Under the pieces are notes generated by a model. It saw only the letters and a list, made by a program, of their open reading frames with translations. It did not search any database and was not told where the DNA came from. A DNA stretch of 64,000 nt from Seonamhaeicola aphaedonensis (lineage in GTDB: Bacteria > Bacteroidota > Bacteroidia > Flavobacteriales > Flavobacteriaceae). Below are positions 1-64,000 of the stretch, one piece after another. Numbering within the stretch: position 1 is the first letter of the stretch; each line of letters begins with the position of its first letter. The position numbers and the translations under genes were made by a program. The stretch is taken from contig NZ_QRDX01000002.1 of NCBI RefSeq assembly GCF_003386195.1, forward strand, positions 279,675-343,674, given 5' to 3'.

Positions 1-1055
1 GAAAAAATACTTTTAAATATAATTTCAATCTCGGCATCTTTAGAAATAGCCTCATCACTTCCTAAGTATGGTGCATAACTTGGTACAATAACTTTATTTT
101 TAGTAATGATGAAATTTAAATAACTAGTAGATCTTAAAAATGATCTGATTGTATTTTCATATGATTCAATTTCAAAAAGTAGAGGAGCCATAGGTACTCT
201 AATAATATTTAAAGGATTTCCATCTTGATCCGAGGCATTTTTAAGAATATTATAGTTTTCTTCTAAGCGCTCATGAGCTATTTTCATAATAGGGTTTGTG
301 TTTAACTCACTACTATCTACCTTAGCCAGCAAAAGTGTATTTGGAGATATAAATCTGCAAAAAGCATCAATATGATTACCCGCTCCATTGGTATAAATAC
401 TATCAAATAAAGGCATAGCAGCTTGTACCTCATCTTGTGGAAGCCCCTTTTTTAACCAAATAATTTTTTTAACACCCAATTTCTTTTTCAATTCGTTACC
501 AATTTCTTTTTTAGTAAGTTTTGGGTTGTTATCCATTTCGTGCTTTTCAACCAAAATAGCTAATCCTTTGCCATTTAACTCCCTTGCCCCACCAACACTA
601 ATAAGTTTAGAGGCTCTTAACCTTTCTTTAAATAAATACTGGTATTAGTAAGGAAAACTGTGTCTTTTTAGGTTATAATAATTAAAACTTAAAGTTTTTA
701 ATTTTCCGTTTTCATTTAATAAAAAGGATGGGCCGTAGTCTCTAATCCAAATATCGGTATTCGAAACAGTTTGTAATTGAATATTGTCTATATTAACGCC
801 AAATAACTTAAGATCATTAAAGACACTAAGGTGTTCAATTGTATTAGGCACGAATAAGATAACATGGTCATCTTCTGCTAAATTTTTAATGAAATTACGG
901 TACGTGTTTATATAAACAGGAGACCATACTAATAGATGTGATTCTGTCTCATCAAAATCGGTTGAGGCTTGATAATCTTGGTCTAAAGCAATAAAATGCC
1001 AAGCAAAACTTATTGCCAATACAAGGCAAATAAGCACAATTATTTTTCTTTTCAT
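1..1055 (-). pseudogene. Agmatine deiminase/PAD-like gene broken by an in-frame stop; 3' end outside window
   Basis: This is a paralogue of the gene at 3494-4660, read leftward and cut by the window edge. It starts with a hydrophobic membrane anchor, followed by IWIRDYGPSFL, which matches the catalytic Asp region of the guanidine-group-modifying (PAD/agmatine deiminase) family. A TAA at 645-647 stands where the paralogue has GAA (Glu). After it the same frame stays open to base 1, with recognisable GGARELNGKG and NHIDAFCRF (catalytic His-x-Asp) segments. The rest of the gene is therefore not decayed, and a single base change explains the break. The catalytic Cys region lies outside the window. 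It is probably a recently inactivated gene; two separately translated fragments or stop readthrough cannot be excluded. Confidence 0.75.
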
Positions 1056-1381
1056 TGAGCGCTATCGTATGGATTGCATACTAATACTAAATTAGATATA
1101 AATTTTTATATAAAATAAAAGTTTTTAGTAAAACATTAGGGTATAATGGGTACGAAATGAATTTTTTTAACATTTACTACATTTATTTATTCGAATATTT
1201 TAAGAACAAAAATGTGTCTCACCAATAATTTATTGGGTTTTAGGTTCTGTAGACTCCAGTGAATGATAGTACCAAGCTATTGATATATGTCCGAAAATAT
1301 CTTTCGGAGACTATTTCGGAACATTTCTGAATCACAACATATTAAATTTATGGAACAGTTTAATTTTTAAAGGTTAAAATC
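1056..1381. other. Intergenic region with an alternative hairpin
   Basis: This gap separates the divergent PAD-like pseudogene and the Lgt-like fusion gene. It is AT-rich and must hold both promoters, but I see no clear TAnnTTTG plus upstream TTG pair. The only structure seen is TCCGAAA at 1290-1296, which can pair with either of two copies of TTTCGGA (1302-1308 and 1314-1320). These lie 60-90 bases upstream of the fusion gene's start codon. Confidence 0.5.
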
Positions 1382-3175
1382 ATGACACTATCACTATCAA
1401 CCCCGCAGTTTTTCTACCAGCTTTTTTATGCATTGGCTTTTGTGTTTATGTTTTGTGTAGTAATCTATAAAAGCATCAAAAAAGGGCATCATCTAAGATC
1501 AGTATTATTAATGTTTGCTACATTAACATTATTTATTATTATTGGAACACGTTTATTTACAATTCCATTATTTGAGTGGTACGACGCTATGAGTTCACCG
1601 TACTCTGAATTCAATAATAGATCTTCAATCGGTGGTATTCTTTTTGGGTTAGTGGGGCTTTTAATCATACAGCGCGTATTTAAATTTGGTAAGAGCATGT
1701 TTGATTTATTTGCATGGGTAGCCCCAATTGCACTTGGTATTACAAAATTAGGTTGTTTATTAAATGGTTGTTGTTATGGTTTAGCGTCTAATGCTATTTG
1801 GAGTATTAAATATCCTGCCGGTACCAATGCGCATCACAACCATTGGTTAACTGAGAACATAGGACAAGACGCCCTATATTCACTTTCTGTACACCCCGTA
1901 CAATTATATGAAAGCCTAACACTATTTACAATTGGGTATATAGTATGGAAAACCAAAAATAGATGGAAAGGGAGTTTGAGTACAATACTATTAACTATGA
2001 TTTTATACTTTTCATTACGCTTTGGAATAGAGTTTTTTAGAGATCATAGTGTGTCACAATTTGGTACGTTACATTTCTATGGAGTATGGGTATATCAGTG
2101 GGCCATGTTAGCCTTGGTGTTTGTTTTAGGCTTGCTATTGTGGTTTTTAGAAGGTAAAGTAAATACTAAAAAAATAAAAACAATTCAAGAGGCACCTTAT
2201 ATACATTCTGAGTTTATCTATATAATTATCTTATCTATACTTATCTATAGTTTTCAAAACGTATTGAGCCCTTTTGAGTTTAATGTTATATGGACAATTT
2301 TTATAACAGCCGTTCTTTTTTCGGGATACTATCTATTCACTACCAAAGAACTAAATGGATATAATAAACTCATATTTGTAACTTTACTAACCCCATTTTA
2401 TGTCTTAGGTCAATCTATGCAAGAAAACACTTTAGGAGTTAAAAGCTATAACCGCATTGATGTAGGAGCCTCTTTTGGTAATTTTAATAATGAGGTTGCT
2501 TTTGATCCTCAAGAAGTTCAGAATGAATGTGGTACTTCAACCAGCTACTCTTATGAGTACTTTAAACAAGTCTACCAAATTGGTGGTGTTGGCTATTCTC
2601 ATGTTGTAACTAAAAAGAATCATACCAACACTTTTGGAGCTAACATTTCTGGTGGAACTATAAAAAGTACTAATTTAAGTACAGGAGATTCTGAATCTGA
2701 ATTCATTTTTGGAGTCAATCCATACATGAAGTGGGATAGTAAATGGTTTGGAGCCGGTTTTGGTTTTCAAATCGGAAAATTACGCCTAAATAAAGACGAT
2801 AGATTAGATGTCACAAATATTGAAGATGCGCAAAAAAACCATATAATTTTACCAGAGTTTCATGCTCGGATAGGACCAAGAAAATATTTAGACATTGATT
2901 ATAATTACGGTTTTATGATGCCTTCAGCGTTTCCAACACTGTACTCAAGATCAAGTATAGGAAGCAGCTTTGGACTTTCTGAAGATTATAGTTTTCGTTA
3001 CGGGCATATTTGGAATTTAGAGACAGATTATGTTTCCGCCGAAGCTTTACTATCAGATAACTTAGGTGTCAATGTAATGTATGTGTTTAAAGAAAACAAC
3101 TTTGATTTTCAAGAAGAATCCTCAGGAAAATTTATGTTTTCACTAAATTATCGCTTTGGTTATAAACAGAAGTAG
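1382..3175 (+). CDS. Lgt-like membrane protein fused to a signal-peptide-led beta-barrel-like domain
   Basis: Residues 1-260 resemble the prolipoprotein diacylglyceryl transferase (Lgt) family: several membrane segments, GCLLNGCCYG at 124-133, HPVQLYE at 171-177 and RFGIEFFRD at 213-221. The His-Gly-Gly motif of classical Lgt is replaced by SSIGGILFG (81-89), and the Arg-Ile-Gly-Asn motif by a Cys-rich version, so this is a divergent subfamily and lipoprotein acylation is not assured. Two further membrane segments follow at about 277-320. Residues 329-345 (KLIFVTLLTPFYVLGQS) then look like an internal signal peptide with a signal peptidase I site. Residues 346-597 are rich in alternating aromatic and Gly strands and end FSLNYRFGYKQK, like a small outer-membrane barrel. 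The frame is open throughout. The function is unknown. Confidence 0.75.
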   Translation: MTLSLSTPQFFYQLFYALAFVFMFCVVIYKSIKKGHHLRSVLLMFATLTLFIIIGTRLFTIPLFEWYDAMSSPYSEFNNRSSIGGILFGLVGLLIIQRVFKFGKSMFDLFAWVAPIALGITKLGCLLNGCCYGLASNAIWSIKYPAGTNAHHNHWLTENIGQDALYSLSVHPVQLYESLTLFTIGYIVWKTKNRWKGSLSTILLTMILYFSLRFGIEFFRDHSVSQFGTLHFYGVWVYQWAMLALVFVLGLLLWFLEGKVNTKKIKTIQEAPYIHSEFIYIIILSILIYSFQNVLSPFEFNVIWTIFITAVLFSGYYLFTTKELNGYNKLIFVTLLTPFYVLGQSMQENTLGVKSYNRIDVGASFGNFNNEVAFDPQEVQNECGTSTSYSYEYFKQVYQIGGVGYSHVVTKKNHTNTFGANISGGTIKSTNLSTGDSESEFIFGVNPYMKWDSKWFGAGFGFQIGKLRLNKDDRLDVTNIEDAQKNHIILPEFHARIGPRKYLDIDYNYGFMMPSAFPTLYSRSSIGSSFGLSEDYSFRYGHIWNLETDYVSAEALLSDNLGVNVMYVFKENNFDFQEESSGKFMFSLNYRFGYKQK

Positions 3176-3289
3176 TGTTTTTTGAATTGGTATAACATTG
3201 CGTTTTGAATGTGTTTAAAAGTAAAGGTATGGTTGATGTTAATGAAATCTAATTTTGAGATTAGGTTTTACGTAGTGAAACCAAATAAA

Positions 3290-3389
3290 CTCAAAAAAGA
3301 TTCGCAGGCTCTTATTTATTGAAATAGGAGTGGAGCGAGAAACCAACTCTGTTGGTTCACGAATCTTAAATTGAAAATGAAAATTTGAG
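3290..3389. repeat. Highly structured intergenic palindromic element (three-way junction)
   Basis: The outer arms AAGATTCG (3297-3304) and CGAATCTT (3360-3367) pair perfectly. Inside them sit a 9-bp stem from CTCTTATTT to the 3' arm AAATAGGAG (one G-T pair, loop ATTG) and a perfect 7-bp hairpin AACCAAC-TCT-GTTGGTT. CTCAAA (3290-3295) and TTTGAG (3384-3389) could extend the outer stem. The element fills most of the 318-base gap between the fusion gene end and the PAD-like gene end. It may be a dispersed chromosomal repeat or a structured transcript end; no T-tract makes it a simple terminator. Confidence 0.6.
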
Positions 3390-3493
3390 TAAAACACTCT
3401 TAGCACGAAATGACGGTAGGAGAATAGTGTAATGTGTGTGGAATGTAAAACTTTAGTATTAAGTATAAAGTTGGCTAATACATGTATACAAAA

Positions 3494-4660
3494 TTATGCT
3501 ATTTTTTTCTTTTTCTTTTTCTTTGGTCTATTTATTGATATACAATGAAAACCGCCACCAATTCTATTAAGTTCTACACAGTCTAGCATAACTATTTTTT
3601 TTTCAGGAAAAATACTTTTAAATATAATTTCAATCTCGGCATCTTTAGAAATAGCCTCATCACTTCCTAAGTATGGTGCATAACTTGGTACAATAACTTT
3701 ATTTTTAGTAATGATGAAATTTAAATAACTAGTAGATCTTAAAAATGATCTGATTGTATTTTCATATGATTCAATTTCAAAAAGTAGAGGAGCCATAGGT
3801 ACTCTAATAATATTTAAAGGATTTCCATCTTGATCCGAGGCATTTTTAAGAATATTATAGTTTTCTTCCAATCGATCACTAGCTGTTTTCATAATAGGGT
3901 TATTATCTAGCTCACTACTATCTACCTTAGCCAGCAAAAGTGTATTTGGAGATATAAATCTGCAAAAACTATCAATATGGTGTCCGGCTCCATTGCTAAA
4001 TATACTATCGAATAGTGGTGTAACAAGATGCACTTCATCCTGTGGAAGTCCGCTTTTTAACCAAATAATTTTTTTTATACCCAATTTTTCTTTCAGCTCT
4101 TTAAATATTTCATCTTTACTAAGTTTAGGGTTTGCAGCTTGTTCATGTTTTTCAACCAAAATAGCCAACCCTTTGCCATTTAGCTCTCTGGCACCACCAA
4201 TGCCAATAATACGTGAAGCCCGCAAGCGCTCTTTCATTATATCTTGGTATTCATAAGGAAAGGAGTTTTCTTCATAATCGGAATATTTAAAACTTAAAGT
4301 TTTAGTTTTTCCGCTCTTGTTCATTAAAAATACAGGGCCAAAATCCCTAATCCATATTTTCTCGTTAAATATAGGTTCTAGCTGAACGTTATCCATGTTA
4401 ACACCAACAGATTGAAGTGCATTAAATACACTATCAATTGGAGTTGATTTAGGAACATATATCGAAACATGTTCATCATCAGCTAAATACTTAATAAAAT
4501 TAATATAGGTGTTTTTGTGGTCACGAGACCAAACAAGTAAATGAGATTCAGTTTCATCAAAATCTGTAGAAGGTTGATAGTCTTGATCAAAAAATAAGAA
4601 AAACCAACCAAAACTTGCTGCCATTACAAGACAAGCAAGTAAAATTATTTTTGCTTTCAT
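3494..4660 (-). CDS. Membrane-anchored agmatine deiminase/peptidylarginine deiminase family protein
   Basis: This 388-residue protein has an uncleaved-looking N-terminal hydrophobic segment (residues 4-24) and then the guanidinium-hydrolase fold. The catalytic set can be placed: Asp106 in IWIRDFGP, His228 and Asp230 in GHHIDSFCRF, and the nucleophile Cys373 in GGGFHCIS. The usual EGGN segment is changed to IGGARELNGKG, so the substrate may not be agmatine. A free or peptidyl arginine-like guanidine is the family expectation, and the anchor suggests action outside the cytoplasm. The C-terminus is a lysine run (PKKKKKKKIA) encoded by a long A/T-rich tract at 3497-3525. It is the intact paralogue of the broken gene at 1-1055; the two share blocks of identical DNA at their 3' halves. 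Confidence 0.8.
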   Translation of the reverse strand: MKAKIILLACLVMAASFGWFFLFFDQDYQPSTDFDETESHLLVWSRDHKNTYINFIKYLADDEHVSIYVPKSTPIDSVFNALQSVGVNMDNVQLEPIFNEKIWIRDFGPVFLMNKSGKTKTLSFKYSDYEENSFPYEYQDIMKERLRASRIIGIGGARELNGKGLAILVEKHEQAANPKLSKDEIFKELKEKLGIKKIIWLKSGLPQDEVHLVTPLFDSIFSNGAGHHIDSFCRFISPNTLLLAKVDSSELDNNPIMKTASDRLEENYNILKNASDQDGNPLNIIRVPMAPLLFEIESYENTIRSFLRSTSYLNFIITKNKVIVPSYAPYLGSDEAISKDAEIEIIFKSIFPEKKIVMLDCVELNRIGGGFHCISINRPKKKKKKKIA

Positions 4661-5510
4661 TCAGGACTCGTTCCTGTAAATAGGAACATGTCAAAATTAA
4701 ATATAAATTAAATACGAAAATGCTATACATAGCATAATTTTATAATCTTGGGCAATTTGACGAGAAATGCGAAGTATTTACTAATACAGGAGCAGGATGT
4801 TTCTTTAGTATTTCCAAACTTCATGGGGTATTTTACACAATAGAGAATTTACAGCTTAAGAATGTTAATTAACACTTGGTAGTTTGCATCAAGGCAAAAG
4901 ATAACGCACAAAAAGAAAACTTTAATTGAAGTTCTACATAGAACAAGTGTATAGAAATTTGCTCGCAGAGAAATTTTATACTCTTGTGGCAACTTGACGA
5001 GAATTGCGTAAAATTTTTTTTGACATACATTTTATCAATTACGCGAATTTTAAAACAGTGCAAAAAGTGAAGCTTTTATTTGGCGTTGGCAAGCGATGGA
5101 TAATTGTGTGTAAAATAAATTGTGGTAACAATTTGATTTTACAAAACAATCGAGCGCTTGGTAGCGGCTATTTTACATAACGGCAAATTATAGATACAAA
5201 TGTTTTAAAAAACTCTGCGAAACAAACCGCTTAATAGTTTAATGACCCAAGTTCTAATTATTCTAATGAAAACAAATGCTTCTGGGATATTTTACATAAT
5301 AGAGAATTATAGCTATCAAATGTACATTTGGGATAAACAGCAATACAAACACATTTGTGCTATAATTTATATTATGTCAAATAGTAATTTTAGAACTAAG
5401 AACGCTCCACTACATCGAATAATCATGTTAAAAATAGTTTAAAGGTTTCCTATTTCTTTTTTGGACCAAAAAAAGAACCTATTTTCGCCATTCTTGGAAT
5501 TGCTATTAAA
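4661..5510. repeat. Gene-free region built of degenerate direct and inverted repeats
   Basis: No convincing gene is present in these 850 bases. Three imperfect copies of a unit of about 38 bases built round TATTTTACAYAA and ending near AATG start at about 4827, 5166 and 5285. A second unit (TCTTG, then GGCAA, then TTGACGAGAA, then TGCG) occurs at about 4744 and 4981. GTTCCT/AGGAAC forms a hairpin near the PAD-like gene start, and CAAATGTACATTTG at 5317-5330 is a perfect palindrome. At 5443-5480 an inverted repeat (AGGTT...AACCT around TTTTTTGG-A-CCAAAAAA) forms a terminator-like hairpin just before the next gene. This resembles the remnant repeat arrays seen between flavobacterial genes. Confidence 0.6.
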
Positions 5511-6131
5511 ATGAAACCCAAAGCTAGAACAAAAACTTACGGGAAATCTCGTTTGCGTTTATTGCATCAATATTATAGCTATACAGGCTTTTATAGCTTT
5601 GTGGGTAAAAGTGTTTTAAAAGCATTACCTTATATTGTTTTGGCGGTGGTAGCTATCTATGTTATTAATACTTTTTTTGACATAAATACCATGCTCACAA
5701 ATTTAACCGAAGTTTTACCAGTTTATGGTGTACTAATTTTCTTTTTTACTTCTGAAACCCTATTGGGTCTTGTTCCACCAGAATTGTTTATTGCATGGTC
5801 TGGTAAACTTAGTACACCTTGGGGTTATCTTATTTTGTTGGCTTCTTTATCTTATTTAGGGGGTTTGCTAAGTTATTTTATTGGTGATATGATTACCAGA
5901 ATTCCAAGAGTACACCGTTATTTAGAAGAAAAAATGCAAAAGCAACTAAAGAATTCTAAAAAATGGGGTGGTTTTTTGATTGTGGTAGGTGCTTTATTAC
6001 CACTACCCTTTTCAATTTCTTGTTTAGCAGCTGGTATTATTAACTACCCGTTTAAAGGCGTTTTGTCTTTTGGGTCCTTACGTTTATTGCGTTTTGTAAT
6101 TTATGGACTGGTTATTTTTAATGTATTTTAA
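5511..6131 (+). CDS. VTT/DedA-like integral membrane protein
   Basis: The 206-residue protein has a basic N-terminus (residues 1-30), a first membrane segment at about 38-56, and the arrangement of the VTT (SNARE-associated/DedA/YqaA) family: re-entrant GLVPPELFIAWSGKL around 80-96, a Gly-rich LSYLGGLLSYFIGD segment at about 115-128, and the LLPLPFSISCLAAGIINYP region near 160-180. Family members are linked to lipid scrambling and membrane homeostasis; a role here is inferred only from the family. It runs alone on the plus strand and converges with the next gene, 6 bases away. Confidence 0.7.
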   Translation: MKPKARTKTYGKSRLRLLHQYYSYTGFYSFVGKSVLKALPYIVLAVVAIYVINTFFDINTMLTNLTEVLPVYGVLIFFFTSETLLGLVPPELFIAWSGKLSTPWGYLILLASLSYLGGLLSYFIGDMITRIPRVHRYLEEKMQKQLKNSKKWGGFLIVVGALLPLPFSISCLAAGIINYPFKGVLSFGSLRLLRFVIYGLVIFNVF

Positions 6132-6137
6132 ATATTA

Positions 6138-6671
6138 TTATTCCACAGTTACTTCACCTCTATAACCAATATAGGAACGTAAATTACTATTTACATGAAT
6201 ATCAGTTTTTAAGCTAGGGAAAACGGTCAGGTTAATTTGATATACCTCTGCACTATTTTTTAACTCAAAATAATATTCATACTTGTTCTTTTTCTTATTG
6301 AAGGTTTGTTCGAAAACTTCTGGTTTACCATTAAAACTTATTCCTGTTTCACTGGTGCCATACGGAGGTGCAAATCGCCATTCACCATAATATGGTAGGT
6401 ACACCGATACGCTATCACTAATAATCTTAAAGTAATTAGCGTTTCCAATCAAACTAATATTTCCTCCAGTGGAATCAAATGGTAATAACCCTAGATTTGC
6501 TATCATGTAAGCATTTAAAGGGTTGGCCCATTGCGCCTCTATATTTATAGTATCCATTTTTAATACGGTATGCATTTTCTCTAAAGCTTCTGTATTGTTT
6601 AGCTGTTTTCTGGAGCTGCAGCTTATAACAATAATAGAAAAAACTAAGACCCAAACAATTCTAAGCATCAT
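6138..6671 (-). CDS. DUF4251-type lipoprotein
   Basis: The 177-residue protein begins with a short lipoprotein signal ending VFSIIVISCSS, so the mature N-terminus is probably Cys18, acylated. The body (FNGKPEVFEQTF, YYFELKNSAEVYQINLTVFPS) fits the DUF4251 family of Bacteroidota envelope proteins, whose role is unknown. A start one codon later (MLRI) is equally possible. The gene ends 6 bases from the convergent VTT gene. A strong bidirectional terminator (6757-6794) lies beyond its 5' end, so it is probably transcribed alone. Confidence 0.6.
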   Translation of the reverse strand: MMLRIVWVLVFSIIVISCSSRKQLNNTEALEKMHTVLKMDTINIEAQWANPLNAYMIANLGLLPFDSTGGNISLIGNANYFKIISDSVSVYLPYYGEWRFAPPYGTSETGISFNGKPEVFEQTFNKKKNKYEYYFELKNSAEVYQINLTVFPSLKTDIHVNSNLRSYIGYRGEVTVE

Positions 6672-6756
6672 AACCCTGTGTTTTTATTTAATAATGGCAC
6701 AACATTCATACCAATATAAATCCTTGTTTTTAAATTACTAATTAATTGATTAACAT

Positions 6757-6794
6757 AAAAAAAGCTAGAATATTTTAACATTCTAGCTTTTTTT
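6757..6794. terminator. Terminator behind the EF-G-like/coiled-coil pair
   Basis: AAAAGCTAGAAT (ending at 6771) pairs with ATTCTAGCTTTT, followed by a T-tract on both strands. It lies directly after the stop of the minus-strand gene at 6812-7192. It also faces the 5' side of the DUF4251 gene, so it insulates both. Confidence 0.85.
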
Positions 6795-6811
6795 ACTTGT
6801 TAACGTTTAAT

Positions 6812-7192
6812 TTACAACCACTCTCTAAAATAGTCCATCATTTCTTCTTTAAGATCATAGTGCATTTTTATATATGTACGCATGTCATCTTTTAACGTAT
6901 GCTGTTCATTTTGTAAACGACCATCAATATTTTCGTTATAATCAGCTTGATTAATATTAGCCATTTTATTTCTAATTCGGTGTTTTAATTTAGAAATGGC
7001 GTCTTTTTCAATCATGATTCTGTTTTGAAAATTCTCTAAAGGTACTGTTGCATTTTTACCAAATTCACGTCCCGCTATTTCCTCTAATTTTTCTTCAAAC
7101 GTATCCATTTCGCTGAAATGAAACTGTAATTCTCTTTTCCAGGTATCTAAATTAAATTTAAGATCACTCAAATAATTTGCTTTCGTTATCAT
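6812..7192 (-). CDS. Conserved coiled-coil protein downstream of the EF-G paralogue
   Basis: The product is 126 residues, highly charged and predicted helical, with heptad-like patterns (MDTFEEKLEEIAGREFGK; IEKDAISKLKHRIRNKMANI; DLKEEMMDYFREWL). It has no signal peptide, membrane segment or recognisable catalytic motif. It follows the EF-G-like gene by 19 bases on the same strand, and the pair ends in a strong terminator, so the two are almost certainly cotranscribed. The context suggests a ribosome- or translation-linked job, but the family is not recognised. Confidence 0.65.
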   Translation of the reverse strand: MITKANYLSDLKFNLDTWKRELQFHFSEMDTFEEKLEEIAGREFGKNATVPLENFQNRIMIEKDAISKLKHRIRNKMANINQADYNENIDGRLQNEQHTLKDDMRTYIKMHYDLKEEMMDYFREWL

Positions 7193-7211
7193 AGTTTAAA
7201 TACTTATTTAA

Positions 7212-9320
7212 TTATACTTCTTCTTTTACTAGTTGTTTTTGGATGTTATTAGGCACCGGTTGGTAAGATGAAAACTTGGAGCTAAACGTTGCTTTTCCTT
7301 GAGTTAACGAGCGTAAATCTGTAGAATAGTCAAACAATTCTGCTGCAGGAATGGTACATTTTAGTATTTGATAATGCTCTAAATTATCAAACCCTTGAAT
7401 AATGGAACGTCTGCTTTGTAAATCGGTCATCACATTCCCTACCATATCTTCCGGTACTTTAACGGTTAACTCGTTTGTTGGTTCTAATAACTTAGGATTG
7501 GCATTTAAAAAGGCTTCTTTAAAAGCATGCGCTCCTGCTATTTTAAACGATATATCGTTAGAATCTACCGGGTGCATTTTCCCATCATAAACCATGACTC
7601 TTACATCGCGAATAAATGATCCTGTTAACGGCCCCTCTTCCATAACTTCTAGAACCCCTTTCATAACCGATGGGATATAGCGTGCATCAATAACGCCACC
7701 TACTATACAGTTATAAAAAACCAGTTTTCCACCCCAAGGTAAGTCGACTTCTTCTTTACCTCTAATATTAAACCCTTCGGGGTCTGGCATCCCATCAAAC
7801 CATGGCTCTATTTTAAGATGTACCTGTGCAAATTGGCCAGAACCACCCGACTGTTTTTTGTGTCGGTAATTAGCTGTTGAAGAGCGTTGTATGGTTTCTC
7901 TATATTTAATTTTAGGTTTCTCGTATTGAGCTACTATTTTATAATCATTCTTCAATGTCATATCTATAATGGCTAAATGTAACTCACCTTGACACCCTAA
8001 AACTTGCTCTTTAGATTCTTTTGAGTAATTAATAACCACCGTTGGATCTTGCTTGTGAATTTTACGAAGTGCATCACTTAACTTTTCTTCATCGGCCTTA
8101 TTACTAGCGGTCACAGCTTTATTAATTCTAGGTTCTGGATATTGAATGGGTTTTATGGTAATAGGTTTACTACCACTGTAAAGTGTGTCATTGGTTTCAG
8201 TGTCTTTTAATTTTAAACTAGCACCAATATCACCCGTACTTAATTTATTTACTGGTTCACGATTTTTACCATCCATAATAAATAATTGATTGATAACCTC
8301 GGTTTCTCCAGTTCTAGAATTGGTTAGTCTATCATTTATATTAATCTCTCCAGATTTCACTTTAAAGAAAGTAATTTGACCTAAATTAGGCTGATAGAGA
8401 GTCTTAAAAACGAAAAGAGAGGTGTCTGCTGATGGCTTGGGTACAATCTCCTCGCCTTCTAAACTTTGTTCTGGTTTTAAATTGGCTGCAGCTGGTGCTA
8501 CGTTATCAATGAATCCCATTAATCGTCCGCTACCCATATCTTGCAAGGCCGATACGCAGAATACTGGAAATAAATCGTGGTTTAGCATTCCTGCCTTAAT
8601 ACCTTGCCGCATTTCATCTTCATTTAAAGTACCTTTGTCAAAATAGAGTTCCATAAGTTCCTCGTCATTCTCGGCGGCTTTTTCTACAAGTTCATTATGA
8701 AGCGTTTCTGCCTTTGCCTTTTCAAAATCAGGAATTTCTAATTTTTCAGGCTTCCCTCCTTCTGGTCCAAACTTATAACATTTCATTTTCAACACATCTA
8801 TAATACATTGGGCACCACCAAGTTTTATTGGGTATTGTATTTGTGCCACATTATTTCCTACAAGTGTTTTTATACTTCTAAAAGCATCTTCAAAATTACA
8901 ATCTGGGTGATCAATTTGATTTATAATAAATAAGGTTGGCTTGTTGTATTTATCTATATAATTCCAGATAATTTCAGTGCCAACCTCTACGCCGTGTTTT
9001 CCATTAATCACGGTAGCTATGGTGTCTCCCACCCTGATGGATGAAATAATTTCGCCAATGAAATCGTCTAAGCCTGGGGTATCAATAATATTAATCTTGT
9101 AATTGCGCCATTCGGTATGTATGGGCGTTGCAAATACCGATGCTTGACGTTGGTGTTCTATATCATGATAGTCAGAAACCGTATTATTGTCTTCAATGGT
9201 ACCTCGTCTATTAATTAGTCCTGCTTCAAACAGCATCGTTTCGGCCAAAGTGGTTTTACCACTATTATGAGCCCCTACAAAAACCACATTTTTTATGTGC
9301 TTATCATCAAATACTTTCAT
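7212..9320 (-). CDS. EF-G paralogue with altered GTPase motifs
   Basis: At 702 residues this is full EF-G length, with the GTP-binding domain followed by domains II-V (ribosomal S5-like region QFAQVHLKIEPWFDG and C-terminal GSFIRDVRVMVYDGKMHPVDS). The P-loop GAHNSGKT (16-23) is intact. Switch I, ERGIT in EF-G, is QRQAS (57-61). The catalytic-His motif DTPGHVD is DTPGLDD (80-86), and NKxD is NQID (134-137). It is therefore not the housekeeping EF-G. A Bacteroides EF-G2 paralogue is reported to support translation without GTPase activity, and the loss of the catalytic His fits that class. Cotranscribed with the downstream coiled-coil gene. Confidence 0.85.
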   Translation of the reverse strand: MKVFDDKHIKNVVFVGAHNSGKTTLAETMLFEAGLINRRGTIEDNNTVSDYHDIEHQRQASVFATPIHTEWRNYKINIIDTPGLDDFIGEIISSIRVGDTIATVINGKHGVEVGTEIIWNYIDKYNKPTLFIINQIDHPDCNFEDAFRSIKTLVGNNVAQIQYPIKLGGAQCIIDVLKMKCYKFGPEGGKPEKLEIPDFEKAKAETLHNELVEKAAENDEELMELYFDKGTLNEDEMRQGIKAGMLNHDLFPVFCVSALQDMGSGRLMGFIDNVAPAAANLKPEQSLEGEEIVPKPSADTSLFVFKTLYQPNLGQITFFKVKSGEININDRLTNSRTGETEVINQLFIMDGKNREPVNKLSTGDIGASLKLKDTETNDTLYSGSKPITIKPIQYPEPRINKAVTASNKADEEKLSDALRKIHKQDPTVVINYSKESKEQVLGCQGELHLAIIDMTLKNDYKIVAQYEKPKIKYRETIQRSSTANYRHKKQSGGSGQFAQVHLKIEPWFDGMPDPEGFNIRGKEEVDLPWGGKLVFYNCIVGGVIDARYIPSVMKGVLEVMEEGPLTGSFIRDVRVMVYDGKMHPVDSNDISFKIAGAHAFKEAFLNANPKLLEPTNELTVKVPEDMVGNVMTDLQSRRSIIQGFDNLEHYQILKCTIPAAELFDYSTDLRSLTQGKATFSSKFSSYQPVPNNIQKQLVKEEV

Positions 9321-9404
9321 ACGTTTAAAATTTTAATAATTAGCTGATTTTCGTGTTAATTTTAAAATTGAGAACGTTTGCATATGCTATGCTCTCGCAT
9401 TAAA

Positions 9405-9424
9405 CCTGCCTGCTAGTAGGCAGG
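9405..9424. repeat. Short palindromic repeat in a 395-base intergenic region
   Basis: CCTGCCT and AGGCAGG form a stem around GCTAGT, giving a near-perfect palindrome. This looks like the CCTGCC-type short repeat scattered between Bacteroidota genes. Nothing else is recognised in 9321-9715 except a -7-like box at 9692-9699. The region is the divergent promoter gap between the EF-G paralogue and the DUF3817 gene. Confidence 0.55.
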
Positions 9425-9691
9425 AATTTCAAACATTTCAGTAAAAAGATGTTCAAAATTCATTAACATTTGTTTCATATGCCTTTGGTTTAATTTACAG
9501 TTGATATGTTTATCTTTTGAAAAAAAAGAAACTCTTTAAATTTTTAAAGATGATATAAAGCTACTCTCAATATTTATAAAAAAATATGATTATTGTCATA
9601 CCCTTAGGTAAGTATCAAATGATAAATGTGGCAAGTCTTATAAAGTTACAACAAAATTGTAGTATCTCAACCATTATTTAATCAGTCTGCG

Positions 9692-9699
9692 TATTTTTG
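9692..9699 (+). promoter_or_regulatory. Candidate -7 box for the DUF3817/MscS pair
   Basis: TATTTTTG fits the Bacteroidota consensus TAnnTTTG and lies 16 bases before the ATG at 9716, giving a very short untranslated leader. No convincing TTG was found at the usual -33 distance. Confidence 0.35.
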
Positions 9700-9715
9700 T
9701 TTCAAAATTGGTCTT

Positions 9716-10006
9716 ATGTTTTCACTACTTAATATGTTTAAAGTCATTGCTTTTTTAGAAGGCATATCTTATATACTTCTACTTTTTATTGCTACCCCAA
9801 TGAAACACTTTGCAGATGAACCACAGTATGTAAAACTATTGGGAATGCCTCATGGTATTCTTTTTATGATTTATGTGGTATTGGCTTTTGTTTTAAAACC
9901 TGATTTTAACTGGAATAAAAAAGCATTTCGAGGTGTACTTTTAGCATCAATTATTCCGTTTGGAACGTTCTTTATTGAACGCAAATATTTAAAATTGGCA
10001 AAATGA
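9716..10006 (+). CDS. DUF3817 small integral membrane protein
   Basis: The product is 96 residues with three hydrophobic segments. The pattern KVIAFLEGISYILLLFIATPMKH, then a Pro-His-Gly-Ile loop (GMPHGILFMIYVVLAF), then PFGTFFIERKYLK is characteristic of DUF3817 membrane proteins of unknown function. A second in-frame ATG (MFKVIA, residue 7) is also a plausible start. The stop overlaps the start of the MscS-type gene in ATGA, so the two are translationally coupled. Confidence 0.7.
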   Translation: MFSLLNMFKVIAFLEGISYILLLFIATPMKHFADEPQYVKLLGMPHGILFMIYVVLAFVLKPDFNWNKKAFRGVLLASIIPFGTFFIERKYLKLAK

Positions 10007-11298
10007 TACAGGAAACAGAAAATACCGAAGTAGTATCTAAAGTCCCTGAATTAGCATATAAATTCTCCAAGTTTCTTACTGACAAAGGCATTGAAAACGA
10101 AACAGTTGTATGGTTAAACATGGCAGGATTATTAATTGCTTCTATAATTATTGTGTTTTTAATTGATTTTTTAATTAGAAAGATTCTATTGCAAATGTTT
10201 ACACGGTTTGCTCAGGCATCAAAATCTAACTTTGATGATTTGTTGGTGGCTAATAAAGTCCCAAGAAATATAGCACATATCATTCCATTACTTCTTGCGT
10301 TAGAATTGGTTCCCATTATTTTTTATGATTTCCCTGATTTTGAAATAGTTGTTGAAAAAGCGTTACAGGTATTTGCCATTGTATTAACGCTTTGGATAGT
10401 GAGAAGCCTTTTATTTACCTTAAAAGATTATTTAAAGACCTTACCAGGTTTAAGAGATAAGCCTGTTGAAAGCTACATACAGGTTTTTATGATATTTGCT
10501 TGGGTAGCAGGTATCATGTCTGCCATAGCAGTCATAACAGGTATTCCGTTCTTAAAATTCTTGACTGGCTTGGGAGCTGCTTCTGCTGTTATTATATTAA
10601 TTTTTAAAGATACTATCCTAGGATTCGTTGCCAGTATACAAGTGTCTATAAACGATATGGTACGAATTGGAGATTGGGTAACTTTTGAAAAATTTGGTGC
10701 TGATGGGGATGTTATAGAAATTACCTTAGCCACTGTAAAGGTTCAGAATTGGGATAAAACCATCACTACTATTCCAACTTATGCGCTGATTTCGGATTCT
10801 TTTAAAAACTGGCGTGGAATGACAAGTTCTGACGGCAGACGTATCAAACGCTCTTTAAGTATTAAAATGGATAGTGTTAAATATTTAAGTGAAGCAGATA
10901 TTGAAAAACTTAAAGGTATTCAGCTCATCCAAAAATATTTAGATAAACGGCAAAGTGATATTGAGACTCACAATAAAACCAATAACATAGACAAATCCTT
11001 AGCTATAAACGGAAGAAACCTAACCAACCTTGGAGTTTTCAGAAAGTATGTTCAAGAATATATTGAAAACCACTCTGCTATAAACAAGGATATGACTATT
11101 ATGGTGCGACAATTAGCACCATCATCACAAGGCCTACCCATTGAAATTTATGCCTTTAGTAATGATAAACGCTGGGTTAATTACGAATATATCATGGCCG
11201 ACATTTTTGATCATGTTATTGCTGCTACACCTTATTTTGATTTAGAAATATTTGAATTACCTAGTGGCTCTAGTTTCACTTTGAAACAACAAGAATAA
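10003..11298 (+). CDS. MscS-family mechanosensitive channel (YbdG-like)
   Basis: The protein is 431 residues, near the length of YbdG-type MscS homologues. Five or so membrane segments lie in residues 35-215. The pore-lining, Gly/Ala-rich helix is FLTGLGAASAVIILIFKDTILG. It is followed by the MscS beta domain (NDMVRIGDWVTFEKFGADGDVIEITLATVKVQNWD) and the TIPTYALISDSFKNWRGM segment. It would act in the inner membrane to release solutes under hypo-osmotic shock. It shares ATGA with the upstream DUF3817 gene. Confidence 0.85.
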   Translation: MIQETENTEVVSKVPELAYKFSKFLTDKGIENETVVWLNMAGLLIASIIIVFLIDFLIRKILLQMFTRFAQASKSNFDDLLVANKVPRNIAHIIPLLLALELVPIIFYDFPDFEIVVEKALQVFAIVLTLWIVRSLLFTLKDYLKTLPGLRDKPVESYIQVFMIFAWVAGIMSAIAVITGIPFLKFLTGLGAASAVIILIFKDTILGFVASIQVSINDMVRIGDWVTFEKFGADGDVIEITLATVKVQNWDKTITTIPTYALISDSFKNWRGMTSSDGRRIKRSLSIKMDSVKYLSEADIEKLKGIQLIQKYLDKRQSDIETHNKTNNIDKSLAINGRNLTNLGVFRKYVQEYIENHSAINKDMTIMVRQLAPSSQGLPIEIYAFSNDKRWVNYEYIMADIFDHVIAATPYFDLEIFELPSGSSFTLKQQE

Positions 11299-11414
11299 CC
11301 TTTTGTCGATATAATTTTACTTTTTAACGAATAATGACGTATATTTGAACACTTCCCTCAATTAAGTGTCTGCAGTTACGGTGCTTAATTTTCATTATAA
11401 TTATTATATCGGTT

Positions 11415-12209
11415 ATGAAATATTTATGTTTTGTAGTTACTTTGGGTATAATGTGCTCTAAATTAAATGCTCAAAGTGAAGAATTTCTTTTTAATAAAGA
11501 TCTAAACCAATTAATTGTTTTAAAAGAAGGAGGCTCTCCTTACGTATTTGAAGTCTTATCAAAAGAGTATACCACCGCTATAAAAAAACCTGAAACAAAA
11601 AGAATATCTAAATTTTACACAAAGGCTTTAGCATATGCTAATAAAGCTAAAAGCGATAGCATACAAATAGCGCAACTAAAAAAAGACTCTCTGTACACGC
11701 CCAAGGTGGCAAAAAAACTCAAAATAGCAGAAGTTAATAATCGTTTAAAAACTGCTAAACGAATCTTAGAGAATACTGAGAAGTATGAATTAGTCCCAAG
11801 TGAAATTGTGTTGGAAAAACGGGAAGATTTAAAAATGCGCCGAAGTATTTTTAAACCACAAAACATACTGATTGGAAAATTTAAATGTTTAGGTGCATAT
11901 TACGTTACTAGAGGTTTTGATGGTTACCCTGAAAGAACATTAATTTCTGTTGCCGATGCACAAAAAAATAAATTAACAAAAAAACACTTTCTCTTGGATA
12001 ATACATTTCAATTAATTCAAAATGTAAAAACTAATGTTATATATATGGTTTATCCAGATTTTTTAGAAAAATATCCAATTAACATGGTGGCTTCCCAAAA
12101 TAAATATAGAGGAAAAATTACTTTATCTGCTACCTATACTAATGAGATAGATAAAAAGTTAGATGCTATTATTGTAGAATATAATAGAAATTTATTGAAA
12201 ATTATGTAG
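11415..12209 (+). CDS. Secreted protein of unknown function
   Basis: The 264-residue product has a clear signal peptide (MKYLCFVVTLGIMCSKLNAQ, cut before SEEF). The mature part has a Lys-rich, probably helical stretch at about 55-140 (KALAYANKAKSDSIQIAQLKKD) and a mixed C-terminal half with no recognisable catalytic motif. It is likely periplasmic or outer-membrane associated. It stands alone between the MscS gene and a palindromic terminator. I do not recognise the family. Confidence 0.55.
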   Translation: MKYLCFVVTLGIMCSKLNAQSEEFLFNKDLNQLIVLKEGGSPYVFEVLSKEYTTAIKKPETKRISKFYTKALAYANKAKSDSIQIAQLKKDSLYTPKVAKKLKIAEVNNRLKTAKRILENTEKYELVPSEIVLEKREDLKMRRSIFKPQNILIGKFKCLGAYYVTRGFDGYPERTLISVADAQKNKLTKKHFLLDNTFQLIQNVKTNVIYMVYPDFLEKYPINMVASQNKYRGKITLSATYTNEIDKKLDAIIVEYNRNLLKIM

Positions 12210-12215
12210 AATTGA

Positions 12216-12243
12216 AAAGACCTATCAAATTTGATAGGTCTTT
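12216..12243. terminator. Bidirectional terminator between the secreted protein gene and leuB
   Basis: A perfect 28-base palindrome, AAAGACCTATCAAA joined to its complement, lies between two convergent genes. It can end transcription from both sides: the plus-strand gene ends at 12209 and leuB ends at 12276. Confidence 0.8.
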
Positions 12244-12275
12244 CAAGTTTTAGTTAGTTTATGTAATGTGTATTA

Positions 12276-13331
12276 TCAAATACTAGCTGCTAACCAGTCT
12301 CCTACTTCGCTAGTTCCATAAGCTTTATCACCATCTGCTAGATCTTCTGTAACTATACCTTCTGCTAGTGCTTTGTTTACTGCCTCTCTTATTACTTTAC
12401 CTTCTTCTGTTAAACCGAAGTTTTCAAACATCATAGCTGCTGATAATACAGTTGCCATAGGATTTGCTATATTTTTTCCAGCTGCTTGAGGGTATGACCC
12501 ATGAATAGGCTCAAATAAACCTATATCAGAACCCAAAGATGCCGATGGCATTAACCCCATGGACCCTGAAATTACAGAAGCTTCATCAGTTAAAATATCA
12601 CCAAATAAGTTTTCTGTAATTAATACATCATAATCAGAAGGCCATTGAACTAGTCGCATCGCTACAGCATCTACAAACTCATAAGACACTTGTACTTCTG
12701 GATATTCAGCTTCTAAACCCTGAACCGTTTCTCTCCATAAACGCGATGTTTCCAATACATTGGCTTTATCAACACAACATAAACGTTTAGAGCGTTGCAT
12801 AGCCAATTCAAAGCCTTTTCTTGCTAAGCGGGTTACCTCTTCCTTTGTGTAAACACAATTATCATAAGCCGTATTTCTGTCATCTCTTCTACCCTTTTCT
12901 CCAAAGTAGATACCACCAGTTAACTCTCGTAAGAACACTAAATCTGTTCCTTCAATGCGTTCTTTTTTTAATGGAGATTTATCTAGTAACGATGGGAATA
13001 CAAATGTTGGACGTACATTAGCAAATAACCCTAGTGCTTTACGCATTTTTAATAATCCTTGTTCTGGACGTACAGGTGCAGATGGGTCGTTGTCATATTT
13101 TGGATCTCCAATAGCTCCAAATAATACAGCATCAGATGATTTACAAACATTATGAGTTTCATCCGGATATGGTTCTCCAACAGCGTCAATTGCTGCAGCT
13201 CCTGTTAATGCTGGTTTCCAAGTAATCTCATGACCAAATTTTTTGGCAACGGCATCACTTACTTTTACAGCCTGGTCAATAACTTCAGGTCCAATTCCAT
13301 CTCCTGCTAAAAGGGCTATGTTTAATTTCAT
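12276..13331 (-). CDS. leuB: 3-isopropylmalate dehydrogenase
   Basis: This enzyme oxidises and decarboxylates 3-isopropylmalate with NAD to 2-ketoisocaproate, the third step of leucine synthesis, in the cytoplasm. The 351 residues are the usual length. Recognisable parts are LLAGDGIGPEV near the start, FLRELTGGIYFGEKGRR, DKANVLETSRLWRE, the metal-binding NLFGDILTDEAS and PIHGSYPQAAGKNIANP. It is the last gene of the leuC-leuD-leuA-like-leuB operon, 17 bases after the synthase gene, and is followed by a palindromic terminator. Confidence 0.95.
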   Translation of the reverse strand: MKLNIALLAGDGIGPEVIDQAVKVSDAVAKKFGHEITWKPALTGAAAIDAVGEPYPDETHNVCKSSDAVLFGAIGDPKYDNDPSAPVRPEQGLLKMRKALGLFANVRPTFVFPSLLDKSPLKKERIEGTDLVFLRELTGGIYFGEKGRRDDRNTAYDNCVYTKEEVTRLARKGFELAMQRSKRLCCVDKANVLETSRLWRETVQGLEAEYPEVQVSYEFVDAVAMRLVQWPSDYDVLITENLFGDILTDEASVISGSMGLMPSASLGSDIGLFEPIHGSYPQAAGKNIANPMATVLSAAMMFENFGLTEEGKVIREAVNKALAEGIVTEDLADGDKAYGTSEVGDWLAASI

Positions 13332-13348
13332 TTTAAATTATATTATAT

Positions 13349-14866
13349 CTAATTATTAATAATGTTGAGCATTTTTTCGGTAGCTTTTATTGCCGAAACA
13401 GTTTGATCTGAATCTAACCCTCTGGTTTTAAATTCAGATTCTTTATTTTTCCATGTGATTATAGTTTCACACAAGGCATCAGAACGACTCCCTGGGGGGA
13501 TTCTCACAGCGTAGTCTACCAAATCTGGTAGCACTCTATTTTTCTTTTTAAATATCTTTCTGATAGCATTCATAAACGCATCAAATTGGCCATCGCCTTG
13601 TGCATTTTCTTCAAACGATTCTCCTTCGATATTAAGTGCAATAGTAGTAGAAGGTTTTAAGCCTTTTGAATGAGTTAAAACGTAAGAATCAACCGTTATT
13701 TTTTCCTCATAAGAGCCACTATCTAAAACATCAGAAATAATATATGGTAAATCTTCTTTTGTAACCACTTGTTTTTTATCACCAAGCTCTATGATACGCT
13801 GGGTTACTTTTTTAAGTTCATCTTCATTCAGTTTTAAACCTAACTCCTGTAAATTCTTTTGAATATTGGCTTTACCAGAAGCTTTACCAAGTGCATATTG
13901 TCTGGTTCTACCAAATCGTTCTGGTAACAAATCACTGAAATATAGGTTCTTTTTGTTATCACCATCGGCATGAATACCAGCAGTTTGTGTAAAAACGTTC
14001 GCTCCTATAATAGGCTTATTTGCAGGAATTATAATTCCAGAAAAGTTCTCTACTAATTTACTTACTGTATAGAGTACTTTTTCATTAACCCCAATCTTAA
14101 CTTCTGGAACAAAATCGTTAATCACAGCAATAGTGCTAGACATGGGAGCATTTCCAGCACGTTCACCCATTCCGTTAACAGTAAGATGTAATCCGTCTGC
14201 GCCAGCTCTTAATCCTTCAATGGCATTTGAAACTCCTAAATCATAATCATTGTGCGCATGAAAGTCAAAATGTAAATTGGGATATTTATTTTTTATTTCA
14301 AAAACGAAGTCATAAGATTCCTTTGGGGTAAGGATTCCCAAAGTATCTGGAAGCATGATGCGCTTAATAGGCTGCGTTGATAAAAACTCTAAAAATTCAA
14401 AAACATATGCTTTTGAATTACGCATCCCATTACTCCAATCTTCTAAATAAACGTTGGTAGCTATACCTTGATCTGCCGCCAACGAGATTGTATTTTCTAC
14501 TTCTTTAAAGTGCTGATTAGGTGTTTTTTTAAGCTGATGAGTTAAATGGTTAAGCGAACCTTTAGTAAGGAGGTTTTGCACTCTAGCTCCTGCTTTGACC
14601 ATCCAATCTATTGAAATACCACCGTCTACAAAAGATAACACCTCTACGGCATCTAAATGGTTGTTTTCCTTAGCCCATTCTGTGATGTTTTTGACTGCTT
14701 GAAATTCACCTTCTGATACCCGTGCCGAAGCAATCTCTATTCTATCAACCTTAAGTTCTTCTAATAATAGTTTTGCAAGTGTTAGTTTTTCAGAAGCAGA
14801 AAACGACACACTCGAGGTTTGTTCTCCATCGCGTAATGTCGTGTCCATTATCTCAATTTTCTTCAT
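13349..14866 (-). CDS. leuA: 2-isopropylmalate synthase-family enzyme (LeuA or citramalate synthase)
   Basis: This 505-residue enzyme condenses acetyl-CoA with a 2-oxo acid. DTTLRDGEQT (8-17), the metal-binding FHAHNDYDLG and NGMGERAGNAP place it in the LeuA/CimA family. The C-terminal LeuA allosteric domain is present (about 370-505, VDSYVLTHSKGLKPSTTIAL and GDGQFDAFMNAIRKI). Whether 2-oxoisovalerate (leucine) or pyruvate (citramalate) is the substrate cannot be read from sequence alone. Its place between leuD and leuB favours leucine synthesis. The gene is 36 bases after leuD. Confidence 0.8.
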   Translation of the reverse strand: MKKIEIMDTTLRDGEQTSSVSFSASEKLTLAKLLLEELKVDRIEIASARVSEGEFQAVKNITEWAKENNHLDAVEVLSFVDGGISIDWMVKAGARVQNLLTKGSLNHLTHQLKKTPNQHFKEVENTISLAADQGIATNVYLEDWSNGMRNSKAYVFEFLEFLSTQPIKRIMLPDTLGILTPKESYDFVFEIKNKYPNLHFDFHAHNDYDLGVSNAIEGLRAGADGLHLTVNGMGERAGNAPMSSTIAVINDFVPEVKIGVNEKVLYTVSKLVENFSGIIIPANKPIIGANVFTQTAGIHADGDNKKNLYFSDLLPERFGRTRQYALGKASGKANIQKNLQELGLKLNEDELKKVTQRIIELGDKKQVVTKEDLPYIISDVLDSGSYEEKITVDSYVLTHSKGLKPSTTIALNIEGESFEENAQGDGQFDAFMNAIRKIFKKKNRVLPDLVDYAVRIPPGSRSDALCETIITWKNKESEFKTRGLDSDQTVSAIKATEKMLNIINN

Positions 14867-14902
14867 GGAAAATGAATGAGCTATTAAATTGTTTTGTATG
14901 CT

Positions 14903-15523
14903 TTAAAAAGGTCTAGTCTCACCAAATGCAGCAATTTCTTCCTTCATGTTTTGTAAGTAGTCTATATCATCAAAACCATTTAACATATTGCCTTTTTTGT
15001 AACCATTAATATCAAAAGATTCAGAATCACCAGTTGATAGCAAGGTTACTGTTTGGTTTGGTAAATCTACTTTTATTTCGGTTTTAGGGTCAGCTTCAAT
15101 AGCATCAAATAATTTTTGAGCAAAATCAGGAGATACTTGAACCGGAAGTACACCAATGTTTAAACAGTTATTTCTAAAGATATCTGCAAAAAATGATGAT
15201 ATTACACAACGTAATCCAAAATCATACACAGACCAAGCAGCGTGTTCTCTTGATGATCCAGAACCAAAATTCTTTCCACCAACTAATATTTTAGAACCTG
15301 CATATTTTGCGTCATTTAAAGGAAAATCTGGAATTGCGTTTCCTTCAGAATCATATCTCCAATCTCTAAAGAAGTTGTCTCCAAAACCTTTACGCTCTGT
15401 AGCTTTTAAGAAACGTGCAGGAATGATTTGGTCTGTATCTACGTTTTCAATTGGTAACGGATACGCTGTACTTGTTAATACTTCAAATTTATCGTAAGCC
15501 ATGTTTTTTATGCTTTTAGCCAA
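14903..15523 (-). CDS. leuD: 3-isopropylmalate dehydratase small subunit
   Basis: LeuD pairs with LeuC to isomerise 2-isopropylmalate to 3-isopropylmalate. The product is 206 residues, typical for the family, with NVDTDQIIPARFLK and the swivelling-domain motif FGSGSSREHAAWSVYDFG, which carries the substrate-binding Ser-Arg-Glu-His. The first seven residues (MAKSIKN) precede an alternative start at MAYDKFEV (Met8), which would give a more usual N-terminus. It lies 32 bases after leuC. Confidence 0.95.
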   Translation of the reverse strand: MAKSIKNMAYDKFEVLTSTAYPLPIENVDTDQIIPARFLKATERKGFGDNFFRDWRYDSEGNAIPDFPLNDAKYAGSKILVGGKNFGSGSSREHAAWSVYDFGLRCVISSFFADIFRNNCLNIGVLPVQVSPDFAQKLFDAIEADPKTEIKVDLPNQTVTLLSTGDSESFDINGYKKGNMLNGFDDIDYLQNMKEEIAAFGETRPF

Positions 15524-15555
15524 ATAGTTGTTATTGGCAATATTTTAATAATTGA

Positions 15556-16965
15556 TTATACAGTAACTTCTTCTAGCAAAGTTCTTGGGTCTGTAACAAC
15601 ACCCGAAACTGCCGTTGCCGCCGCTACTAATGGTGACGCTAACAAAGTTCTCGAACCTGGTCCTTGACGGCCTTCAAAATTTCTGTTGGATGTTGATACG
15701 GCTAATTTACCTGCAGGAACCTTATCGTCGTTCATAGCAAGACAAGCAGAACATCCTGGCTCTCTCAAAACAAAACCTGCAGCTTCTAATATTTTATCTA
15801 AACCTTCTTCTTTTATTTGGTCTACTACTTTGTGTGACCCAGGAACTAACCAAGCTGTAATGTTATCTGCCTTTTGACGACCTTCTACAATTGAGCAAAA
15901 GGCTCTAAAGTCTTCTATTCTTCCGTTAGTACAAGATCCTAAGAACACATAATCCACTTCTTTGCCAATCATATCATCACCTTCATTGAACTTCATGTAA
16001 CCTAGCGACTTTTTGTATGTTGCTATACCTCCTTCAACTTCTTCAGCCATTGGGATTGATTTAGTAACACCTATTCCCATTCCTGGGTTGGTGCCATAGG
16101 TAATCATAGGTTCAATATCAGCCGCATTATAAGTAAATTCAGCATCAAACTCAGCATCTTCTTCGGTGTATAATGTTTGCCAGTATTCCATAGCTTTATC
16201 CCAATCAGCTCCTTTTGGGGTATGCTTTCTGCCTTTGATGTATTCAAAAGTCTTTTCGTCGGGAGCAATCATACCGCCACGAGCACCCATTTCTATAGAA
16301 AGGTTACAAACGGTCATACGACCTTCCATGGTCATGTTTTCAAAAACATCACCAGCGTATTCTACAAAGTATCCTGTAGCACCAGAAGTAGTCTGCTGTG
16401 AAATGATATAAAGTGCAACATCTTTTGGTGTTACTCCAAAACCTAATTTACCATTCACGTTAATACGCATCTTTTTTGGTTTAGGTTGCATGATACATTG
16501 TGTTGACAATACCATTTCAACCTCAGAGGTGCCAATACCAAAAGCAATAGCACCAAAGGCGCCATGTGTAGACGTATGAGAATCACCACAAACAATTGTA
16601 GAACCAGGAAGCGTAATTCCATTTTCAGGACCTACAATGTGTACAATTCCATTATTTCTATGTCCTAACCCCCAATGCGAAATACCGTATTTTGCAGCAT
16701 TATTTGCTAAAGCCTCTAGTTGATTAGCAGATAAAGGATCTGCAACAGGTAAATGTTGGTTCCAAGTTGGTGTGTTATGGTCTGCAGTTGCAAATGTTTT
16801 TTCTGGGTACATAACGCCAATACCACGATTCTTTAAACCAACAAAGGCTACTGGACTTGTTACTTCGTGAATAAAATGACGATCTATAAAAAACACATCT
16901 GGTCCATCTTCAATCTTTCTGACCACATGCGAATCCCATACTTTGTCAAATAATGTCTTGCTCAT
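15556..16965 (-). CDS. leuC: 3-isopropylmalate dehydratase large subunit
   Basis: LeuC is the aconitase-type subunit that holds a 4Fe-4S cluster. The three cluster cysteines are visible in [13 protein letters not shown] and [33 protein letters not shown] and DKVWDSHVV near the start are also diagnostic. The 469 residues are full length. It is the first gene of the leucine operon, preceded by a hairpin and a -7 box at 17011-17046. Confidence 0.96.
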
Positions 16966-17010
16966 AATATTTTTATTAATTGTAAAAAAGCTACTTTTTG
17001 CTAAATAAAA

Positions 17011-17046
17011 TATAGCCTCCTGGGGCTATAAAGGTCGACAAAGTTA
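17011..17046 (-). promoter_or_regulatory. leu operon -7 box with promoter-proximal hairpin
   Basis: On the minus strand TAACTTTG (17039-17046) fits the TAnnTTTG promoter box. Right after it, TATAGCC and GGCTATA (17011-17030) form a 7-bp stem followed by TTTTATTT, as in an intrinsic terminator, about 45 bases before the leuC start. A second small stem (AAAAAG-TAG-CTTTTT) follows. The layout could be attenuation or simply a stabilising 5' hairpin. No convincing -33 TTG was found. Confidence 0.45.
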
Positions 17047-17187
17047 AAACATTAAACCAGTTTTATAAAGCTTTACAGTGGTTTGTTATTAACTTTTTAT
17101 AAAATTAATAAAGGAGGTATTATAAAATGAATTTTATTCAATGTATTCCTATAATCACTTATAATTTTTAAATCTAAAAATTATAAG

Positions 17188-18075
17188 TTAAAGTAAAGTT
17201 TGTTGGTTATTATCATTTGGTATTTTTAAAGAACTGCCCAACGTTGCATTTAATTTTTTAATGAAGTATGCTGATAATAAAGGGGATTCTTTTTCAATAT
17301 TTTGGTGGATAAAAAAATCGATTTCCTTTACACCCTGTTCTTGCCAAAGTTTTAATCGATCTACCCAATCATCTAATCTACTATAATCTGTTTCATGATT
17401 GGCTCCAACGTACCTTACAAAAGCTGTTGAGTTTGTTAAACACATGTGCATTAAATCACGCCTTCCGGCAGTGTCTACTATAACATTAGAAATATTATTG
17501 TTTTCTAAAAGTTCATACAATTCATTGGCAACCAATTCATCATTATACCAGTTGGTATGTCTAAACTCTATTGCTAACGGTATTTCTTTTGGCCATTCTT
17601 CAACAAAATTTACTACCCTGTCAAAATCCTTTGGCGCAAAATTATTGTGCATTTGTAGAAATATAGTTCCTAGTTTTTCTTTTAGATTGGTTGCATTGTA
17701 TAAGTAATGTTCAACAACTTCTTTAGTTTCATTGAGTCGTTTCCAATGACTTATTTCCTGATTTAATTTTGGGAAGAACTTAAAGTTTGAAGGCGTTTTA
17801 TCATACCATTTTTCAAATTGTTCAGCTGGAAAAATACGATAAAATGTAGCATTTAACTCAATTGCATTAAATTGTCTAGAGTAATATTCTAACTCATCTT
17901 TGGTGCCTCTTGGGTAAAAACCCTTCAAGTCTGCCCTATTCCATTTTGCACAGCCAACATAGATTTCAGGAACATTGTCATCTTTAACCCTGTTAAGTAC
18001 GTCTTTAGTTTTAGGATGGTCTTTTGGTAATCTAAAATCTATATCTTGGGGATTATCTACACTTCCGAATTTCAT
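17188..18075 (-). CDS. DUF72 family protein
   Basis: The product is 295 residues with the TIM-barrel DUF72 signature: YVGCAKWNRADLKGFYPRG, the Glu/Asn segment YYSRQFNAIELNATFYRIF, FKFFPKLNQEISH, and FVRYVGANH near the end. The biochemical role of DUF72 proteins is not established. It is cytoplasmic, with no signal peptide. It stands alone on the minus strand upstream of the leu operon, with about 220 bases between, so probably has its own promoter. Confidence 0.8.
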   Translation of the reverse strand: MKFGSVDNPQDIDFRLPKDHPKTKDVLNRVKDDNVPEIYVGCAKWNRADLKGFYPRGTKDELEYYSRQFNAIELNATFYRIFPAEQFEKWYDKTPSNFKFFPKLNQEISHWKRLNETKEVVEHYLYNATNLKEKLGTIFLQMHNNFAPKDFDRVVNFVEEWPKEIPLAIEFRHTNWYNDELVANELYELLENNNISNVIVDTAGRRDLMHMCLTNSTAFVRYVGANHETDYSRLDDWVDRLKLWQEQGVKEIDFFIHQNIEKESPLLSAYFIKKLNATLGSSLKIPNDNNQQTLL

Positions 18076-18246
18076 AGTTTGGCTTTCTTCAAAAGTAATA
18101 ATTTCAGTCTTTTAAAAAAATCATAAAGCTTAACCAACTGAAAGTAAACATGTTATTTAAAATTGTTGATAACCTCGTTAAAAACTATGTAAACACTACC
18201 GTTTTTCATTTTATTTATTCTCTACTTTTATTAAAACCCAATAGTT

Positions 18247-18663
18247 ATGAACCCGAGACAAACCAACCTAAAGGATATTCGTCCTGAGATTTATTCTACA
18301 ACTATTAATAACAATATGAGTGATGATGAGCGTTTTCAAAATCAGGTATTAAGACCAGTTATAAAGCTTCAAAACGATTTGTTAATTGCTGTGTTCAAAA
18401 ATTATATTGTGAAGCATAAATCGGTTTTTTATGATTTAACAATAGATAAACGCATTGATTATATTGAAAACGCGATTCATAAGGATATGAAATTCCGAAA
18501 TTCTATGAAAGGCATGGTTATAGGATTATTTACTGTTGAGGAATACACTCTGTATATTCAGAATTCATCTGCCTTAAATAAACGCATGATGAACTTGGTT
18601 AAAGAACGTTTATTAAGTCAAATTCAATTATTTGAAAGACCGGAGTTGTTGGCGGCTGTGTAG
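18247..18663 (+). CDS. Conserved small protein of unknown function
   Basis: The 138-residue product is soluble, mostly helical and without signal peptide: NQVLRPVIKLQNDLLIAVFKNY, then RIDYIENAIHKDMKFRNSMKGMVIGLFT, then a hydrophobic/basic helix to the end. Similar short proteins are common in flavobacteria and sometimes carry unsupported enzyme names; I see no glyoxalase or other catalytic motif. It is transcribed alone, divergent from the DUF72 gene, and its stop runs into a palindromic repeat. Confidence 0.55.
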   Translation: MNPRQTNLKDIRPEIYSTTINNNMSDDERFQNQVLRPVIKLQNDLLIAVFKNYIVKHKSVFYDLTIDKRIDYIENAIHKDMKFRNSMKGMVIGLFTVEEYTLYIQNSSALNKRMMNLVKERLLSQIQLFERPELLAAV

Positions 18664-18666
18664 TGC

Positions 18667-18754
18667 CATTACAAACGCAGTGAAGCAATCTGTTATTTTT
18701 CAATTTAAAAGATTGCTTCGGTCATCGCGAAAGCTATCTGGTTTCCTTGTAATG
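18667..18754. repeat. Long palindromic intergenic repeat
   Basis: CATTACAA (18667-18674) pairs with TTGTAATG (18747-18754). Inside, GAAGCAATCT (18682-18691) pairs with AGATTGCTTC (18710-18719). The 88-base unit fills the space between two convergent genes and begins 4 bases after a stop codon. Its sequence resembles the CATTGCGA...GAAGCAATCT element dispersed in many Bacteroidota genomes. It may double as a terminator. Confidence 0.7.
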
Positions 18755-18757
18755 AAG

Positions 18758-19483
18758 TTAGTCTATGATTGACACCCCATTCAAATCTGTAGTTAAGACA
18801 TCGCTCATGTATTCGAAAAACGGCCGCACTGCCTTAAAGGAAGCGTTTACATCGTCTAAAAAATCAGTTGAAAGTACCTGTTTATCGGTATATTTTTTAA
18901 TAAAAATATATTGCTTTTTCTTAATTAAATCTATGGCTTTGTGTTCTTTACTGAATCCTTTTGGAGCTGTCTTTACTTCATCACCAACAAAAGTATTTCC
19001 CCATACTCTATTGAAATCTTCATTAGCCAAAATGTCACGGATTTCTTCATCGTCCATTTCAAACTCCTTCCTAATGCGTAATAAATCAGCAGGATTAGGT
19101 TCCCAAAACCCTGTGGCAATAAAACTTTCATCATTTGGTTGAATGTGCAAATAGTATCCGCCTCTTAATTTAGGTTTGGTTCTATGGAAAGATCCACCAA
19201 AATGGGTTTTATATGGTAATTTATTCTTAGAAAAACGAACATCTCTGTAAATACGAAACATTTTCATTTTATCGATTTCGTCGTGCATATTCAAGTTTTC
19301 AAAAATGGAATTGTAAACGCCCTTTACCTCGGCTTCAATAGCTTTGAATTCCTTTTTATGTTCGTTAAACCAGTCTCGATTGTTGTTTTTTTCTAATTTT
19401 TTAAAGAAATCTAAAGCAGCTTTTGGTACAGAAACACTCATTTTATGTTTGTTTATTTTTTGAGAATTAATAGTCTTTGGCAA
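18758..19483 (-). CDS. DUF2461 family protein
   Basis: The family signature is clear: FFKKLEKNNNRDWFNEHKKEF, MKMFRIYRDVRFSKNKLPYKTHFGG, and GGYYLHIQPNDESFIATGFW, where the last part is a jelly-roll-like core. No enzymatic role is established. The first 14 codons (MPKTINSQKINKHK) look like an over-extension; MSVSVPKAALDFF, starting at 19441, is the more likely N-terminus. The gene ends 4 bases from the palindromic repeat. Confidence 0.75.
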   Translation of the reverse strand: MPKTINSQKINKHKMSVSVPKAALDFFKKLEKNNNRDWFNEHKKEFKAIEAEVKGVYNSIFENLNMHDEIDKMKMFRIYRDVRFSKNKLPYKTHFGGSFHRTKPKLRGGYYLHIQPNDESFIATGFWEPNPADLLRIRKEFEMDDEEIRDILANEDFNRVWGNTFVGDEVKTAPKGFSKEHKAIDLIKKKQYIFIKKYTDKQVLSTDFLDDVNASFKAVRPFFEYMSDVLTTDLNGVSIID

Positions 19484-19509
19484 AACCGAAAATTACAAAA
19501 AGTAAGGAT

Positions 19510-20289
19510 TTATTCAAACTCTACACCATTAAGAATTAATCCAGATGCTGGGGCTATATATTCCATCTTAACAAAAACATCAGGTTGCAAACTATGTTTA
19601 ATGTCTTCTAATGAAAGTTTGCCTTTTCCTAAATCAATCAAAGTTCCCATCATTAAACGTATTTGATTACGCATAAAACCTTTGCCTTTAACCCTTAACA
19701 AATACGTTTTGTCAGGAAAGTAATTAGCACTGTATAAATTGTTTTCAACCAGTTCACATAATTCAATGTCTCGATAGTATACACCTTTATGTGTTGGTTT
19801 GAAACAATAGGATTTAAAATAATGTGTTCCTTCAAACAATTTAGCACCTTGCTTCATCAAATCGATATTTAAGTCATCTAAAATAGTAGTCATGATGGGC
19901 GCACAAAACGGATGGCATTTTTTGCCATAAGTAAACAAATAAATGTATTCCTTTGTTTTAGGGTGATTAATAATATTGAATTTAGAGTCCACTTCCTTTA
20001 TTGATAAAGCTCTAATATCTTGAGGAAGATTATAATTAAACAACTCTAAAAAGGTTTCTAAATCTTCTATGGGCTCATTTAAAAACAACTCAAAAGCAGC
20101 ACATTCTGCTGATACCATTGCATCAGTTCTTCCTGAGCTTAAGCTTTTAAAAGGCTTTCCTTCTAATATAAAATTCAAAGTTCGGTCAACCATTAAATGT
20201 AGTGTTTTAACATTGGGTTGTTTTTGCCAACCGTGAAACCGGTATCCTAAATATTGAATTGTAATAACATAAAAATACTTTTTCATCAT
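19510..20289 (-). CDS. TruA-family tRNA pseudouridine synthase, divergent
   Basis: The 259-residue protein has the TruA layout: YLGYRFHGWQKQ near the start, and the catalytic loop SGRTDAMVSAE with the nucleophile Asp56. Further on are HYFKSYCFKPTHKG and FMRNQIRLMMGTLIDLG, which matches the conserved C-terminal helix. TruA normally has GRTDAGVHA; here Gly becomes Met and His becomes Ser. The protein is probably active, but it may be a second TruA-like enzyme rather than the one that modifies positions 38-40. No paralogue is in the window to compare. The gene stands alone between the DUF2461 gene and a divergent gene. Confidence 0.75.
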   Translation of the reverse strand: MMKKYFYVITIQYLGYRFHGWQKQPNVKTLHLMVDRTLNFILEGKPFKSLSSGRTDAMVSAECAAFELFLNEPIEDLETFLELFNYNLPQDIRALSIKEVDSKFNIINHPKTKEYIYLFTYGKKCHPFCAPIMTTILDDLNIDLMKQGAKLFEGTHYFKSYCFKPTHKGVYYRDIELCELVENNLYSANYFPDKTYLLRVKGKGFMRNQIRLMMGTLIDLGKGKLSLEDIKHSLQPDVFVKMEYIAPASGLILNGVEFE

Positions 20290-20386
20290 GTGCTTTTAAC
20301 GTCTTGAAAAATACACTGTTTTACTAATTGTAGCAAAAAATTTATAAATTAGTAGTACTAAATAATCAACTAAAAAATCAATATCT

Positions 20387-20806
20387 ATGTCAGATTCTGT
20401 AGCAAACAGACCCCCCATTACGTTTTGGATTGTAAGTGTTATTGCTCTACTTTGGAATGGCATGGGTGTTAAAGCTTATTTGCAACAAGCCTATAACACT
20501 GAAGCATACCAGAAAATGTACACTGCAGAACAACTTGAAATTGCAGCCAACATGCCTGCATGGGTTACAGCACTTTTTGCTATTGCGGTTTTTGGAGGTT
20601 CTATAGCGTCCATTGGTCTTTTGCTACGAAAAAAATGGGCCACTAAACTTTGGTTATTATCGCTAATAGCTGTTATAAGCCAAATGGCTTACATTTTAAT
20701 TAATGTTTATGCCTCAAGTATTGGAATGACCATTATGATAATTGTTTTGGCAATATTCTTTTATTGGTTTTCAAGAATGTCTAGTTCAGAAGGATGGCTT
20801 AAATAA
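20387..20806 (+). CDS. Four-helix membrane protein of unknown function
   Basis: The product is 139 residues with membrane segments at about 12-28, 55-77, 84-105 and 110-128, ending in a positively charged tail. The middle reads MPAWVTALFAIAVFGGSIAS, then LLLRKKWATKLWLLSL. Such proteins are widespread in flavobacteria and are sometimes labelled sugar transporters without evidence. No transporter motif is seen. Transcribed alone, convergent with the end of the his operon. Confidence 0.6.
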   Translation: MSDSVANRPPITFWIVSVIALLWNGMGVKAYLQQAYNTEAYQKMYTAEQLEIAANMPAWVTALFAIAVFGGSIASIGLLLRKKWATKLWLLSLIAVISQMAYILINVYASSIGMTIMIIVLAIFFYWFSRMSSSEGWLK

Positions 20807-20861
20807 GTCAAATCGCAATTAATTTAGCAGGCATTAGTTATGATCAGTTAAAACTTATTTT

Positions 20862-21455
20862 TTATTTATGACGCCTCTTTAATTCTGCTTCAATGTCCTT
20901 TAATGTAAAACCTTTTGCTTGAAGTAACATTAGGTAGTGGAATAATAAATCTGCTGATTCATATAAGAATAACTCATCATTATTGTCCATTGCTTCAATA
21001 ACGGTTTCAACAGCTTCCTCCCCTACTTTTTGAGCTACTTTGTTGATTCCTTTTGAGAATAAACTGGCAACATAAGATTTGGCTGTGTCTTTATTGGCAA
21101 TACGTTCTGCAATCACATCCTCTAAAGCAGAAAAGAAACCGAAGTTTGATGCATTATCTTCACCCCAGCAATTACCTGTACCTTTATGACATGTTGGACC
21201 TATAGGATTTACTTGAATTAATAAGGTATCCGCATCACAATCATTTTTGATAGCAACTAAATTCAAAAAATTTCCACTTTCCTCACCTTTAGTCCATAAA
21301 CGCTGCTTACTTCTACTAAAAAAAGTTACTTTTTTAGTGTTAATTGTTTTTTGATAAGCCTCTTCATTCATATAACCTAACATCAATACATTTTTTGTTG
21401 TAGCATCTTGAATGATAGCTGGTATTAGTCCGTTTGAATCGTATTTTATTTTCAT
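20862..21455 (-). CDS. hisIE: Phosphoribosyl-AMP cyclohydrolase/phosphoribosyl-ATP pyrophosphatase
   Basis: This bifunctional enzyme performs steps 2 and 3 of histidine synthesis. The HisI half (about 1-105) has FFSRSKQRLWTKGEESGNFL and the zinc/metal ligands in NDCDADTLL and GPTCHKGTGNCW. The HisE half (about 110-197) has the pyrophosphatase helix KVGEEAVETVIEAM and DLLFHYLMLL. The 197 residues are the usual fused length. It is the last gene of the his operon, 59 bases after hisF. Confidence 0.95.
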   Translation of the reverse strand: MKIKYDSNGLIPAIIQDATTKNVLMLGYMNEEAYQKTINTKKVTFFSRSKQRLWTKGEESGNFLNLVAIKNDCDADTLLIQVNPIGPTCHKGTGNCWGEDNASNFGFFSALEDVIAERIANKDTAKSYVASLFSKGINKVAQKVGEEAVETVIEAMDNNDELFLYESADLLFHYLMLLQAKGFTLKDIEAELKRRHK

Positions 21456-21476
21456 TTTATTTTAAGTTAAAATAGA

Positions 21477-21510
21477 TCACACTTTGATTGTAATAAGTGT
21501 AACAGTGTGA
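21477..21510. repeat. Inverted repeat between hisF and hisIE
   Basis: TCACACT (21477-21483) pairs with AGTGTGA (21504-21510). Alternatively ACACTT (21479-21484) pairs with AAGTGT (21495-21500). It occupies most of the 59-base gap and resembles the ACACT...AGTGT element between hisD and hisC. Confidence 0.6.
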
Positions 21511-21514
21511 AAAA

Positions 21515-22270
21515 TTAAATTCGAACCTCAATTCCGTTGTCTTTTAATTTTGTCTTTAAATAAGGAATAGGAATTTCACCAAAGTGAAAAACACTTGCCG
21601 CTAAAGCTGCATCCGATTTTCCTTCCGTAAAGGTATCAATAAAATGCTGAACATTTCCTGCTCCACCAGAAGCTATGATGGGAATGTTCAATTCTTCAGA
21701 TAATCTTGCTAAGGCTTTATTAGCAAAACCGCCCTTAGTGCCGTCGTGATTCATTGAAGTAAATAAAATCTCTCCAGCACCTCTCTGCTCTACTTCTTTT
21801 GCCCATTCAAATAAATCTATTTCGGTTGGTATGGTTCCTCCAGCTAAATGTACTTTCCATGTACCATCAATTTCTTTGGCATCAATAGCAACAACAACAC
21901 ATTGGCTACCAAATTTGTCTGCTAATTCATTTACTAATTCAGGACGTTTTACCGCCGAAGAATTAATAGATACTTTATCTGCTCCGTTTTTCAAAAGCGC
22001 ATCAACATGTTCAACAGAAGATATACCACCGCCTACAGTAAATGGAATATTTACCTGTTCTGCCACATGCAATACCATTTCTAAAGTGGTTGCACGTGCT
22101 TCAAGTGTTGCGGTTATATCTAAAAAGACTAACTCATCTGCTCCATAATCGGCATATTGTTTTGCCAATTCTACAGGATCTCCAGCATCACGCAAATCCA
22201 CAAAATTTACACCCTTTACGGTGCGACCGTTTTTAATATCCAAACAAGGAATAATTCTTTTTGTTAGCAT
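21515..22270 (-). CDS. hisF: Imidazole glycerol phosphate synthase, cyclase subunit
   Basis: HisF uses ammonia from HisH and PRFAR to make imidazole glycerol phosphate and AICAR. The 251-residue TIM barrel starts [20 protein letters not shown], with catalytic Asp11. It has [22 protein letters not shown], the second catalytic Asp in [12 protein letters not shown], and IIASGGAGN. It follows hisA with a 64-base gap holding an inverted repeat. Confidence 0.97.
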
Positions 22271-22275
22271 ATTTT

Positions 22276-22335
22276 AGCTTTTGGCTTTTGGCTTTTAGCT
22301 ATTAGCAAAAAACTAACAGCTAAAGGCTAATAGCT
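22276..22335. repeat. Repeat cluster between hisA and hisF
   Basis: AGCTATTAGC (22297-22306) and GCTAATAGCT (22326-22335) form a perfect 10-bp inverted repeat. The second arm overlaps the first base of the hisA stop codon region. Next to it are tandem GCTTTTG/GCTTTTA units (about 22277-22297). The element almost fills the 64-base gap. Confidence 0.65.
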
Positions 22336-23060
22336 TATTTTTCAATTATATAATCTTCCAATTGCTTTAAACTAATTTTATTCTCGTAAATAGCCTTTCC
22401 AATGATAGTACCTTCACAACCTAGTTCTGCTAATTTTGGTAATTCATCAAACTTTGAGATGCCTCCAGATGCAATCAATTTTATACCTTCTAATTCATTT
22501 AGCATTTTTTTATATAAATCAAATGAAGGACCTTCAAGCATGCCATCTTTGGCAATATCCGTACAGATGACATAGGACACACCTTTGCTCATATAATTAT
22601 TTACGAATGGTATTAACTCTTCATCAGATTCTTCTAGCCATCCACTAATCGCTATTTTTTCATTATTAGCATCTGCTCCCAAAATGATTTTATCACTTCC
22701 GAATTTCGACAACCAGCTTTCAAAAACATCTGGTTTCTTAACAGCGATACTACCACCTGTAATTTGGCCAGCACCAGACTCAAAAGCGATTCTCAAATCT
22801 TCATCGGTTTTTAAACCACCTCCAAAATCGATTTTTAAATTGGTTTTAGTTGCAATTTGTTCAAGTACTTTGTGATTTACAATATGACTGGCCTTAGCAC
22901 CATCTAAATCGACCAAATGCAAATATTCCATACCGTGGTCTTCGTATTGCTTAGCAATTTCTAATGGATTCTCATTATACACCTTCTTTGTGTTATAGTC
23001 TCCTTTGGATAACCTAACACACTTACCTTCAATTATATCAATAGCTGGGATTATTCGCAT
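22335..23060 (-). CDS. hisA: ProFAR isomerase (HisA)
   Basis: HisA isomerises ProFAR to PRFAR. The 241-residue barrel begins [20 protein letters not shown], with catalytic Asp8. [22 protein letters not shown], the second catalytic Asp in [14 protein letters not shown], and LIASGGIS are all present. The gene starts 2 bases after the hisH stop, so the HisH-HisA junction is tight and probably translationally coupled. Confidence 0.97.
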
Positions 23061-23061
23061 T

Positions 23062-23700
23062 TTATAATTCTAAAAAGTTCTGTAATATTTTAGCACCTTC
23101 ATTTCCACTTTTTTCAGGGTGGAATTGTGTGCCATAGAAGTTTTCATGTCGTAATGCCGATGCATAATTGATTTCATAATCAGTAGCTGCAATAGTTTCA
23201 TCGCAGTGTTCTGCGTAATAACTATGCACTAAATACATATATTCGTTCTCTTTAATGTCTTTGAACAAATCAGATTTCAAATCCTTAATGACATTCCAGC
23301 CCATTTGTGGCACCTTAACATCCTTTGAAAAGCGTTTAACATTAGTTTGAAAAATCCCTAAACCGTCAGTATTACCTTCCTCGGTATGTAAGCACATGAG
23401 TTGCATTCCTAAACAAATACCTAACACTGGTTGTTTTAGCGTAGGTATCAATTTATCTAAGCCACTCGCTTTAAGCATAGCCATTGCTGAACTTGCCTCA
23501 CCTACCCCAGGAAAAATCACCTTATCTGCTGCCTTTATTTCTTCTGGATTTTTTGACAAGACCGCTTCATATCCCAAGCGATTAAAGGCAAATTGAATAC
23601 TTTTTATATTTCCTGCACCGTAATCTATAATTACAACAGAAGCCCCTCCTAGCCTCCCCGAAGGGGAGGAATCCTTACTCGAATCTACAAACTCAGTCAT
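23062..23700 (-). CDS. hisH: Imidazole glycerol phosphate synthase, glutaminase subunit, with repeat-encoded N-terminal extension
   Basis: HisH hydrolyses glutamine and feeds ammonia to HisF. The class I glutaminase triad is visible: Cys in [11 protein letters not shown], and His and Glu in [11 protein letters not shown]. HisH normally starts almost directly with VIIDYGAGN. Here about 20 extra residues ([20 protein letters not shown]) precede it. They are encoded largely by a CCTCCCC-TTC-GGGGAGG palindrome (23641-23674). No in-frame ATG, GTG or TTG lies between the ATG at 23700 and the conserved core, so the extension is probably translated. It lies between two opposite copies of the same repeat family. 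Confidence 0.93.
23641..23674 (-). repeat. C-rich palindromic repeat inside the hisH coding start
   Basis: Read on the minus strand, the unit is GGATTCCTCCCC-TTC-GGGGAGG followed by CTAGGAGGGGCTT. It shares its order (stem, TAG/TTAG, G-run, GGCTT) with the element at 23732-23761, in opposite orientation. It encodes residues of the HisH N-terminal extension. Confidence 0.8.
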
Positions 23701-23731
23701 ACTTTTATTTCATCATTTTTCACATCCCTGT

Positions 23732-23761
23732 AATTCCCCCTTCGGGGGTTAGGGGGCTTTT
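23732..23761 (+). repeat. C-rich palindromic repeat between hisB and hisH
   Basis: The unit reads AATTCCCCC-TTC-GGGGG, then TTAGGGGGCTTTT, with a CCCCC/GGGGG stem and an alternative CCCCC/GGGGG partner downstream. It is the opposite-strand sibling of the repeat in the hisH start, and it touches the hisB stop codon. As a G+C-rich hairpin it could reduce read-through from hisB into hisH. Confidence 0.8.
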
Positions 23762-24896
23762 ATAACATTCCTTTTGTACTAGGTAGAAACATTTTATTAG
23801 CATCACGCTTCACAGCCATTTTCATGGCTTTAGCAAAGGCCTTGAAAATACCTTCAATTTTATGGTGTTCATTTACACCTTCTGCTTTGATGTTTAAATT
23901 ACATTTGGCGCCATCAGTAAACGATTTAAATAGGTGGAAAAACATTTCTGTTGGCATATCCCCTATTTTTTCTCGCTTAAATTCTGCGTCCCATTCTAAC
24001 CAATTTCTTCCTCCAAAATCAACGGCTACTTGCGCTAAACAATCATCCATTGGCAGGCAGAACCCATAGCGTTCGACACCTAATTTATTGCCTAATGCTT
24101 TGTTGAAAACTTCTCCTAAAGCAATCATGGTATCCTCAATAGTGTGGTGTTCATCAACTTCTAAATCACCATTTACTTTTATGGTTAAATCCATGGCACC
24201 GTGACGCCCAATTTGATCTAACATATGGTCAAAAAATGACAACCCTGTATCTATATTATTTTCACCAGAACCATCCAAATTTAATTTTATATATATCTGA
24301 GTTTCATTGGTGTTACGTGTAATTTCTTCAACTCTATCTTCAAGTTTTAAAAACTCATAAATTTCTTTCCAGTCTGTACTAGTTAATGCGATACAATCCT
24401 GTATTTCTTTTATAGAACCCTCAATTTCATCAGCTCCCAGCTTAGGGTTTTCTGAAAGATATATGCCTTTTGCCCCTAAGTTTTTAGCTAGTTCCATATC
24501 GGTTATTCTATCTCCTAACACAAATGAATTTGCTAAATCATAGTCTTCGGAAAAGTATTGAGTTAACAAGCCAGTTCTAGGTTTACGTGTATCGGCATTT
24601 TCATTAGGAAAAGTTTTATCAATATGGATAGCAGTAAACTCTACACCTTCTTTTTTAAACGCCTCAATAATTTTATTTTGAGCTGGCCAAAAGGTATCTT
24701 CTGGAAAGGATTCTGTCCCTAAGCCATCCTGATTGGTGACCATTACCAGTTCATAATCTAATTCGCTAGCAATTTTTGCCATGTACTGAAACACTTTAGG
24801 GTAAAACTCTAATTTTTCCAAACTATCTAATTGGCAATCTACTGGCGGTTCTAATACCAAGGTGCCGTCTCTGTCTATAAACAATACTTTTTTCAT
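23760..24896 (-). CDS. hisB: Bifunctional histidinol-phosphatase/imidazoleglycerol-phosphate dehydratase
   Basis: The N-terminal HAD phosphatase domain (about 1-165) shows [23 protein letters not shown] and [17 protein letters not shown]. The C-terminal IGPD domain (about 190-378) shows the manganese-binding [13 protein letters not shown] and [17 protein letters not shown], plus [14 protein letters not shown]. The fused protein performs steps 6 and 8 of the pathway. The 378 residues are close to the 355 of the enterobacterial fusion. It overlaps hisC by 4 bases. Confidence 0.96.
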
Positions 24897-25930
24897 GATA
24901 TAGAATTTAAAGCATCTATTAGTATACTACTCTCCTCAGGTGTTCCAACTGTAAAACGCAAACAGTTTTCACAACCTGGCTGTGTGGTTCTATTTCTTAT
25001 GACGATACCCTTTTCAATAAGCTGATTATAGCGCATGGTAGCATTATCAACTTTAGCTAAAATAAAATTAGCATCTGAAGGATATATTTTCGATACAAAA
25101 GAAACTGCTTTAAGTTTATTAACCAAATTATCCCTTTCCTTTAAAATGAATTGTACCTGACTTTTGATTAATTCGTGATTTTTAAGTTGTTCTATAGCCC
25201 GTTGTTGCGTCAACTCATTCACATTATAAGGCGGTTTAATATTATTTAAAACCGAAATAATTTCTTTTGAAGCATAGCAAATCCCCAATCGAATACCAGC
25301 CATTCCATACGCTTTAGACAAAGTTTGGGTGACGATTAAATTAGGAAACTCATCTAACCTTTCAATCCAGCTTGGAATATCAGAAAAGTCTATATAAGCC
25401 TCATCAATAACCACAACACCATTAAACTCTTTTAGTAATCTTTCAATAGATTCTTGAGAAAAACTATTACCTGTTGGATTGTTTGGTGAGCACAAAAACA
25501 AAAGTTTGCTATTTTCATCTGCTATACCCAAAATCTTATCGACATGTGGTTGAAAATCATCAGATAATTGGACCTCTTTTATGTCAATTGCATTAATATT
25601 AGCCAATACACTGTACATGCCATAGGTTGGCGGCAAAGTGATAATATTATCTATATTTGGTTCACAAAATGCTCTAAAAATTAAATCTAGAACTTCATCA
25701 CTTCCATTACCCAACAAAATATTCTCTACAGGAATTCCTTTTAAATTCGAAAGTAAATCTTTTACTGTTCTTTGTTGGGGGTCTGGATAACGATTTACAC
25801 CATTCTCATAAGGATTCTCATTAGCATCTAAAAACACCATGTTATCCGTTGTACCCTTGAACTCATCTCTAGCCGAAGAGTAAGGTTTCAGTGCCTTTAT
25901 ACTGGGTCTTATTAAATCTAAAATACTCAT
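24893..25930 (-). CDS. hisC: Histidinol-phosphate aminotransferase
   Basis: This PLP enzyme moves the amino group from glutamate to imidazole acetol phosphate. The 345 residues show [12 protein letters not shown] near the start, [29 protein letters not shown] and [10 protein letters not shown]. The PLP lysine is in [16 protein letters not shown], and [17 protein letters not shown] lies near the end. Its stop overlaps the hisB start in ATGA. Confidence 0.97.
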
Positions 25931-25939
25931 TGTACTCTC

Positions 25940-26021
25940 ACACTGAATTCATTTCAGTGTCTTATTAGTTTTGAGATGCTGAAACAACACTTCGATTGCG
26001 CTCAGTGTAACAGTTCAGCAT
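25940..26021. repeat. Two inverted repeats between hisD and hisC
   Basis: ACACTGAA (25940-25947) pairs with TTCAGTGT (25953-25960). ATGCTGAA (25976-25983) pairs with TTCAGCAT (26014-26021), and inside the latter ACACT pairs with AGTGT. The core ACTTCGATTGCGCTCAGTGT resembles a repeat common in flavobacterial genomes. It fills nearly all of the 99-base gap. Confidence 0.7.
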
Positions 26022-26029
26022 GAAAAATA

Positions 26030-27316
26030 TTATTTTTTTAAATCCTTTAATCTAATGGTTACAGCATTTTTGTGTGCTTGTAAGCCTTCAGCTTCTGCCA
26101 TTAATTCTATAGTCTCACCAATATTCAAAATACCTTCTTTAGATATCTTTTGAAAGGTCATACTCTTTTGAAAGCTGTCTAAATTAACTCCAGAATACGC
26201 TTTACTAAATCCATTGGTTGGTAAGGTATGATTGGTTCCAGAAGCATAATCTCCTGCACTTTCTGGGGTATAATCACCAATAAAAACAGAACCAGCGTTT
26301 CTTATACCATTCACATAGTATTCTTCATTTTCTGTACAGATTATAAAGTGCTCTGGTCCGTAATTATTAATTAATTCTAAAGCAGTCTGGTCATCTTCTA
26401 CATATATCAACTTAGAATTATCAATGGCTTTTTCAGCGATATCCTTTCTAGGTAAAACAGCAACTTGTGAACTCACTTCCTTAGAAACTTTAGCAATCAT
26501 TTCTTTTGAAGTTGATACTAAGATTACTTGACTATCGGTGCCATGTTCTGCCTGACTCAATAAATCTGAGGCCACATATGCAGGATTTGCACTTTTATCT
26601 ACAACGACTAATAATTCACTAGGCCCAGCAGGCATATCTATAGCCACACCATATTTTGTGGCTAACTGTTTTGCAACCGTTACAAACTGATTTCCGGGTC
26701 CGAAAATTTTATATACTTGTGGAATACTCTTTGTTCCAAACGTTAGAGCTGCTACGGCTTGTATTCCTCCAACTTTAAAAATCTTAGTAATGCCACAAAG
26801 TTTGGCAGCATATAATATTTCCGCCGCTAATTTCCCTTCTTTATTAGGTGGAGAACATAATACAATTTCATTACAACCTGCAATTTGCGCCGGAGCGGCT
26901 AACATTAAAACTGTAGAAAATAAAGGCGCTGTTCCTCCAGGAATATACAATCCTATACTTTCAATAGCACGCTTTTCTTGCCAGCATTGAACACCATTGG
27001 CTGTTTCTATACTAACTCTCGATGTTTTTTGAGCAGCATGAAAGGTTTTTATATTCTTTTTAGCCATTTTTATGGCGTTCTTCAAAGCCTCTGGAATTGT
27101 TTCAATAGCGTCTTCAATTTCTTCATCAGATACTAAATTACTATCTAGAAGTACCTTATCAAAGCGCTGGGTATATTTACGTATGGCTTCATCTCCATTA
27201 TTCTGAACATCTGTAAAAACTTCACTAACAATACCTTCAATATCATTAACAGTTTTTGTAGGACGCTTAAGAATATCAACCCAGGAATCTTTATTTGGAT
27301 TTTCAATTACTTTCAT
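26030..27316 (-). CDS. hisD: Histidinol dehydrogenase
   Basis: HisD catalyses the last two steps, oxidising histidinol to histidine with 2 NAD. The 428 residues are full length. Recognisable parts are IESIGLYIPGGTAPLFSTVL, MPAGPSELLVV, the zinc/substrate ligands in SQAEHGTDSQ and GDYASGTNHTLPTNG, and the conserved GPEHFII. It lies 42 bases after hisG, with a palindromic repeat in the gap. Confidence 0.97.
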   Translation of the reverse strand: MKVIENPNKDSWVDILKRPTKTVNDIEGIVSEVFTDVQNNGDEAIRKYTQRFDKVLLDSNLVSDEEIEDAIETIPEALKNAIKMAKKNIKTFHAAQKTSRVSIETANGVQCWQEKRAIESIGLYIPGGTAPLFSTVLMLAAPAQIAGCNEIVLCSPPNKEGKLAAEILYAAKLCGITKIFKVGGIQAVAALTFGTKSIPQVYKIFGPGNQFVTVAKQLATKYGVAIDMPAGPSELLVVVDKSANPAYVASDLLSQAEHGTDSQVILVSTSKEMIAKVSKEVSSQVAVLPRKDIAEKAIDNSKLIYVEDDQTALELINNYGPEHFIICTENEEYYVNGIRNAGSVFIGDYTPESAGDYASGTNHTLPTNGFSKAYSGVNLDSFQKSMTFQKISKEGILNIGETIELMAEAEGLQAHKNAVTIRLKDLKK

Positions 27317-27330
27317 TCTAACCTTTTTTT

Positions 27331-27357
27331 GAGATTCTTCACTTCGTTCAGAATGAT
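27331..27357. repeat. Palindromic repeat between hisG and hisD
   Basis: Read on the minus strand, CATTCTG-AACGAAGTG-AAGAATC forms a short stem (ATTCT with AGAAT). The sequence matches the widespread Bacteroidota repeat of the form CATTCTGAGCGAAGTCGAAGAATC. It fills the 42-base gap. Confidence 0.65.
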
Positions 27358-27358
27358 A

Positions 27359-28216
27359 CTAAAGCACCATTTTTTCAATTGGACATACTAAAATACCTTG
27401 GGCTCCATTAGCTTTAAGTTCATCAATTACATCCCAAAATTCGTTCTTGCTAATTACAGAATGTACAGAACTCCAACCTTCTTCCGCCAATGGTAATACG
27501 GTTGGACTTTTCATTCCTGGCAATAAACTAACTATTTTTTCAAGTTTATTGTTGGGTGCATTTAATAGCACATATTTGGAGTTCTTTCCTTTTAGTACTG
27601 ATTTAATTCTGAATAAAAGAGTGTCTAAAATCTCTTGCTTATCCTCAGACAAATTAGGTGTAGACGTTAAAACAGCCTCACTTTTAAAAAGTACTTCAAC
27701 TTCTTTTAAATTATTTTTAAACAAGGTGCTTCCGCTAGATACAATATCAACAATTGCATTAGCTAAACCAATGTTTGGGGCAATTTCTACAGACCCATTT
27801 ATGATGTGAATATCTGCTTTTTCACCTTTTTGTTCAAAATACTGATTTACAGTATTTGGATAAGAGGTTGCTATCTTTTTACCTCTTAAATCTTTGATAG
27901 AATTATATTCTACATCCTTAGGAACGGCAATAGATACCTTACATTTAGAAAAACCTAATCGTTCAACAATTGGCAAATCTTGCCCTTTTTCTATCAAAGT
28001 ATTTTCACCCAAAATAGCAATATCAACCACGCCATCACGTAAATACTGAGGAATATCACCATTACGTAAATACAAAACTTCCATAGGAAAGTTTCTAGCT
28101 TCTGCCTTTAATTGGTCTTTGCCATTATCAATAGAAATACCACAATTTTTTAATAATTCTAACGATTCTTCATTTAATCGTCCTGATTTTTGAACTGCAA
28201 TTTTTAACTTACTCAT
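27359..28216 (-). CDS. hisG: ATP phosphoribosyltransferase, long form
   Basis: HisG joins ATP and PRPP in the committed step of histidine synthesis. The 285 residues include the C-terminal regulatory domain (about 210-285, ending GILVCPIEKMVL), so it is the long, histidine-inhibited, HisZ-independent type. KIAVQKSGRLNEESLELL, DIAILGENTLIE, KIATSYPNTVNQYF and the PRPP-binding VDIVSSGSTLFKNNL are visible. It is the first structural gene of the operon, downstream of an attenuator-type leader, so it is probably controlled by both attenuation and feedback. Confidence 0.97.
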   Translation of the reverse strand: MSKLKIAVQKSGRLNEESLELLKNCGISIDNGKDQLKAEARNFPMEVLYLRNGDIPQYLRDGVVDIAILGENTLIEKGQDLPIVERLGFSKCKVSIAVPKDVEYNSIKDLRGKKIATSYPNTVNQYFEQKGEKADIHIINGSVEIAPNIGLANAIVDIVSSGSTLFKNNLKEVEVLFKSEAVLTSTPNLSEDKQEILDTLLFRIKSVLKGKNSKYVLLNAPNNKLEKIVSLLPGMKSPTVLPLAEEGWSSVHSVISKNEFWDVIDELKANGAQGILVCPIEKMVL

Positions 28217-28263
28217 TTTGATTTTGTTATGAGTTTGAAACCACCTAGTTGATTTTAGAAATG

Positions 28264-28294
28264 AAAAACCCGCTTGATGGTCTCAAACGGGTTT
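28264..28294 (-). terminator. his operon attenuator terminator
   Basis: On the minus strand, AACCCGTTTGA pairs with TCAAGCGGGTT (11 bp with one G-T pair; loop of about 5 bases), followed by TTTTTC. It lies between the leader ORF stop (28326) and the hisG start (28216), so it must be passed for the operon to be expressed. Its 5' arm includes CGTTTGAGA, which can instead pair with leader codons 14-16. Confidence 0.85.
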
Positions 28295-28325
28295 AAATAT
28301 ATTTTTGATTTTATTCAATACATTT

Positions 28326-28379
28326 TCACTTCGCTTGAGAGCAAATATGAAAATGATGATGTGTTTGAATAAAAGTCAT
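28326..28379 (-). CDS. hisL: Histidine leader peptide
   Basis: The ORF ATG...TGA encodes MTFIQTHHHFHICSQAK. Codons 7-11 are His-His-His-Phe-His, four CAT codons in five. It begins about 15 bases after a promoter -7 box and ends 32 bases before the attenuator terminator. TCTCAAGCG (28332-28340, codons 14-16) can pair with CGTTTGAGA (28281-28289) in the terminator's 5' arm. A ribosome stalled on the His codons would leave that segment free to form the antiterminator; a ribosome at the stop would cover it and let the terminator form. This is inferred from layout; no expression data are available here. Confidence 0.85.
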   Translation of the reverse strand: MTFIQTHHHFHICSQAK

Positions 28380-28395
28380 TTTTACTTTGTTTCTG

Positions 28396-28428
28396 CAAAT
28401 ATCTATAAAACTTGATTAAAATTCCAAA
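28396..28428 (-). promoter_or_regulatory. his operon promoter
   Basis: On the minus strand TTTG (28425-28428) and GATATTTG (28396-28403) fit the Bacteroidota -33/-7 pattern with 21 bases between, with one mismatch in TAnnTTTG. Transcription would start close to 28390, giving a short untranslated stretch before the leader ATG at 28379. The rest of the gap to 28526 is AT-rich with no other signal. Confidence 0.6.
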
Positions 28429-28526
28429 TAAAGCCACTGATTTTTTAAAATTTAATTTTAAATCAAATATGATGACTAATCATTATTTAAAATTTAAAAT
28501 ATAAGCTAGAAAACTGATTTTTTTGT

Positions 28527-29342
28527 TTATTGATTTCCTAAGATGAGAGGTAATCCACTGTCTCCAGAACCAATCACTATTACCTTACTGTTTGGTGATT
28601 CTGCTAATTTGTTAGTAGCTTCAATGCCTTTATCTTGCAAAATTTGATCATTTAATGAAGCACTTAAAATTCTATTGGCATCTGCTTTACCTTGCGCTTC
28701 AATACGTTGTCTTTCTGCTTCTTTTTCGGCTGTTACTAACCTAAACTCGTACTCCAGAGACTCTTGTTCCTGTTTTAATTTACGCTCTATAGCATCTTTA
28801 ATTGTAGGTGGTAAGGTCACATCTCTTACTAGTATTTCATCTAGAATGATATACTGATCACTTACAATTTTCTTTGTTTCTTCAAAAATCTCAGCTTGTA
28901 TAGCATCTCTTTTACTTGAGTATAATTGCTCTGGTGTATAGCGCCCTACAACACTTCTAGCTGCAGATCTTATGGTTGGCAATAAAATACGATTTAAGTA
29001 ATTTTCACCAATTTCTTGATGCAACTTTCCTAATTCATCATATTTAGGCTTATACCAAGCTGAAGCATCTAATTGAATATCTAATCCGTTAGATGATAAA
29101 ACCTTCATTTTTTCAAAAATTTCTTGTCTTCTAACTTCATAAATATACACTTTGTTCCAAGGCGCAACAATATGAAACCCTTCTCCTAATGGCGGTTGAT
29201 CTGTAACAACACCTTTATCAAAAGTCTTATAAAGCACTCCTGCCTGACCAGAACCAATAGTTACGGCAGATTTAGCAATTACAATTACTAGTATGATGAT
29301 TCCAATTATTATTGGTAATCCTATTTTAGGTAATTTTTCCAT
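28527..29342 (-). CDS. Prohibitin/SPFH-domain membrane protein
   Basis: The 271-residue protein has one N-terminal membrane segment (about 9-29) and a prohibitin-type SPFH/band 7 domain: GSGQAGVLYKTF, GLDIQLDASAWYKP, NRILLPTIRSAARSVVGRYTPEQLYSSKR. A long charged coiled coil (about 185-235, REREAEAE-like KEAERQRIEAQGKADANRI) follows. Such proteins form inner-membrane scaffolds and often work with FtsH-type proteases. It is monocistronic or starts a new unit, ending about 150 bases before the his promoter. Confidence 0.85.
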   Translation of the reverse strand: MEKLPKIGLPIIIGIIILVIVIAKSAVTIGSGQAGVLYKTFDKGVVTDQPPLGEGFHIVAPWNKVYIYEVRRQEIFEKMKVLSSNGLDIQLDASAWYKPKYDELGKLHQEIGENYLNRILLPTIRSAARSVVGRYTPEQLYSSKRDAIQAEIFEETKKIVSDQYIILDEILVRDVTLPPTIKDAIERKLKQEQESLEYEFRLVTAEKEAERQRIEAQGKADANRILSASLNDQILQDKGIEATNKLAESPNSKVIVIGSGDSGLPLILGNQ

Positions 29343-29377
29343 TTTAATTATGTTTATTGTTATTTATTTATAAAATT

Positions 29378-30154
29378 TTATAGTTTGCCTTGATTGACTA
29401 ACTGTCCCCCATCAATTGTTAACATTTGACCAGACGTTGTATGAGCATCAGCCCCCAGATAGACAATGCCATTAGCAATATCTTCAGGTAGAGATGTTCT
29501 ACCCACAAGTGCAGCATTTTCAAATTTCTTTTTTACCGATTCATAACGATCTCCTAAAAAGCCTTTGGTCCATCTGGTTTGAATAAAACCAGGACAAATA
29601 CCATTTACTCTTACTTCTGGAGCCAAAGCATGTGCTAGTGATAATGTCATGGTAGATAAAGCACCTTTAGATGCTGAATAAGCTATAGAACTACCAACTC
29701 CGGATATAGCACTCATAGATGAAATATTTACAATACTTCCTTTTACTTTTTTCAAATGCGAAGCAGCATATTTTACCATTTGGTAGGCGCCAATAACGTT
29801 CACTTTATAAACATCAATGAAATCTTTTTCATTTAACCCATTTAAGTCATTATAGTCACAGAATTTAGTTGCTCCTGCATTGTTAACTAAAACATCTATT
29901 CTGCCAAAAACTTCAATGGTTTTATTCACCATACTTTTACAATCTTCTTCATTTGCAACATTTGCTTTACAAACTAGCGCATTAACACCAATTTGTTCAC
30001 ATTTTTCTTTTAATGCAAATGCTGCATCCTCACTTCTTGAATAATTTATGACAACATTCCAGCCTCTTTTAGCAAACGCAACACATGCAGACGCTCCAAC
30101 TCCAGAGGAAGAACCTGTTATCAAAACAGTTTTAATTTCTTTTGATTTATCCAT
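29378..30154 (-). CDS. Short-chain dehydrogenase/reductase
   Basis: This is a 258-residue classical SDR. The cofactor loop is TGSSSGVGASACVAFA, NNAG is in VLVNNAGATKF, and the catalytic Ser-Tyr-x3-Lys is in NISSMSAISG followed by YSASKGALSTM. The C-terminal TSGQMLTIDGGQLV matches the family. NADP preference is suggested by the SR after the second strand (NYSRSEDAA). The substrate is unknown. It starts at the last base of the vWA-like gene's stop codon, so it is probably coupled to it. Confidence 0.85.
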   Translation of the reverse strand: MDKSKEIKTVLITGSSSGVGASACVAFAKRGWNVVINYSRSEDAAFALKEKCEQIGVNALVCKANVANEEDCKSMVNKTIEVFGRIDVLVNNAGATKFCDYNDLNGLNEKDFIDVYKVNVIGAYQMVKYAASHLKKVKGSIVNISSMSAISGVGSSIAYSASKGALSTMTLSLAHALAPEVRVNGICPGFIQTRWTKGFLGDRYESVKKKFENAALVGRTSLPEDIANGIVYLGADAHTTSGQMLTIDGGQLVNQGKL

Positions 30155-32190
30155 TAAATTAATCCGTTATATTTCCTCAGAAACCATTCAGCAGATAAAC
30201 AAAAAGAAATGACAACTAAAAGAAATTTCCAATCTATCAAAGGTATGACATTTTTAGTTGTTTTTTGAATGGAAGTGTATCTATTATCAGTCATTAAATC
30301 ATTAATCAAATTATCTGCACTACTAATAAAATAGCTTTTACCACCACTATTTGATGCTAATTGTTGTAGCTTAGTCACATCGGCATTTAAAAATTGTTGT
30401 TCAACATCATATTCTAAAACGGTAAAACTGCCTGACTTACTCATATTATTTTTTGAAGCCTTGACAGTGAAATTATATTCTGATGGAGGTAAACTACTAA
30501 GGTCTACTTGATAACTTTTGTTTTTGAGAACAAATGGAAATTCAATCTCATTATCTGACGCTTTATCTTTTACTTTTATATTTAAGATTTCTCTATCATC
30601 AAAAACGTAGTTTTTATCAAAAAACTGTGCATTCATAATGATGTTACTTCTGCCTACATAAAAGGATTCATAGTCTATATTTAAACGACTTCTTTGTTTA
30701 TTGGAAGCCAAGTATTGGACCAATTTTCCAATAAAATTATCAAAGTCCTTAAAAGACTTAGAGTTTAAATAACTTTGAGCGCGCCATTTCCAGATGTTTT
30801 CACCAAATAAAATACCTTCTCTCCTGTTGTTAGTTTCTATGGTAGCCAATAAGGGTTCATTAATGGAGACTTCACCAACTCTTTTCGTTAAAATAGATTG
30901 ATAAGGAACTTTGAAAACAGTAGCACCATAATTGGAAGTTAATGGTGGAAACGATTCAAAATCAATATCTGTTAATTGAAAAGGTGAAAAATTAGAGTTA
31001 AAATCAGCTTGATAATCTTCAGTTTGTAAAATAATTTCATGTGAAAAATTTTCATTGATATTATTAATGAAATTTAAATCTGTTTTAGCCCCAATAATGA
31101 TAAACCTATTTTTATTTTGTTTATCTAGTTCTTGAAAGAGTAACCTGAATTTGTTATCAGGCTGATTAATAATTATCAATTGATAGTCATTGATTTGATC
31201 AATAATGTCGATAGAGTTTAAAACAGTAACTGAACGCTGTTCGTTACTTTCAATACTTTTTTTGAATGCCCCAATATCTGGATGCCAAATATTAGTTACA
31301 AATGCTATTTTAGTTTTTTGATCTATGACCTCAATAGCAAAATTTTTAGAGTTGTTAACCGTATTCTTTTCTTTTTCAATGGGTTTTAAACTCAACTTAT
31401 AACTATTTGTGCCTATAGCATTTGCAGGAAGTGTAAAATTTATAATTTTAGAATTATCAGACTTTGAAAAACTTACAGATTGAGAATAAATTGTAGTCCC
31501 TTGTTTAGTAACTTCAAGCTTTGAATTTATACTATTACTCCCACTGTAAACCAATATGGCTTCAACAGGAAACCTGTTTTTTAAATACGCAAATTTATTA
31601 ACATTGAGTTGCTGTATTTTTAAATCATTGTAGGTTATGGTATCTCCTAAGATAACAGGATAAATAGGTTGTTTATAATTCTTATAAGCAAATTGGTAAT
31701 CATTACCAAAGGTTTGATTTCCGTCTGTTATCAAAACCGTTGGTGATATAGATGAGTTATAAACTTGTGAAAACTGACTGAATGCTTTATTAATGTTTGT
31801 TTCAGTTTCGTTAAAAGTTAATGAATCTAAAGATTTTAAAGTGTTTCCAAATGTATATGTTGAAATATTGAATTTATCACTTAAACTTTTATCATTCAGA
31901 AGCTTATCAACTAAAAGTTTAGTTTCTTTATCTCTATTCAGGTGTTTTATGGAGCTTGAATTGTCCAGAGCAACTATTAAGTTTGGTTTATCAGTATACA
32001 CTCTAATTTGCTCAAATTTCGGATTTATTATGAGAAGTAAAATTGAAAAAACCGTAATAAATCTTAAAAAAGAAAATAGTGCATTTAATTTAAAACGTTT
32101 GGTCTTTGATTTATATCTATACTGAAAAAGCGCTATAAATAGCGCTAATATTCCAGATAATATGATATAAATTAAAGTCTCTGTAAACAT
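30154..32190 (-). CDS. Membrane protein with a vWA-like domain
   Basis: The 678-residue protein has two N-terminal membrane segments (about 5-22 and 38-58), then LIVALDNSSSIKHL, a MIDAS-type Asp-x-Ser-x-Ser of a von Willebrand A domain. A long periplasmic region follows, and a C-terminal membrane segment (about 653-670, WKFLLVVISFCLSAEWFLRKY). This layout resembles the large BatA/glutamine-amidotransferase-like membrane proteins of Bacteroidota. No enzyme activity is evident. The gene lies between two SDR genes, 4 bases after fabG and overlapping the next SDR by one base, so all three are likely cotranscribed. Confidence 0.75.
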   Translation of the reverse strand: MFTETLIYIILSGILALFIALFQYRYKSKTKRFKLNALFSFLRFITVFSILLLIINPKFEQIRVYTDKPNLIVALDNSSSIKHLNRDKETKLLVDKLLNDKSLSDKFNISTYTFGNTLKSLDSLTFNETETNINKAFSQFSQVYNSSISPTVLITDGNQTFGNDYQFAYKNYKQPIYPVILGDTITYNDLKIQQLNVNKFAYLKNRFPVEAILVYSGSNSINSKLEVTKQGTTIYSQSVSFSKSDNSKIINFTLPANAIGTNSYKLSLKPIEKEKNTVNNSKNFAIEVIDQKTKIAFVTNIWHPDIGAFKKSIESNEQRSVTVLNSIDIIDQINDYQLIIINQPDNKFRLLFQELDKQNKNRFIIIGAKTDLNFINNINENFSHEIILQTEDYQADFNSNFSPFQLTDIDFESFPPLTSNYGATVFKVPYQSILTKRVGEVSINEPLLATIETNNRREGILFGENIWKWRAQSYLNSKSFKDFDNFIGKLVQYLASNKQRSRLNIDYESFYVGRSNIIMNAQFFDKNYVFDDREILNIKVKDKASDNEIEFPFVLKNKSYQVDLSSLPPSEYNFTVKASKNNMSKSGSFTVLEYDVEQQFLNADVTKLQQLASNSGGKSYFISSADNLINDLMTDNRYTSIQKTTKNVIPLIDWKFLLVVISFCLSAEWFLRKYNGLI

Positions 32191-32194
32191 AAAT

Positions 32195-32941
32195 TTAAGT
32201 TAGCATTCCCCCATCAACATTCAACGTTTGACCAGTTACATAAGCCGATAAATCACTGGCTAAAAACACACAAGCATTTGCAACGTCTTCTGGAGTGCCT
32301 CCTCGTTTTAATGGTATTTCTGCTCGCCATCCATTTACAACTTCTTCATCTAATTTCGCTGTCATTTCAGTTTCAATGAAGCCTGGTGCAATCACGTTAC
32401 TTCTAATATTTCTTGATCCTAATTCTAAAGCCACTGATTTGGAGAATCCTATAATACCTGCTTTTGAAGCCGCATAATTGGTTTGCCCAGCATTTCCCTT
32501 TACTCCAACTACGGAGCTCATATTTATAATGGAACCTTTACGTTGTTTTAACATGGTACGTTGCACGGCTTTGGTCATATTAAAAACCGATTTAAGGTTT
32601 ACTTCAATAACGGTATCAAAGTCTTCTTCACTTATACGCATTAATAAGTTGTCTTTAGTGATTCCAGCATTATTAACTAAAATATCAATACTTCCAAATT
32701 CAGATGCAACATCGTTAGCTAATTGTTGTGCTTCCTCAAAACTTGCAGCATTACTTTGGTATCCTTTTGCTTTCACCCCTAAAACATTCAATTCATCCTC
32801 TAATTGTTTAGCTGCTTCAACAGATGAGCTATATGTAAAAGCTATATTGGCTCCTTGTTTAGCGAATACTTGTGCTATTCCTTTACCTATTCCTCTACTA
32901 GCCCCTGTGATAATGGCTGTTTTTCCTTCTAATAATTTCAT
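32195..32941 (-). CDS. fabG: 3-oxoacyl-ACP reductase
   Basis: This 248-residue enzyme reduces 3-oxoacyl-ACP with NADPH in fatty acid elongation. It shows TGASRGIGKGIAQVFAKQGA, DILVNNAGITKDNLLMR, INMSSVVGVKGNAGQTNYAASKAG (catalytic Ser, Tyr, Lys) and VTGQTLNVDGGM, all diagnostic of FabG. It is separated from sucD by a strong terminator, so it probably begins its own unit with the vWA-like and SDR genes. Confidence 0.92.
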   Translation of the reverse strand: MKLLEGKTAIITGASRGIGKGIAQVFAKQGANIAFTYSSSVEAAKQLEDELNVLGVKAKGYQSNAASFEEAQQLANDVASEFGSIDILVNNAGITKDNLLMRISEEDFDTVIEVNLKSVFNMTKAVQRTMLKQRKGSIINMSSVVGVKGNAGQTNYAASKAGIIGFSKSVALELGSRNIRSNVIAPGFIETEMTAKLDEEVVNGWRAEIPLKRGGTPEDVANACVFLASDLSAYVTGQTLNVDGGMLT

Positions 32942-33004
32942 GCGTTAAATCTAATTTATTAAAATAGTTGATATTCAAATATACTAATTACAAGTTGTTT
33001 AAAA

Positions 33005-33038
33005 TTTAAAACCTCACAAATTATTGTGAGGTTTTAAA
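33005..33038. terminator. Terminator between sucD and fabG
   Basis: A perfect 15-bp stem (33005-33019 with 33024-33038, core ACCTCACAA/TTGTGAGGT, loop ATTA) is flanked by TTTTAAA/TTTAAAA. It lies 19 bases after the sucD stop. Confidence 0.9.
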
Positions 33039-33056
33039 TTAATATATTATTAAAGT

Positions 33057-33929
33057 TTAAGCTAGAACTTCAGCAACTTTCTTACCAATTTCAGCGGGAG
33101 AATCAACAACGTGGATACCACATGCCCTCATAATTTTCTTTTTTGCTTGGGCAGTATCATCGCTACCACCAACAATGGCGCCAGCATGCCCCATAGTACG
33201 TCCGGCGGGCGCTGTTTCACCAGCAATAAAACCAACAATAGGCTTATTGCTTCCACTAGCTTTATACCAATTAGCAGCATCTGCTTCTAACTGACCTCCA
33301 ATTTCACCAATCATAACAACGGCTTCAGTTTCTGGGTCATTGATTAATAACTGCACAGCTTCTTTTGTAGTAGTACCAATGATTGGGTCACCACCTATTC
33401 CTATAGCCGTTGTGATTCCTAATCCCTGTTTTACAACTTGGTCTGCCGCTTCATAAGTTAAAGTTCCTGATTTAGACACTATACCAACTTTTCCTTTTTT
33501 GAAAACAAAACCTGGCATGATACCAACTTTAGCCTCTTCAGGTGTTATAACTCCAGGGCAATTTGGTCCAATCAAACGACAGTCTTTACCTTTTATATAA
33601 TCTGAAGCTTTAATCATATCAGCTACCGGAATACCTTCTGTTATTGTAATAATTACTTTAATGCCAGCATCGGCAGCTTCCATAATAGCATCCGCAGCAA
33701 AAGCTGGGGGCACAAAAATAATAGTTGTGTCAGCACCAACTTCTTTAACGGCATCTTCAACGGTATTAAAAACAGGTTTATCTAAGTGTGTTTGTCCTCC
33801 TTTACCCGGAGTAACACCACCAACAACATTGGTACCATACTCAATCATTTGACCTGCATGAAATGTTCCTTCACTGCCTGTAAAACCTTGAACTATTATT
33901 TTTGAATCTTTATTTACTAAAACGCTCAT
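33057..33929 (-). CDS. sucD: Succinyl-CoA ligase, alpha subunit
   Basis: SucD forms the CoA- and phosphohistidine-carrying subunit of the TCA-cycle enzyme. The 290 residues show [59 protein letters not shown], and the active-site His in [13 protein letters not shown] (about residue 248). sucC is not in the window, so the two subunits are encoded apart, as is usual in flavobacteria. A -7 box lies 36 bases upstream and a strong terminator follows. Confidence 0.97.
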
Positions 33930-33964
33930 ACGTAACTATTTTTATTATCTATAAAATTGAAAAG

Positions 33965-33972
33965 CAAATGTA
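33965..33972 (-). promoter_or_regulatory. Candidate sucD -7 box
   Basis: TACATTTG on the minus strand matches TAnnTTTG and lies 36 bases before the sucD ATG. No TTG at the expected -33 position was seen. Confidence 0.4.
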
Positions 33973-34027
33973 ATTTTTTTGAGGTGATTTATTAAATCAT
34001 TATCTCATTTATTTCGAGAATAATCTT

Positions 34028-34972
34028 TTAAATATTGTTTTTGCTTTTTAAAATATCTAAAATTTCGGGAATCTTTTTAATGGAAGCAATCTCTTTATAT
34101 TTAGATCTAAAATCATCTGCAGGTATACCAAAATAGCTTTTACCTCCTTCTAGTGACTTACTAACACCAGCCTTTGCAGATATAATTGCTTTTGAACCAA
34201 TAGTTATACCACTTGTAATACCCACTTGTCCCCAAATGGTTACTTCATCTCCAATAACTACACAACCTGCAATACCAACCTGTGAGGCTATTAAGCATTT
34301 ATTACCTATGACTGTATCGTGCCCCACCTGCACCAGATTATCTATTTTAGTACCTGCCTTTATGGTAGTGTCTCCTGTAACACCTCTATCAATAGTACAA
34401 TTTGAACCAAGGTCTACACCATCTTCTAAAACAACTCTCCCGCAAGATAAAAGCCTATCAAAACCTTCGGGACGCTTTTTGTAATAAAACGCATTAGCCC
34501 CAAGTACAGTACCAGCGTGAATGGTCACATGATCACCAATAATGGTATCATCATAAATACTAACATTAGAATGGATAACACAATTTTTACCAATTACCAC
34601 ATTGTTTCCTATAAAACAGTTCGGTTGAATAATGGTGTCTTCACCAATTATAGCCGAATCAGAAATTTGACTGTTAGATTTCTGAAAAGGTTTAAAATGA
34701 TTTGAAAGTTTGTTGAAATCTCTAAATGGATCGTCACTAATAAGCAATGCCTTTCCCTCTGGACATTCCACCTCTTTATTAATCAATACAATGGTAGCAG
34801 AAGAATTTAACGCTTTATCATAATATTTTGGATGGTCAACAAATACAATATCACCTGGTTCCACTACATGAATTTCATTCATGCCAAGAACTGGAAAGTC
34901 AGCCTCCCCAACAAAATTACAATCTATTAATTTTGCTATTCCCTGAAGTGTCTGAGGTTGCGGAAATTTCAT
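34028..34972 (-). CDS. Second LpxD-like acyltransferase
   Basis: The 314-residue protein has an LpxD-type N-terminal domain (about 1-100) and a left-handed beta helix of hexapeptide repeats from about 105 to 270 (for example IQPNCFIGNNVVIGKNCVIH). The putative catalytic His is in VQVGHDTVIGNKCLIASQ, and SYFGIPADDFRSK follows. It is distinct from the canonical lpxD at 37820-38842 and lies at the end of the same gene block, one base after efp. It may acylate a different sugar nucleotide or use another acyl chain; this is inference. Confidence 0.8.
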   Translation of the reverse strand: MKFPQPQTLQGIAKLIDCNFVGEADFPVLGMNEIHVVEPGDIVFVDHPKYYDKALNSSATIVLINKEVECPEGKALLISDDPFRDFNKLSNHFKPFQKSNSQISDSAIIGEDTIIQPNCFIGNNVVIGKNCVIHSNVSIYDDTIIGDHVTIHAGTVLGANAFYYKKRPEGFDRLLSCGRVVLEDGVDLGSNCTIDRGVTGDTTIKAGTKIDNLVQVGHDTVIGNKCLIASQVGIAGCVVIGDEVTIWGQVGITSGITIGSKAIISAKAGVSKSLEGGKSYFGIPADDFRSKYKEIASIKKIPEILDILKSKNNI

Positions 34973-35539
34973 TTATTCATTAATACGTTCTTTATAAGTA
35001 CCTTTATCTGTTTCTACCTTAATCTTATCTCCTTCATTTATGAATAAAGGCACATTAACTATAGCACCTGTTTCAACGGTTGCTGGCTTAGTAGCGTTTG
35101 TGGCAGTATTTCCTTTAATACCTGGTTCTGTATGAGTTACTTCTAAAATAACATTGGCAGGCATTTCAACAGAGAGCGGCATATTATCTTCAGTATTGAT
35201 AAGCACCGTTACAACTTCGCCTTCTTTCATTAAATCTGGACTATCTAATATTGCTTTCTGTAGTTCAATTTGAGAATAATCTTCGGTATTCATAAAATGA
35301 TAGGTTTCGCCTTCATTGTATAAATATTGAAATTTATGAGTTTCAACTCTAACATCATCTAGTTTATGACCTGCTGAGAATGTGTTATCAATAACCTTTC
35401 CTGTTGTTACGCTTTTAAGTTTAGTTCTTACAAAAGCAGGACCTTTACCAGGTTTAACATGTAAGAATTCAACAATTTTAAAAATATCATGATTATACCT
35501 TATACATAATCCGTTTCTAATATCACTTGTAGTGGCCAT
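34973..35539 (-). CDS. efp: Elongation factor P
   Basis: EF-P relieves ribosome stalling at proline runs. The 188-residue protein has the three-domain layout. The tip loop HVKPGKGPAFVRTKLK carries the Lys that is modified in other bacteria, and the end reads GDKIKVETDKGTYKERINE. It lies inside the lipid A gene block, 4 bases after lpxA and 0 bases before the second lpxD-like gene, an arrangement common in Bacteroidota. Confidence 0.96.
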   Translation of the reverse strand: MATTSDIRNGLCIRYNHDIFKIVEFLHVKPGKGPAFVRTKLKSVTTGKVIDNTFSAGHKLDDVRVETHKFQYLYNEGETYHFMNTEDYSQIELQKAILDSPDLMKEGEVVTVLINTEDNMPLSVEMPANVILEVTHTEPGIKGNTATNATKPATVETGAIVNVPLFINEGDKIKVETDKGTYKERINE

Positions 35540-35543
35540 AAAA

Positions 35544-36329
35544 TTAATTTGTTTTAAAATATCCTTTCATTATTCCTCGGTGCGAATTTCTGATAAATTG
35601 AAGAATTTCATCACGTTCTGGAGTTGCTTCCATTTCTGCTTCTATAATATTGGAAGCCTGAGTATTGTTATAATTTTTTTGATACAGAATTCTATAGATA
35701 TTCTGAATTTCTCTGATTTTTTCTGCGGTGAATCCTCGTCTTCTCAAACCAACCGAATTTATGCCCACATAGGATAGCGGTTCACGAGCAGCTTTTACAA
35801 AAGGTGGTACATCCTTTCTAACTAAAGATCCACCAGTAACAAAAGCATGGTTTCCTACAGACACGAATTGATGAACTGCTGTCATACCAGCAAGCACAAC
35901 ATAGTCGCCAATGGTGATGTGACCTGCTAAGGTACTGTTGTTTGAAAAAATACAGTTATTACCCACAACACAATCATGAGCTATATGGCAATAAGCCATG
36001 ATTAAGCAATTGTTACCCACAACAGTTTTCATTTTGTCGGCTGTTCCTCTATTAATGGTAACACATTCTCTAATAGTTACATTGTCGCCAATTTCAACAG
36101 TAGTGTCCTCTCCCTGATATTTTAAGTCTTGTGGAATTGCTGAAATCACTGATCCTGGGAAAATACTACAATTCTTTCCAATACGGGCCCCCTCCATGAT
36201 GGTTACATTACTACCAATCCAGGTACCTTCTCCAATAACAACATTATTGTCTATGGTAGCGAATGGTTCTATAACTACATTTTTAGCGATTTTAGCTCCT
36301 GGATGGACGTATGCAAGTGGTTGATTCAT
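35544..36329 (-). CDS. lpxA: UDP-N-acetylglucosamine acyltransferase
   Basis: LpxA adds the first 3-hydroxyacyl chain to UDP-GlcNAc in lipid A synthesis. The 261-residue protein starts with hexapeptide repeats (YVHPGAKIAKNVVIEPFATI). It contains the catalytic His region MAYCHIAHDCVVGNNC, and the C-terminal helical part LRRRGFTAEKIREIQNIYR. It follows lpxC/fabZ by 93 bases. Confidence 0.96.
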   Translation of the reverse strand: MNQPLAYVHPGAKIAKNVVIEPFATIDNNVVIGEGTWIGSNVTIMEGARIGKNCSIFPGSVISAIPQDLKYQGEDTTVEIGDNVTIRECVTINRGTADKMKTVVGNNCLIMAYCHIAHDCVVGNNCIFSNNSTLAGHITIGDYVVLAGMTAVHQFVSVGNHAFVTGGSLVRKDVPPFVKAAREPLSYVGINSVGLRRRGFTAEKIREIQNIYRILYQKNYNNTQASNIIEAEMEATPERDEILQFIRNSHRGIMKGYFKTN

Positions 36330-36422
36330 TTTTATTTTTTTACTTTAATAATTGGTAAAATATGGATTGACAACTTAATAGTAAACAAAACAATAAATCA
36401 CCTGTAAATACTTGATAAATAA

Positions 36423-37829
36423 TTATTTAACTTTAGTTATTTGAGCCATTAGTTCTGCTTCTGCACATAGTTTTCCATTTGCATAAGCATACCCTTGCAT
36501 ATGACAAATACCACGACGTATAGGTGTGATTAACGTACATTTAAATATTAAAGTGTCTCCAGGCATCACCTTTTGTTTAAACTTAACATTATCCATTTTC
36601 ATGAAAAACGTTAGATAGTTTTCAGGATCAGGCACCGTACTTAAAACCAATATGCCTCCTGTTTGTGCCATGGCTTCCACTATAAGTACTCCGGGCATTA
36701 CAGGTGCTCCTGGAAAATGTCCTTTAAAGAATTCTTCATTCATAGTGACATTTTTGGTAGCTATAACATGATTATCAGTGAGTTCAAATACTTTATCAAT
36801 TAATAAGAATGGTTGCCTGTGTGGTAACATGGCCATGATTTGAGTAATATCCATTAAAGGCGTTTGATTCAAATCTATATTAGGAACATTGTTCCGGCGT
36901 TCATTTTTAATAATCTTTGAGAGTTTTTTTGCAAACTGAGTATTTATAAAATGCCCAGGTTTATTGGCAATAACCTTTCCTCTTATACGTGTTCTAACTA
37001 AGGCTAAATCACCTAAAACATCTAAAAGTTTATGTCTTGCAGCTTCGTTAGGGTAATGCAGCGTTAAATTATCTAAGATACCATTTGGCTTTACTGCAAT
37101 AGCATCCTTTTTAAAAGCTACTTTTAATTTCTCCATAGTTTCAGGAGATAAGGGTTTATCAACGTATACAATAGCATTATTTAAGTCGCCTCCTTTAATT
37201 AAACCATGCTCTAAAAGCATTTCTAGTTCATGCAAAAAGCTAAAAGTTCGGGAATTTGCAATATCTTTTTTGAAGTCTGATATTCTATTTAATGTTGCAT
37301 TTTGAGTCCCTAGAACTTTAGTACCAAAATCTACCATTGTAGTGATTTGATATTCCTTTGCGGGCATTACTAAAATTTCGCTCCCAGATTCTTCATCAGT
37401 GTAAGACACGATATCAGTCACTACAAATTCTTCTCTAAGAGCATCTAATTCAACAATACCTGCTTTTTCAATAGCTTCTACAAAAAACTTAGAAGACCCA
37501 TCCATAATCGGTGGCTCCGATGCATTTAGTTGAATAATAACATTGTCTATATCCAATCCAACTAAAGCAGCTAAAACATGTTCTGTGGTTTGAATGGTAA
37601 CCCCATTTTTTTCTAAACACGTACCGCGTTGTGTATTGGTAACATAACTGGCGTCTGCTTCAATTGTGGGTTCTCCTTCTAAATCAACTCTTTTAAAAGC
37701 AAAACCAACATTGGCAGGAGCTGGGGTAAAAGTTAAAGTAACATCTTTACCTGTGTGTAGGCCTACACCAGTCAAAGAAATTTCTTTTTTAATGGTTTTT
37801 TGTTTTAGGTCTGTATTTATTATTCCCAT
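36423..37829 (-). CDS. lpxC/fabZ: LpxC-FabZ fusion: UDP-3-O-acyl-GlcNAc deacetylase/3-hydroxyacyl-ACP dehydratase
   Basis: The zinc deacetylase LpxC occupies about residues 1-300 ([17 protein letters not shown]; zinc His in [24 protein letters not shown]). FabZ occupies about 310-468 ([36 protein letters not shown]). Deacetylation commits UDP-acyl-GlcNAc to lipid A, and FabZ dehydrates hydroxyacyl-ACP, so one protein sits at the split between lipid A and fatty acid synthesis. This fusion is characteristic of Bacteroidota. It overlaps lpxD by 10 bases. Confidence 0.96.
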
Positions 37830-38842
37830 CTATTTTTTTCTAGATCATTAATTGTTTTGACAATTTTGGGTAGATTTTTAAAATGCACATAGGATTTGTT
37901 GTAGTCTGCATAAGGTAAAGCAGGCGACCCTTGCAATACTTCATTATCTTTTACATTCCTTCCAATACCAGATTGCGCTTGAATTTTAACATTGTTACCA
38001 ATGGTGATATGGCCAACAATACCTACTTGACCTCCTATTTGGCAATTCTCTCCAATTTTTGTTGAACCCGCAATTCCTGTTTGAGCAGCAATGACAGTGT
38101 TTTTTCCAATTTCAACGTTATGAGCTATTTGAATTTGGTTATCTAGCTTTACACCTCTTCGTATTACGGTAGATCCTAAAGTGGCTCTATCTATAGTAGT
38201 GGCTGCACCAATATCAACAAAATCTTCAAGAATAACATTACCTATTTGTGGCACCTTATTGTATTCACCTTTTTCATTGGGTGCAAAACCAAACCCGTCT
38301 GCACCAATAATGGCACCAGAGTTTATAACACAACCATTGCCGATAACGGTTTCAGAATAAATTTTAGCGCCGGCAAAAATAACAGAGTTATTTCCAATGG
38401 TTACATTATCTCCTATGTACACGTTTGGAAAAATCTTTACATTCTCACCAATGGATACATTGTCACCAATATAAGAAAACGCTCCCAAATACAAATTTTC
38501 GCCATGTTTTGCGGTAGACGAAATAAAACTTGGTAGTTCAATCCCTACTTTATTGTTTTTAACCTCATTATAATACTCTAATAATTTTGAAAACGATTTA
38601 TAGGCATCATCAACTTTTATTAAGGTTGTTTCAATACTAGTTTCTGGATTGAATGTCTTGTTAACAATAGCAACACTAGCTTTTGTAGTGTAAATGTGCG
38701 CAGTGTATTTAGGATTTGCTAAAAAAGTCAAGGAACCTTCAGTTCCTTCTTCAATTTTAGAGAGTTTAGATACTTCGGCTTCTGGATTACCAACAACATC
38801 ACCTTCCAGAATACCTGCTATTTGTTGTGCTGTAAATTTCAC
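37820..38842 (-). CDS. lpxD: UDP-3-O-(3-hydroxyacyl)glucosamine N-acyltransferase
   Basis: LpxD adds the second acyl chain to UDP-glucosamine. The 340-residue protein has the N-terminal uridine-binding domain (about 1-100, [18 protein letters not shown]), then hexapeptide repeats ([19 protein letters not shown]). The catalytic His is in [20 protein letters not shown], and [19 protein letters not shown] lies near the end. It is the first gene of the lpxD-lpxC/fabZ-lpxA-efp-lpxD2 block. Confidence 0.96.
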
Positions 38843-38936
38843 ACTTTTTTAAGTTTGTTGTTTTAGTTTGGTAGCGCAAAAATAGGAAAAATGTCCTAAA
38901 GTTTTTCACAGAAAGGTGCTTATTAAAAATTGCTAA

Positions 38937-40157
38937 CTACAATAGCTCTTTTGGGTAGCATATATAGTACTTTGTAACTGGTTTAGATAAGGTTTTAATA
39001 TTAAGGTGATCAGAAGCCTTTACAATATCTATAATTTTACCAGATTTAAATAATACATTTATACGATTATTCTTTATTTGATAGGCTTGATTAGAAATAC
39101 TACCCGTAAAAACAAAATACTCAGCCTCTTCTCTACTAATAGCGTGGCGAACCATAAAGGTATTTATATGATTTTCAAGATGCTTCTCTTTTATTTTATT
39201 GCTTTTCACTTTTATTTTAAGCAGATTCCGGTTAATAATCATTTCGCATAATTTACCTAAAACAAAATCTTCATCATGCAGCCAATGCTTCATGGCAGAA
39301 ATAATATCATAATCGTCTAATTGTGAAAAAACATCAAGTGTTTCATTATTGAAATTTTCAATTGAAATCTTGTTATCTAAAAAGTACAATAAGGCATCAC
39401 TTGCTTGTAAACTTCGTCCACTTTGATGAAGTTCCTTAGCTCGTTTTAATACTCTAATGAGTAAAAGCTCTGCTACTAAACCTGTTTTGTGTAAATACAC
39501 TTGCCAATACATGAGTCTTCTAGCAACAATAAACTTTTCTACACTATAAATACCCTTTTCTTCAATTACCAACTCATCATCAACCACATTAAGCATCGTA
39601 ATTAAGCGCTCGCTATTTATGTTTCCTTCTGCAACCCCAGTATAAAAACTATCACGCTTTAAATAGTCCGCTCTATCCATATCTAATTGCCCAGAAATTA
39701 ACTGACATAAAAAATTTCTGTGATAATCACCTTTAAAAATTTTAATAGCTAGCGTTAAAGTTCCGTTAAATTCTTCGTTTAAACGCTCCATAAAAAGTAG
39801 AGAAATTTCTTCATGAGATACATTATCAACAATGCTGTTTTCCATGGCATGTGAGAACGGACCGTGACCAATATCGTGTAATAATATAGCCGCATAAAGC
39901 GCATGTTCTTCATTACTGGAAATTGTAACTCCTTTAAAACGAAGTACATTAACAGCCTGTTGCATTAAATGTACGCAACCAATAGCATGATGAAAACGTG
40001 TATGATGTGCTCCAGGATATACCAAATAAGACATTCCCATTTGGGTAATTCTTCTTAATCTTTGAAAGTACTTGTGTTGTATTAAGTCGAAAATTAGAGA
40101 ATTTGGAATCGTAATAAATCCGTAAATTGGATCGTTTAATATTTTAAGTTTGTTCAA
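38937..40157 (-). CDS. HD-domain phosphohydrolase
   Basis: The 406-residue protein has the HD metal ligands His56/57 in HHTRFHHAIG, His94-Asp95 in LLHDIGHGPFSHAME (residues 92-106), and the later Asp in SGQLDMDRADYLKRD. This matches the dNTP triphosphohydrolase-like HD proteins that begin LNDPIYGFI. The substrate is unknown, possibly dNTPs. It is divergent from porX, with a 66-base shared promoter region that carries a TATATTTG -7 box and an inverted repeat. Confidence 0.85.
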   Translation of the reverse strand: MNKLKILNDPIYGFITIPNSLIFDLIQHKYFQRLRRITQMGMSYLVYPGAHHTRFHHAIGCVHLMQQAVNVLRFKGVTISSNEEHALYAAILLHDIGHGPFSHAMENSIVDNVSHEEISLLFMERLNEEFNGTLTLAIKIFKGDYHRNFLCQLISGQLDMDRADYLKRDSFYTGVAEGNINSERLITMLNVVDDELVIEEKGIYSVEKFIVARRLMYWQVYLHKTGLVAELLLIRVLKRAKELHQSGRSLQASDALLYFLDNKISIENFNNETLDVFSQLDDYDIISAMKHWLHDEDFVLGKLCEMIINRNLLKIKVKSNKIKEKHLENHINTFMVRHAISREEAEYFVFTGSISNQAYQIKNNRINVLFKSGKIIDIVKASDHLNIKTLSKPVTKYYICYPKELL

Positions 40158-40167
40158 ACTTTAAAAA

Positions 40168-40191
40168 TTGTGGTTATCTACCACAAATATA
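40168..40191. promoter_or_regulatory. Inverted repeat over the HD-gene -7 box
   Basis: TTGTGGT (40168-40174) pairs with ACCACAA (40180-40186). On the minus strand TATATTTG (40184-40191) fits TAnnTTTG and overlaps one arm. It lies between the HD gene and the divergent porX. It may be an operator or a hairpin at the 5' end of the HD transcript. Confidence 0.4.
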
Positions 40192-40223
40192 AATATAAGA
40201 TTAACATTTAAAATAATGCCTTA

Positions 40224-41777
40224 ATGAATACCATACAAATACTTTGGGTAGATGACGAAATTGATTTACTAAAGCCACATATTTTATTTTTAGAACAACG
40301 AAACTACAAAGTTACCACCAGCACAAGTGGTAGTGATGCTATAGACTTATTAGAAAGCAACAACTTTGATATTGTTTTTCTGGATGAAAATATGCCTGGG
40401 TTGACAGGGCTTGAAACTTTAAATGAGATTAAGGAAAAAAGAGCTAGTCTTCCTGTGGTTATGATTACCAAAAGTGAAGAAGAATATATCATGGAAGAAG
40501 CTATTGGTAATAAAATAGCAGATTACCTTATAAAACCTGTAAATCCTAATCAAATTCTTTTAAGTTTAAAAAAGAATTTAGACCACTCTAGATTGGTTTC
40601 TGAAAAAACAACTTCAAATTACCAGCAAGAATTTAGAAAAATAGCCATGGATATGGCTATGGTAAACTCTTATGAAGCATGGGTAGAACTTTATCAAAAA
40701 CTTATTTATTGGGAAATTCAGCTTGAAGATATAGAAGATACTGGTATGTTTGAAATTTTGGAGTCTCAAAAAACAGAAGCTAATATTCAATTTGGAAAGT
40801 TTATTGAAAAGAATTACAGTAATTGGTTTCAGCCCAACACCAATGCGCCTGTTATGTCTCATACGCTTTTTAAAGAACGTGTAGTGCCGGAGATTAATGA
40901 AGAACAACCAACCGTTTTCGTGGTTATAGATAATTTGCGATATGACCAATGGAAAGCCTTTGAACCCATTATAAACAACTATTATAAAAAAGAAAAAGAA
41001 GAAGCATATTTTAGCATATTACCATCTGCTACTCAATATGCTAGAAATGCTATTTTTTCAGGTTTGATGCCAAGTGACATGGAAAAGCTGTTTCCTCAAT
41101 ATTGGAAAAACGATACAGATGAAGGTGGTAAAAATTTATTTGAAGCCGAATTTTTAGAAACGCAAATGAAACGGTTAGGGCTCAATCATTTAAATTATGA
41201 ATACTTCAAAATTACTAACGTTAAAAATGGCAAAAGGCTTGTAGAAAACTTCAATGCACTTAAAAAAAATGATTTAACTGTAGTTGTTTATAATTTTGTG
41301 GATATGCTTTCACATGCCAAAACAGAAATGGAAGTTGTGAAAGAATTGGCTTCAAATGATAAAGCTTACAGATCATTAACAGTAAGTTGGTTTAAAAATT
41401 CACCGCTTTTTGAAATGATCCAACAGGCTCAGAACCTTGGTTTTAAATTAATTATAACCACAGATCACGGCACTATTAATGTTAAAAACCCTTCAAAGGT
41501 TATAGGGGATAGAGACACTAGTTTAAATTTACGTTATAAAACAGGACGTAGTTTAACGTATGATGGTAAGGATGTATTTGAAGCAAAAAAACCAAATGAG
41601 CTTCATTTACCATCCATAAGTATGAGTAGCTCTTATATATTTGCTAAAGGTGATCTATTTTTTGCGTACCCTAACAATTACAATCATTATGTAAGTTATT
41701 ACAGAAACACGTATCAACATGGAGGGGTGTCTCTTGAAGAAATGATTATCCCATTTATTGTTTTGAATCCAAAATAA
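40224..41777 (+). CDS. porX: PorX-type response regulator with PglZ/alkaline-phosphatase-like domain
   Basis: Residues 1-120 are a receiver domain: Asp10/Asp11 acidic pocket, phospho-acceptor Asp54 in VFLDENMPG, Thr82 in MITKSEE and Lys104 in YLIKP. Residues from about 215 carry a PglZ-type metallo-phosphatase domain (TVFVVIDNLRYDQWKAF, SILPSATQYARNAIFSGL, LIITTDHGTI, QHGGVSLEEM). The 517 residues and domain order match PorX, the regulator that links PorY signalling to type IX secretion gene control in Porphyromonas and relatives. No sensor kinase is encoded beside it. Confidence 0.92.
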   Translation: MNTIQILWVDDEIDLLKPHILFLEQRNYKVTTSTSGSDAIDLLESNNFDIVFLDENMPGLTGLETLNEIKEKRASLPVVMITKSEEEYIMEEAIGNKIADYLIKPVNPNQILLSLKKNLDHSRLVSEKTTSNYQQEFRKIAMDMAMVNSYEAWVELYQKLIYWEIQLEDIEDTGMFEILESQKTEANIQFGKFIEKNYSNWFQPNTNAPVMSHTLFKERVVPEINEEQPTVFVVIDNLRYDQWKAFEPIINNYYKKEKEEAYFSILPSATQYARNAIFSGLMPSDMEKLFPQYWKNDTDEGGKNLFEAEFLETQMKRLGLNHLNYEYFKITNVKNGKRLVENFNALKKNDLTVVVYNFVDMLSHAKTEMEVVKELASNDKAYRSLTVSWFKNSPLFEMIQQAQNLGFKLIITTDHGTINVKNPSKVIGDRDTSLNLRYKTGRSLTYDGKDVFEAKKPNELHLPSISMSSSYIFAKGDLFFAYPNNYNHYVSYYRNTYQHGGVSLEEMIIPFIVLNPK

Positions 41778-41867
41778 TCTATGTAAAGCAAAAAACATCG
41801 ACGAAACACACTTTTTTCTAGGTTTTCTCGAAATATATTATTAATATTGCAGTAAAATTGTTCGATT

Positions 41868-42299
41868 TTGAAAGTCAATTACACACTGGAAGAAGTTGAT
41901 ATTACAGCCAGAGAGATTATAAATAATTTAAAAAGTAAAACTATTTTCTTGTACGGAAATATGGGGGTTGGTAAAACCACATTAATAAAATCAATAGTAA
42001 GATGTCTTGGAAGCCAAGACGAAGTTACTAGCCCAACATTTTCAATTGTAAATGAATATAAAACTGAAGACCACTTAATTTACCATTTTGATTTATATAG
42101 AATCAATGATTTGGAGGAAGCCTATAATTTTGGAATTGAAGATTATTTATATTCTGATGAATGGAAAATAATAGAATGGCCAGAGTTAATTGAACAAATA
42201 GCCCTAGAATATGACAGAATTGATATTGTATTAAATAATGACAATTCTAGAACATTAAGATTAAATTATGAACCAAATTTAACCGAAAAATCATGCTAA
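41868..42299 (+). CDS. tsaE: tRNA threonylcarbamoyladenosine biosynthesis ATPase
   Basis: TsaE drives the t6A-forming TsaBDE complex. The 143 residues show the P-loop GNMGVGKTTL (30-39), TSPTFSIVNEY, IYHFDLYRI and IIEWPELIEQ, all family hallmarks. It follows porX by 90 bases on the same strand. A porX-tsaE neighbourhood with ald further on is common in flavobacteria. Confidence 0.93.
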   Translation: MKVNYTLEEVDITAREIINNLKSKTIFLYGNMGVGKTTLIKSIVRCLGSQDEVTSPTFSIVNEYKTEDHLIYHFDLYRINDLEEAYNFGIEDYLYSDEWKIIEWPELIEQIALEYDRIDIVLNNDNSRTLRLNYEPNLTEKSC

Positions 42300-42468
42300 A
42301 ACTGCGCTTAAAAACAACCTAAAACCTCCTTGAATTGAAGTTTTACGGTAAAACCTCAACAGTATTTTTAGAAAATCCTGTTTTTAACATTTTTTTAACA
42401 TTTTACCAAATTCTTCAAGAAACTCTTTAGTTACATTTGGGTAATTAATTAATTAAATCCCTTATAAA

Positions 42469-42615
42469 ATGAAAACTAAAAAGTACTTAATTGCAATAGC
42501 AATTTTCGGAGGTATGATGTTTTTAGCTAGTGCTGCAACAACATACAACGTAGATGGAGAGCAAACAGCAAAAATCGAGAAGTCGAGAATCAAAGTTCCT
42601 GGAACCAGCAGATAG
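42469..42615 (+). CDS. Small secreted protein overlapping the next gene
   Basis: This 48-residue ORF encodes a signal peptide (MKTKKYLIAIAIFGGMMFLA, cut after SAA) and a mature peptide of about 25 residues, highly charged, ending KIEKSRIKVPGTSR. Its start has a clean upstream region (170-base gap). Its last 62 bases overlap the 5' end of the membrane-protein ORF at 42554 in another frame. Signal-peptide quality argues that it is real. Function unknown. Confidence 0.6.
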   Translation: MKTKKYLIAIAIFGGMMFLASAATTYNVDGEQTAKIEKSRIKVPGTSR

Positions 42616-43099
42616 AAAAAATCTAGTTTTGGGAAGTGTTATAGCTACTTTAATAGCTATAACACCTTACTTGTTCAGCTTACATGAAAGTGTTCCTGAT
42701 GTTAAATCATGGGACACTTTTTTTGGTACCTATGAAAGTAAATTTTATGAAAGTTTGTTTGTATTAGCATGGACTTTGACAAGCAAAATCATTCCGTTGT
42801 TTCTTCTTTTTATATGGATTTTTACCTGTAGACACTGGTGGTATCATGTGCTTCTTGTTCCCATTGCAATGTATTTTTATCAGATTATAGTTGTACTTGA
42901 TGACGATTTATCTTTTGCTGACAATAACCAAATATTCTATCTAATTCCTATAATGGCAATTATCATACCTTCTATTTATTTAATTAGAGCTCGGATTTTC
43001 AACAAAATTAATGAGGTAAATAAATCAATGGAAGAATTGGAAGAAGAGATGAAATTGTCACCAAAAAACTTCTGGGAAAAAGTGAAAGATTACTTTTAA
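42554..43099 (+). CDS. Membrane protein of unknown function
   Basis: The product is 181 residues with about four membrane segments (about 25-45, 68-92, 97-113, 124-143) and a charged C-terminal coiled coil (NKINEVNKSMEELEEEMK). The N-terminal 20 residues overlap the small secreted gene in another frame, so the true start may be later. An in-frame TTG near residue 26 is the only obvious alternative, and that would cut into the first membrane segment. The end overlaps the convergent receptor gene by 4 bases. Confidence 0.6.
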   Translation: MESKQQKSRSRESKFLEPADRKNLVLGSVIATLIAITPYLFSLHESVPDVKSWDTFFGTYESKFYESLFVLAWTLTSKIIPLFLLFIWIFTCRHWWYHVLLVPIAMYFYQIIVVLDDDLSFADNNQIFYLIPIMAIIIPSIYLIRARIFNKINEVNKSMEELEEEMKLSPKNFWEKVKDYF

Positions 43100-45543
43100 T
43101 CCTTGATTCTTTCTAACCGGTCTCTTTCTTCTAAGTCAATTAATTTTCGAGTTTTATTTAGTCTAGTATTACCAAATTTATAGTTGAATCCTACGATAAA
43201 AAGTCTATTTTCCATTCTAGATTTCATAAATACATCTTGATTAGCATATTGGGTGGTCTGGTTAAAATTTAAGTTATTAAAGACATCTGCTATTCCCAAA
43301 CTCAAAGATGCCTTATTATCCCAAAACGACTTTCTAACATTAATATTCAAACCAGATCTTGTACTGGTTACAGATGGACCATTGGCAACTACAGGCGATA
43401 TAAATAAATACGTTATATCAGCAGTAAGACTGTTGTCTTCTAAAAAGTAAAAAAAGTTAGCAACTTGAAAGTATAAAGACCATCTGTCAATAGACTGCAA
43501 GCTATTATCACTTTCTAAAGCAAAAAATTTGTTTTCATAATAAAATAATGATGAGACAACCGATAGGTTCCATCGCTTTAATAGCTGAGTATATGTAATA
43601 AAGTCAAGGCCGTAAGAAATACTATTATCAATGTTAGTAAAACTATATTTCAGTACATTTTCTTCATTATCTTGGAAAACAATCTCTTGAGCAGGGTCAT
43701 TCTCATATCTATAATAAATTTCAAAAGTAAAATCTTTGTTAAAAGTGTACCCAAAAGTCACTACATCGTCTATCTGAGGCATTAAATTAGGGTCTCCCAC
43801 TACAAAGGTGTTATCATTTAAAAAGTATCTAAATGGATTAAGCTGATTATATCGAGGGCGAGCTATACGTCTCTTATAGTTTAAATATATCTCGTTATTA
43901 CTGTTAAGTCTATTCAAAATATGAATAGATGGAAAGAACTTTAGATAGTCTGTTTTATTCATTTGATTATTTAATAATGAATTCCCTTCTATACTCGTAT
44001 ACTCTAATCTTAAGCCTGTTTTAATACTCCATGAATCCCAATCCTGTGAATAACTTGTATAGGCAGCAAAATTAGTTTCATTATATATAAATGTATCGGA
44101 GTTGTTCAAATCCTCCTCCCGTATACCATTGTCAAAGATATATTGGGTTACTAGGCTCTCAGAATTAATATCTGAAACTTTGCCTCCAGCTTCAAACTCA
44201 ACACCATCATTTAAGGGCAAATAATAATCAATTTGTCCTGTATATAATTTAATTTTTTGACTTGAAAATGTTTGAAACCTATTATCTCTAATTAAACTCT
44301 GGTCTGGAAACAAATAATCAGTATCAACATTCTGAAAACTCGAAAAATCATAATTTGTATGGTGAATACTAGCTGAAAGTTGTTCACCTCGATTATTGAA
44401 TTTGTGATTATAATCTAAAGTAAACGCTAGATTAAAAGTTTCATAAACCGATCTACCATCAGTTACAAAAGAAGAATCAAGTTCTTTATTAGCGTTAAAA
44501 ACCTCAGTTGTAGAATTAACAAAGTCTTTTGTGCTTTCTCTTGGGGCTATAAGCATGTTAGTTGAAAAACCTAAACTATTTTTATTATTAAGTTTATAAT
44601 TAATATTACCACTTATAGTCTTATCAGCAGTTCTAACGGTACTTTTTACGTCAGTTTCCCAACTGGTTGCAGGTTGGGTGCCATTAAAAAAGTTAATAAA
44701 TTGGTCATTATTTCTAAATTCGCGTTTAGGGCTATCACTAAAATTTAAATAGGTGTCAATTTTTTTAGTTTTAAAAAAATGACTGGTACCGTAAGTATAC
44801 TTAGGAAATTCTGGGCCTTGTTTAAAATTACCAAAGACACTACCATGGTAACCCGTAACGATATTTTTACTGGTTATAATATTTAAAACAGCTCCACCCT
44901 CTGCGTCATATCGCGCTGGAGGATTGGTTATAACCTCTATGGATTTTATGTTTTCAGCTGGGGTTCCTTCCAAAAGTTGTTGGACTTCCTCTACAGATAG
45001 GTGCACTCTTCTATCATTTATATAAACCACTGGTGTTGAATTTTTTACGGTTATGTTACCGTCATGTACCATAACACCAGGTGTTTGTTTTAATACATCC
45101 AACACGTTACTGTTTGAGAGTGTGGAATTTTCCAAATTAAAAATTATTCTGTCAACCATTCTTTTAACTGTAGGTTTCTTAGCAATTACTGTAACACCTT
45201 CTAAAATCTCAACGGTTTCTTTCAGAATAATAGGTTCAATTGAAGTATTGGACTCTACAGTAATGGGTGTTTCAACAGATTCATACCCCAAAAAACTAAC
45301 CTTAATTATAAAGTTTGAAGCGTTTAAATTTTCAATTTGAAAATAGCCATTATCATTGGTTGTAGTCCCACTTACAAATACATTATCATTGAAGATGACT
45401 ATATTAGCGAAAGCTATAGGGAGATTTTTTTCATCCTGTACCCTACCTTGTATAACTAAATCTTGAGAAAAGCAGACAAATGAGAAAGAAAAAAATAAGA
45501 GAGCTAAAAATCTTTTTTGCATACAAAATATACCTCTATACAA
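43096..45543 (-). CDS. Outer-membrane beta-barrel (TonB-dependent-type) receptor
   Basis: The protein is 815 residues from the first ATG, but MQKRFLALLFFSFSFVCFSQ at 45522 gives a clean signal peptide, so the first seven residues are probably not used. After the signal comes a carboxypeptidase-regulatory-like beta sandwich (about 30-110). A plug domain (NSNVLDVLKQTPGVMVHDG; YINDRRVHLSVEEVQQLLEG) and a large barrel to the end follow. This is the outer membrane beta-barrel family of Bacteroidota. No TonB box is evident, and no partner SusD gene is nearby, so the ligand is unknown. Confidence 0.88.
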   Translation of the reverse strand: MYRGIFCMQKRFLALLFFSFSFVCFSQDLVIQGRVQDEKNLPIAFANIVIFNDNVFVSGTTTNDNGYFQIENLNASNFIIKVSFLGYESVETPITVESNTSIEPIILKETVEILEGVTVIAKKPTVKRMVDRIIFNLENSTLSNSNVLDVLKQTPGVMVHDGNITVKNSTPVVYINDRRVHLSVEEVQQLLEGTPAENIKSIEVITNPPARYDAEGGAVLNIITSKNIVTGYHGSVFGNFKQGPEFPKYTYGTSHFFKTKKIDTYLNFSDSPKREFRNNDQFINFFNGTQPATSWETDVKSTVRTADKTISGNINYKLNNKNSLGFSTNMLIAPRESTKDFVNSTTEVFNANKELDSSFVTDGRSVYETFNLAFTLDYNHKFNNRGEQLSASIHHTNYDFSSFQNVDTDYLFPDQSLIRDNRFQTFSSQKIKLYTGQIDYYLPLNDGVEFEAGGKVSDINSESLVTQYIFDNGIREEDLNNSDTFIYNETNFAAYTSYSQDWDSWSIKTGLRLEYTSIEGNSLLNNQMNKTDYLKFFPSIHILNRLNSNNEIYLNYKRRIARPRYNQLNPFRYFLNDNTFVVGDPNLMPQIDDVVTFGYTFNKDFTFEIYYRYENDPAQEIVFQDNEENVLKYSFTNIDNSISYGLDFITYTQLLKRWNLSVVSSLFYYENKFFALESDNSLQSIDRWSLYFQVANFFYFLEDNSLTADITYLFISPVVANGPSVTSTRSGLNINVRKSFWDNKASLSLGIADVFNNLNFNQTTQYANQDVFMKSRMENRLFIVGFNYKFGNTRLNKTRKLIDLEERDRLERIKD

Positions 45544-45708
45544 ACTTAAGGTATTTATGTTAAATTAAGTTATGGTAAAACCCCAATAAAAATAAATAAA
45601 AATCCCACAATTTTAGCTTTCTAGAGAAGTAAAATAATTAATTAAATTTTTAGTTTTTGTAAGCATTAAAAAATTTATTTGTAATTTGATTTTTATTTAT
45701 AATTTTCG

Positions 45709-46908
45709 ATGTCTAAACAACTTTCTCCGTTCACAAAGCAACAGCTTTTACCTCAAGAAGAAACCCTAGAAATATTTAAAAAAAAGGGAGACTTATTTAT
45801 TGGAATACCTAAAGAAACTGCTTTTCAAGAGCAACGCATATGCCTTACTCCAGATGCCGTTTTTGCGTTGGTTAATAACGGACATAAAGTACTATTAGAA
45901 TCAGGAGCTGGTGAAGGTGCCAGTTTTAGCGATAAAGATTATAGTGAAGCAGGTGCCGAAATTACTAAAGATACAGCAAAAGTATTTGCTTGTCCTATTG
46001 TATTAAAAGTGGAACCGCCAACGCTTGAGCAAATAAAACTTCTTAATCCACAAACCATATTAATTTCGGCATTGCAGCTCAAAACACAAAACAAAAAGTA
46101 TTTTGAAGCTCTGGCATCTAAGCGAATTACAGCCTTGGCATTTGAGTTTATAAGAGATGCCGATGGCAACTATCCTGCCGTGCGATCGTTGAGTGAGATT
46201 GCAGGAACTGCTTCAGTTTTAATAGCTTCGGAATTATTATCAGACACCAAAGATGGTAACGGTTTAATGTTTGGAAACATTAGTGGTGTTCCACCTGTTG
46301 AAGTGGTTATTTTAGGAGCTGGAACGGTTGGTGAATTTGCCGCTCGAAGCGCTATGGGTCTGGGAGCTGGTATCAAAATTTTTGATAACTCCATTACCAA
46401 ACTCAGACGTATTCAAACTAACTTAGGTAGACCGTTTTTCACATCTACCCTTCAGCCAAAAAATTTAACCAAGGCTTTAAAACGATGCGACGTAGTAATT
46501 GGAGCTGTAAGAGGCAAAAACAGAGCACCTATAGTTGTAACAGAAGGCCTTGTACAAACTATGAAAAAAGGCGCTATTATTATTGATGTAAGTATAGATA
46601 TGGGGGGCTGTTTTGAAACCAGTGAGGTTACTTCTCATAAACACCCCACTTTTATAAAACATGGCGTGGTTCATTATTGCGTACCTAATATTCCTGCTAG
46701 ATACCCCAGAACAGCATCAGTATCCATTAGCAATATTTTTACGCCATATCTATTACAGATTGCTGAAGATGGTGGTATTGAAAATTCTTTACGTTTTGAT
46801 AGGGGTTTAAGAAATGGATTGTATTTTTATCACGGAATTTTAACAAGCAAATCTGTGGGTGAATGGTTTGATTTGAGTTATAGTGATGCTAACTTACTTA
46901 TTTTCTAA
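45709..46908 (+). CDS. ald: Alanine dehydrogenase
   Basis: The 399-residue protein interconverts L-alanine and pyruvate with NAD. The N-terminal half shows GIPKETAFQEQRICLTPDAV and GHKVLLESGAGEGASFSD. The NAD-binding half shows VVILGAGTVGEFAARSAMGLGA, and near the end VPNIPARYPRTASVSISN matches the family. PntA (transhydrogenase alpha subunit) is related but lacks this length and context. It heads a plus-strand run with the DUF4258 and sugar transferase genes. Confidence 0.9.
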   Translation: MSKQLSPFTKQQLLPQEETLEIFKKKGDLFIGIPKETAFQEQRICLTPDAVFALVNNGHKVLLESGAGEGASFSDKDYSEAGAEITKDTAKVFACPIVLKVEPPTLEQIKLLNPQTILISALQLKTQNKKYFEALASKRITALAFEFIRDADGNYPAVRSLSEIAGTASVLIASELLSDTKDGNGLMFGNISGVPPVEVVILGAGTVGEFAARSAMGLGAGIKIFDNSITKLRRIQTNLGRPFFTSTLQPKNLTKALKRCDVVIGAVRGKNRAPIVVTEGLVQTMKKGAIIIDVSIDMGGCFETSEVTSHKHPTFIKHGVVHYCVPNIPARYPRTASVSISNIFTPYLLQIAEDGGIENSLRFDRGLRNGLYFYHGILTSKSVGEWFDLSYSDANLLIF

Positions 46909-46934
46909 AAGCACCCCAAATCAAAGTAATTTAA

Positions 46935-47288
46935 ATGAAGTTTATACAACGATTAGGCTACTATTTAGGCGGTTTCTCTATTGGGTTAATAGTACTTGCT
47001 TTTTTCTTGAACGGAAAACAAGTGTCTTGTGATTATGGTCCAAAAGCCAGGGTTTTGAAAAATATTAATTCTAAGCCTATTAATTATACTCAAACTTTTA
47101 TTAGTGATTCTTCCACTATCAAGCAGATATTGCAAAAAGGCAATATAGATTTTTCTAAAAGCAACCCAAGACAAGAACCTTGCGGAAACTATTTTATTGA
47201 AGGTAAGCATAATGATTATCTTGTGTCTGTTGTGATTAAGAACTGTGATAGCATTGTTACGGTATTAGATTTTAAAGAGGTTCCGTAA
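46935..47288 (+). CDS. DUF4258 membrane-anchored protein
   Basis: The product is 117 residues with one N-terminal membrane segment (about 8-26) and a periplasmic domain containing SCDYGPKARVLKNI, RQEPCGNYFIEG and VVIKNCDSIVTVLDF. The three Cys residues could form disulfides. The fold matches DUF4258 proteins of flavobacteria. It follows ald by 26 bases and precedes the sugar transferase by 4 bases, so all three are likely cotranscribed. Confidence 0.65.
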   Translation: MKFIQRLGYYLGGFSIGLIVLAFFLNGKQVSCDYGPKARVLKNINSKPINYTQTFISDSSTIKQILQKGNIDFSKSNPRQEPCGNYFIEGKHNDYLVSVVIKNCDSIVTVLDFKEVP

Positions 47289-47292
47289 AGTT

Positions 47293-47886
47293 ATGCTCAA
47301 AAGAAGTTTTGATGTTGTTTTTGCTGTCATTGGGTTAATCGTACTCTTTCCTATTCTTCTTTTAATTGCAATACTTATAAAAATTGATTCTAGGGGATCA
47401 GCGCTATTTATTCAAGGTAGAGTTGGTAAAAATAATACCGACTTCAATATTTACAAATTTAGAACCATGCGTATTCTTTCTGAAAAAGAAGGTCTCCTTA
47501 CGTTAGGAAATAATGATTCTAGAGTTACCAAAATAGGTTATTTTCTAAGACGTTATAAAATTGATGAGTTTCCTCAATTAATTAATGTTTTAAAGGGAGA
47601 TATGAGTTTTGTTGGACCTAGACCAGAGCTTAGGTATTACGTTAACTTTTACGATGAAAAAGATATAAATGTTTTTTGTGTTAGACCAGGTATTACAGGA
47701 CTTGCTTCACTAAAGTATCGAAATGAGGTAGAACTTTTAAAAGCTGCTGAAAACCCAGAAGACTTTTATATAAACACCATCATTCCTGACAAACTTAGAT
47801 ATAATAAAATGTATATTGAAAAACGAAATTTCTTTTTTGATTTAAGAATTATTATCAAGTCATTTGCTAAAGTCATATATAAATAA
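47293..47886 (+). CDS. Undecaprenyl-phosphate sugar phosphotransferase
   Basis: This 197-residue enzyme belongs to the monotopic PglC/WcaJ-type sugar transferases that load the first sugar-1-phosphate on undecaprenyl phosphate. It shows a single membrane helix (about 8-30), FRTMR, DEFPQLINVLKGDMSFVGPRPEL and FCVRPGITGLASLKYRNE. The length is the minimal catalytic core (PglC-like). No other polysaccharide genes flank it, so the polymer it starts is unknown. Confidence 0.9.
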   Translation: MLKRSFDVVFAVIGLIVLFPILLLIAILIKIDSRGSALFIQGRVGKNNTDFNIYKFRTMRILSEKEGLLTLGNNDSRVTKIGYFLRRYKIDEFPQLINVLKGDMSFVGPRPELRYYVNFYDEKDINVFCVRPGITGLASLKYRNEVELLKAAENPEDFYINTIIPDKLRYNKMYIEKRNFFFDLRIIIKSFAKVIYK

Positions 47887-47893
47887 ACTATAA

Positions 47894-49117
47894 CTACATT
47901 GAATATTGACTTCTTCTACGCTTCTTTTCGTTATTTAAAAGATTCAATTCTCTACCTGTTTGTCCGGCAACTGAGGTGTTTTCCTCAGCCCTTCTTATTA
48001 AATATGGCATAACATCTTTTACAGGTCCAAAAGGAATATATTTAGCCACATTGTAACCTAGATTAGCAAGATTAAAACTAATATGATCACTCATTCCGTA
48101 CAACTGCCCAAACCAAACCCGAGAATCGTTGTTTTTCAAACCTTTTTCTTTCATTAAATGCATGAGCAAATAAGAACTTTCTTCATTATGAGTGCCCGCA
48201 AATACAAAGATATTATCTAAATTATCAACAATATATTTTAACCCATTATTAAAGTTGGCGTCGGTAGCTGCTTTATTTTCACAAATTGGAGACTTGTAAC
48301 TTTGTTCTTTGGCTCTATCATTTTCCTTTTCCAAATAAGCACCTCTTACTAATTTATAACCTAAATAATACCCACCCTTAATAGCTTTTTTATGTTCCGC
48401 CTTTAAGAATTTTAATCTATCATGTCTATACATTTGTAGGGTATTGAAAACTATTGGTTTTTCAGTATTGTAGGTTTTCATCATCTCGGTTGCAAGAGTA
48501 TCAGCCGCATCTTGCATCCAACTTTCTTCGGCATCAATTAAAACGGCAACGTCATTTTCTTTAGCCTTATTACAAATTATATTATAACGGTATACAACTT
48601 TATTCCAAGCTTCTTGTTCTGTATCGTCTAAAGATTTATTCATTCCCACTTTTGTATACAAACTTAATTTACCCAAACCAGTTGGTTTAAACACTGCTAT
48701 AGGTATAGCATCTATATTTTTAGCAAAATCAATAATTTTTAGAACCTTTTCAACGGTATTATCAAACTCATTTTCATTTTCTTTACCTTCAACAGAATAA
48801 TCAAGCACAGAACTAACTCCCTTACTAAACATCTTCTCAATGACTGGTAAACAATCGTCTTCATTAATACCTCCACAGAAATGGTCAAATACTGTAGCAC
48901 GAATAAGTCCTTCTATTGGTAAATTTGCTTTTAATGCAAAATTGGTAGCGGCTGTACCTATTCTTACTAGGGGTTGAACAGATATCATTTTAAATAAAAA
49001 ATAAGCTCTCTCTAACTCAGAATCGTTTTTAAGAGAAAAAGCAATTTCTGTATTTTCGAAAATACGTTCGTTTTTTTGCATTATTATCAACAACTTACTA
49101 CAAATATAATTAACCAT
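47894..49117 (-). CDS. Proline dehydrogenase
   Basis: The flavoenzyme oxidises proline to pyrroline-5-carboxylate. The protein shows the PRODH barrel pieces: ATVFDHFCGGINEDDC, VLIDAEESWMQDAAD, FNTLQMYRHDRLKFL, YKLVRGAYLEKENDRA, FAGTHNEESS and the C-terminal YLIRRAEENTSVAGQTGRE, which carries the Arg pair that binds proline. The first 12 codons (MVNYICSKLLII) are not family-like; MQKNERIFENTE at 49081 is the probable start. The partner P5C dehydrogenase is not in the window. It converges with the sugar transferase gene 8 bases away. Confidence 0.93.
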   Translation of the reverse strand: MVNYICSKLLIIMQKNERIFENTEIAFSLKNDSELERAYFLFKMISVQPLVRIGTAATNFALKANLPIEGLIRATVFDHFCGGINEDDCLPVIEKMFSKGVSSVLDYSVEGKENENEFDNTVEKVLKIIDFAKNIDAIPIAVFKPTGLGKLSLYTKVGMNKSLDDTEQEAWNKVVYRYNIICNKAKENDVAVLIDAEESWMQDAADTLATEMMKTYNTEKPIVFNTLQMYRHDRLKFLKAEHKKAIKGGYYLGYKLVRGAYLEKENDRAKEQSYKSPICENKAATDANFNNGLKYIVDNLDNIFVFAGTHNEESSYLLMHLMKEKGLKNNDSRVWFGQLYGMSDHISFNLANLGYNVAKYIPFGPVKDVMPYLIRRAEENTSVAGQTGRELNLLNNEKKRRRSQYSM

Positions 49118-49176
49118 AAGTTATCATTTTATATAAAATCTCCTTAATTTCACAGCCTTTAAAAAGCTATTTATTT

Positions 49177-50244
49177 ATGGATTCTATCACTTATAAAGAT
49201 TGCACAATTCATTTTAATAATGACTGCTACACGGCTGTTAACAAGCATCTTAAAAAGCATAACTTTTCTAAGATTTTCATTTTAGTTGATGAAAATACAC
49301 ACCAATATTGTTTGCCTTTTTTCTTGGAAAAGCTTGAGGCGAATGCTGAAATTGAAATCATTGAAATTGAATCAGGTGAAATAAACAAGACTATTGAGAC
49401 TTGCGTTGGTGTATGGAACACACTCTCTGATTTAGATGCCGATAGAAAAAGTTTAATGGTTAATATTGGCGGTGGTGTTATTACTGATTTAGGTGGATTT
49501 GTTGCTTGTACTTTTAAAAGAGGAATTGCTTATATAAATGTCCCCACTACCCTTTTATCTATGGTTGATGCATCTGTTGGAGGGAAAACTGGTGTTGATT
49601 TAGGACATTTAAAAAATCAGATAGGTGTTATTAGCGACCCAGATTTAGTACTCATAGATCCTTATTATTTAAACACATTACCTTCGAACCAAATGCGATC
49701 TGGTTTAGCTGAAATGTTAAAGCATGGATTGATTAGTGATAATGAATACTGGAACAAGTTCAAGGATTTGTCGGCACTTACATTGGTTGATTTAGACGAA
49801 CTCATCTACCAATCTGTTATCATTAAGAGAAATGTGGTCAATGAAGATCCTTTTGAAGATGGTCTACGAAAAACTTTGAATTTCGGACATACTTTAGGAC
49901 ACGCCATAGAATCTTATTTTTTGAGCAACCCAAAGAAAGAAACATTATTACATGGTGAAGCCATCGTTATAGGTATGATATTAGCATGTTATATATCTTC
50001 TGAATTATCAGGTTTTCCAAAAGAGCTAACCAACGATATCAAAGATTTACTTATTGGTTATTACGGAAAAGTTTCTATTGATAAAAGTGAATATGAACCC
50101 ATAATGGAGCTTTTAAAATATGATAAGAAGAATAATCATGGGAACATTAATTTTGTACTTCTAGAATCAATTGGAAAACCAAAGATTGACTGCAAAGTTG
50201 AGGACAATATTATTGTGGATGCTTTTAACTATTACAATTCGTAA
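49177..50244 (+). CDS. aroB: 3-dehydroquinate synthase
   Basis: AroB makes dehydroquinate, step 2 of the shikimate pathway, using NAD and a divalent metal. The 355 residues show NIGGGVITDLGGFVACTFKRG, PTTLLSMVDASVGGKTGVDL, RSGLAEMLKHGLI and the metal His residues in LNFGHTLGHAIES and LLHGEAIVIGM. It stands alone, divergent from the proline dehydrogenase gene, and ends at a terminator. Confidence 0.96.
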   Translation: MDSITYKDCTIHFNNDCYTAVNKHLKKHNFSKIFILVDENTHQYCLPFFLEKLEANAEIEIIEIESGEINKTIETCVGVWNTLSDLDADRKSLMVNIGGGVITDLGGFVACTFKRGIAYINVPTTLLSMVDASVGGKTGVDLGHLKNQIGVISDPDLVLIDPYYLNTLPSNQMRSGLAEMLKHGLISDNEYWNKFKDLSALTLVDLDELIYQSVIIKRNVVNEDPFEDGLRKTLNFGHTLGHAIESYFLSNPKKETLLHGEAIVIGMILACYISSELSGFPKELTNDIKDLLIGYYGKVSIDKSEYEPIMELLKYDKKNNHGNINFVLLESIGKPKIDCKVEDNIIVDAFNYYNS

Positions 50245-50248
50245 TCAT

Positions 50249-50278
50249 AAAAAAAAGCCTTTTTTTAAAGGGCTTTTT
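50249..50278. terminator. Terminator between aroB and the Lrp-type gene
   Basis: AAAAAGCC pairs with GGCTTTTT around a T/A-rich loop, and T/A tracts on both sides serve the two convergent genes. Confidence 0.8.
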
Positions 50279-50298
50279 AGTTATAGAATCATAATATC

Positions 50299-50781
50299 TT
50301 AATTCATGTCATTAAAAATAGAATGCATTAAACGTTTCTTGTCGTTAATGCTTTCTTCCAATGAAATCATAGTTTCAGTTCTGTAAACACCTTCAATATC
50401 ATCTAATAGAAAAATAACCTCTTTAGCGTGTTCTGTACTTCTGGCTCTAATTTTGCAAAAAATATTAAATTTACCAGTAGTGATATGAGCCACAGTTACA
50501 TAAGGGATTTCGTTGATACGCTCTAAAACAAATTTAGTTTGTGATGTATTATTTAAATAAACTCCAACATAAGCAATAAAAGAATATCCTAGTTTTTTGT
50601 AATCAAGCATTAAAGAAGATCCCTTAATGATTCCAGATTCTTCCATTTTTTTAACACGTACATGTACCGTTCCTGCAGATATCAATAATTTTTTAGCTAT
50701 GTCTGTAAAAGGAATTCTTGTGTTATCAATCAACATATCAAGAATTTGGTGGTCAATTTCGTCTAATTTTATTTTTCCCAT
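50299..50781 (-). CDS. Lrp/AsnC-family transcriptional regulator
   Basis: The 160-residue protein has an N-terminal winged helix (about 5-62, LDEIDHQILDMLIDNTRIPF, then ISAGTVHVRVKKMEESGII) and an RAM ligand-binding domain (about 68-150, YVGVYLNNTSQTKFVLERI). Lrp-type proteins sense amino acids. Its neighbours do not identify the target. It is transcribed alone, with 70 bases to the M14 gene upstream. Confidence 0.9.
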   Translation of the reverse strand: MGKIKLDEIDHQILDMLIDNTRIPFTDIAKKLLISAGTVHVRVKKMEESGIIKGSSLMLDYKKLGYSFIAYVGVYLNNTSQTKFVLERINEIPYVTVAHITTGKFNIFCKIRARSTEHAKEVIFLLDDIEGVYRTETMISLEESINDKKRLMHSIFNDMN

Positions 50782-50851
50782 AATTAGCTTTTCTTAGATA
50801 AAAGCCAAAATTAATACATTTTTATTAATAATTATGTATAATAACTGGGTT

Positions 50852-52000
50852 TTATTTTGGGTTTAATACGATTTTCTTATTTTTCAATATCACGAAAACG
50901 TTTTCGTTACCAATTGATAGGTGTTTTTGATTTTCATCTAACACTTTTTCCCCTTCTGCATTTATTTCTCTGTGTGCGTAAATGTTATTTAATTTCTCAA
51001 TCTTTTCTACAACTGGAATAAATTCCAAATGAGCATTAACTAATGTTTCCTTGAACTGGACACCAATATCAACAAGCCCATTAGAATATCCTGAAACATT
51101 TCTGATAATGACATCTAAAAACAACTTTTCATTTTCAGGGATATCAAAATAGGCTTCGCTATGAGTGCCATCAACTTCATTATTAGCTATATAGTCCAGA
51201 GATGTCACATATGACAAATAAATAAGCTCCCTAGTATATTCTCTATGGTAATCATCATAAAAATGCCCCGCTTCAAATAATATGGTTGGCACATTTTTGC
51301 TTTGAAACGTGTCGCCTACACAATTAATATTGAAAGCATCATCATAAACACCTACCTGACTAGGTATAACTTTTTGTAAAGCTCTATTGATAACACTTAT
51401 TATTTCCATGGCTACTTTTCTGTTTGGTGTGACCGTACATGCTTGATCTTGGGCTGGTGATAAAAATGATACTATGGCTGACTTATTATTTTTGCCAGCG
51501 CTAAATATAGTACGCTGACCATGCAAATTATAACAGTAATGAGGTTGGAAACTATCAAAAATACTACGTAAAACAAGGCTTTCTGGTTGTGATAAATTTT
51601 GGGCATCTCTATTTAGATCTACCTCATTGGCATTTACTCTAGTGTATGCCTCAGCACCGTCTGGATTTAATATAGGAATAATATACAATGTACAGGCCTT
51701 TAATATATAGTCTAAACCAGTTTCTTTATGGGTGAAAGAATTCAATAAATCAAACAACGCTTTTGTTGTGGTAGATTCGTTTCCATGCATTTGAGACCAC
51801 ATTAAAATACGTTTCCTGCCAGTTCCTAATTTTATGCCGTAGATAGATTTCTTTAATACAGAATACCCAATGGTCTCAACAATGAAATTATTATTGAACT
51901 TTTTAAGCAATGACTCTATGTGATTATTGGTAATGTAGCGTCCGAAAAGCGCTTTTTCTTTATTGTTTTCAAATAGAGATTTTAAATAATCAATTTGCAT
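50852..52000 (-). CDS. M14-family zinc carboxypeptidase
   Basis: The 382-residue protein has the zinc ligands His72 and Glu75 in SQMHGNESTTTK, and the substrate-binding NPDGAEAYTRVNANEVDLNRD. A later His, in CYNLHGQRTIFSAG, is probably the third ligand. No signal peptide is present, so it may act in the cytoplasm on peptides or a cell-wall fragment. Its 5' side holds an inverted repeat over its -7 box (52017-52048). Confidence 0.85.
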   Translation of the reverse strand: MQIDYLKSLFENNKEKALFGRYITNNHIESLLKKFNNNFIVETIGYSVLKKSIYGIKLGTGRKRILMWSQMHGNESTTTKALFDLLNSFTHKETGLDYILKACTLYIIPILNPDGAEAYTRVNANEVDLNRDAQNLSQPESLVLRSIFDSFQPHYCYNLHGQRTIFSAGKNNKSAIVSFLSPAQDQACTVTPNRKVAMEIISVINRALQKVIPSQVGVYDDAFNINCVGDTFQSKNVPTILFEAGHFYDDYHREYTRELIYLSYVTSLDYIANNEVDGTHSEAYFDIPENEKLFLDVIIRNVSGYSNGLVDIGVQFKETLVNAHLEFIPVVEKIEKLNNIYAHREINAEGEKVLDENQKHLSIGNENVFVILKNKKIVLNPK

Positions 52001-52016
52001 ATGTTTTCTTTAAGAT

Positions 52017-52048
52017 ACAAATGTAAACATTTACATTTTTACATTTGT
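52017..52048. promoter_or_regulatory. Inverted repeat with opposed -7 boxes, M14/XRE intergenic region
   Basis: ACAAATGTAAA (52017-52027) and TTTACATTTGT (52038-52048) are a perfect 11-bp inverted repeat with a 10-base spacer. Each arm contains TACATTTG, a TAnnTTTG box, facing outward, so the repeat may be a double promoter and/or an operator. The same TTACATTTGTA is repeated at 52074-52084 and 52241-52251. Confidence 0.5.
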
Positions 52049-52241
52049 TAACACTTAATTGTGGTCATATATGTTACATTTGTATACGTTAATGTGCTTG
52101 GAAATGATAATTAAACTTCTTTTCAACTAAATGAAATACATTTAATTGTATATCAATACTTTAAGCATGTTTATATGAAGTAAAATACTAATATATAGTC
52201 ATTTTTATTCCATAATGAAAGCTTCTTAAAGTATAATTTTT

Positions 52242-52249
52242 TACATTTG
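52242..52249 (+). promoter_or_regulatory. Candidate -7 box of the XRE gene
   Basis: TACATTTG matches TAnnTTTG, 33 bases before the start at 52282. It sits inside TTACATTTGTAA, which repeats the arm of the inverted repeat at 52017-52048, so it may also be the regulator's own binding site. Confidence 0.45.
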
Positions 52250-52281
52250 TAACACCAAGCTGCAACTCAATATTATTTACA

Positions 52282-52662
52282 ATGGTAAACAACGAAAAAT
52301 TTGCTAAAAGACTCAAACGAGTCATCGATTATTACGGTCAATCCGCTTCTTCTTTCGCTGAGGAAATAGGAGTTCAACGCTCAAGTATCTCTCATATCCT
52401 TTCTGGTAGAAATAAGCCAAGTTTAGAATTTGTACTAAAAGTACTTACCTCCTTTCCAGAAGTTGAATTGTATTGGCTATTAAATGGTACGGGCGAATTT
52501 CCATCTATTAAAAAAAACTTAGACATTAAACCAACTGAAAATCAAATTCAGGAACGTGAAAATTCAGAATCAAAAATTTTACTTAAAAATAAAAATGACA
52601 AAACTATTGAGCGAATTGTTATTTTTTATTCAGACGGATCGTTTAAAAATTTTCAGAATTAA
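52282..52662 (+). CDS. XRE-family helix-turn-helix regulator
   Basis: The 126-residue protein has an N-terminal XRE domain (about 5-62): FAKRLKRVIDYYGQSASSFA, EEIGVQRSSISHILSGRNKP, and VELYWLLNGTGEFPS. The C-terminal half is charged and has no recognised domain. It lies 280 bases from the divergent M14 gene and may control it through the TACATTTG repeats. It is followed after 12 bases by a small lipoprotein-like gene. Confidence 0.88.
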   Translation: MVNNEKFAKRLKRVIDYYGQSASSFAEEIGVQRSSISHILSGRNKPSLEFVLKVLTSFPEVELYWLLNGTGEFPSIKKNLDIKPTENQIQERENSESKILLKNKNDKTIERIVIFYSDGSFKNFQN

Positions 52663-52674
52663 ATTAGTTTTGTA

Positions 52675-53061
52675 TTGAAAAACTATATTATGCGCTTATT
52701 ATATTTGTTACTCCTCCTTGTTATTTTATTTAATTGTCAGAATATAGAACGAAACTGTAACAATTTTAAAACTGGTAAATTTTATAGTGAAATAAGCATT
52801 AATGGAAAGATTTTTAAATCAGAATTTTTTAGAACTAGAGGCCTTCAAGTGGAACACTACAATAACAAGGTTGATTCTTCACAAGTGCGGTGGATTAATG
52901 ATTGTGAGGTTGTTTTTAAAAGTATTAACCCAAAAAACATATCAGAACGTAAGGATATTCACTTAAAAATTTTAACAACTACTGATAGTTCCTATACTTT
53001 TGAGTATTCGTATGTAGGCGAAATAAAAAAGCAGAAAGGTATAGCATTCAAAGCTAATTAA
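52675..53061 (+). CDS. Small lipoprotein-like protein of unknown function
   Basis: The 128-residue product begins with MKNYIMRLLYLLLLLVILFN and then Cys, a lipobox-like end (LFNCQN). The start may be Met6 (MRLLYL). The body reads NCNNFKTGKFYSEISINGK, then SSQVRWINDCEVVFKSINPKN. This pattern recurs in flavobacteria in proteins sometimes mislabelled as topoisomerase. It is probably an envelope protein. It ends by overlapping the convergent gene at 53058 by 4 bases. Confidence 0.6.
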   Translation: MKNYIMRLLYLLLLLVILFNCQNIERNCNNFKTGKFYSEISINGKIFKSEFFRTRGLQVEHYNNKVDSSQVRWINDCEVVFKSINPKNISERKDIHLKILTTTDSSYTFEYSYVGEIKKQKGIAFKAN

Positions 53062-53558
53062 AACACAGGATACAAAAATGATTCTACCAACCTGAATAAA
53101 AGCTGCTTATCATCAGTTATTTCATATGTTAAAAAGAGCTCTCCCCAAAATTCTCCATCTGAAAAATCGGCAATAATCCATTTGTGGTTTAGCATTTTTA
53201 TAGTGTTAATCATCATTTTTCGCCCTTCACTAGAAGCATAGGGTATTATTGGGTGTTCGCCTTTAACTTCATTCAACTTATAAAGCTCATCTTTTATAAA
53301 TGGGATTAGCTCATCTATCTTATAACCATCTCTTTCAAAATAACTGATAGCATCTTCATTTCTGTCTAGATTAAAATGAGAAACATCTAAAAACGCATCT
53401 TCTATAATGCGTAAAGAATCTTTATATATCTTGATTTTAGATTCATTTTTTTCTAATCTGCTATTTAAATCTTCAAATACGCGTTTAGAGTTAACATATT
53501 GAAACAACACTAGAAGCATTGAAAAAATAAACAGATACATAAAAATTCTTTGTTTCAT
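53058..53558 (-). CDS. Membrane-anchored protein of unknown function
   Basis: The 166-residue product has one N-terminal membrane segment (about 4-22), a coiled-coil stretch (VFEDLNSRLEKNESKIKIY), and a C-terminal globular part that reads HKWIIADFSDGEFWGELFLTYEI. Homologues in flavobacteria are sometimes annotated as hydrolases, but I see no catalytic motif. It lies 58 bases after the MBL gene on the same strand, so the two may be cotranscribed. Confidence 0.6.
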   Translation of the reverse strand: MKQRIFMYLFIFSMLLVLFQYVNSKRVFEDLNSRLEKNESKIKIYKDSLRIIEDAFLDVSHFNLDRNEDAISYFERDGYKIDELIPFIKDELYKLNEVKGEHPIIPYASSEGRKMMINTIKMLNHKWIIADFSDGEFWGELFLTYEITDDKQLLFRLVESFLYPVF

Positions 53559-53616
53559 CTTTATAAATTTTGTAGGATTCTTTAAATAATCATGAGTTAT
53601 ATAGTTCTAATAGAAT

Positions 53617-54381
53617 CTATGATATAGTTATTTGAAGACTATCATAGGCCAAAAACACATTGTCTGGTAATATTTTTTCAACATCATCATGAAAACCAAG
53701 TAAATGACTAATATGAGTTAAATAGGCTTTTCCTGGGTTCACTTTTTTTATAAACTCTAGAGCCTCTTCTAAATTAAAATGAGATCTGTGTGATTCTATG
53801 CGCAACGCGTTTACCACAAGAACTTTTACGTTTTTAATTTTTTGAATTTCTTTGTTCTTGACAGTTTTCATATCGGTTAAATATGCAAAATCACCAAACT
53901 TGAAACCAAAAACTTGTAATTCGGCATGTTTTCCGTTAATTGGTATTACCTCTAACCCACTTATTATAAAAGGTTCATTTTTAATTCTGTTTAAAATAAC
54001 TGTAGGGGCTCCGGGATATTTATTCTTTATTTTAAAGATATATTTAAACCGTTTTTTTAACGCTTTTAATACGCGTTTATGGCCATAAATAGGAATATCT
54101 CCTTGCCTGAAATAAAAAGGTCTAATATCATCTAAGCCCATTACATGGTCTGTATGCTCATGGGTAAACAAAATCCCATCAATCTTGTCAACACCTGCTC
54201 TTAGCATTTGACACCTAAAATCAGGTCCACAATCAACAACATAACTAAAATTACCCCACTCAACTAAAATAGAAACACGAAGCCTTTTATCTTTAGGGTT
54301 CTTACTTAAACAAACGGGATGTTTGCTCCCAATAATGGGGATGCCTTGAGATGTTCCGGTTCCTAAAAATGTAACTTTCAA
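53617..54381 (-). CDS. MBL-fold hydrolase (PhnP-like)
   Basis: The 254-residue metallo-beta-lactamase-fold enzyme has the zinc motif His74-x-His76-x-Asp78-His79 (LFTHEHTDHVMGLDD) and VVDCGPDFRCQMLRAG. HISHLLGF supplies the distal His. The N-terminal GTGTSQGIP and the HPVC segment match the PhnP phosphodiesterase branch, which acts on cyclic phosphodiesters. The exact substrate is unknown. Confidence 0.85.
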   Translation of the reverse strand: MKVTFLGTGTSQGIPIIGSKHPVCLSKNPKDKRLRVSILVEWGNFSYVVDCGPDFRCQMLRAGVDKIDGILFTHEHTDHVMGLDDIRPFYFRQGDIPIYGHKRVLKALKKRFKYIFKIKNKYPGAPTVILNRIKNEPFIISGLEVIPINGKHAELQVFGFKFGDFAYLTDMKTVKNKEIQKIKNVKVLVVNALRIESHRSHFNLEEALEFIKKVNPGKAYLTHISHLLGFHDDVEKILPDNVFLAYDSLQITIS

Positions 54382-54539
54382 AGCGTAAGGGTTTATTTAT
54401 ATTTTTTTATGTTGAATCAATTAAAATAACCTCAGGTATACATAAACCTTTAACGGTTTGGGGATATTTTCTTCTTATATTATTAATTCTGCAAAATAAT
54501 TAAGTCAGAATACTGCCCTGACAAAAATAATGTTATTTT

Positions 54540-54569
54540 TTTGTTTGGCTTACTTATTTAATACCTTTG
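54540..54569 (+). promoter_or_regulatory. Promoter of the 493-residue conserved gene
   Basis: TTTG (54540-54543) and TACCTTTG (54562-54569) are 18 bases apart and fit the Bacteroidota -33/-7 pattern. The start codon is at 54598. Confidence 0.6.
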
Positions 54570-54597
54570 TGAGTAACGGATACAACCTATAAATGAT

Positions 54598-56079
54598 ATG
54601 GATATAACCATAAAAGGAGACCGACCATTTGATGATGTTCCTCCTATAAAATCTAAAGCGCTTCGAATAAACCTGAATCAAAATATTTACGGAACTTTTG
54701 CTGAAATTGGCGCTGGTCAAGAGACCTGTAGACAATTTTTCAGAGCTGGGGGTGCCTCTGGTACCATTGCAAAAGCCATGTCTGCTTACGATAAAGCGTT
54801 TAGTGACGCCATCTATGGAGCCGAAGAAGACGGGAGATATGTAACCCTGTCAAGACTACGCAAAATGTTGGCTCATGAAATGGATTTAATGGAGAAGCGT
54901 ATTACCCGTGATAAAAATCCTGATAAAATATTCTTTTGTTATGCAAATACGGTTGCTACCATAGATTTTGCAAAACAATTTAAAGGTCATGGCTGGGTTG
55001 GAATTAAATATCAAGTAGAAGCAAATCAAGATTATAATGAAATTATCCTTCATTTAAGATTTAAAGAAACGGATGCTAGACTGCAACAAGAAACACTTGG
55101 TATACTTGGAACAAACCTTATATATGGTGCTTTTTACAAGTATAATGAACCTAAAAAACTTTTAAAATACTTATACGATCATTTAGATAAAGATCAACTA
55201 GAGATTGATACCATTAATTTTTCTGGCCCTGTTTTTAAAGATGTAGATAACCGTTTAATGAGTTTGCAATTGGTTAAAAACGGTATGACAGATGCGGTTG
55301 TTTTTGGTCCAGATGGCACAAATATACTTCCAGCTCGGGTTTTTTATAAGAAGAATATTCTAGCATTACGTGGTAGCTTTAGGCCAGTTACAAAGGTAAA
55401 CATGGCTATGTATGAAAAGTCTTATGAGATGTTTATCAATGAAAAGAAAGTAGACCCTGACAACACCATGGTAGTTTTTGAAATTACACTTTCTAACTTA
55501 AGGGCTGAAGGAGAAATTGATGAGCAGGACTTTATAGACAGAGCAGATTTACTTTGTGCTTTAGGGCAATCTGTAATGATTTCCAATTTTAAAGAATATT
55601 ACAAAGTTGTTGAATATTTCTCTAATTACACTAAAGGCAGAATGGGACTAGCTATGGGTGTAAGCAACTTGGTGGATATTTTTGATGAAAAATATTACCG
55701 TCATATCAGTGGGGGTATTTTGGAAGCGTTTGGAAAGTTATTCTTCAAAGATTTAAAAGTGTATCTATACCCTATGCTTGATCCCAAAAATGGTGAATTA
55801 CTTAATAGTGAAAATTTAAAAGTATACCCAAGAATGAAAGAATTGTATAAATTCTTTAAATACAATGGAAAAGTGGTTGATATCAAGGACTATGATGAAA
55901 GTATTATGAACATATTCTCAAGAAAAGCACTAGATATGATTGACAAAGGAGAACCAGGTTGGGAAGATATGCTCCCTGAAGGAACTGCAGATTTAATTAA
56001 AGACTATCGTTTGTTTGGCTATACCAGAAAACCATTAAAACCTCTAGCAATAAAGCGTAGAAACTCAACAAAAGGATAG
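54598..56079 (+). CDS. Large conserved soluble protein of unknown function
   Basis: The 493-residue protein has no signal peptide or membrane segment. Distinct conserved-looking parts are LNQNIYGTFAEIGAGQETCRQFF, FFRAGGASGTIAKAMSAYDK, KIFFCYANTVATIDFAKQF, GHGWVGIKYQV, and TDAVVFGPDGTNILPARVFYKK. None is a known catalytic motif that I can assign. Good codon use and a promoter match argue strongly for a real gene. Function unknown. Confidence 0.75.
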   Translation: MDITIKGDRPFDDVPPIKSKALRINLNQNIYGTFAEIGAGQETCRQFFRAGGASGTIAKAMSAYDKAFSDAIYGAEEDGRYVTLSRLRKMLAHEMDLMEKRITRDKNPDKIFFCYANTVATIDFAKQFKGHGWVGIKYQVEANQDYNEIILHLRFKETDARLQQETLGILGTNLIYGAFYKYNEPKKLLKYLYDHLDKDQLEIDTINFSGPVFKDVDNRLMSLQLVKNGMTDAVVFGPDGTNILPARVFYKKNILALRGSFRPVTKVNMAMYEKSYEMFINEKKVDPDNTMVVFEITLSNLRAEGEIDEQDFIDRADLLCALGQSVMISNFKEYYKVVEYFSNYTKGRMGLAMGVSNLVDIFDEKYYRHISGGILEAFGKLFFKDLKVYLYPMLDPKNGELLNSENLKVYPRMKELYKFFKYNGKVVDIKDYDESIMNIFSRKALDMIDKGEPGWEDMLPEGTADLIKDYRLFGYTRKPLKPLAIKRRNSTKG

Positions 56080-56391
56080 ATAATTCTATACTTTAATTTT
56101 CTCGTTTCATTATATTCTTTTATTAATTTATATTAATAAAATTGATAAATTTCATTATCTCTTGATTTAAGTTCTAAAGTAATTTTTGAGTATGAATTGA
56201 AAAAGTCAGATCAAAAATTGAGTAGGATTAGTAACTGTTCTACAAACCTATTTTATTTACTTTTTCCTACTCATACAAAACTTCAATTAACGGATATTTT
56301 ACTTGTACAAATTACTCCGATGAAAGATTTTAAACGATTAAGAGTTTATAATTAAGTATCTTTCAAAAAAATAATTTTTAAATAACTAGAA
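56080..56391. other. AT-rich intergenic region
   Basis: These 312 bases contain no ORF worth calling. GAGTAGGA (56221-56228) and TCCTACTC (56266-56273) form an 8-bp inverted repeat with a 37-base loop. No clear promoter box was found before the ThuA gene. Confidence 0.5.
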
Positions 56392-57429
56392 ATGCGATTT
56401 CTAAATACCATTTTACTACTAGTTTACGTAGTAGCATTTACTAATTGTAAAAGCAAAACAACTACCAATATTCCTATTAAAAAACTAAAAGCCTTGATTG
56501 TAGATGGCGAGAATAGTCATGGTATATGGCCAAAAAGCACATTTATGATAAAAGACTATTTGGAACAAACAGGTATTTTTGAAGTAGACATAAGTCGAAC
56601 CGCTTATAATTGGGTTGGTCCACATCATGATGAAGTTGAGGGCATTCAAGACATTAAAGAACTTTTAACCCACTACCCCCTTAATGATGGAAAGAAAAGA
56701 TTAGTGGTTGACACTCCCAAACCAGATCCAAACTTTAGTCCTGCTTTTGAAAATTATGATGTGGTTATCTCTAATTTTGGTTGGAATTCATCTGATTGGC
56801 CAGAATCTACAAAAACAAATTTTGAAAATTATGTAAAAAACGGAGGTGGTTTGGTAATTATACATGCTGCTAATAATCCTTGGGGAGATTGGGATGAATT
56901 TAATAAGATGATAGGACTTGGTGGCTGGGGAGGTAGAAATGTAAACTCAGGCCCGTATGTATTTTATAACAGCGATGATGAAATTGAATATGATTATTCC
57001 GAAGGCATGTGTGGTTCCCATGGCAAAAGACAAGAATTCCAAATACAAACAAGAATTCCAGACCACCCCATTATGAATGGACTACCAAAATTATGGATGC
57101 ATGCCAAGGATGAGCTTTATGAACGTTTACGTGGTCCAGGTAAAAATATGACCATATTAGCTACAGCATATTCTGATGCTAGTGAAGATAGTAAAAGAAC
57201 TGGAAGACATGAACCCATGTTAATGACATTAAATTATGGTCAAGGTAGAATATTCCACTCTACTTTAGGGCATATGGACTATTCTATGGAGTGTGTTGGT
57301 TTTATAACCACACTTCAAAGAGGTGCTGAATGGGCAGCTACTGGAAATGTAACTCAATTAGTACCTAAAGATTTCCCGACGAAAGATAGTTCTAGTATTA
57401 GAAATTGGGTATTTAAAAATGTTCATTAG
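56392..57429 (+). CDS. ThuA-domain lipoprotein
   Basis: The 345-residue protein begins with a lipoprotein signal (LLLVYVVAFTNCKSK, acylated Cys19). The body is a ThuA-type, class I glutamine-amidotransferase-like fold: KALIVDGENSHGIWPKS, YDVVISNFGWNSSDWPE, FENYVKNGGGLVIIHAANNPW, and GQGRIFHSTLGHMDYS. Related proteins bind or process sugars. The role is inferred from the family only, probably in the periplasm or at the outer membrane. Confidence 0.85.
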   Translation: MRFLNTILLLVYVVAFTNCKSKTTTNIPIKKLKALIVDGENSHGIWPKSTFMIKDYLEQTGIFEVDISRTAYNWVGPHHDEVEGIQDIKELLTHYPLNDGKKRLVVDTPKPDPNFSPAFENYDVVISNFGWNSSDWPESTKTNFENYVKNGGGLVIIHAANNPWGDWDEFNKMIGLGGWGGRNVNSGPYVFYNSDDEIEYDYSEGMCGSHGKRQEFQIQTRIPDHPIMNGLPKLWMHAKDELYERLRGPGKNMTILATAYSDASEDSKRTGRHEPMLMTLNYGQGRIFHSTLGHMDYSMECVGFITTLQRGAEWAATGNVTQLVPKDFPTKDSSSIRNWVFKNVH

Positions 57430-57564
57430 CTTAACTTAAAATTGACAAAAAACACCCATAAAGACTTATAATACAAAAAGATAATGGTAATTTATTTATC
57501 ATGAAGCTGATCTCAATAACCAATTCAGGATGTTTAATTTTGTATTTTTAGAAAAACTAAAAAC

Positions 57565-57936
57565 ATGAAATTAGGAGCATTTTCTATAAGTCTAGCGGTG
57601 AAAGATATTTATAAATCAAGAGATTTTTACGAAACACTCGGATTCAAAGTTTTTGCCGGTGATATTGAAAAGAACTATCTCATAATGAAAAACGGAAATG
57701 CGCTTGTGGGTTTATTTCAAGGAATGTTTGAAAATAACATTTTAACTTTTAACCCTGGTTGGGATGAAAATGCAAACAAGCTAGAGAATTTTGATGATGT
57801 ACGAGAAATTCAAAAACACTTAAAATCTAATAATATAAAATTAACTAATGAAGCCGATGAATCAACATCGGGGCCTGCCAGTTTTGCTCTTTTAGACCCC
57901 GACGGAAACGTTATTTTGGTAGACCAGCATGTTTAG
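57565..57936 (+). CDS. VOC-family (glyoxalase-like) protein
   Basis: The 123-residue protein has the two beta-alpha-beta modules of the VOC superfamily: FSISLAVKDIYKSRDFYETLGF in the first and ASFALLDPDGNVILVDQH in the second. The metal-ligand positions are not full (no clear His/Glu set), so it may not be an active glyoxalase. It is transcribed alone and converges with bshA, 1 base between. Confidence 0.8.
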   Translation: MKLGAFSISLAVKDIYKSRDFYETLGFKVFAGDIEKNYLIMKNGNALVGLFQGMFENNILTFNPGWDENANKLENFDDVREIQKHLKSNNIKLTNEADESTSGPASFALLDPDGNVILVDQHV

Positions 57937-57937
57937 A

Positions 57938-59074
57938 TTATAACACCAGACATTTTGTCAACGTATCTTCGTAAATAGCTTCGTATTGTGGTACTATACT
58001 GTGTATATCAAACTTTAAGGATTGTGTCCTAGCATTTTCCTTAAACTTTTTAAGTCGCTTTTCATCACTTAAAATATAAAGTGCATTTTTGGTCATATCA
58101 TCTACATCGCCCACATTACTTAAAAAACCAGAAAAACCATGGATATTAACTTCTGGAATACCTCCCGTATTACTTGAAATTACAGGAACACCAGAGGCCA
58201 TAGCTTCCAATGCAGCCAAACCAAAACTTTCTGTAAGTGACGGCAACAGAAATAAATCACTAAAACAAAGTATTTTGTCTATTTCATTACTCCTTCCAAA
58301 GAAAATGACTTTATCTATAATACCCAATTCCATGCACCTTTGTTCTACATTTTCCTTTTCTGGGCCTTCACCAATAAACATTAATTTAGCTGGTATTTCT
58401 TTTTGAATGTTATAAAACACAGTTATAACATCTTGAACCCGCTTTACTGGCCTTAAGTTACTTATGTGAGTAATTATTTTTTCATCTTCACTTGCCATCA
58501 TACCACGCTGACAATCTTTAAATTGGTGGTTATATTTATCTAAATCAATAAAATTAGGAACTACATTTATCATATTCTTAATATCAAATAAACGTAACGT
58601 ATCATCTTTTAAATTCTTAGATACTGCTGTTACGGCATCAGACTTGTTTATACTAAAAGTAACTGCTGGTCTATAAAAAGGATGACTACCTACTAAGGTG
58701 ATATCAGTTCCGTGAAGAGTCGTAACGATAGGAACATGAATACCTTCTTCTAATAGCATCTTTTTTGCCATGTACGCTGCATAAGCATGAGGTATTGCAT
58801 AATGAACATGCAAAATTTCAATTTTATGTAGTTTAACCATGTCCACTAATTTACTAGACAAAGCTAGCTCATAAGGTTGATAGTGAAATAGAGGATATTC
58901 TGGCACATTCACTTCATGATAATGTACATTATTACTAATCAACTCCAACCTAACGGGTTGACTGTAAGTTATAAAATGAATCTCATGACCTCGTTTAGAA
59001 AGTTCTAGCCCCAACTCTGTGGCTACAACACCACTACCTCCAAATGTAGGATAACAAACAATCCCTATATTCAT
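57938..59074 (-). CDS. bshA: N-acetyl-alpha-D-glucosaminyl L-malate synthase
   Basis: BshA, a GT4 glycosyltransferase, joins UDP-GlcNAc and malate in the first step of bacillithiol synthesis. The 378 residues show YPTFGGSGVVATELGLELSKRG, LHVHYAIPHAYAAYMAK, TLHGTDITLVG, HISNLRPVKRVQDV and LLPSLTESFGLAALEAMASG. The match to the BshA type (GGSGVVATELG with HYAIPHA) is strong. bshB and bshC are not in the window. The next gene upstream (GH3 fusion) is 95 bases away on the same strand. Confidence 0.92.
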   Translation of the reverse strand: MNIGIVCYPTFGGSGVVATELGLELSKRGHEIHFITYSQPVRLELISNNVHYHEVNVPEYPLFHYQPYELALSSKLVDMVKLHKIEILHVHYAIPHAYAAYMAKKMLLEEGIHVPIVTTLHGTDITLVGSHPFYRPAVTFSINKSDAVTAVSKNLKDDTLRLFDIKNMINVVPNFIDLDKYNHQFKDCQRGMMASEDEKIITHISNLRPVKRVQDVITVFYNIQKEIPAKLMFIGEGPEKENVEQRCMELGIIDKVIFFGRSNEIDKILCFSDLFLLPSLTESFGLAALEAMASGVPVISSNTGGIPEVNIHGFSGFLSNVGDVDDMTKNALYILSDEKRLKKFKENARTQSLKFDIHSIVPQYEAIYEDTLTKCLVL

Positions 59075-59169
59075 ACACTAAATTTTAAGTACTTCAAGTT
59101 ATAAGTGCCTTAAGTATTGAGATACTTAAATTTCAAGTACTCATTTCTCATAAACTTTAGGGCACTTTA

Positions 59170-62115
59170 TTAATCTTCTATTGCTTCATAAATAAAGCGC
59201 TGTATTTCCGTTCTAATATTTTCTTTTAGTAATAAATTTTTCCCTGCTTTAGGATATGTTCTATTTGCTAAAAAAATATATACAATTTCGTCTTCAGGAT
59301 CTGCCCAAGCATAAGTTCCTGTAAAACCAGAATGCCCAAAACTAGTCATTGATACACAGCCACAAGTTGGTCCTTCTTCATCTAACTGTGGCTTATCAAA
59401 ACCCACGCCTCGTCTGTTATCGTTTTCACAAAAATAGCATGTATTAAACTTATCTATGGTTTCTGGTTTTAAATAACGCTTACCCCCATAAAATCCTTTT
59501 TGTAAAAACATCTGCATAATTTTAGCTACATCATTGGCGTTACTAAAAATACCCGCGTGACCTCCTACTCCATTTTGCATGGCTGCTCCCATATCATGCA
59601 CAAAACCATGCACTTTTTGATGTCTGTAATAATCATCAACCTCTGTAGGGACTATTTTTTTATTACTTATTCTATGATACGGGTTATATAATGTATAGTT
59701 TGCTCCCAACGACTGGTAAAAATGCTCTTGGACCAATTTATCTAACCCTTTGTCGTAATGAGTTTCAATAAATTTCTTTAGAATATAATAAGGAAAGTCA
59801 CTATATCTATATCTTAATTTATCCAACAGTTCAGATTCTCTGATAATTTTTTGAATAGAGTCCTGATAATCTGACCGTAAATACAGGTTTTTAGTAACTT
59901 CAATATTGAAAGTATCAGTTTTACTAGTTCTATAATATTTTTCACTTGGTTTTTTTGTGATCGAATCTAAAGTATGATAATAAAAAGGTTCCCACGGACG
60001 TAATCTAGCATAATGAGAAAGCATTTTTTTGATTGTAATATCTTTTTTATTCGATTCTTTATACTCTGGTAAAATATCTGACAGCTTACTATCTAATGAG
60101 ACTAAACCCTGTTCTTCAAGCTCCATTAGAAGTGGTAAAGTAGCTAGAATTTTAGTTAAAGAAGCTACATCATAAATATCATCAAAAGAGACCTTTTCAT
60201 TTCCTTCATAGGTATGCTTCCCAAAATTTTTATTATATATTACTTTTCCTTTTCTAGCAATTAATAACTGAATACCAGGCGTCATTTTTTTTTGAACTGC
60301 CAATTGAGCGATAGAATCAACTTTTTCTAATTTTTTAGAACTCATACCAACACGTTCAGGGAGCGTGTACCCTAAACGTTTAATCTCATTATATTCTATT
60401 CCAAAACCTGTACTGAAATTATCCCTTATAGAAACAGGTAATATTCCTTTAGCCTCTAATGCTCCAAAAATAATTTGGGCTGATTTTTGTTGAGCTATTT
60501 CACTGTTTTGATAGCTTACTACGATACTCTTTATATTTTCAATAGACTTTAAATCTAGTAGCGCATAAGGCTTAACAAAAACATCAAGAATAACGTCATG
60601 AGTTCTGGAAATTTCTTGCAAACAAGCTAAGTCTTTATCCGAAAACTTATAAGATTTCCATGGGCTAGCATTAGATTTATGAAAACCTATTACAACCGTA
60701 TTATATACCTGAAGTTTGCCCATTAAGTCATCTAGTTCATTAACTTTAACATGGTGTACTTTGGTATACTTTTTAAGTTCATCAAAAAACATAGAACCGC
60801 TATCATCACCTAATTGCACATAGGCAATTTTCTTGGTTTCTAATTGCCTTAATGGAAGCAAATCATTATCATTTTTAATAACGGTAACAGCGTTTTCAAT
60901 TAATTCTTCGTATAATATATCGTCTTCCAGTCTATTTAAATCTGCTACCAAATTAGATAACCCAACAGGTTGATAATTATGTAACCCAACTTTATACTTT
61001 GCCTGAAGAATCTTTTTCACAGAGTGAGCCAAACGTTCTTCAGAAATCTCACCATTATTGTAAGCTCGAACTATTTTTAAAATACCTATTTCTGGGTCTT
61101 CAGACATGAGCATCACATCATTACCTGCTTTAAAAGCAGCTAAATCAATATCTCCAGTTAAATCGAAATCTGCTGCACCCTTCATAGTAAGCGCATCTGT
61201 AAAAATTAATCCTTGGAATCCTAAGGAATCTTTTAAAATATTACTTATGATATTTTTTGACAATGAAGAGGGATACCCTGTTTTAGTTTCTAGACTTGGC
61301 ACGTTCAAGTGAGCCACCATCACACTTGAAAGACCCATTTTTATAAGCTTTTTGTACGGGTATAATTCAACAGAATCAATGCGTTTTGCATCAAAATTTA
61401 TAGTTGGCAACGTTTTATGAGAGTCTTGATCAGTATCACCATGTCCCGGAAAATGTTTAGCATTTGCCAATACGCCTGCATTTTGCATACCTTTCATAAA
61501 AGCAAGTGCCTTGTCTGTGACATTATCTCTATCTTCACCAAATGACCTATTTCCGATAATAGGGTTATTAGGATTGGTATTAATATCAACAACCGGAGCA
61601 AAATTAAAATGGACTCCGATGCGTTTGCAATGTTCACCAATGTGTTTTCCTGTTTTTTCAATCAAGGCATTATTTTTAATGGCTCCTAGAGTCATGTTCC
61701 ATGGAAACGCATAGGTAGAATCTAATCGCATACTCAAGCCCCATTCAGCATCCATACCTATTAACAAAGGAATTTTAGAAATTGATTGTAATTCGTTATT
61801 TAACTTAGCCTGTTTAATTGGACCGCCATTGGAATAAATTATACCACCAATATGCTGGTTACGTATGAGCTTCACAATTTTATTTTTTGTAGCCGCATCC
61901 TGATTAGACATGACCTGTACCATGTACAACTGCCCTACTTTTTCTTTTAAGGAAAGGGAGTTATAGACACTATCTACCCATTTTTTTTGAGACTTTACAT
62001 CACTAGAAAGCAAAGGATTTTGAGTGCTTTGTCCTTGTAGGTTATAGAAAACAAAAAATAAAACTATTATGGTTAAGAGTTGACGCATGAGTAAAACTAT
62101 TGTGACTATTAGCAA
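59170..62115 (-). CDS. GH3 beta-N-acetylhexosaminidase fused to a beta-lactamase-like serine hydrolase
   Basis: The N-terminal GH3 domain (to about residue 380) carries GMDAEWGLSMRLD and the NagZ-type dyad loop AKHFPGHGDTDQDSHKTLP. A GH3 C-terminal-like domain follows. The C-terminal half (about 600-970) is a class C beta-lactamase/PBP-like hydrolase with SLTK (serine nucleophile), YSD in RYRYSDFPYYIL, and GHSGFTG. MRQLLTIIVLFFVFYNLQGQ at 62088 is the likely start and signal peptide. The protein would clip muropeptides in the periplasm. Such fusions occur in Bacteroidota. Confidence 0.9.
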   Translation of the reverse strand: MLIVTIVLLMRQLLTIIVLFFVFYNLQGQSTQNPLLSSDVKSQKKWVDSVYNSLSLKEKVGQLYMVQVMSNQDAATKNKIVKLIRNQHIGGIIYSNGGPIKQAKLNNELQSISKIPLLIGMDAEWGLSMRLDSTYAFPWNMTLGAIKNNALIEKTGKHIGEHCKRIGVHFNFAPVVDINTNPNNPIIGNRSFGEDRDNVTDKALAFMKGMQNAGVLANAKHFPGHGDTDQDSHKTLPTINFDAKRIDSVELYPYKKLIKMGLSSVMVAHLNVPSLETKTGYPSSLSKNIISNILKDSLGFQGLIFTDALTMKGAADFDLTGDIDLAAFKAGNDVMLMSEDPEIGILKIVRAYNNGEISEERLAHSVKKILQAKYKVGLHNYQPVGLSNLVADLNRLEDDILYEELIENAVTVIKNDNDLLPLRQLETKKIAYVQLGDDSGSMFFDELKKYTKVHHVKVNELDDLMGKLQVYNTVVIGFHKSNASPWKSYKFSDKDLACLQEISRTHDVILDVFVKPYALLDLKSIENIKSIVVSYQNSEIAQQKSAQIIFGALEAKGILPVSIRDNFSTGFGIEYNEIKRLGYTLPERVGMSSKKLEKVDSIAQLAVQKKMTPGIQLLIARKGKVIYNKNFGKHTYEGNEKVSFDDIYDVASLTKILATLPLLMELEEQGLVSLDSKLSDILPEYKESNKKDITIKKMLSHYARLRPWEPFYYHTLDSITKKPSEKYYRTSKTDTFNIEVTKNLYLRSDYQDSIQKIIRESELLDKLRYRYSDFPYYILKKFIETHYDKGLDKLVQEHFYQSLGANYTLYNPYHRISNKKIVPTEVDDYYRHQKVHGFVHDMGAAMQNGVGGHAGIFSNANDVAKIMQMFLQKGFYGGKRYLKPETIDKFNTCYFCENDNRRGVGFDKPQLDEEGPTCGCVSMTSFGHSGFTGTYAWADPEDEIVYIFLANRTYPKAGKNLLLKENIRTEIQRFIYEAIED

Positions 62116-62210
62116 AAACAGTTATTAACACTAATAATCATGCCAAAATACTACTTTTAACAAGAAGATAAAAAGACTTTAAGATAGAATTATAAAGAAG
62201 AAATGAACTA

Positions 62211-63434
62211 CTATTCTAACAAATCAATATGTCTATCGTGATATCCTAAAAGATATAAAACACCATCAAGACCAATACTCGAAATAGAGCTTTGGGCATT
62301 ATCTTTTACTGTTGGTTTTGCATGAAAAGCAATGCCTAAACCTGCAAGATTTAGCATTGGCAAATCATTAGCACCATCACCAACAGCAATAGTTTGATTG
62401 ATATGTATGCCTTCCTTTTGGGCGATTTCCATGAGGTATTCAGCTTTTTTCTCCCCATTGACTATCTCTCCAATGTAATTGCCTGTTAGCGCACCGTTCT
62501 TGATTTCTAATTGGTTGGCATATACATAATCTATACCTAATTCTTTTTGCAAATAATGGCCAAAGTAGGTAAACCCACCCGATAAAATAGCTGTTTTAAA
62601 GCCATAACTTTTCAAGGTATCAATAAGCCTTCTAGCTCCTTTGGTTATTGGTAAATTAACAGCCACATTATGCAATACATCTTCACTGAGTCCTTTTAAA
62701 AGCTTCATACGCTTTTCAAAACTTTCATTAAAGTCTATTTCCCCTTGCATTGCAGATTCAGTGATAGCTTTTACCTGCTTACCAACCCCAGCTAATTCTG
62801 CTAATTCATCAATGACTTCAGTTTGAATTAAGGTAGAATCCATATCAAAACAAACCAAACGTCTGTTTCGACGATAAATATTATCTTCTTGGAAAGCAAT
62901 GTCTACATCTAAGTCATGAGAAATCTGCATGAATTTTTCTGTAAATTCAGCTTTGTTATCAATTTTTCCTCTTATGGACAACTGTATAGAAGCCCTAGGA
63001 TATTCTTCAGACTTAATTAAAGATAAACGCCCAGTGAGACGTTTAATAGAATCAATGTTTAAGTTTTTATCAGAGATAACTTTTGTTACTTCAGATATTT
63101 GTTTTGCTGCCAATTTCTCACCAAGAATGGTTATAATATATCTATCCTTTCCTTGAAGATTAACCCAATCTTCATAATCTGGCAGTGAAATTGGCGTAAA
63201 CTTAGCGGTAATACCTAACTCATAGGCCTTGAACAATAAATCCTTTAAAACTGCTGCCGACTTTTTCCCTGATTGAATTTCGAACATCATCCCTAGTGAC
63301 AAGGTATCATGAATATTGGCTTGACCAATATCTAACACTTTGGCTCCATATTCGGCTAATACCGATGTTAGCCCCGATGTTAACCCAGGTTTATCTTGCC
63401 CTGAAATGTTTAATAAGAAAATTTCTTTAGCCAT
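62211..63434 (-). CDS. serB: Phosphoserine phosphatase with N-terminal ACT-like domains
   Basis: The HAD phosphatase forms L-serine from phosphoserine. Residues 1-180 hold two ACT-like units (MAKEIFLLNISGQDKPGLTS; IITILGEKLAAKQISEV). The catalytic domain follows: FDMDSTLIQTEVIDELAEL (nucleophile Asp), ILSGGFTYFG, and IAVGDGANDLPMLNLAG. The 407 residues exceed the 322 of the enterobacterial enzyme because of the ACT units. They suggest feedback by an amino acid. Confidence 0.95.
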   Translation of the reverse strand: MAKEIFLLNISGQDKPGLTSGLTSVLAEYGAKVLDIGQANIHDTLSLGMMFEIQSGKKSAAVLKDLLFKAYELGITAKFTPISLPDYEDWVNLQGKDRYIITILGEKLAAKQISEVTKVISDKNLNIDSIKRLTGRLSLIKSEEYPRASIQLSIRGKIDNKAEFTEKFMQISHDLDVDIAFQEDNIYRRNRRLVCFDMDSTLIQTEVIDELAELAGVGKQVKAITESAMQGEIDFNESFEKRMKLLKGLSEDVLHNVAVNLPITKGARRLIDTLKSYGFKTAILSGGFTYFGHYLQKELGIDYVYANQLEIKNGALTGNYIGEIVNGEKKAEYLMEIAQKEGIHINQTIAVGDGANDLPMLNLAGLGIAFHAKPTVKDNAQSSISSIGLDGVLYLLGYHDRHIDLLE

Positions 63435-63510
63435 AAGTTTCCTGTTTTCACTTTTAAAGCTGTAAAAATCACTATTCTGTTTGAAATATGAAAGTTAATA
63501 CTGTGAATTG

Positions 63511-63996
63511 TTAATTAAGAAATCTATTGTGCCAACTTTCGCTTGCAGGAACTTCCCAGTTTTCATTGAACTCGGCAATATTAGTAACTAAATTATTAAA
63601 GACAATGGTGTTTTTAGAAACTGATCTGTCTTTAGCCATTTTTTTAAAATCTGTTAATGACTTATAAGCAATAAAGTCTCCTTGTTTGTAAGACACATTC
63701 ATTTTATCCATCAAATCAACATGATACTCTTTTTCTAACTGTTGTATAAAATGGACTGAGGCATCTATTGAACAACCTGTAGCGTTATTTAAGTTTTGAT
63801 TCAATCCAATAACAATAAATCGCTTATATTTAACTAGATATCCAGAATGCAAGTCACTGCCATGGGCAGTCCAATTTTCTATAAAAGTTTCCAGTTTTGA
63901 ACTAATTTCAGCTATTTCGTCTTCTGTAAAAGAGCGGTTGGCTTGGTAAATCCAAACTCTTGATTCTTCAGGCAATGTATTGAAATCTACTAACAT
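63511..63996 (-). CDS. Conserved protein of unknown function
   Basis: The 161-residue soluble product starts MLVDFNTLPEESRVWIYQANR and contains FIENWTAHGSDLHSGYLVKYKRFIVIG and NATGCSIDASVHFIQQLE. It recurs in flavobacteria and is sometimes called an ABC-transporter ATPase, but no Walker A, Walker B or signature motif is present. It lies 76 bases upstream of serB on the same strand, so cotranscription is plausible. Confidence 0.7.
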   Translation of the reverse strand: MLVDFNTLPEESRVWIYQANRSFTEDEIAEISSKLETFIENWTAHGSDLHSGYLVKYKRFIVIGLNQNLNNATGCSIDASVHFIQQLEKEYHVDLMDKMNVSYKQGDFIAYKSLTDFKKMAKDRSVSKNTIVFNNLVTNIAEFNENWEVPASESWHNRFLN

Positions 63997-64000
63997 TATT

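Follow-up and report, generated by a model that had tools for sequence, protein, structure and literature searches.

The his locus of Seonamhaeicola aphaedonensis

The window analysed here is a stretch of 64,000 nucleotides of Seonamhaeicola aphaedonensis DNA. The putative attenuator element lies on its minus strand, in the order leader ORF, terminator and hisG. The genes behind the leader follow the order hisGDCBHAFIE, a complete his gene set according to the NCBIfam matches. A further gene on the same strand (28527-29342), which by our own reading of the sequence presumably encodes a band-7/prohibitin-like protein, ends 147 nt before the leader ATG. The features of the locus are listed below.

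28396-28428, minus strand: promoter-like boxes, TTTGG (28428-28424) and GATATTTG (28403-28396), read from the sequence
28379-28326, minus strand: leader peptide ORF MTFIQTHHHFHICSQAK, ATG to TGA, read from the sequence
28361-28347, minus strand: regulatory codons His-His-His-Phe-His (CAT CAT CAT TTT CAT), read from the sequence
28341-28355, minus strand: segment 1, CATTTTCATATTTGC, which overlaps the His codons and supplies the 5' strand of the protector hairpin, from MFE folding and covariation
28321-28340, minus strand: segment 2, with the antiterminator arm TCTCAAGCG (28340-28332) continuing into the 3' arm of the protector hairpin, GCGAAGTGAAAATG (28334-28321)
28276-28294, minus strand: segment 3, AAACCCGTTTGAGACCATC, which can pair with segments 2, 4 and 5 and comprises the 5' arm of the terminator together with its loop
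28266-28277, minus strand: segment 4, terminator 3' arm, with a short T run behind it
28233-28245, minus strand: segment 5, GGTGGTTTCAAAC, at a distance of 16 nt from the hisG AUG; it forms 13 pairs with GTTTGAGACCATC in segment 3 and the loop
28216-27359, minus strand: hisG, first gene of the operon (TIGR00070 and TIGR03455)
20862-27316, minus strand: hisD, hisC, hisB, hisH, hisA, hisF and hisIE, the remaining genes of the presumed his operon (NCBIfam matches and ORFs)

The sequence-only reading of this DNA had proposed a leader with four His codons in five before hisG, and the HHHFH run was indeed located at these positions. The folding of the leader region has a z score of -6.5, which was reached by 0 of 200 shuffles. 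The terminator (28294-28266, minus strand) consists of 12 pairs and a 5-nt loop followed by TTCATTTCTA; the hairpin claimed before hisG is thus present, but its T-tract is a short and interrupted run. Among the terminator-like sites between 24000 and 32000 it is at the top of the list, with 6 sites found against a shuffle mean of 2.9, which is a mild enrichment.

The antiterminator claimed between the leader and the terminator 5' arm (9 bp with one G-T) was also found: TCTCAAGCG (28340-28332) pairs with CGTTTGAGA (28289-28281) through 9 pairs, one of them G-U. The further claim that this antiterminator is a one-arm, leader-internal and simpler solution was contradicted by a covarying protector hairpin (1:2), in which the His codons pair with the last part of the leader and the nucleotides that follow. 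Because this hairpin exists, the design is the classical one of four segments, with the pairings 1:2, 2:3 and 3:4. Judged from sequence comparison and modelling, we are highly confident that the his leader is a ribosome-mediated transcription attenuator of this design, to which a fifth segment is added.

The proposed promoter is the weakest part of the original observation. TTTGG stands 20 nt upstream of GATATTTG, and we take the two to be a Bacteroidota-type promoter box pair. Of 77 loci, 22 have an exact TANNTTTG no more than 45 nt from the leader ATG, compared with 2.9% in shuffles; the window's box matches it at 7 of 8 bases. A scan for sigma-70 promoters, however, listed none before the leader on the minus strand, and its overall yield was at chance (36 found, 36.5 expected).

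Conservation of the leader and the terminator

Conservation of the His codons upstream of hisG was seen in all three sets of relatives. Among the best matches, 80 close homologous loci, a His-rich leader ORF was present within 400 nt before hisG in 78. In the comparison with chance, 79 of 80 upstream regions had such a leader; shuffled regions gave a mean of 0.95 in 80 and the opposite strand 2 in 80. The terminator was found in 80 of 81 regions (the homologues and the window). The exception, L059, has only 180 nt upstream, without a terminator or a His-rich leader of this type. In L051, the other locus counted as lacking the leader, the terminator is present, and by our own reading there is a leader that starts with TTG and has two Tyr codons besides two His codons.

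A covariance model of the element matched 128 of 149 Flavobacteriaceae genomes, one per genus. Eighty of these matches were fetched, mostly strong ones together with a block of weak ones, and they contained the leader in 78 and a terminator-like hairpin in all 80. The class sample comprised 119 genomes, 57 of them with a hisG match; 55 upstream regions were used, the window's own locus and one very weak match being left out. Short ORFs with at least three His per six residues stood before hisG in 49 of the 55 regions (46 with ATG), whereas the shuffles gave a mean of 1.0 and a maximum of 5, and the opposite strand gave 0. In 42 of these regions we found a hairpin with T behind it and a folding energy of -12 kcal/mol or better; in four cases it overlaps the leader ORF.

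Six class relatives (L118, L120, L122, L126, L130 and L132) have His-rich leaders, and no terminator was recognised before their hisG. These leaders are perhaps attenuators of translation rather than transcription.

Leaders before trpE (L166-L192 and L194) and pheA (L137-L165) were surveyed in 31 Flavobacteriaceae genomes. Among the strong trpE matches, a leader with a Trp pair or triplet was found in 28 of 29, L193 being unreadable (a raw count, without shuffle control). Before pheA, Phe- and Tyr-rich leaders that looked plausible by eye were found in 22 of 29 (again a raw count, without shuffle control). Most of these leaders are then followed by a terminator-like hairpin. From their sequences, the trpE and pheA leaders appear to be a set of classical attenuators.

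That the hisG hairpin is a mere terminator of the upstream transcript, with the leader ORF untranslated or unrelated, fits the same-strand gene that ends shortly before the leader, but is hardly credible in view of the His-rich leaders in 49 of 55 class regions versus 0 of 55 on the opposite strand, and of the Trp-run and Phe-rich leaders before trpE and pheA in Flavobacteriaceae.

Covariation of the stems

Covariation was scored on a MAFFT alignment of 78 rows, which were also used in the folding tests; L059 was left out, and so were L004 and L051, which have no uninterrupted CAT or CAC triplet. For the protector hairpin 1:2, double changes were found at 9 of 15 pairs, a pair count that was reached by 45 of 500 shuffles. 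The number of double-change cells was 70, compared with 35 in the shuffles, and was reached by 0 of 500. The terminator 3:4 covaries as well and pairs in 97.4% of alignment cells.

Compensatory changes in the competing stems had been expected from the sequence-only reading, and for the antiterminator the outcome was divided. 2:3 pairs in 92.0% of alignment cells, and its covariation score was reached by only 1 of 500 shuffles, but just 2 of its pairs have changes on both sides, which was equalled by 146 of 500 shuffles. The 2:3 pairing within the own locus exceeds the best of 5000 permutations. Segment 2 often has the CAGG form, which pairs with either version of segment 3 (GTTTGA, or GTCTGA/ATCTGA); a clear double change in 2:3 was seen in L244 only (CATCTGAA with TTCAGGTG). 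Shuffle and permutation counts of this kind leave the relatedness of the loci in, and the set with one genome per genus reduces it.

An outer helix between the leader start and the bases behind the stop pairs in 59.2% of cells, and sliding it by one column gave nearly equal covariation. In L030, L037, L078 and L204 the leader peptide is shortened where the relatives end in Gln-Ala-Arg or similar. In the first three of these, a stop codon replaces the leader Gln, the base still pairs as G-U and the pairing of segment 2 is kept. The RNA therefore seems to be more constrained than the end of the peptide in these loci.

Response to ribosome stalling in folding tests

The switch was tested in silico, with the ribosome footprint kept unpaired and segment 4 not yet transcribed. 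At 37 °C and with the ribosome at His codon 1, 2 or 3, 2:3 formed in 78 of 78 leaders. It formed in 0 of 78 with the ribosome at the stop codon and in 42 of 78 without a ribosome. In the fetched genera, from which 3 of 80 loci were excluded, 2:3 formed in 75 of 77 when the ribosome stalled at His codon 2, in 1 of 77 at the stop codon and in 33 of 77 without a ribosome. The 42 of 78 and 33 of 77 also mean that the protection by 1:2 is partial.

A ribosome at codon 4, which is not a His codon, also led to 2:3 in 72 of 78 leaders, so the histidine specificity rests only on where the ribosomes stall. When segment 4 was present and the transcript ended at the terminator, 2:3 gained on 3:4 in 0 of 78 at equilibrium. 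Since 3:4 wins once segment 4 is there, the antiterminator has to fold earlier than the terminator, as it does in attenuators already known. The modelled switch would require kinetic folding and coupled transcription and translation.

The leader, segments 1 to 5, the covariation and the stall-dependent behaviour of the model are all supported by the comparisons and foldings; what we infer is leader translation, termination, dependence on histidine and any effect of segment 5. When charged tRNA-His is sufficient, a ribosome at the leader stop would cover segment 2, and 3:4 would form and stop transcription before hisG. When it is scarce, stalling on the His codons would open 1:2 and free segment 2; with segment 4 still unmade, segment 2 would pair with segment 3 and let RNA polymerase read on. 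If the leader is untranslated, 1:2 would compete with 2:3 and the balance would move towards termination.

Taken together, comparison of the leaders, covariation and the folding switch strongly support the ribosome-mediated histidine attenuation that had been proposed before hisG. Classical attenuation needs RNA polymerase and the ribosome close together, and our literature search did not find a demonstration of transcription-translation coupling in Bacteroidota. The hisG attenuators, the class-wide His leaders and the trpE and pheA leaders make such coupling a testable prediction for this phylum.

Relation to known attenuators

The his leader peptide of E. coli has seven His codons. The enterobacterial his leader (RF00514) shares with the element described here the run of His codons, the mutually exclusive terminator and antiterminator and the position before hisG; the present element differs in having four His codons and segment 5 and in belonging to another phylum. 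Between 26000 and 38000 of the window, neither RF00514 (His_leader) nor a T-box riboswitch was matched by the Rfam models at E values up to 5; the idea of a known Rfam element was dropped for lack of a match.

In Flavobacterium psychrophilum, clues to leader-peptide attenuation before amino-acid operons and structured 5' transcripts before hisG and pheA have been reported, and the hisG 5' element was described as conserved in Flavobacteriaceae and without an Rfam match (PMC9723704, accessible part). It is probably the same element as ours. Part of the core finding has therefore already been published, and a Bacteroidota version is not wholly undescribed. The accessible account gives no leader sequence, segments, covariation or segment 5 (PMC9723704). 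A search of the openly accessible literature found no description of the attenuator segments including segment 5.

Histidine attenuators have also been reported in Firmicutes, namely in the Bacillus cereus group, Eubacteriales and Erysipelotrichales (PMC9413887). Like ours, they were found by comparison and have a His-rich leader, a terminator and an antiterminator; the accessible part of that paper does not mention an RNA segment that pairs near the start of the first gene. The element described here is very likely a genuine ribosome-mediated his attenuator, in a phylum in which we found such attenuation to be little described.

A fifth segment before hisG

Segment 5 was overlooked in the first reading of the sequence. 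Its pairing with segment 3 stood out in 66 of 80 loci, with no more than 10 of 200 shuffles reaching it, and did so again in 59 of 78 loci of a new set with one genome per genus (the 80 fetched loci minus one duplicate of an earlier locus and minus L237, which has no testable stretch). It did not stand out in the remaining 14 and 19 loci, respectively, and four of these carry an insertion downstream of the terminator. In both locus sets, the 3:5 pairing of the own locus exceeded the best of 5000 arm permutations. With the stem alone used to locate segment 5, the pairing to the variable loop was still above all 10000 permutations. In a matrix at the level of loop classes, the own class ranked first of 26 in 10 of 26 classes, and last or next-to-last in two.

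The position of segment 5 is nearly fixed. The distance from its 3' end to the AUG was 11-21 nt in 63 of 65 loci (those of the 78 with a duplex of -8 kcal/mol or better) and 12-22 nt in all 54 clear duplexes of the second set, which was measured from the true hisG start (no start was found in 10 of 80). Segment 5 is a third, covarying partner for the terminator arm.

The kind of mismatch was also informative. Among distinct arm pairs over the matching threshold (24 of 85 and 21 of 79 loci fell below it), the cells of 3:5 that are not Watson-Crick pairs contained G-U and A-C at 73:9, and at 56:14 in the second set. The controls gave 1122:731 (1.5:1) in shuffles and 2759:939 with the arms swapped between loci, the latter above the shuffles. 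Because G-U far exceeds A-C, this result points to pairing of segment 5 as RNA, in the sense direction.

In nine loci (L088, L089, L237, L239, L240, L242, L243, L244 and L269) segment 3 has GTCTGA or ATCTGA instead of GTTTGA and, by eye, the pairing with segment 5 is kept through a change from U-A to C-G. On the alignment, the double-change pair count of 3:5 was reached by 439 of 500 shuffles. 3:5 pairs in 62.6% of cells of the MAFFT alignment and in 75.3% when slid by one column, and we read the lower value as misregister.

Beyond the close relatives, 7 of 24 testable loci of the class sample passed the segment 5 test. Five are of the same type: L082 and L084 from Flavobacteriaceae, L088 from the same order, and L089 and L110 from other families. 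The other two are L105, where the hairpin was wrongly chosen, and L129. In many other families it is the terminator whose end lies no more than 25 nt from the AUG.

Among the trpE and pheA attenuators, segment 5 was found in 0 of 17 testable loci (0 of 11 for trpE and 0 of 6 for pheA with room for it), in a test that allowed an arm up to three bases longer than for hisG and that included L138 and L149, whose hairpins may not be true terminators. These zeros rule out a general trait of attenuators in Flavobacteriaceae genomes and also argue against a test artefact. By sequence comparison, segment 5 looks like one new conserved part of a known kind of attenuator, and looks selected as RNA.

In five loci (L002, L020, L042, L052 and L054) the distance from the terminator to hisG is 87-129 nt, beyond that of most loci, with palindromes between the two (by eye). 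Pairing of segment 5 was weak in L002 and did not stand out in the other four.

What the fifth segment may do

In read-through transcripts, segment 5 could pair with segment 3 and its loop, and its place suggests control of hisG initiation. We infer that 3:5 may hold back ribosome entry at hisG, so that 2:3 would open both checkpoints; we consider this possible, though short of probable. In Flavobacteriaceae and near relatives the element might then be a five-segment switch, in which a single stall sets first termination (2:3 versus 3:4) and then, on completed mRNAs, the start of hisG (2:3 versus 3:5), a proposal that we make tentatively. If it is true, one RNA strand, the terminator 5' arm with its loop, would have three competing partners, and the switch would be a translational control by tRNA charging without Shine-Dalgarno pairing. 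The leaders would also be a natural assay of initiation, because they would be translated by ribosomes without such pairing.

For RNA from the terminator to hisG codon 10, the predicted probability of 3:5 was above 0.5 in only a few loci, 5 of 78 at 37 °C and 9 of 78 at 20 °C. The window is among these few, with 0.97 and 1.0, respectively. When the leader was included with the ribosome at the stop, 3:5 exceeded 3:4 in 4 and 7 of 78. With the rival segment masked, 3:4 was better than 3:5 by a median of 8.9 kcal/mol (2.6 in the window). Simple cis sequestration by 3:5 at equilibrium is thus unsupported in most loci, where 3:4 outcompetes 3:5. Segment 5 may also take part in a partial pseudoknot, act in trans or influence decay.

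The Bacillus subtilis trp (TRAP) and tlrB leaders are also cases of one leader serving termination and translation control (PMC12288461, accessible part). They respond to the TRAP protein and, through a leader peptide, to tylosin, whereas the signal here would be histidine starvation. The trp leader hides a Shine-Dalgarno sequence (PMC12288461), whereas Bacteroidia are reported, in the accessible text of another paper, to fail to recognise such sequences (PMC9976891).

Segment 5 could instead act on the stability or processing of the read-through mRNA and not on translation. A helix at the RNA level at a nearly fixed place of the 5' UTR would suit this explanation, but the fixed distance to the AUG fits translation better, and we regard it as unlikely. 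Action in trans, for which rnTrpL is a precedent as a trans-acting attenuator RNA, seems quite improbable to us: leader RNA that was terminated while histidine was abundant would use segment 3 and the loop to pair with segment 5 on full-length hisG mRNAs, and would repress them. The arm and loop are complementary to a site mostly 11-22 nt before the AUG, as this would demand, but the same 3:4 hairpin must open and the cis copy is nearer. A DNA-level inverted repeat, whether an operator or a palindrome kept by template switching, is very unlikely: segment 5 does repeat a portion of the terminator in inverted form, but the excess of G-U over A-C is unpredicted by DNA mechanisms and disfavours a palindrome, and the pairing is kept while the sequence varies.

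In L006, L012, L018, L033 and L044, the pairing of segment 5 could apparently be lengthened by the preceding bases so as to include the terminator 3' arm. Alternatively, these bases seem able to form another hairpin with a loop that complements the terminator loop (L006, L018 and L033 were folded; L012 and L044 were judged by eye).
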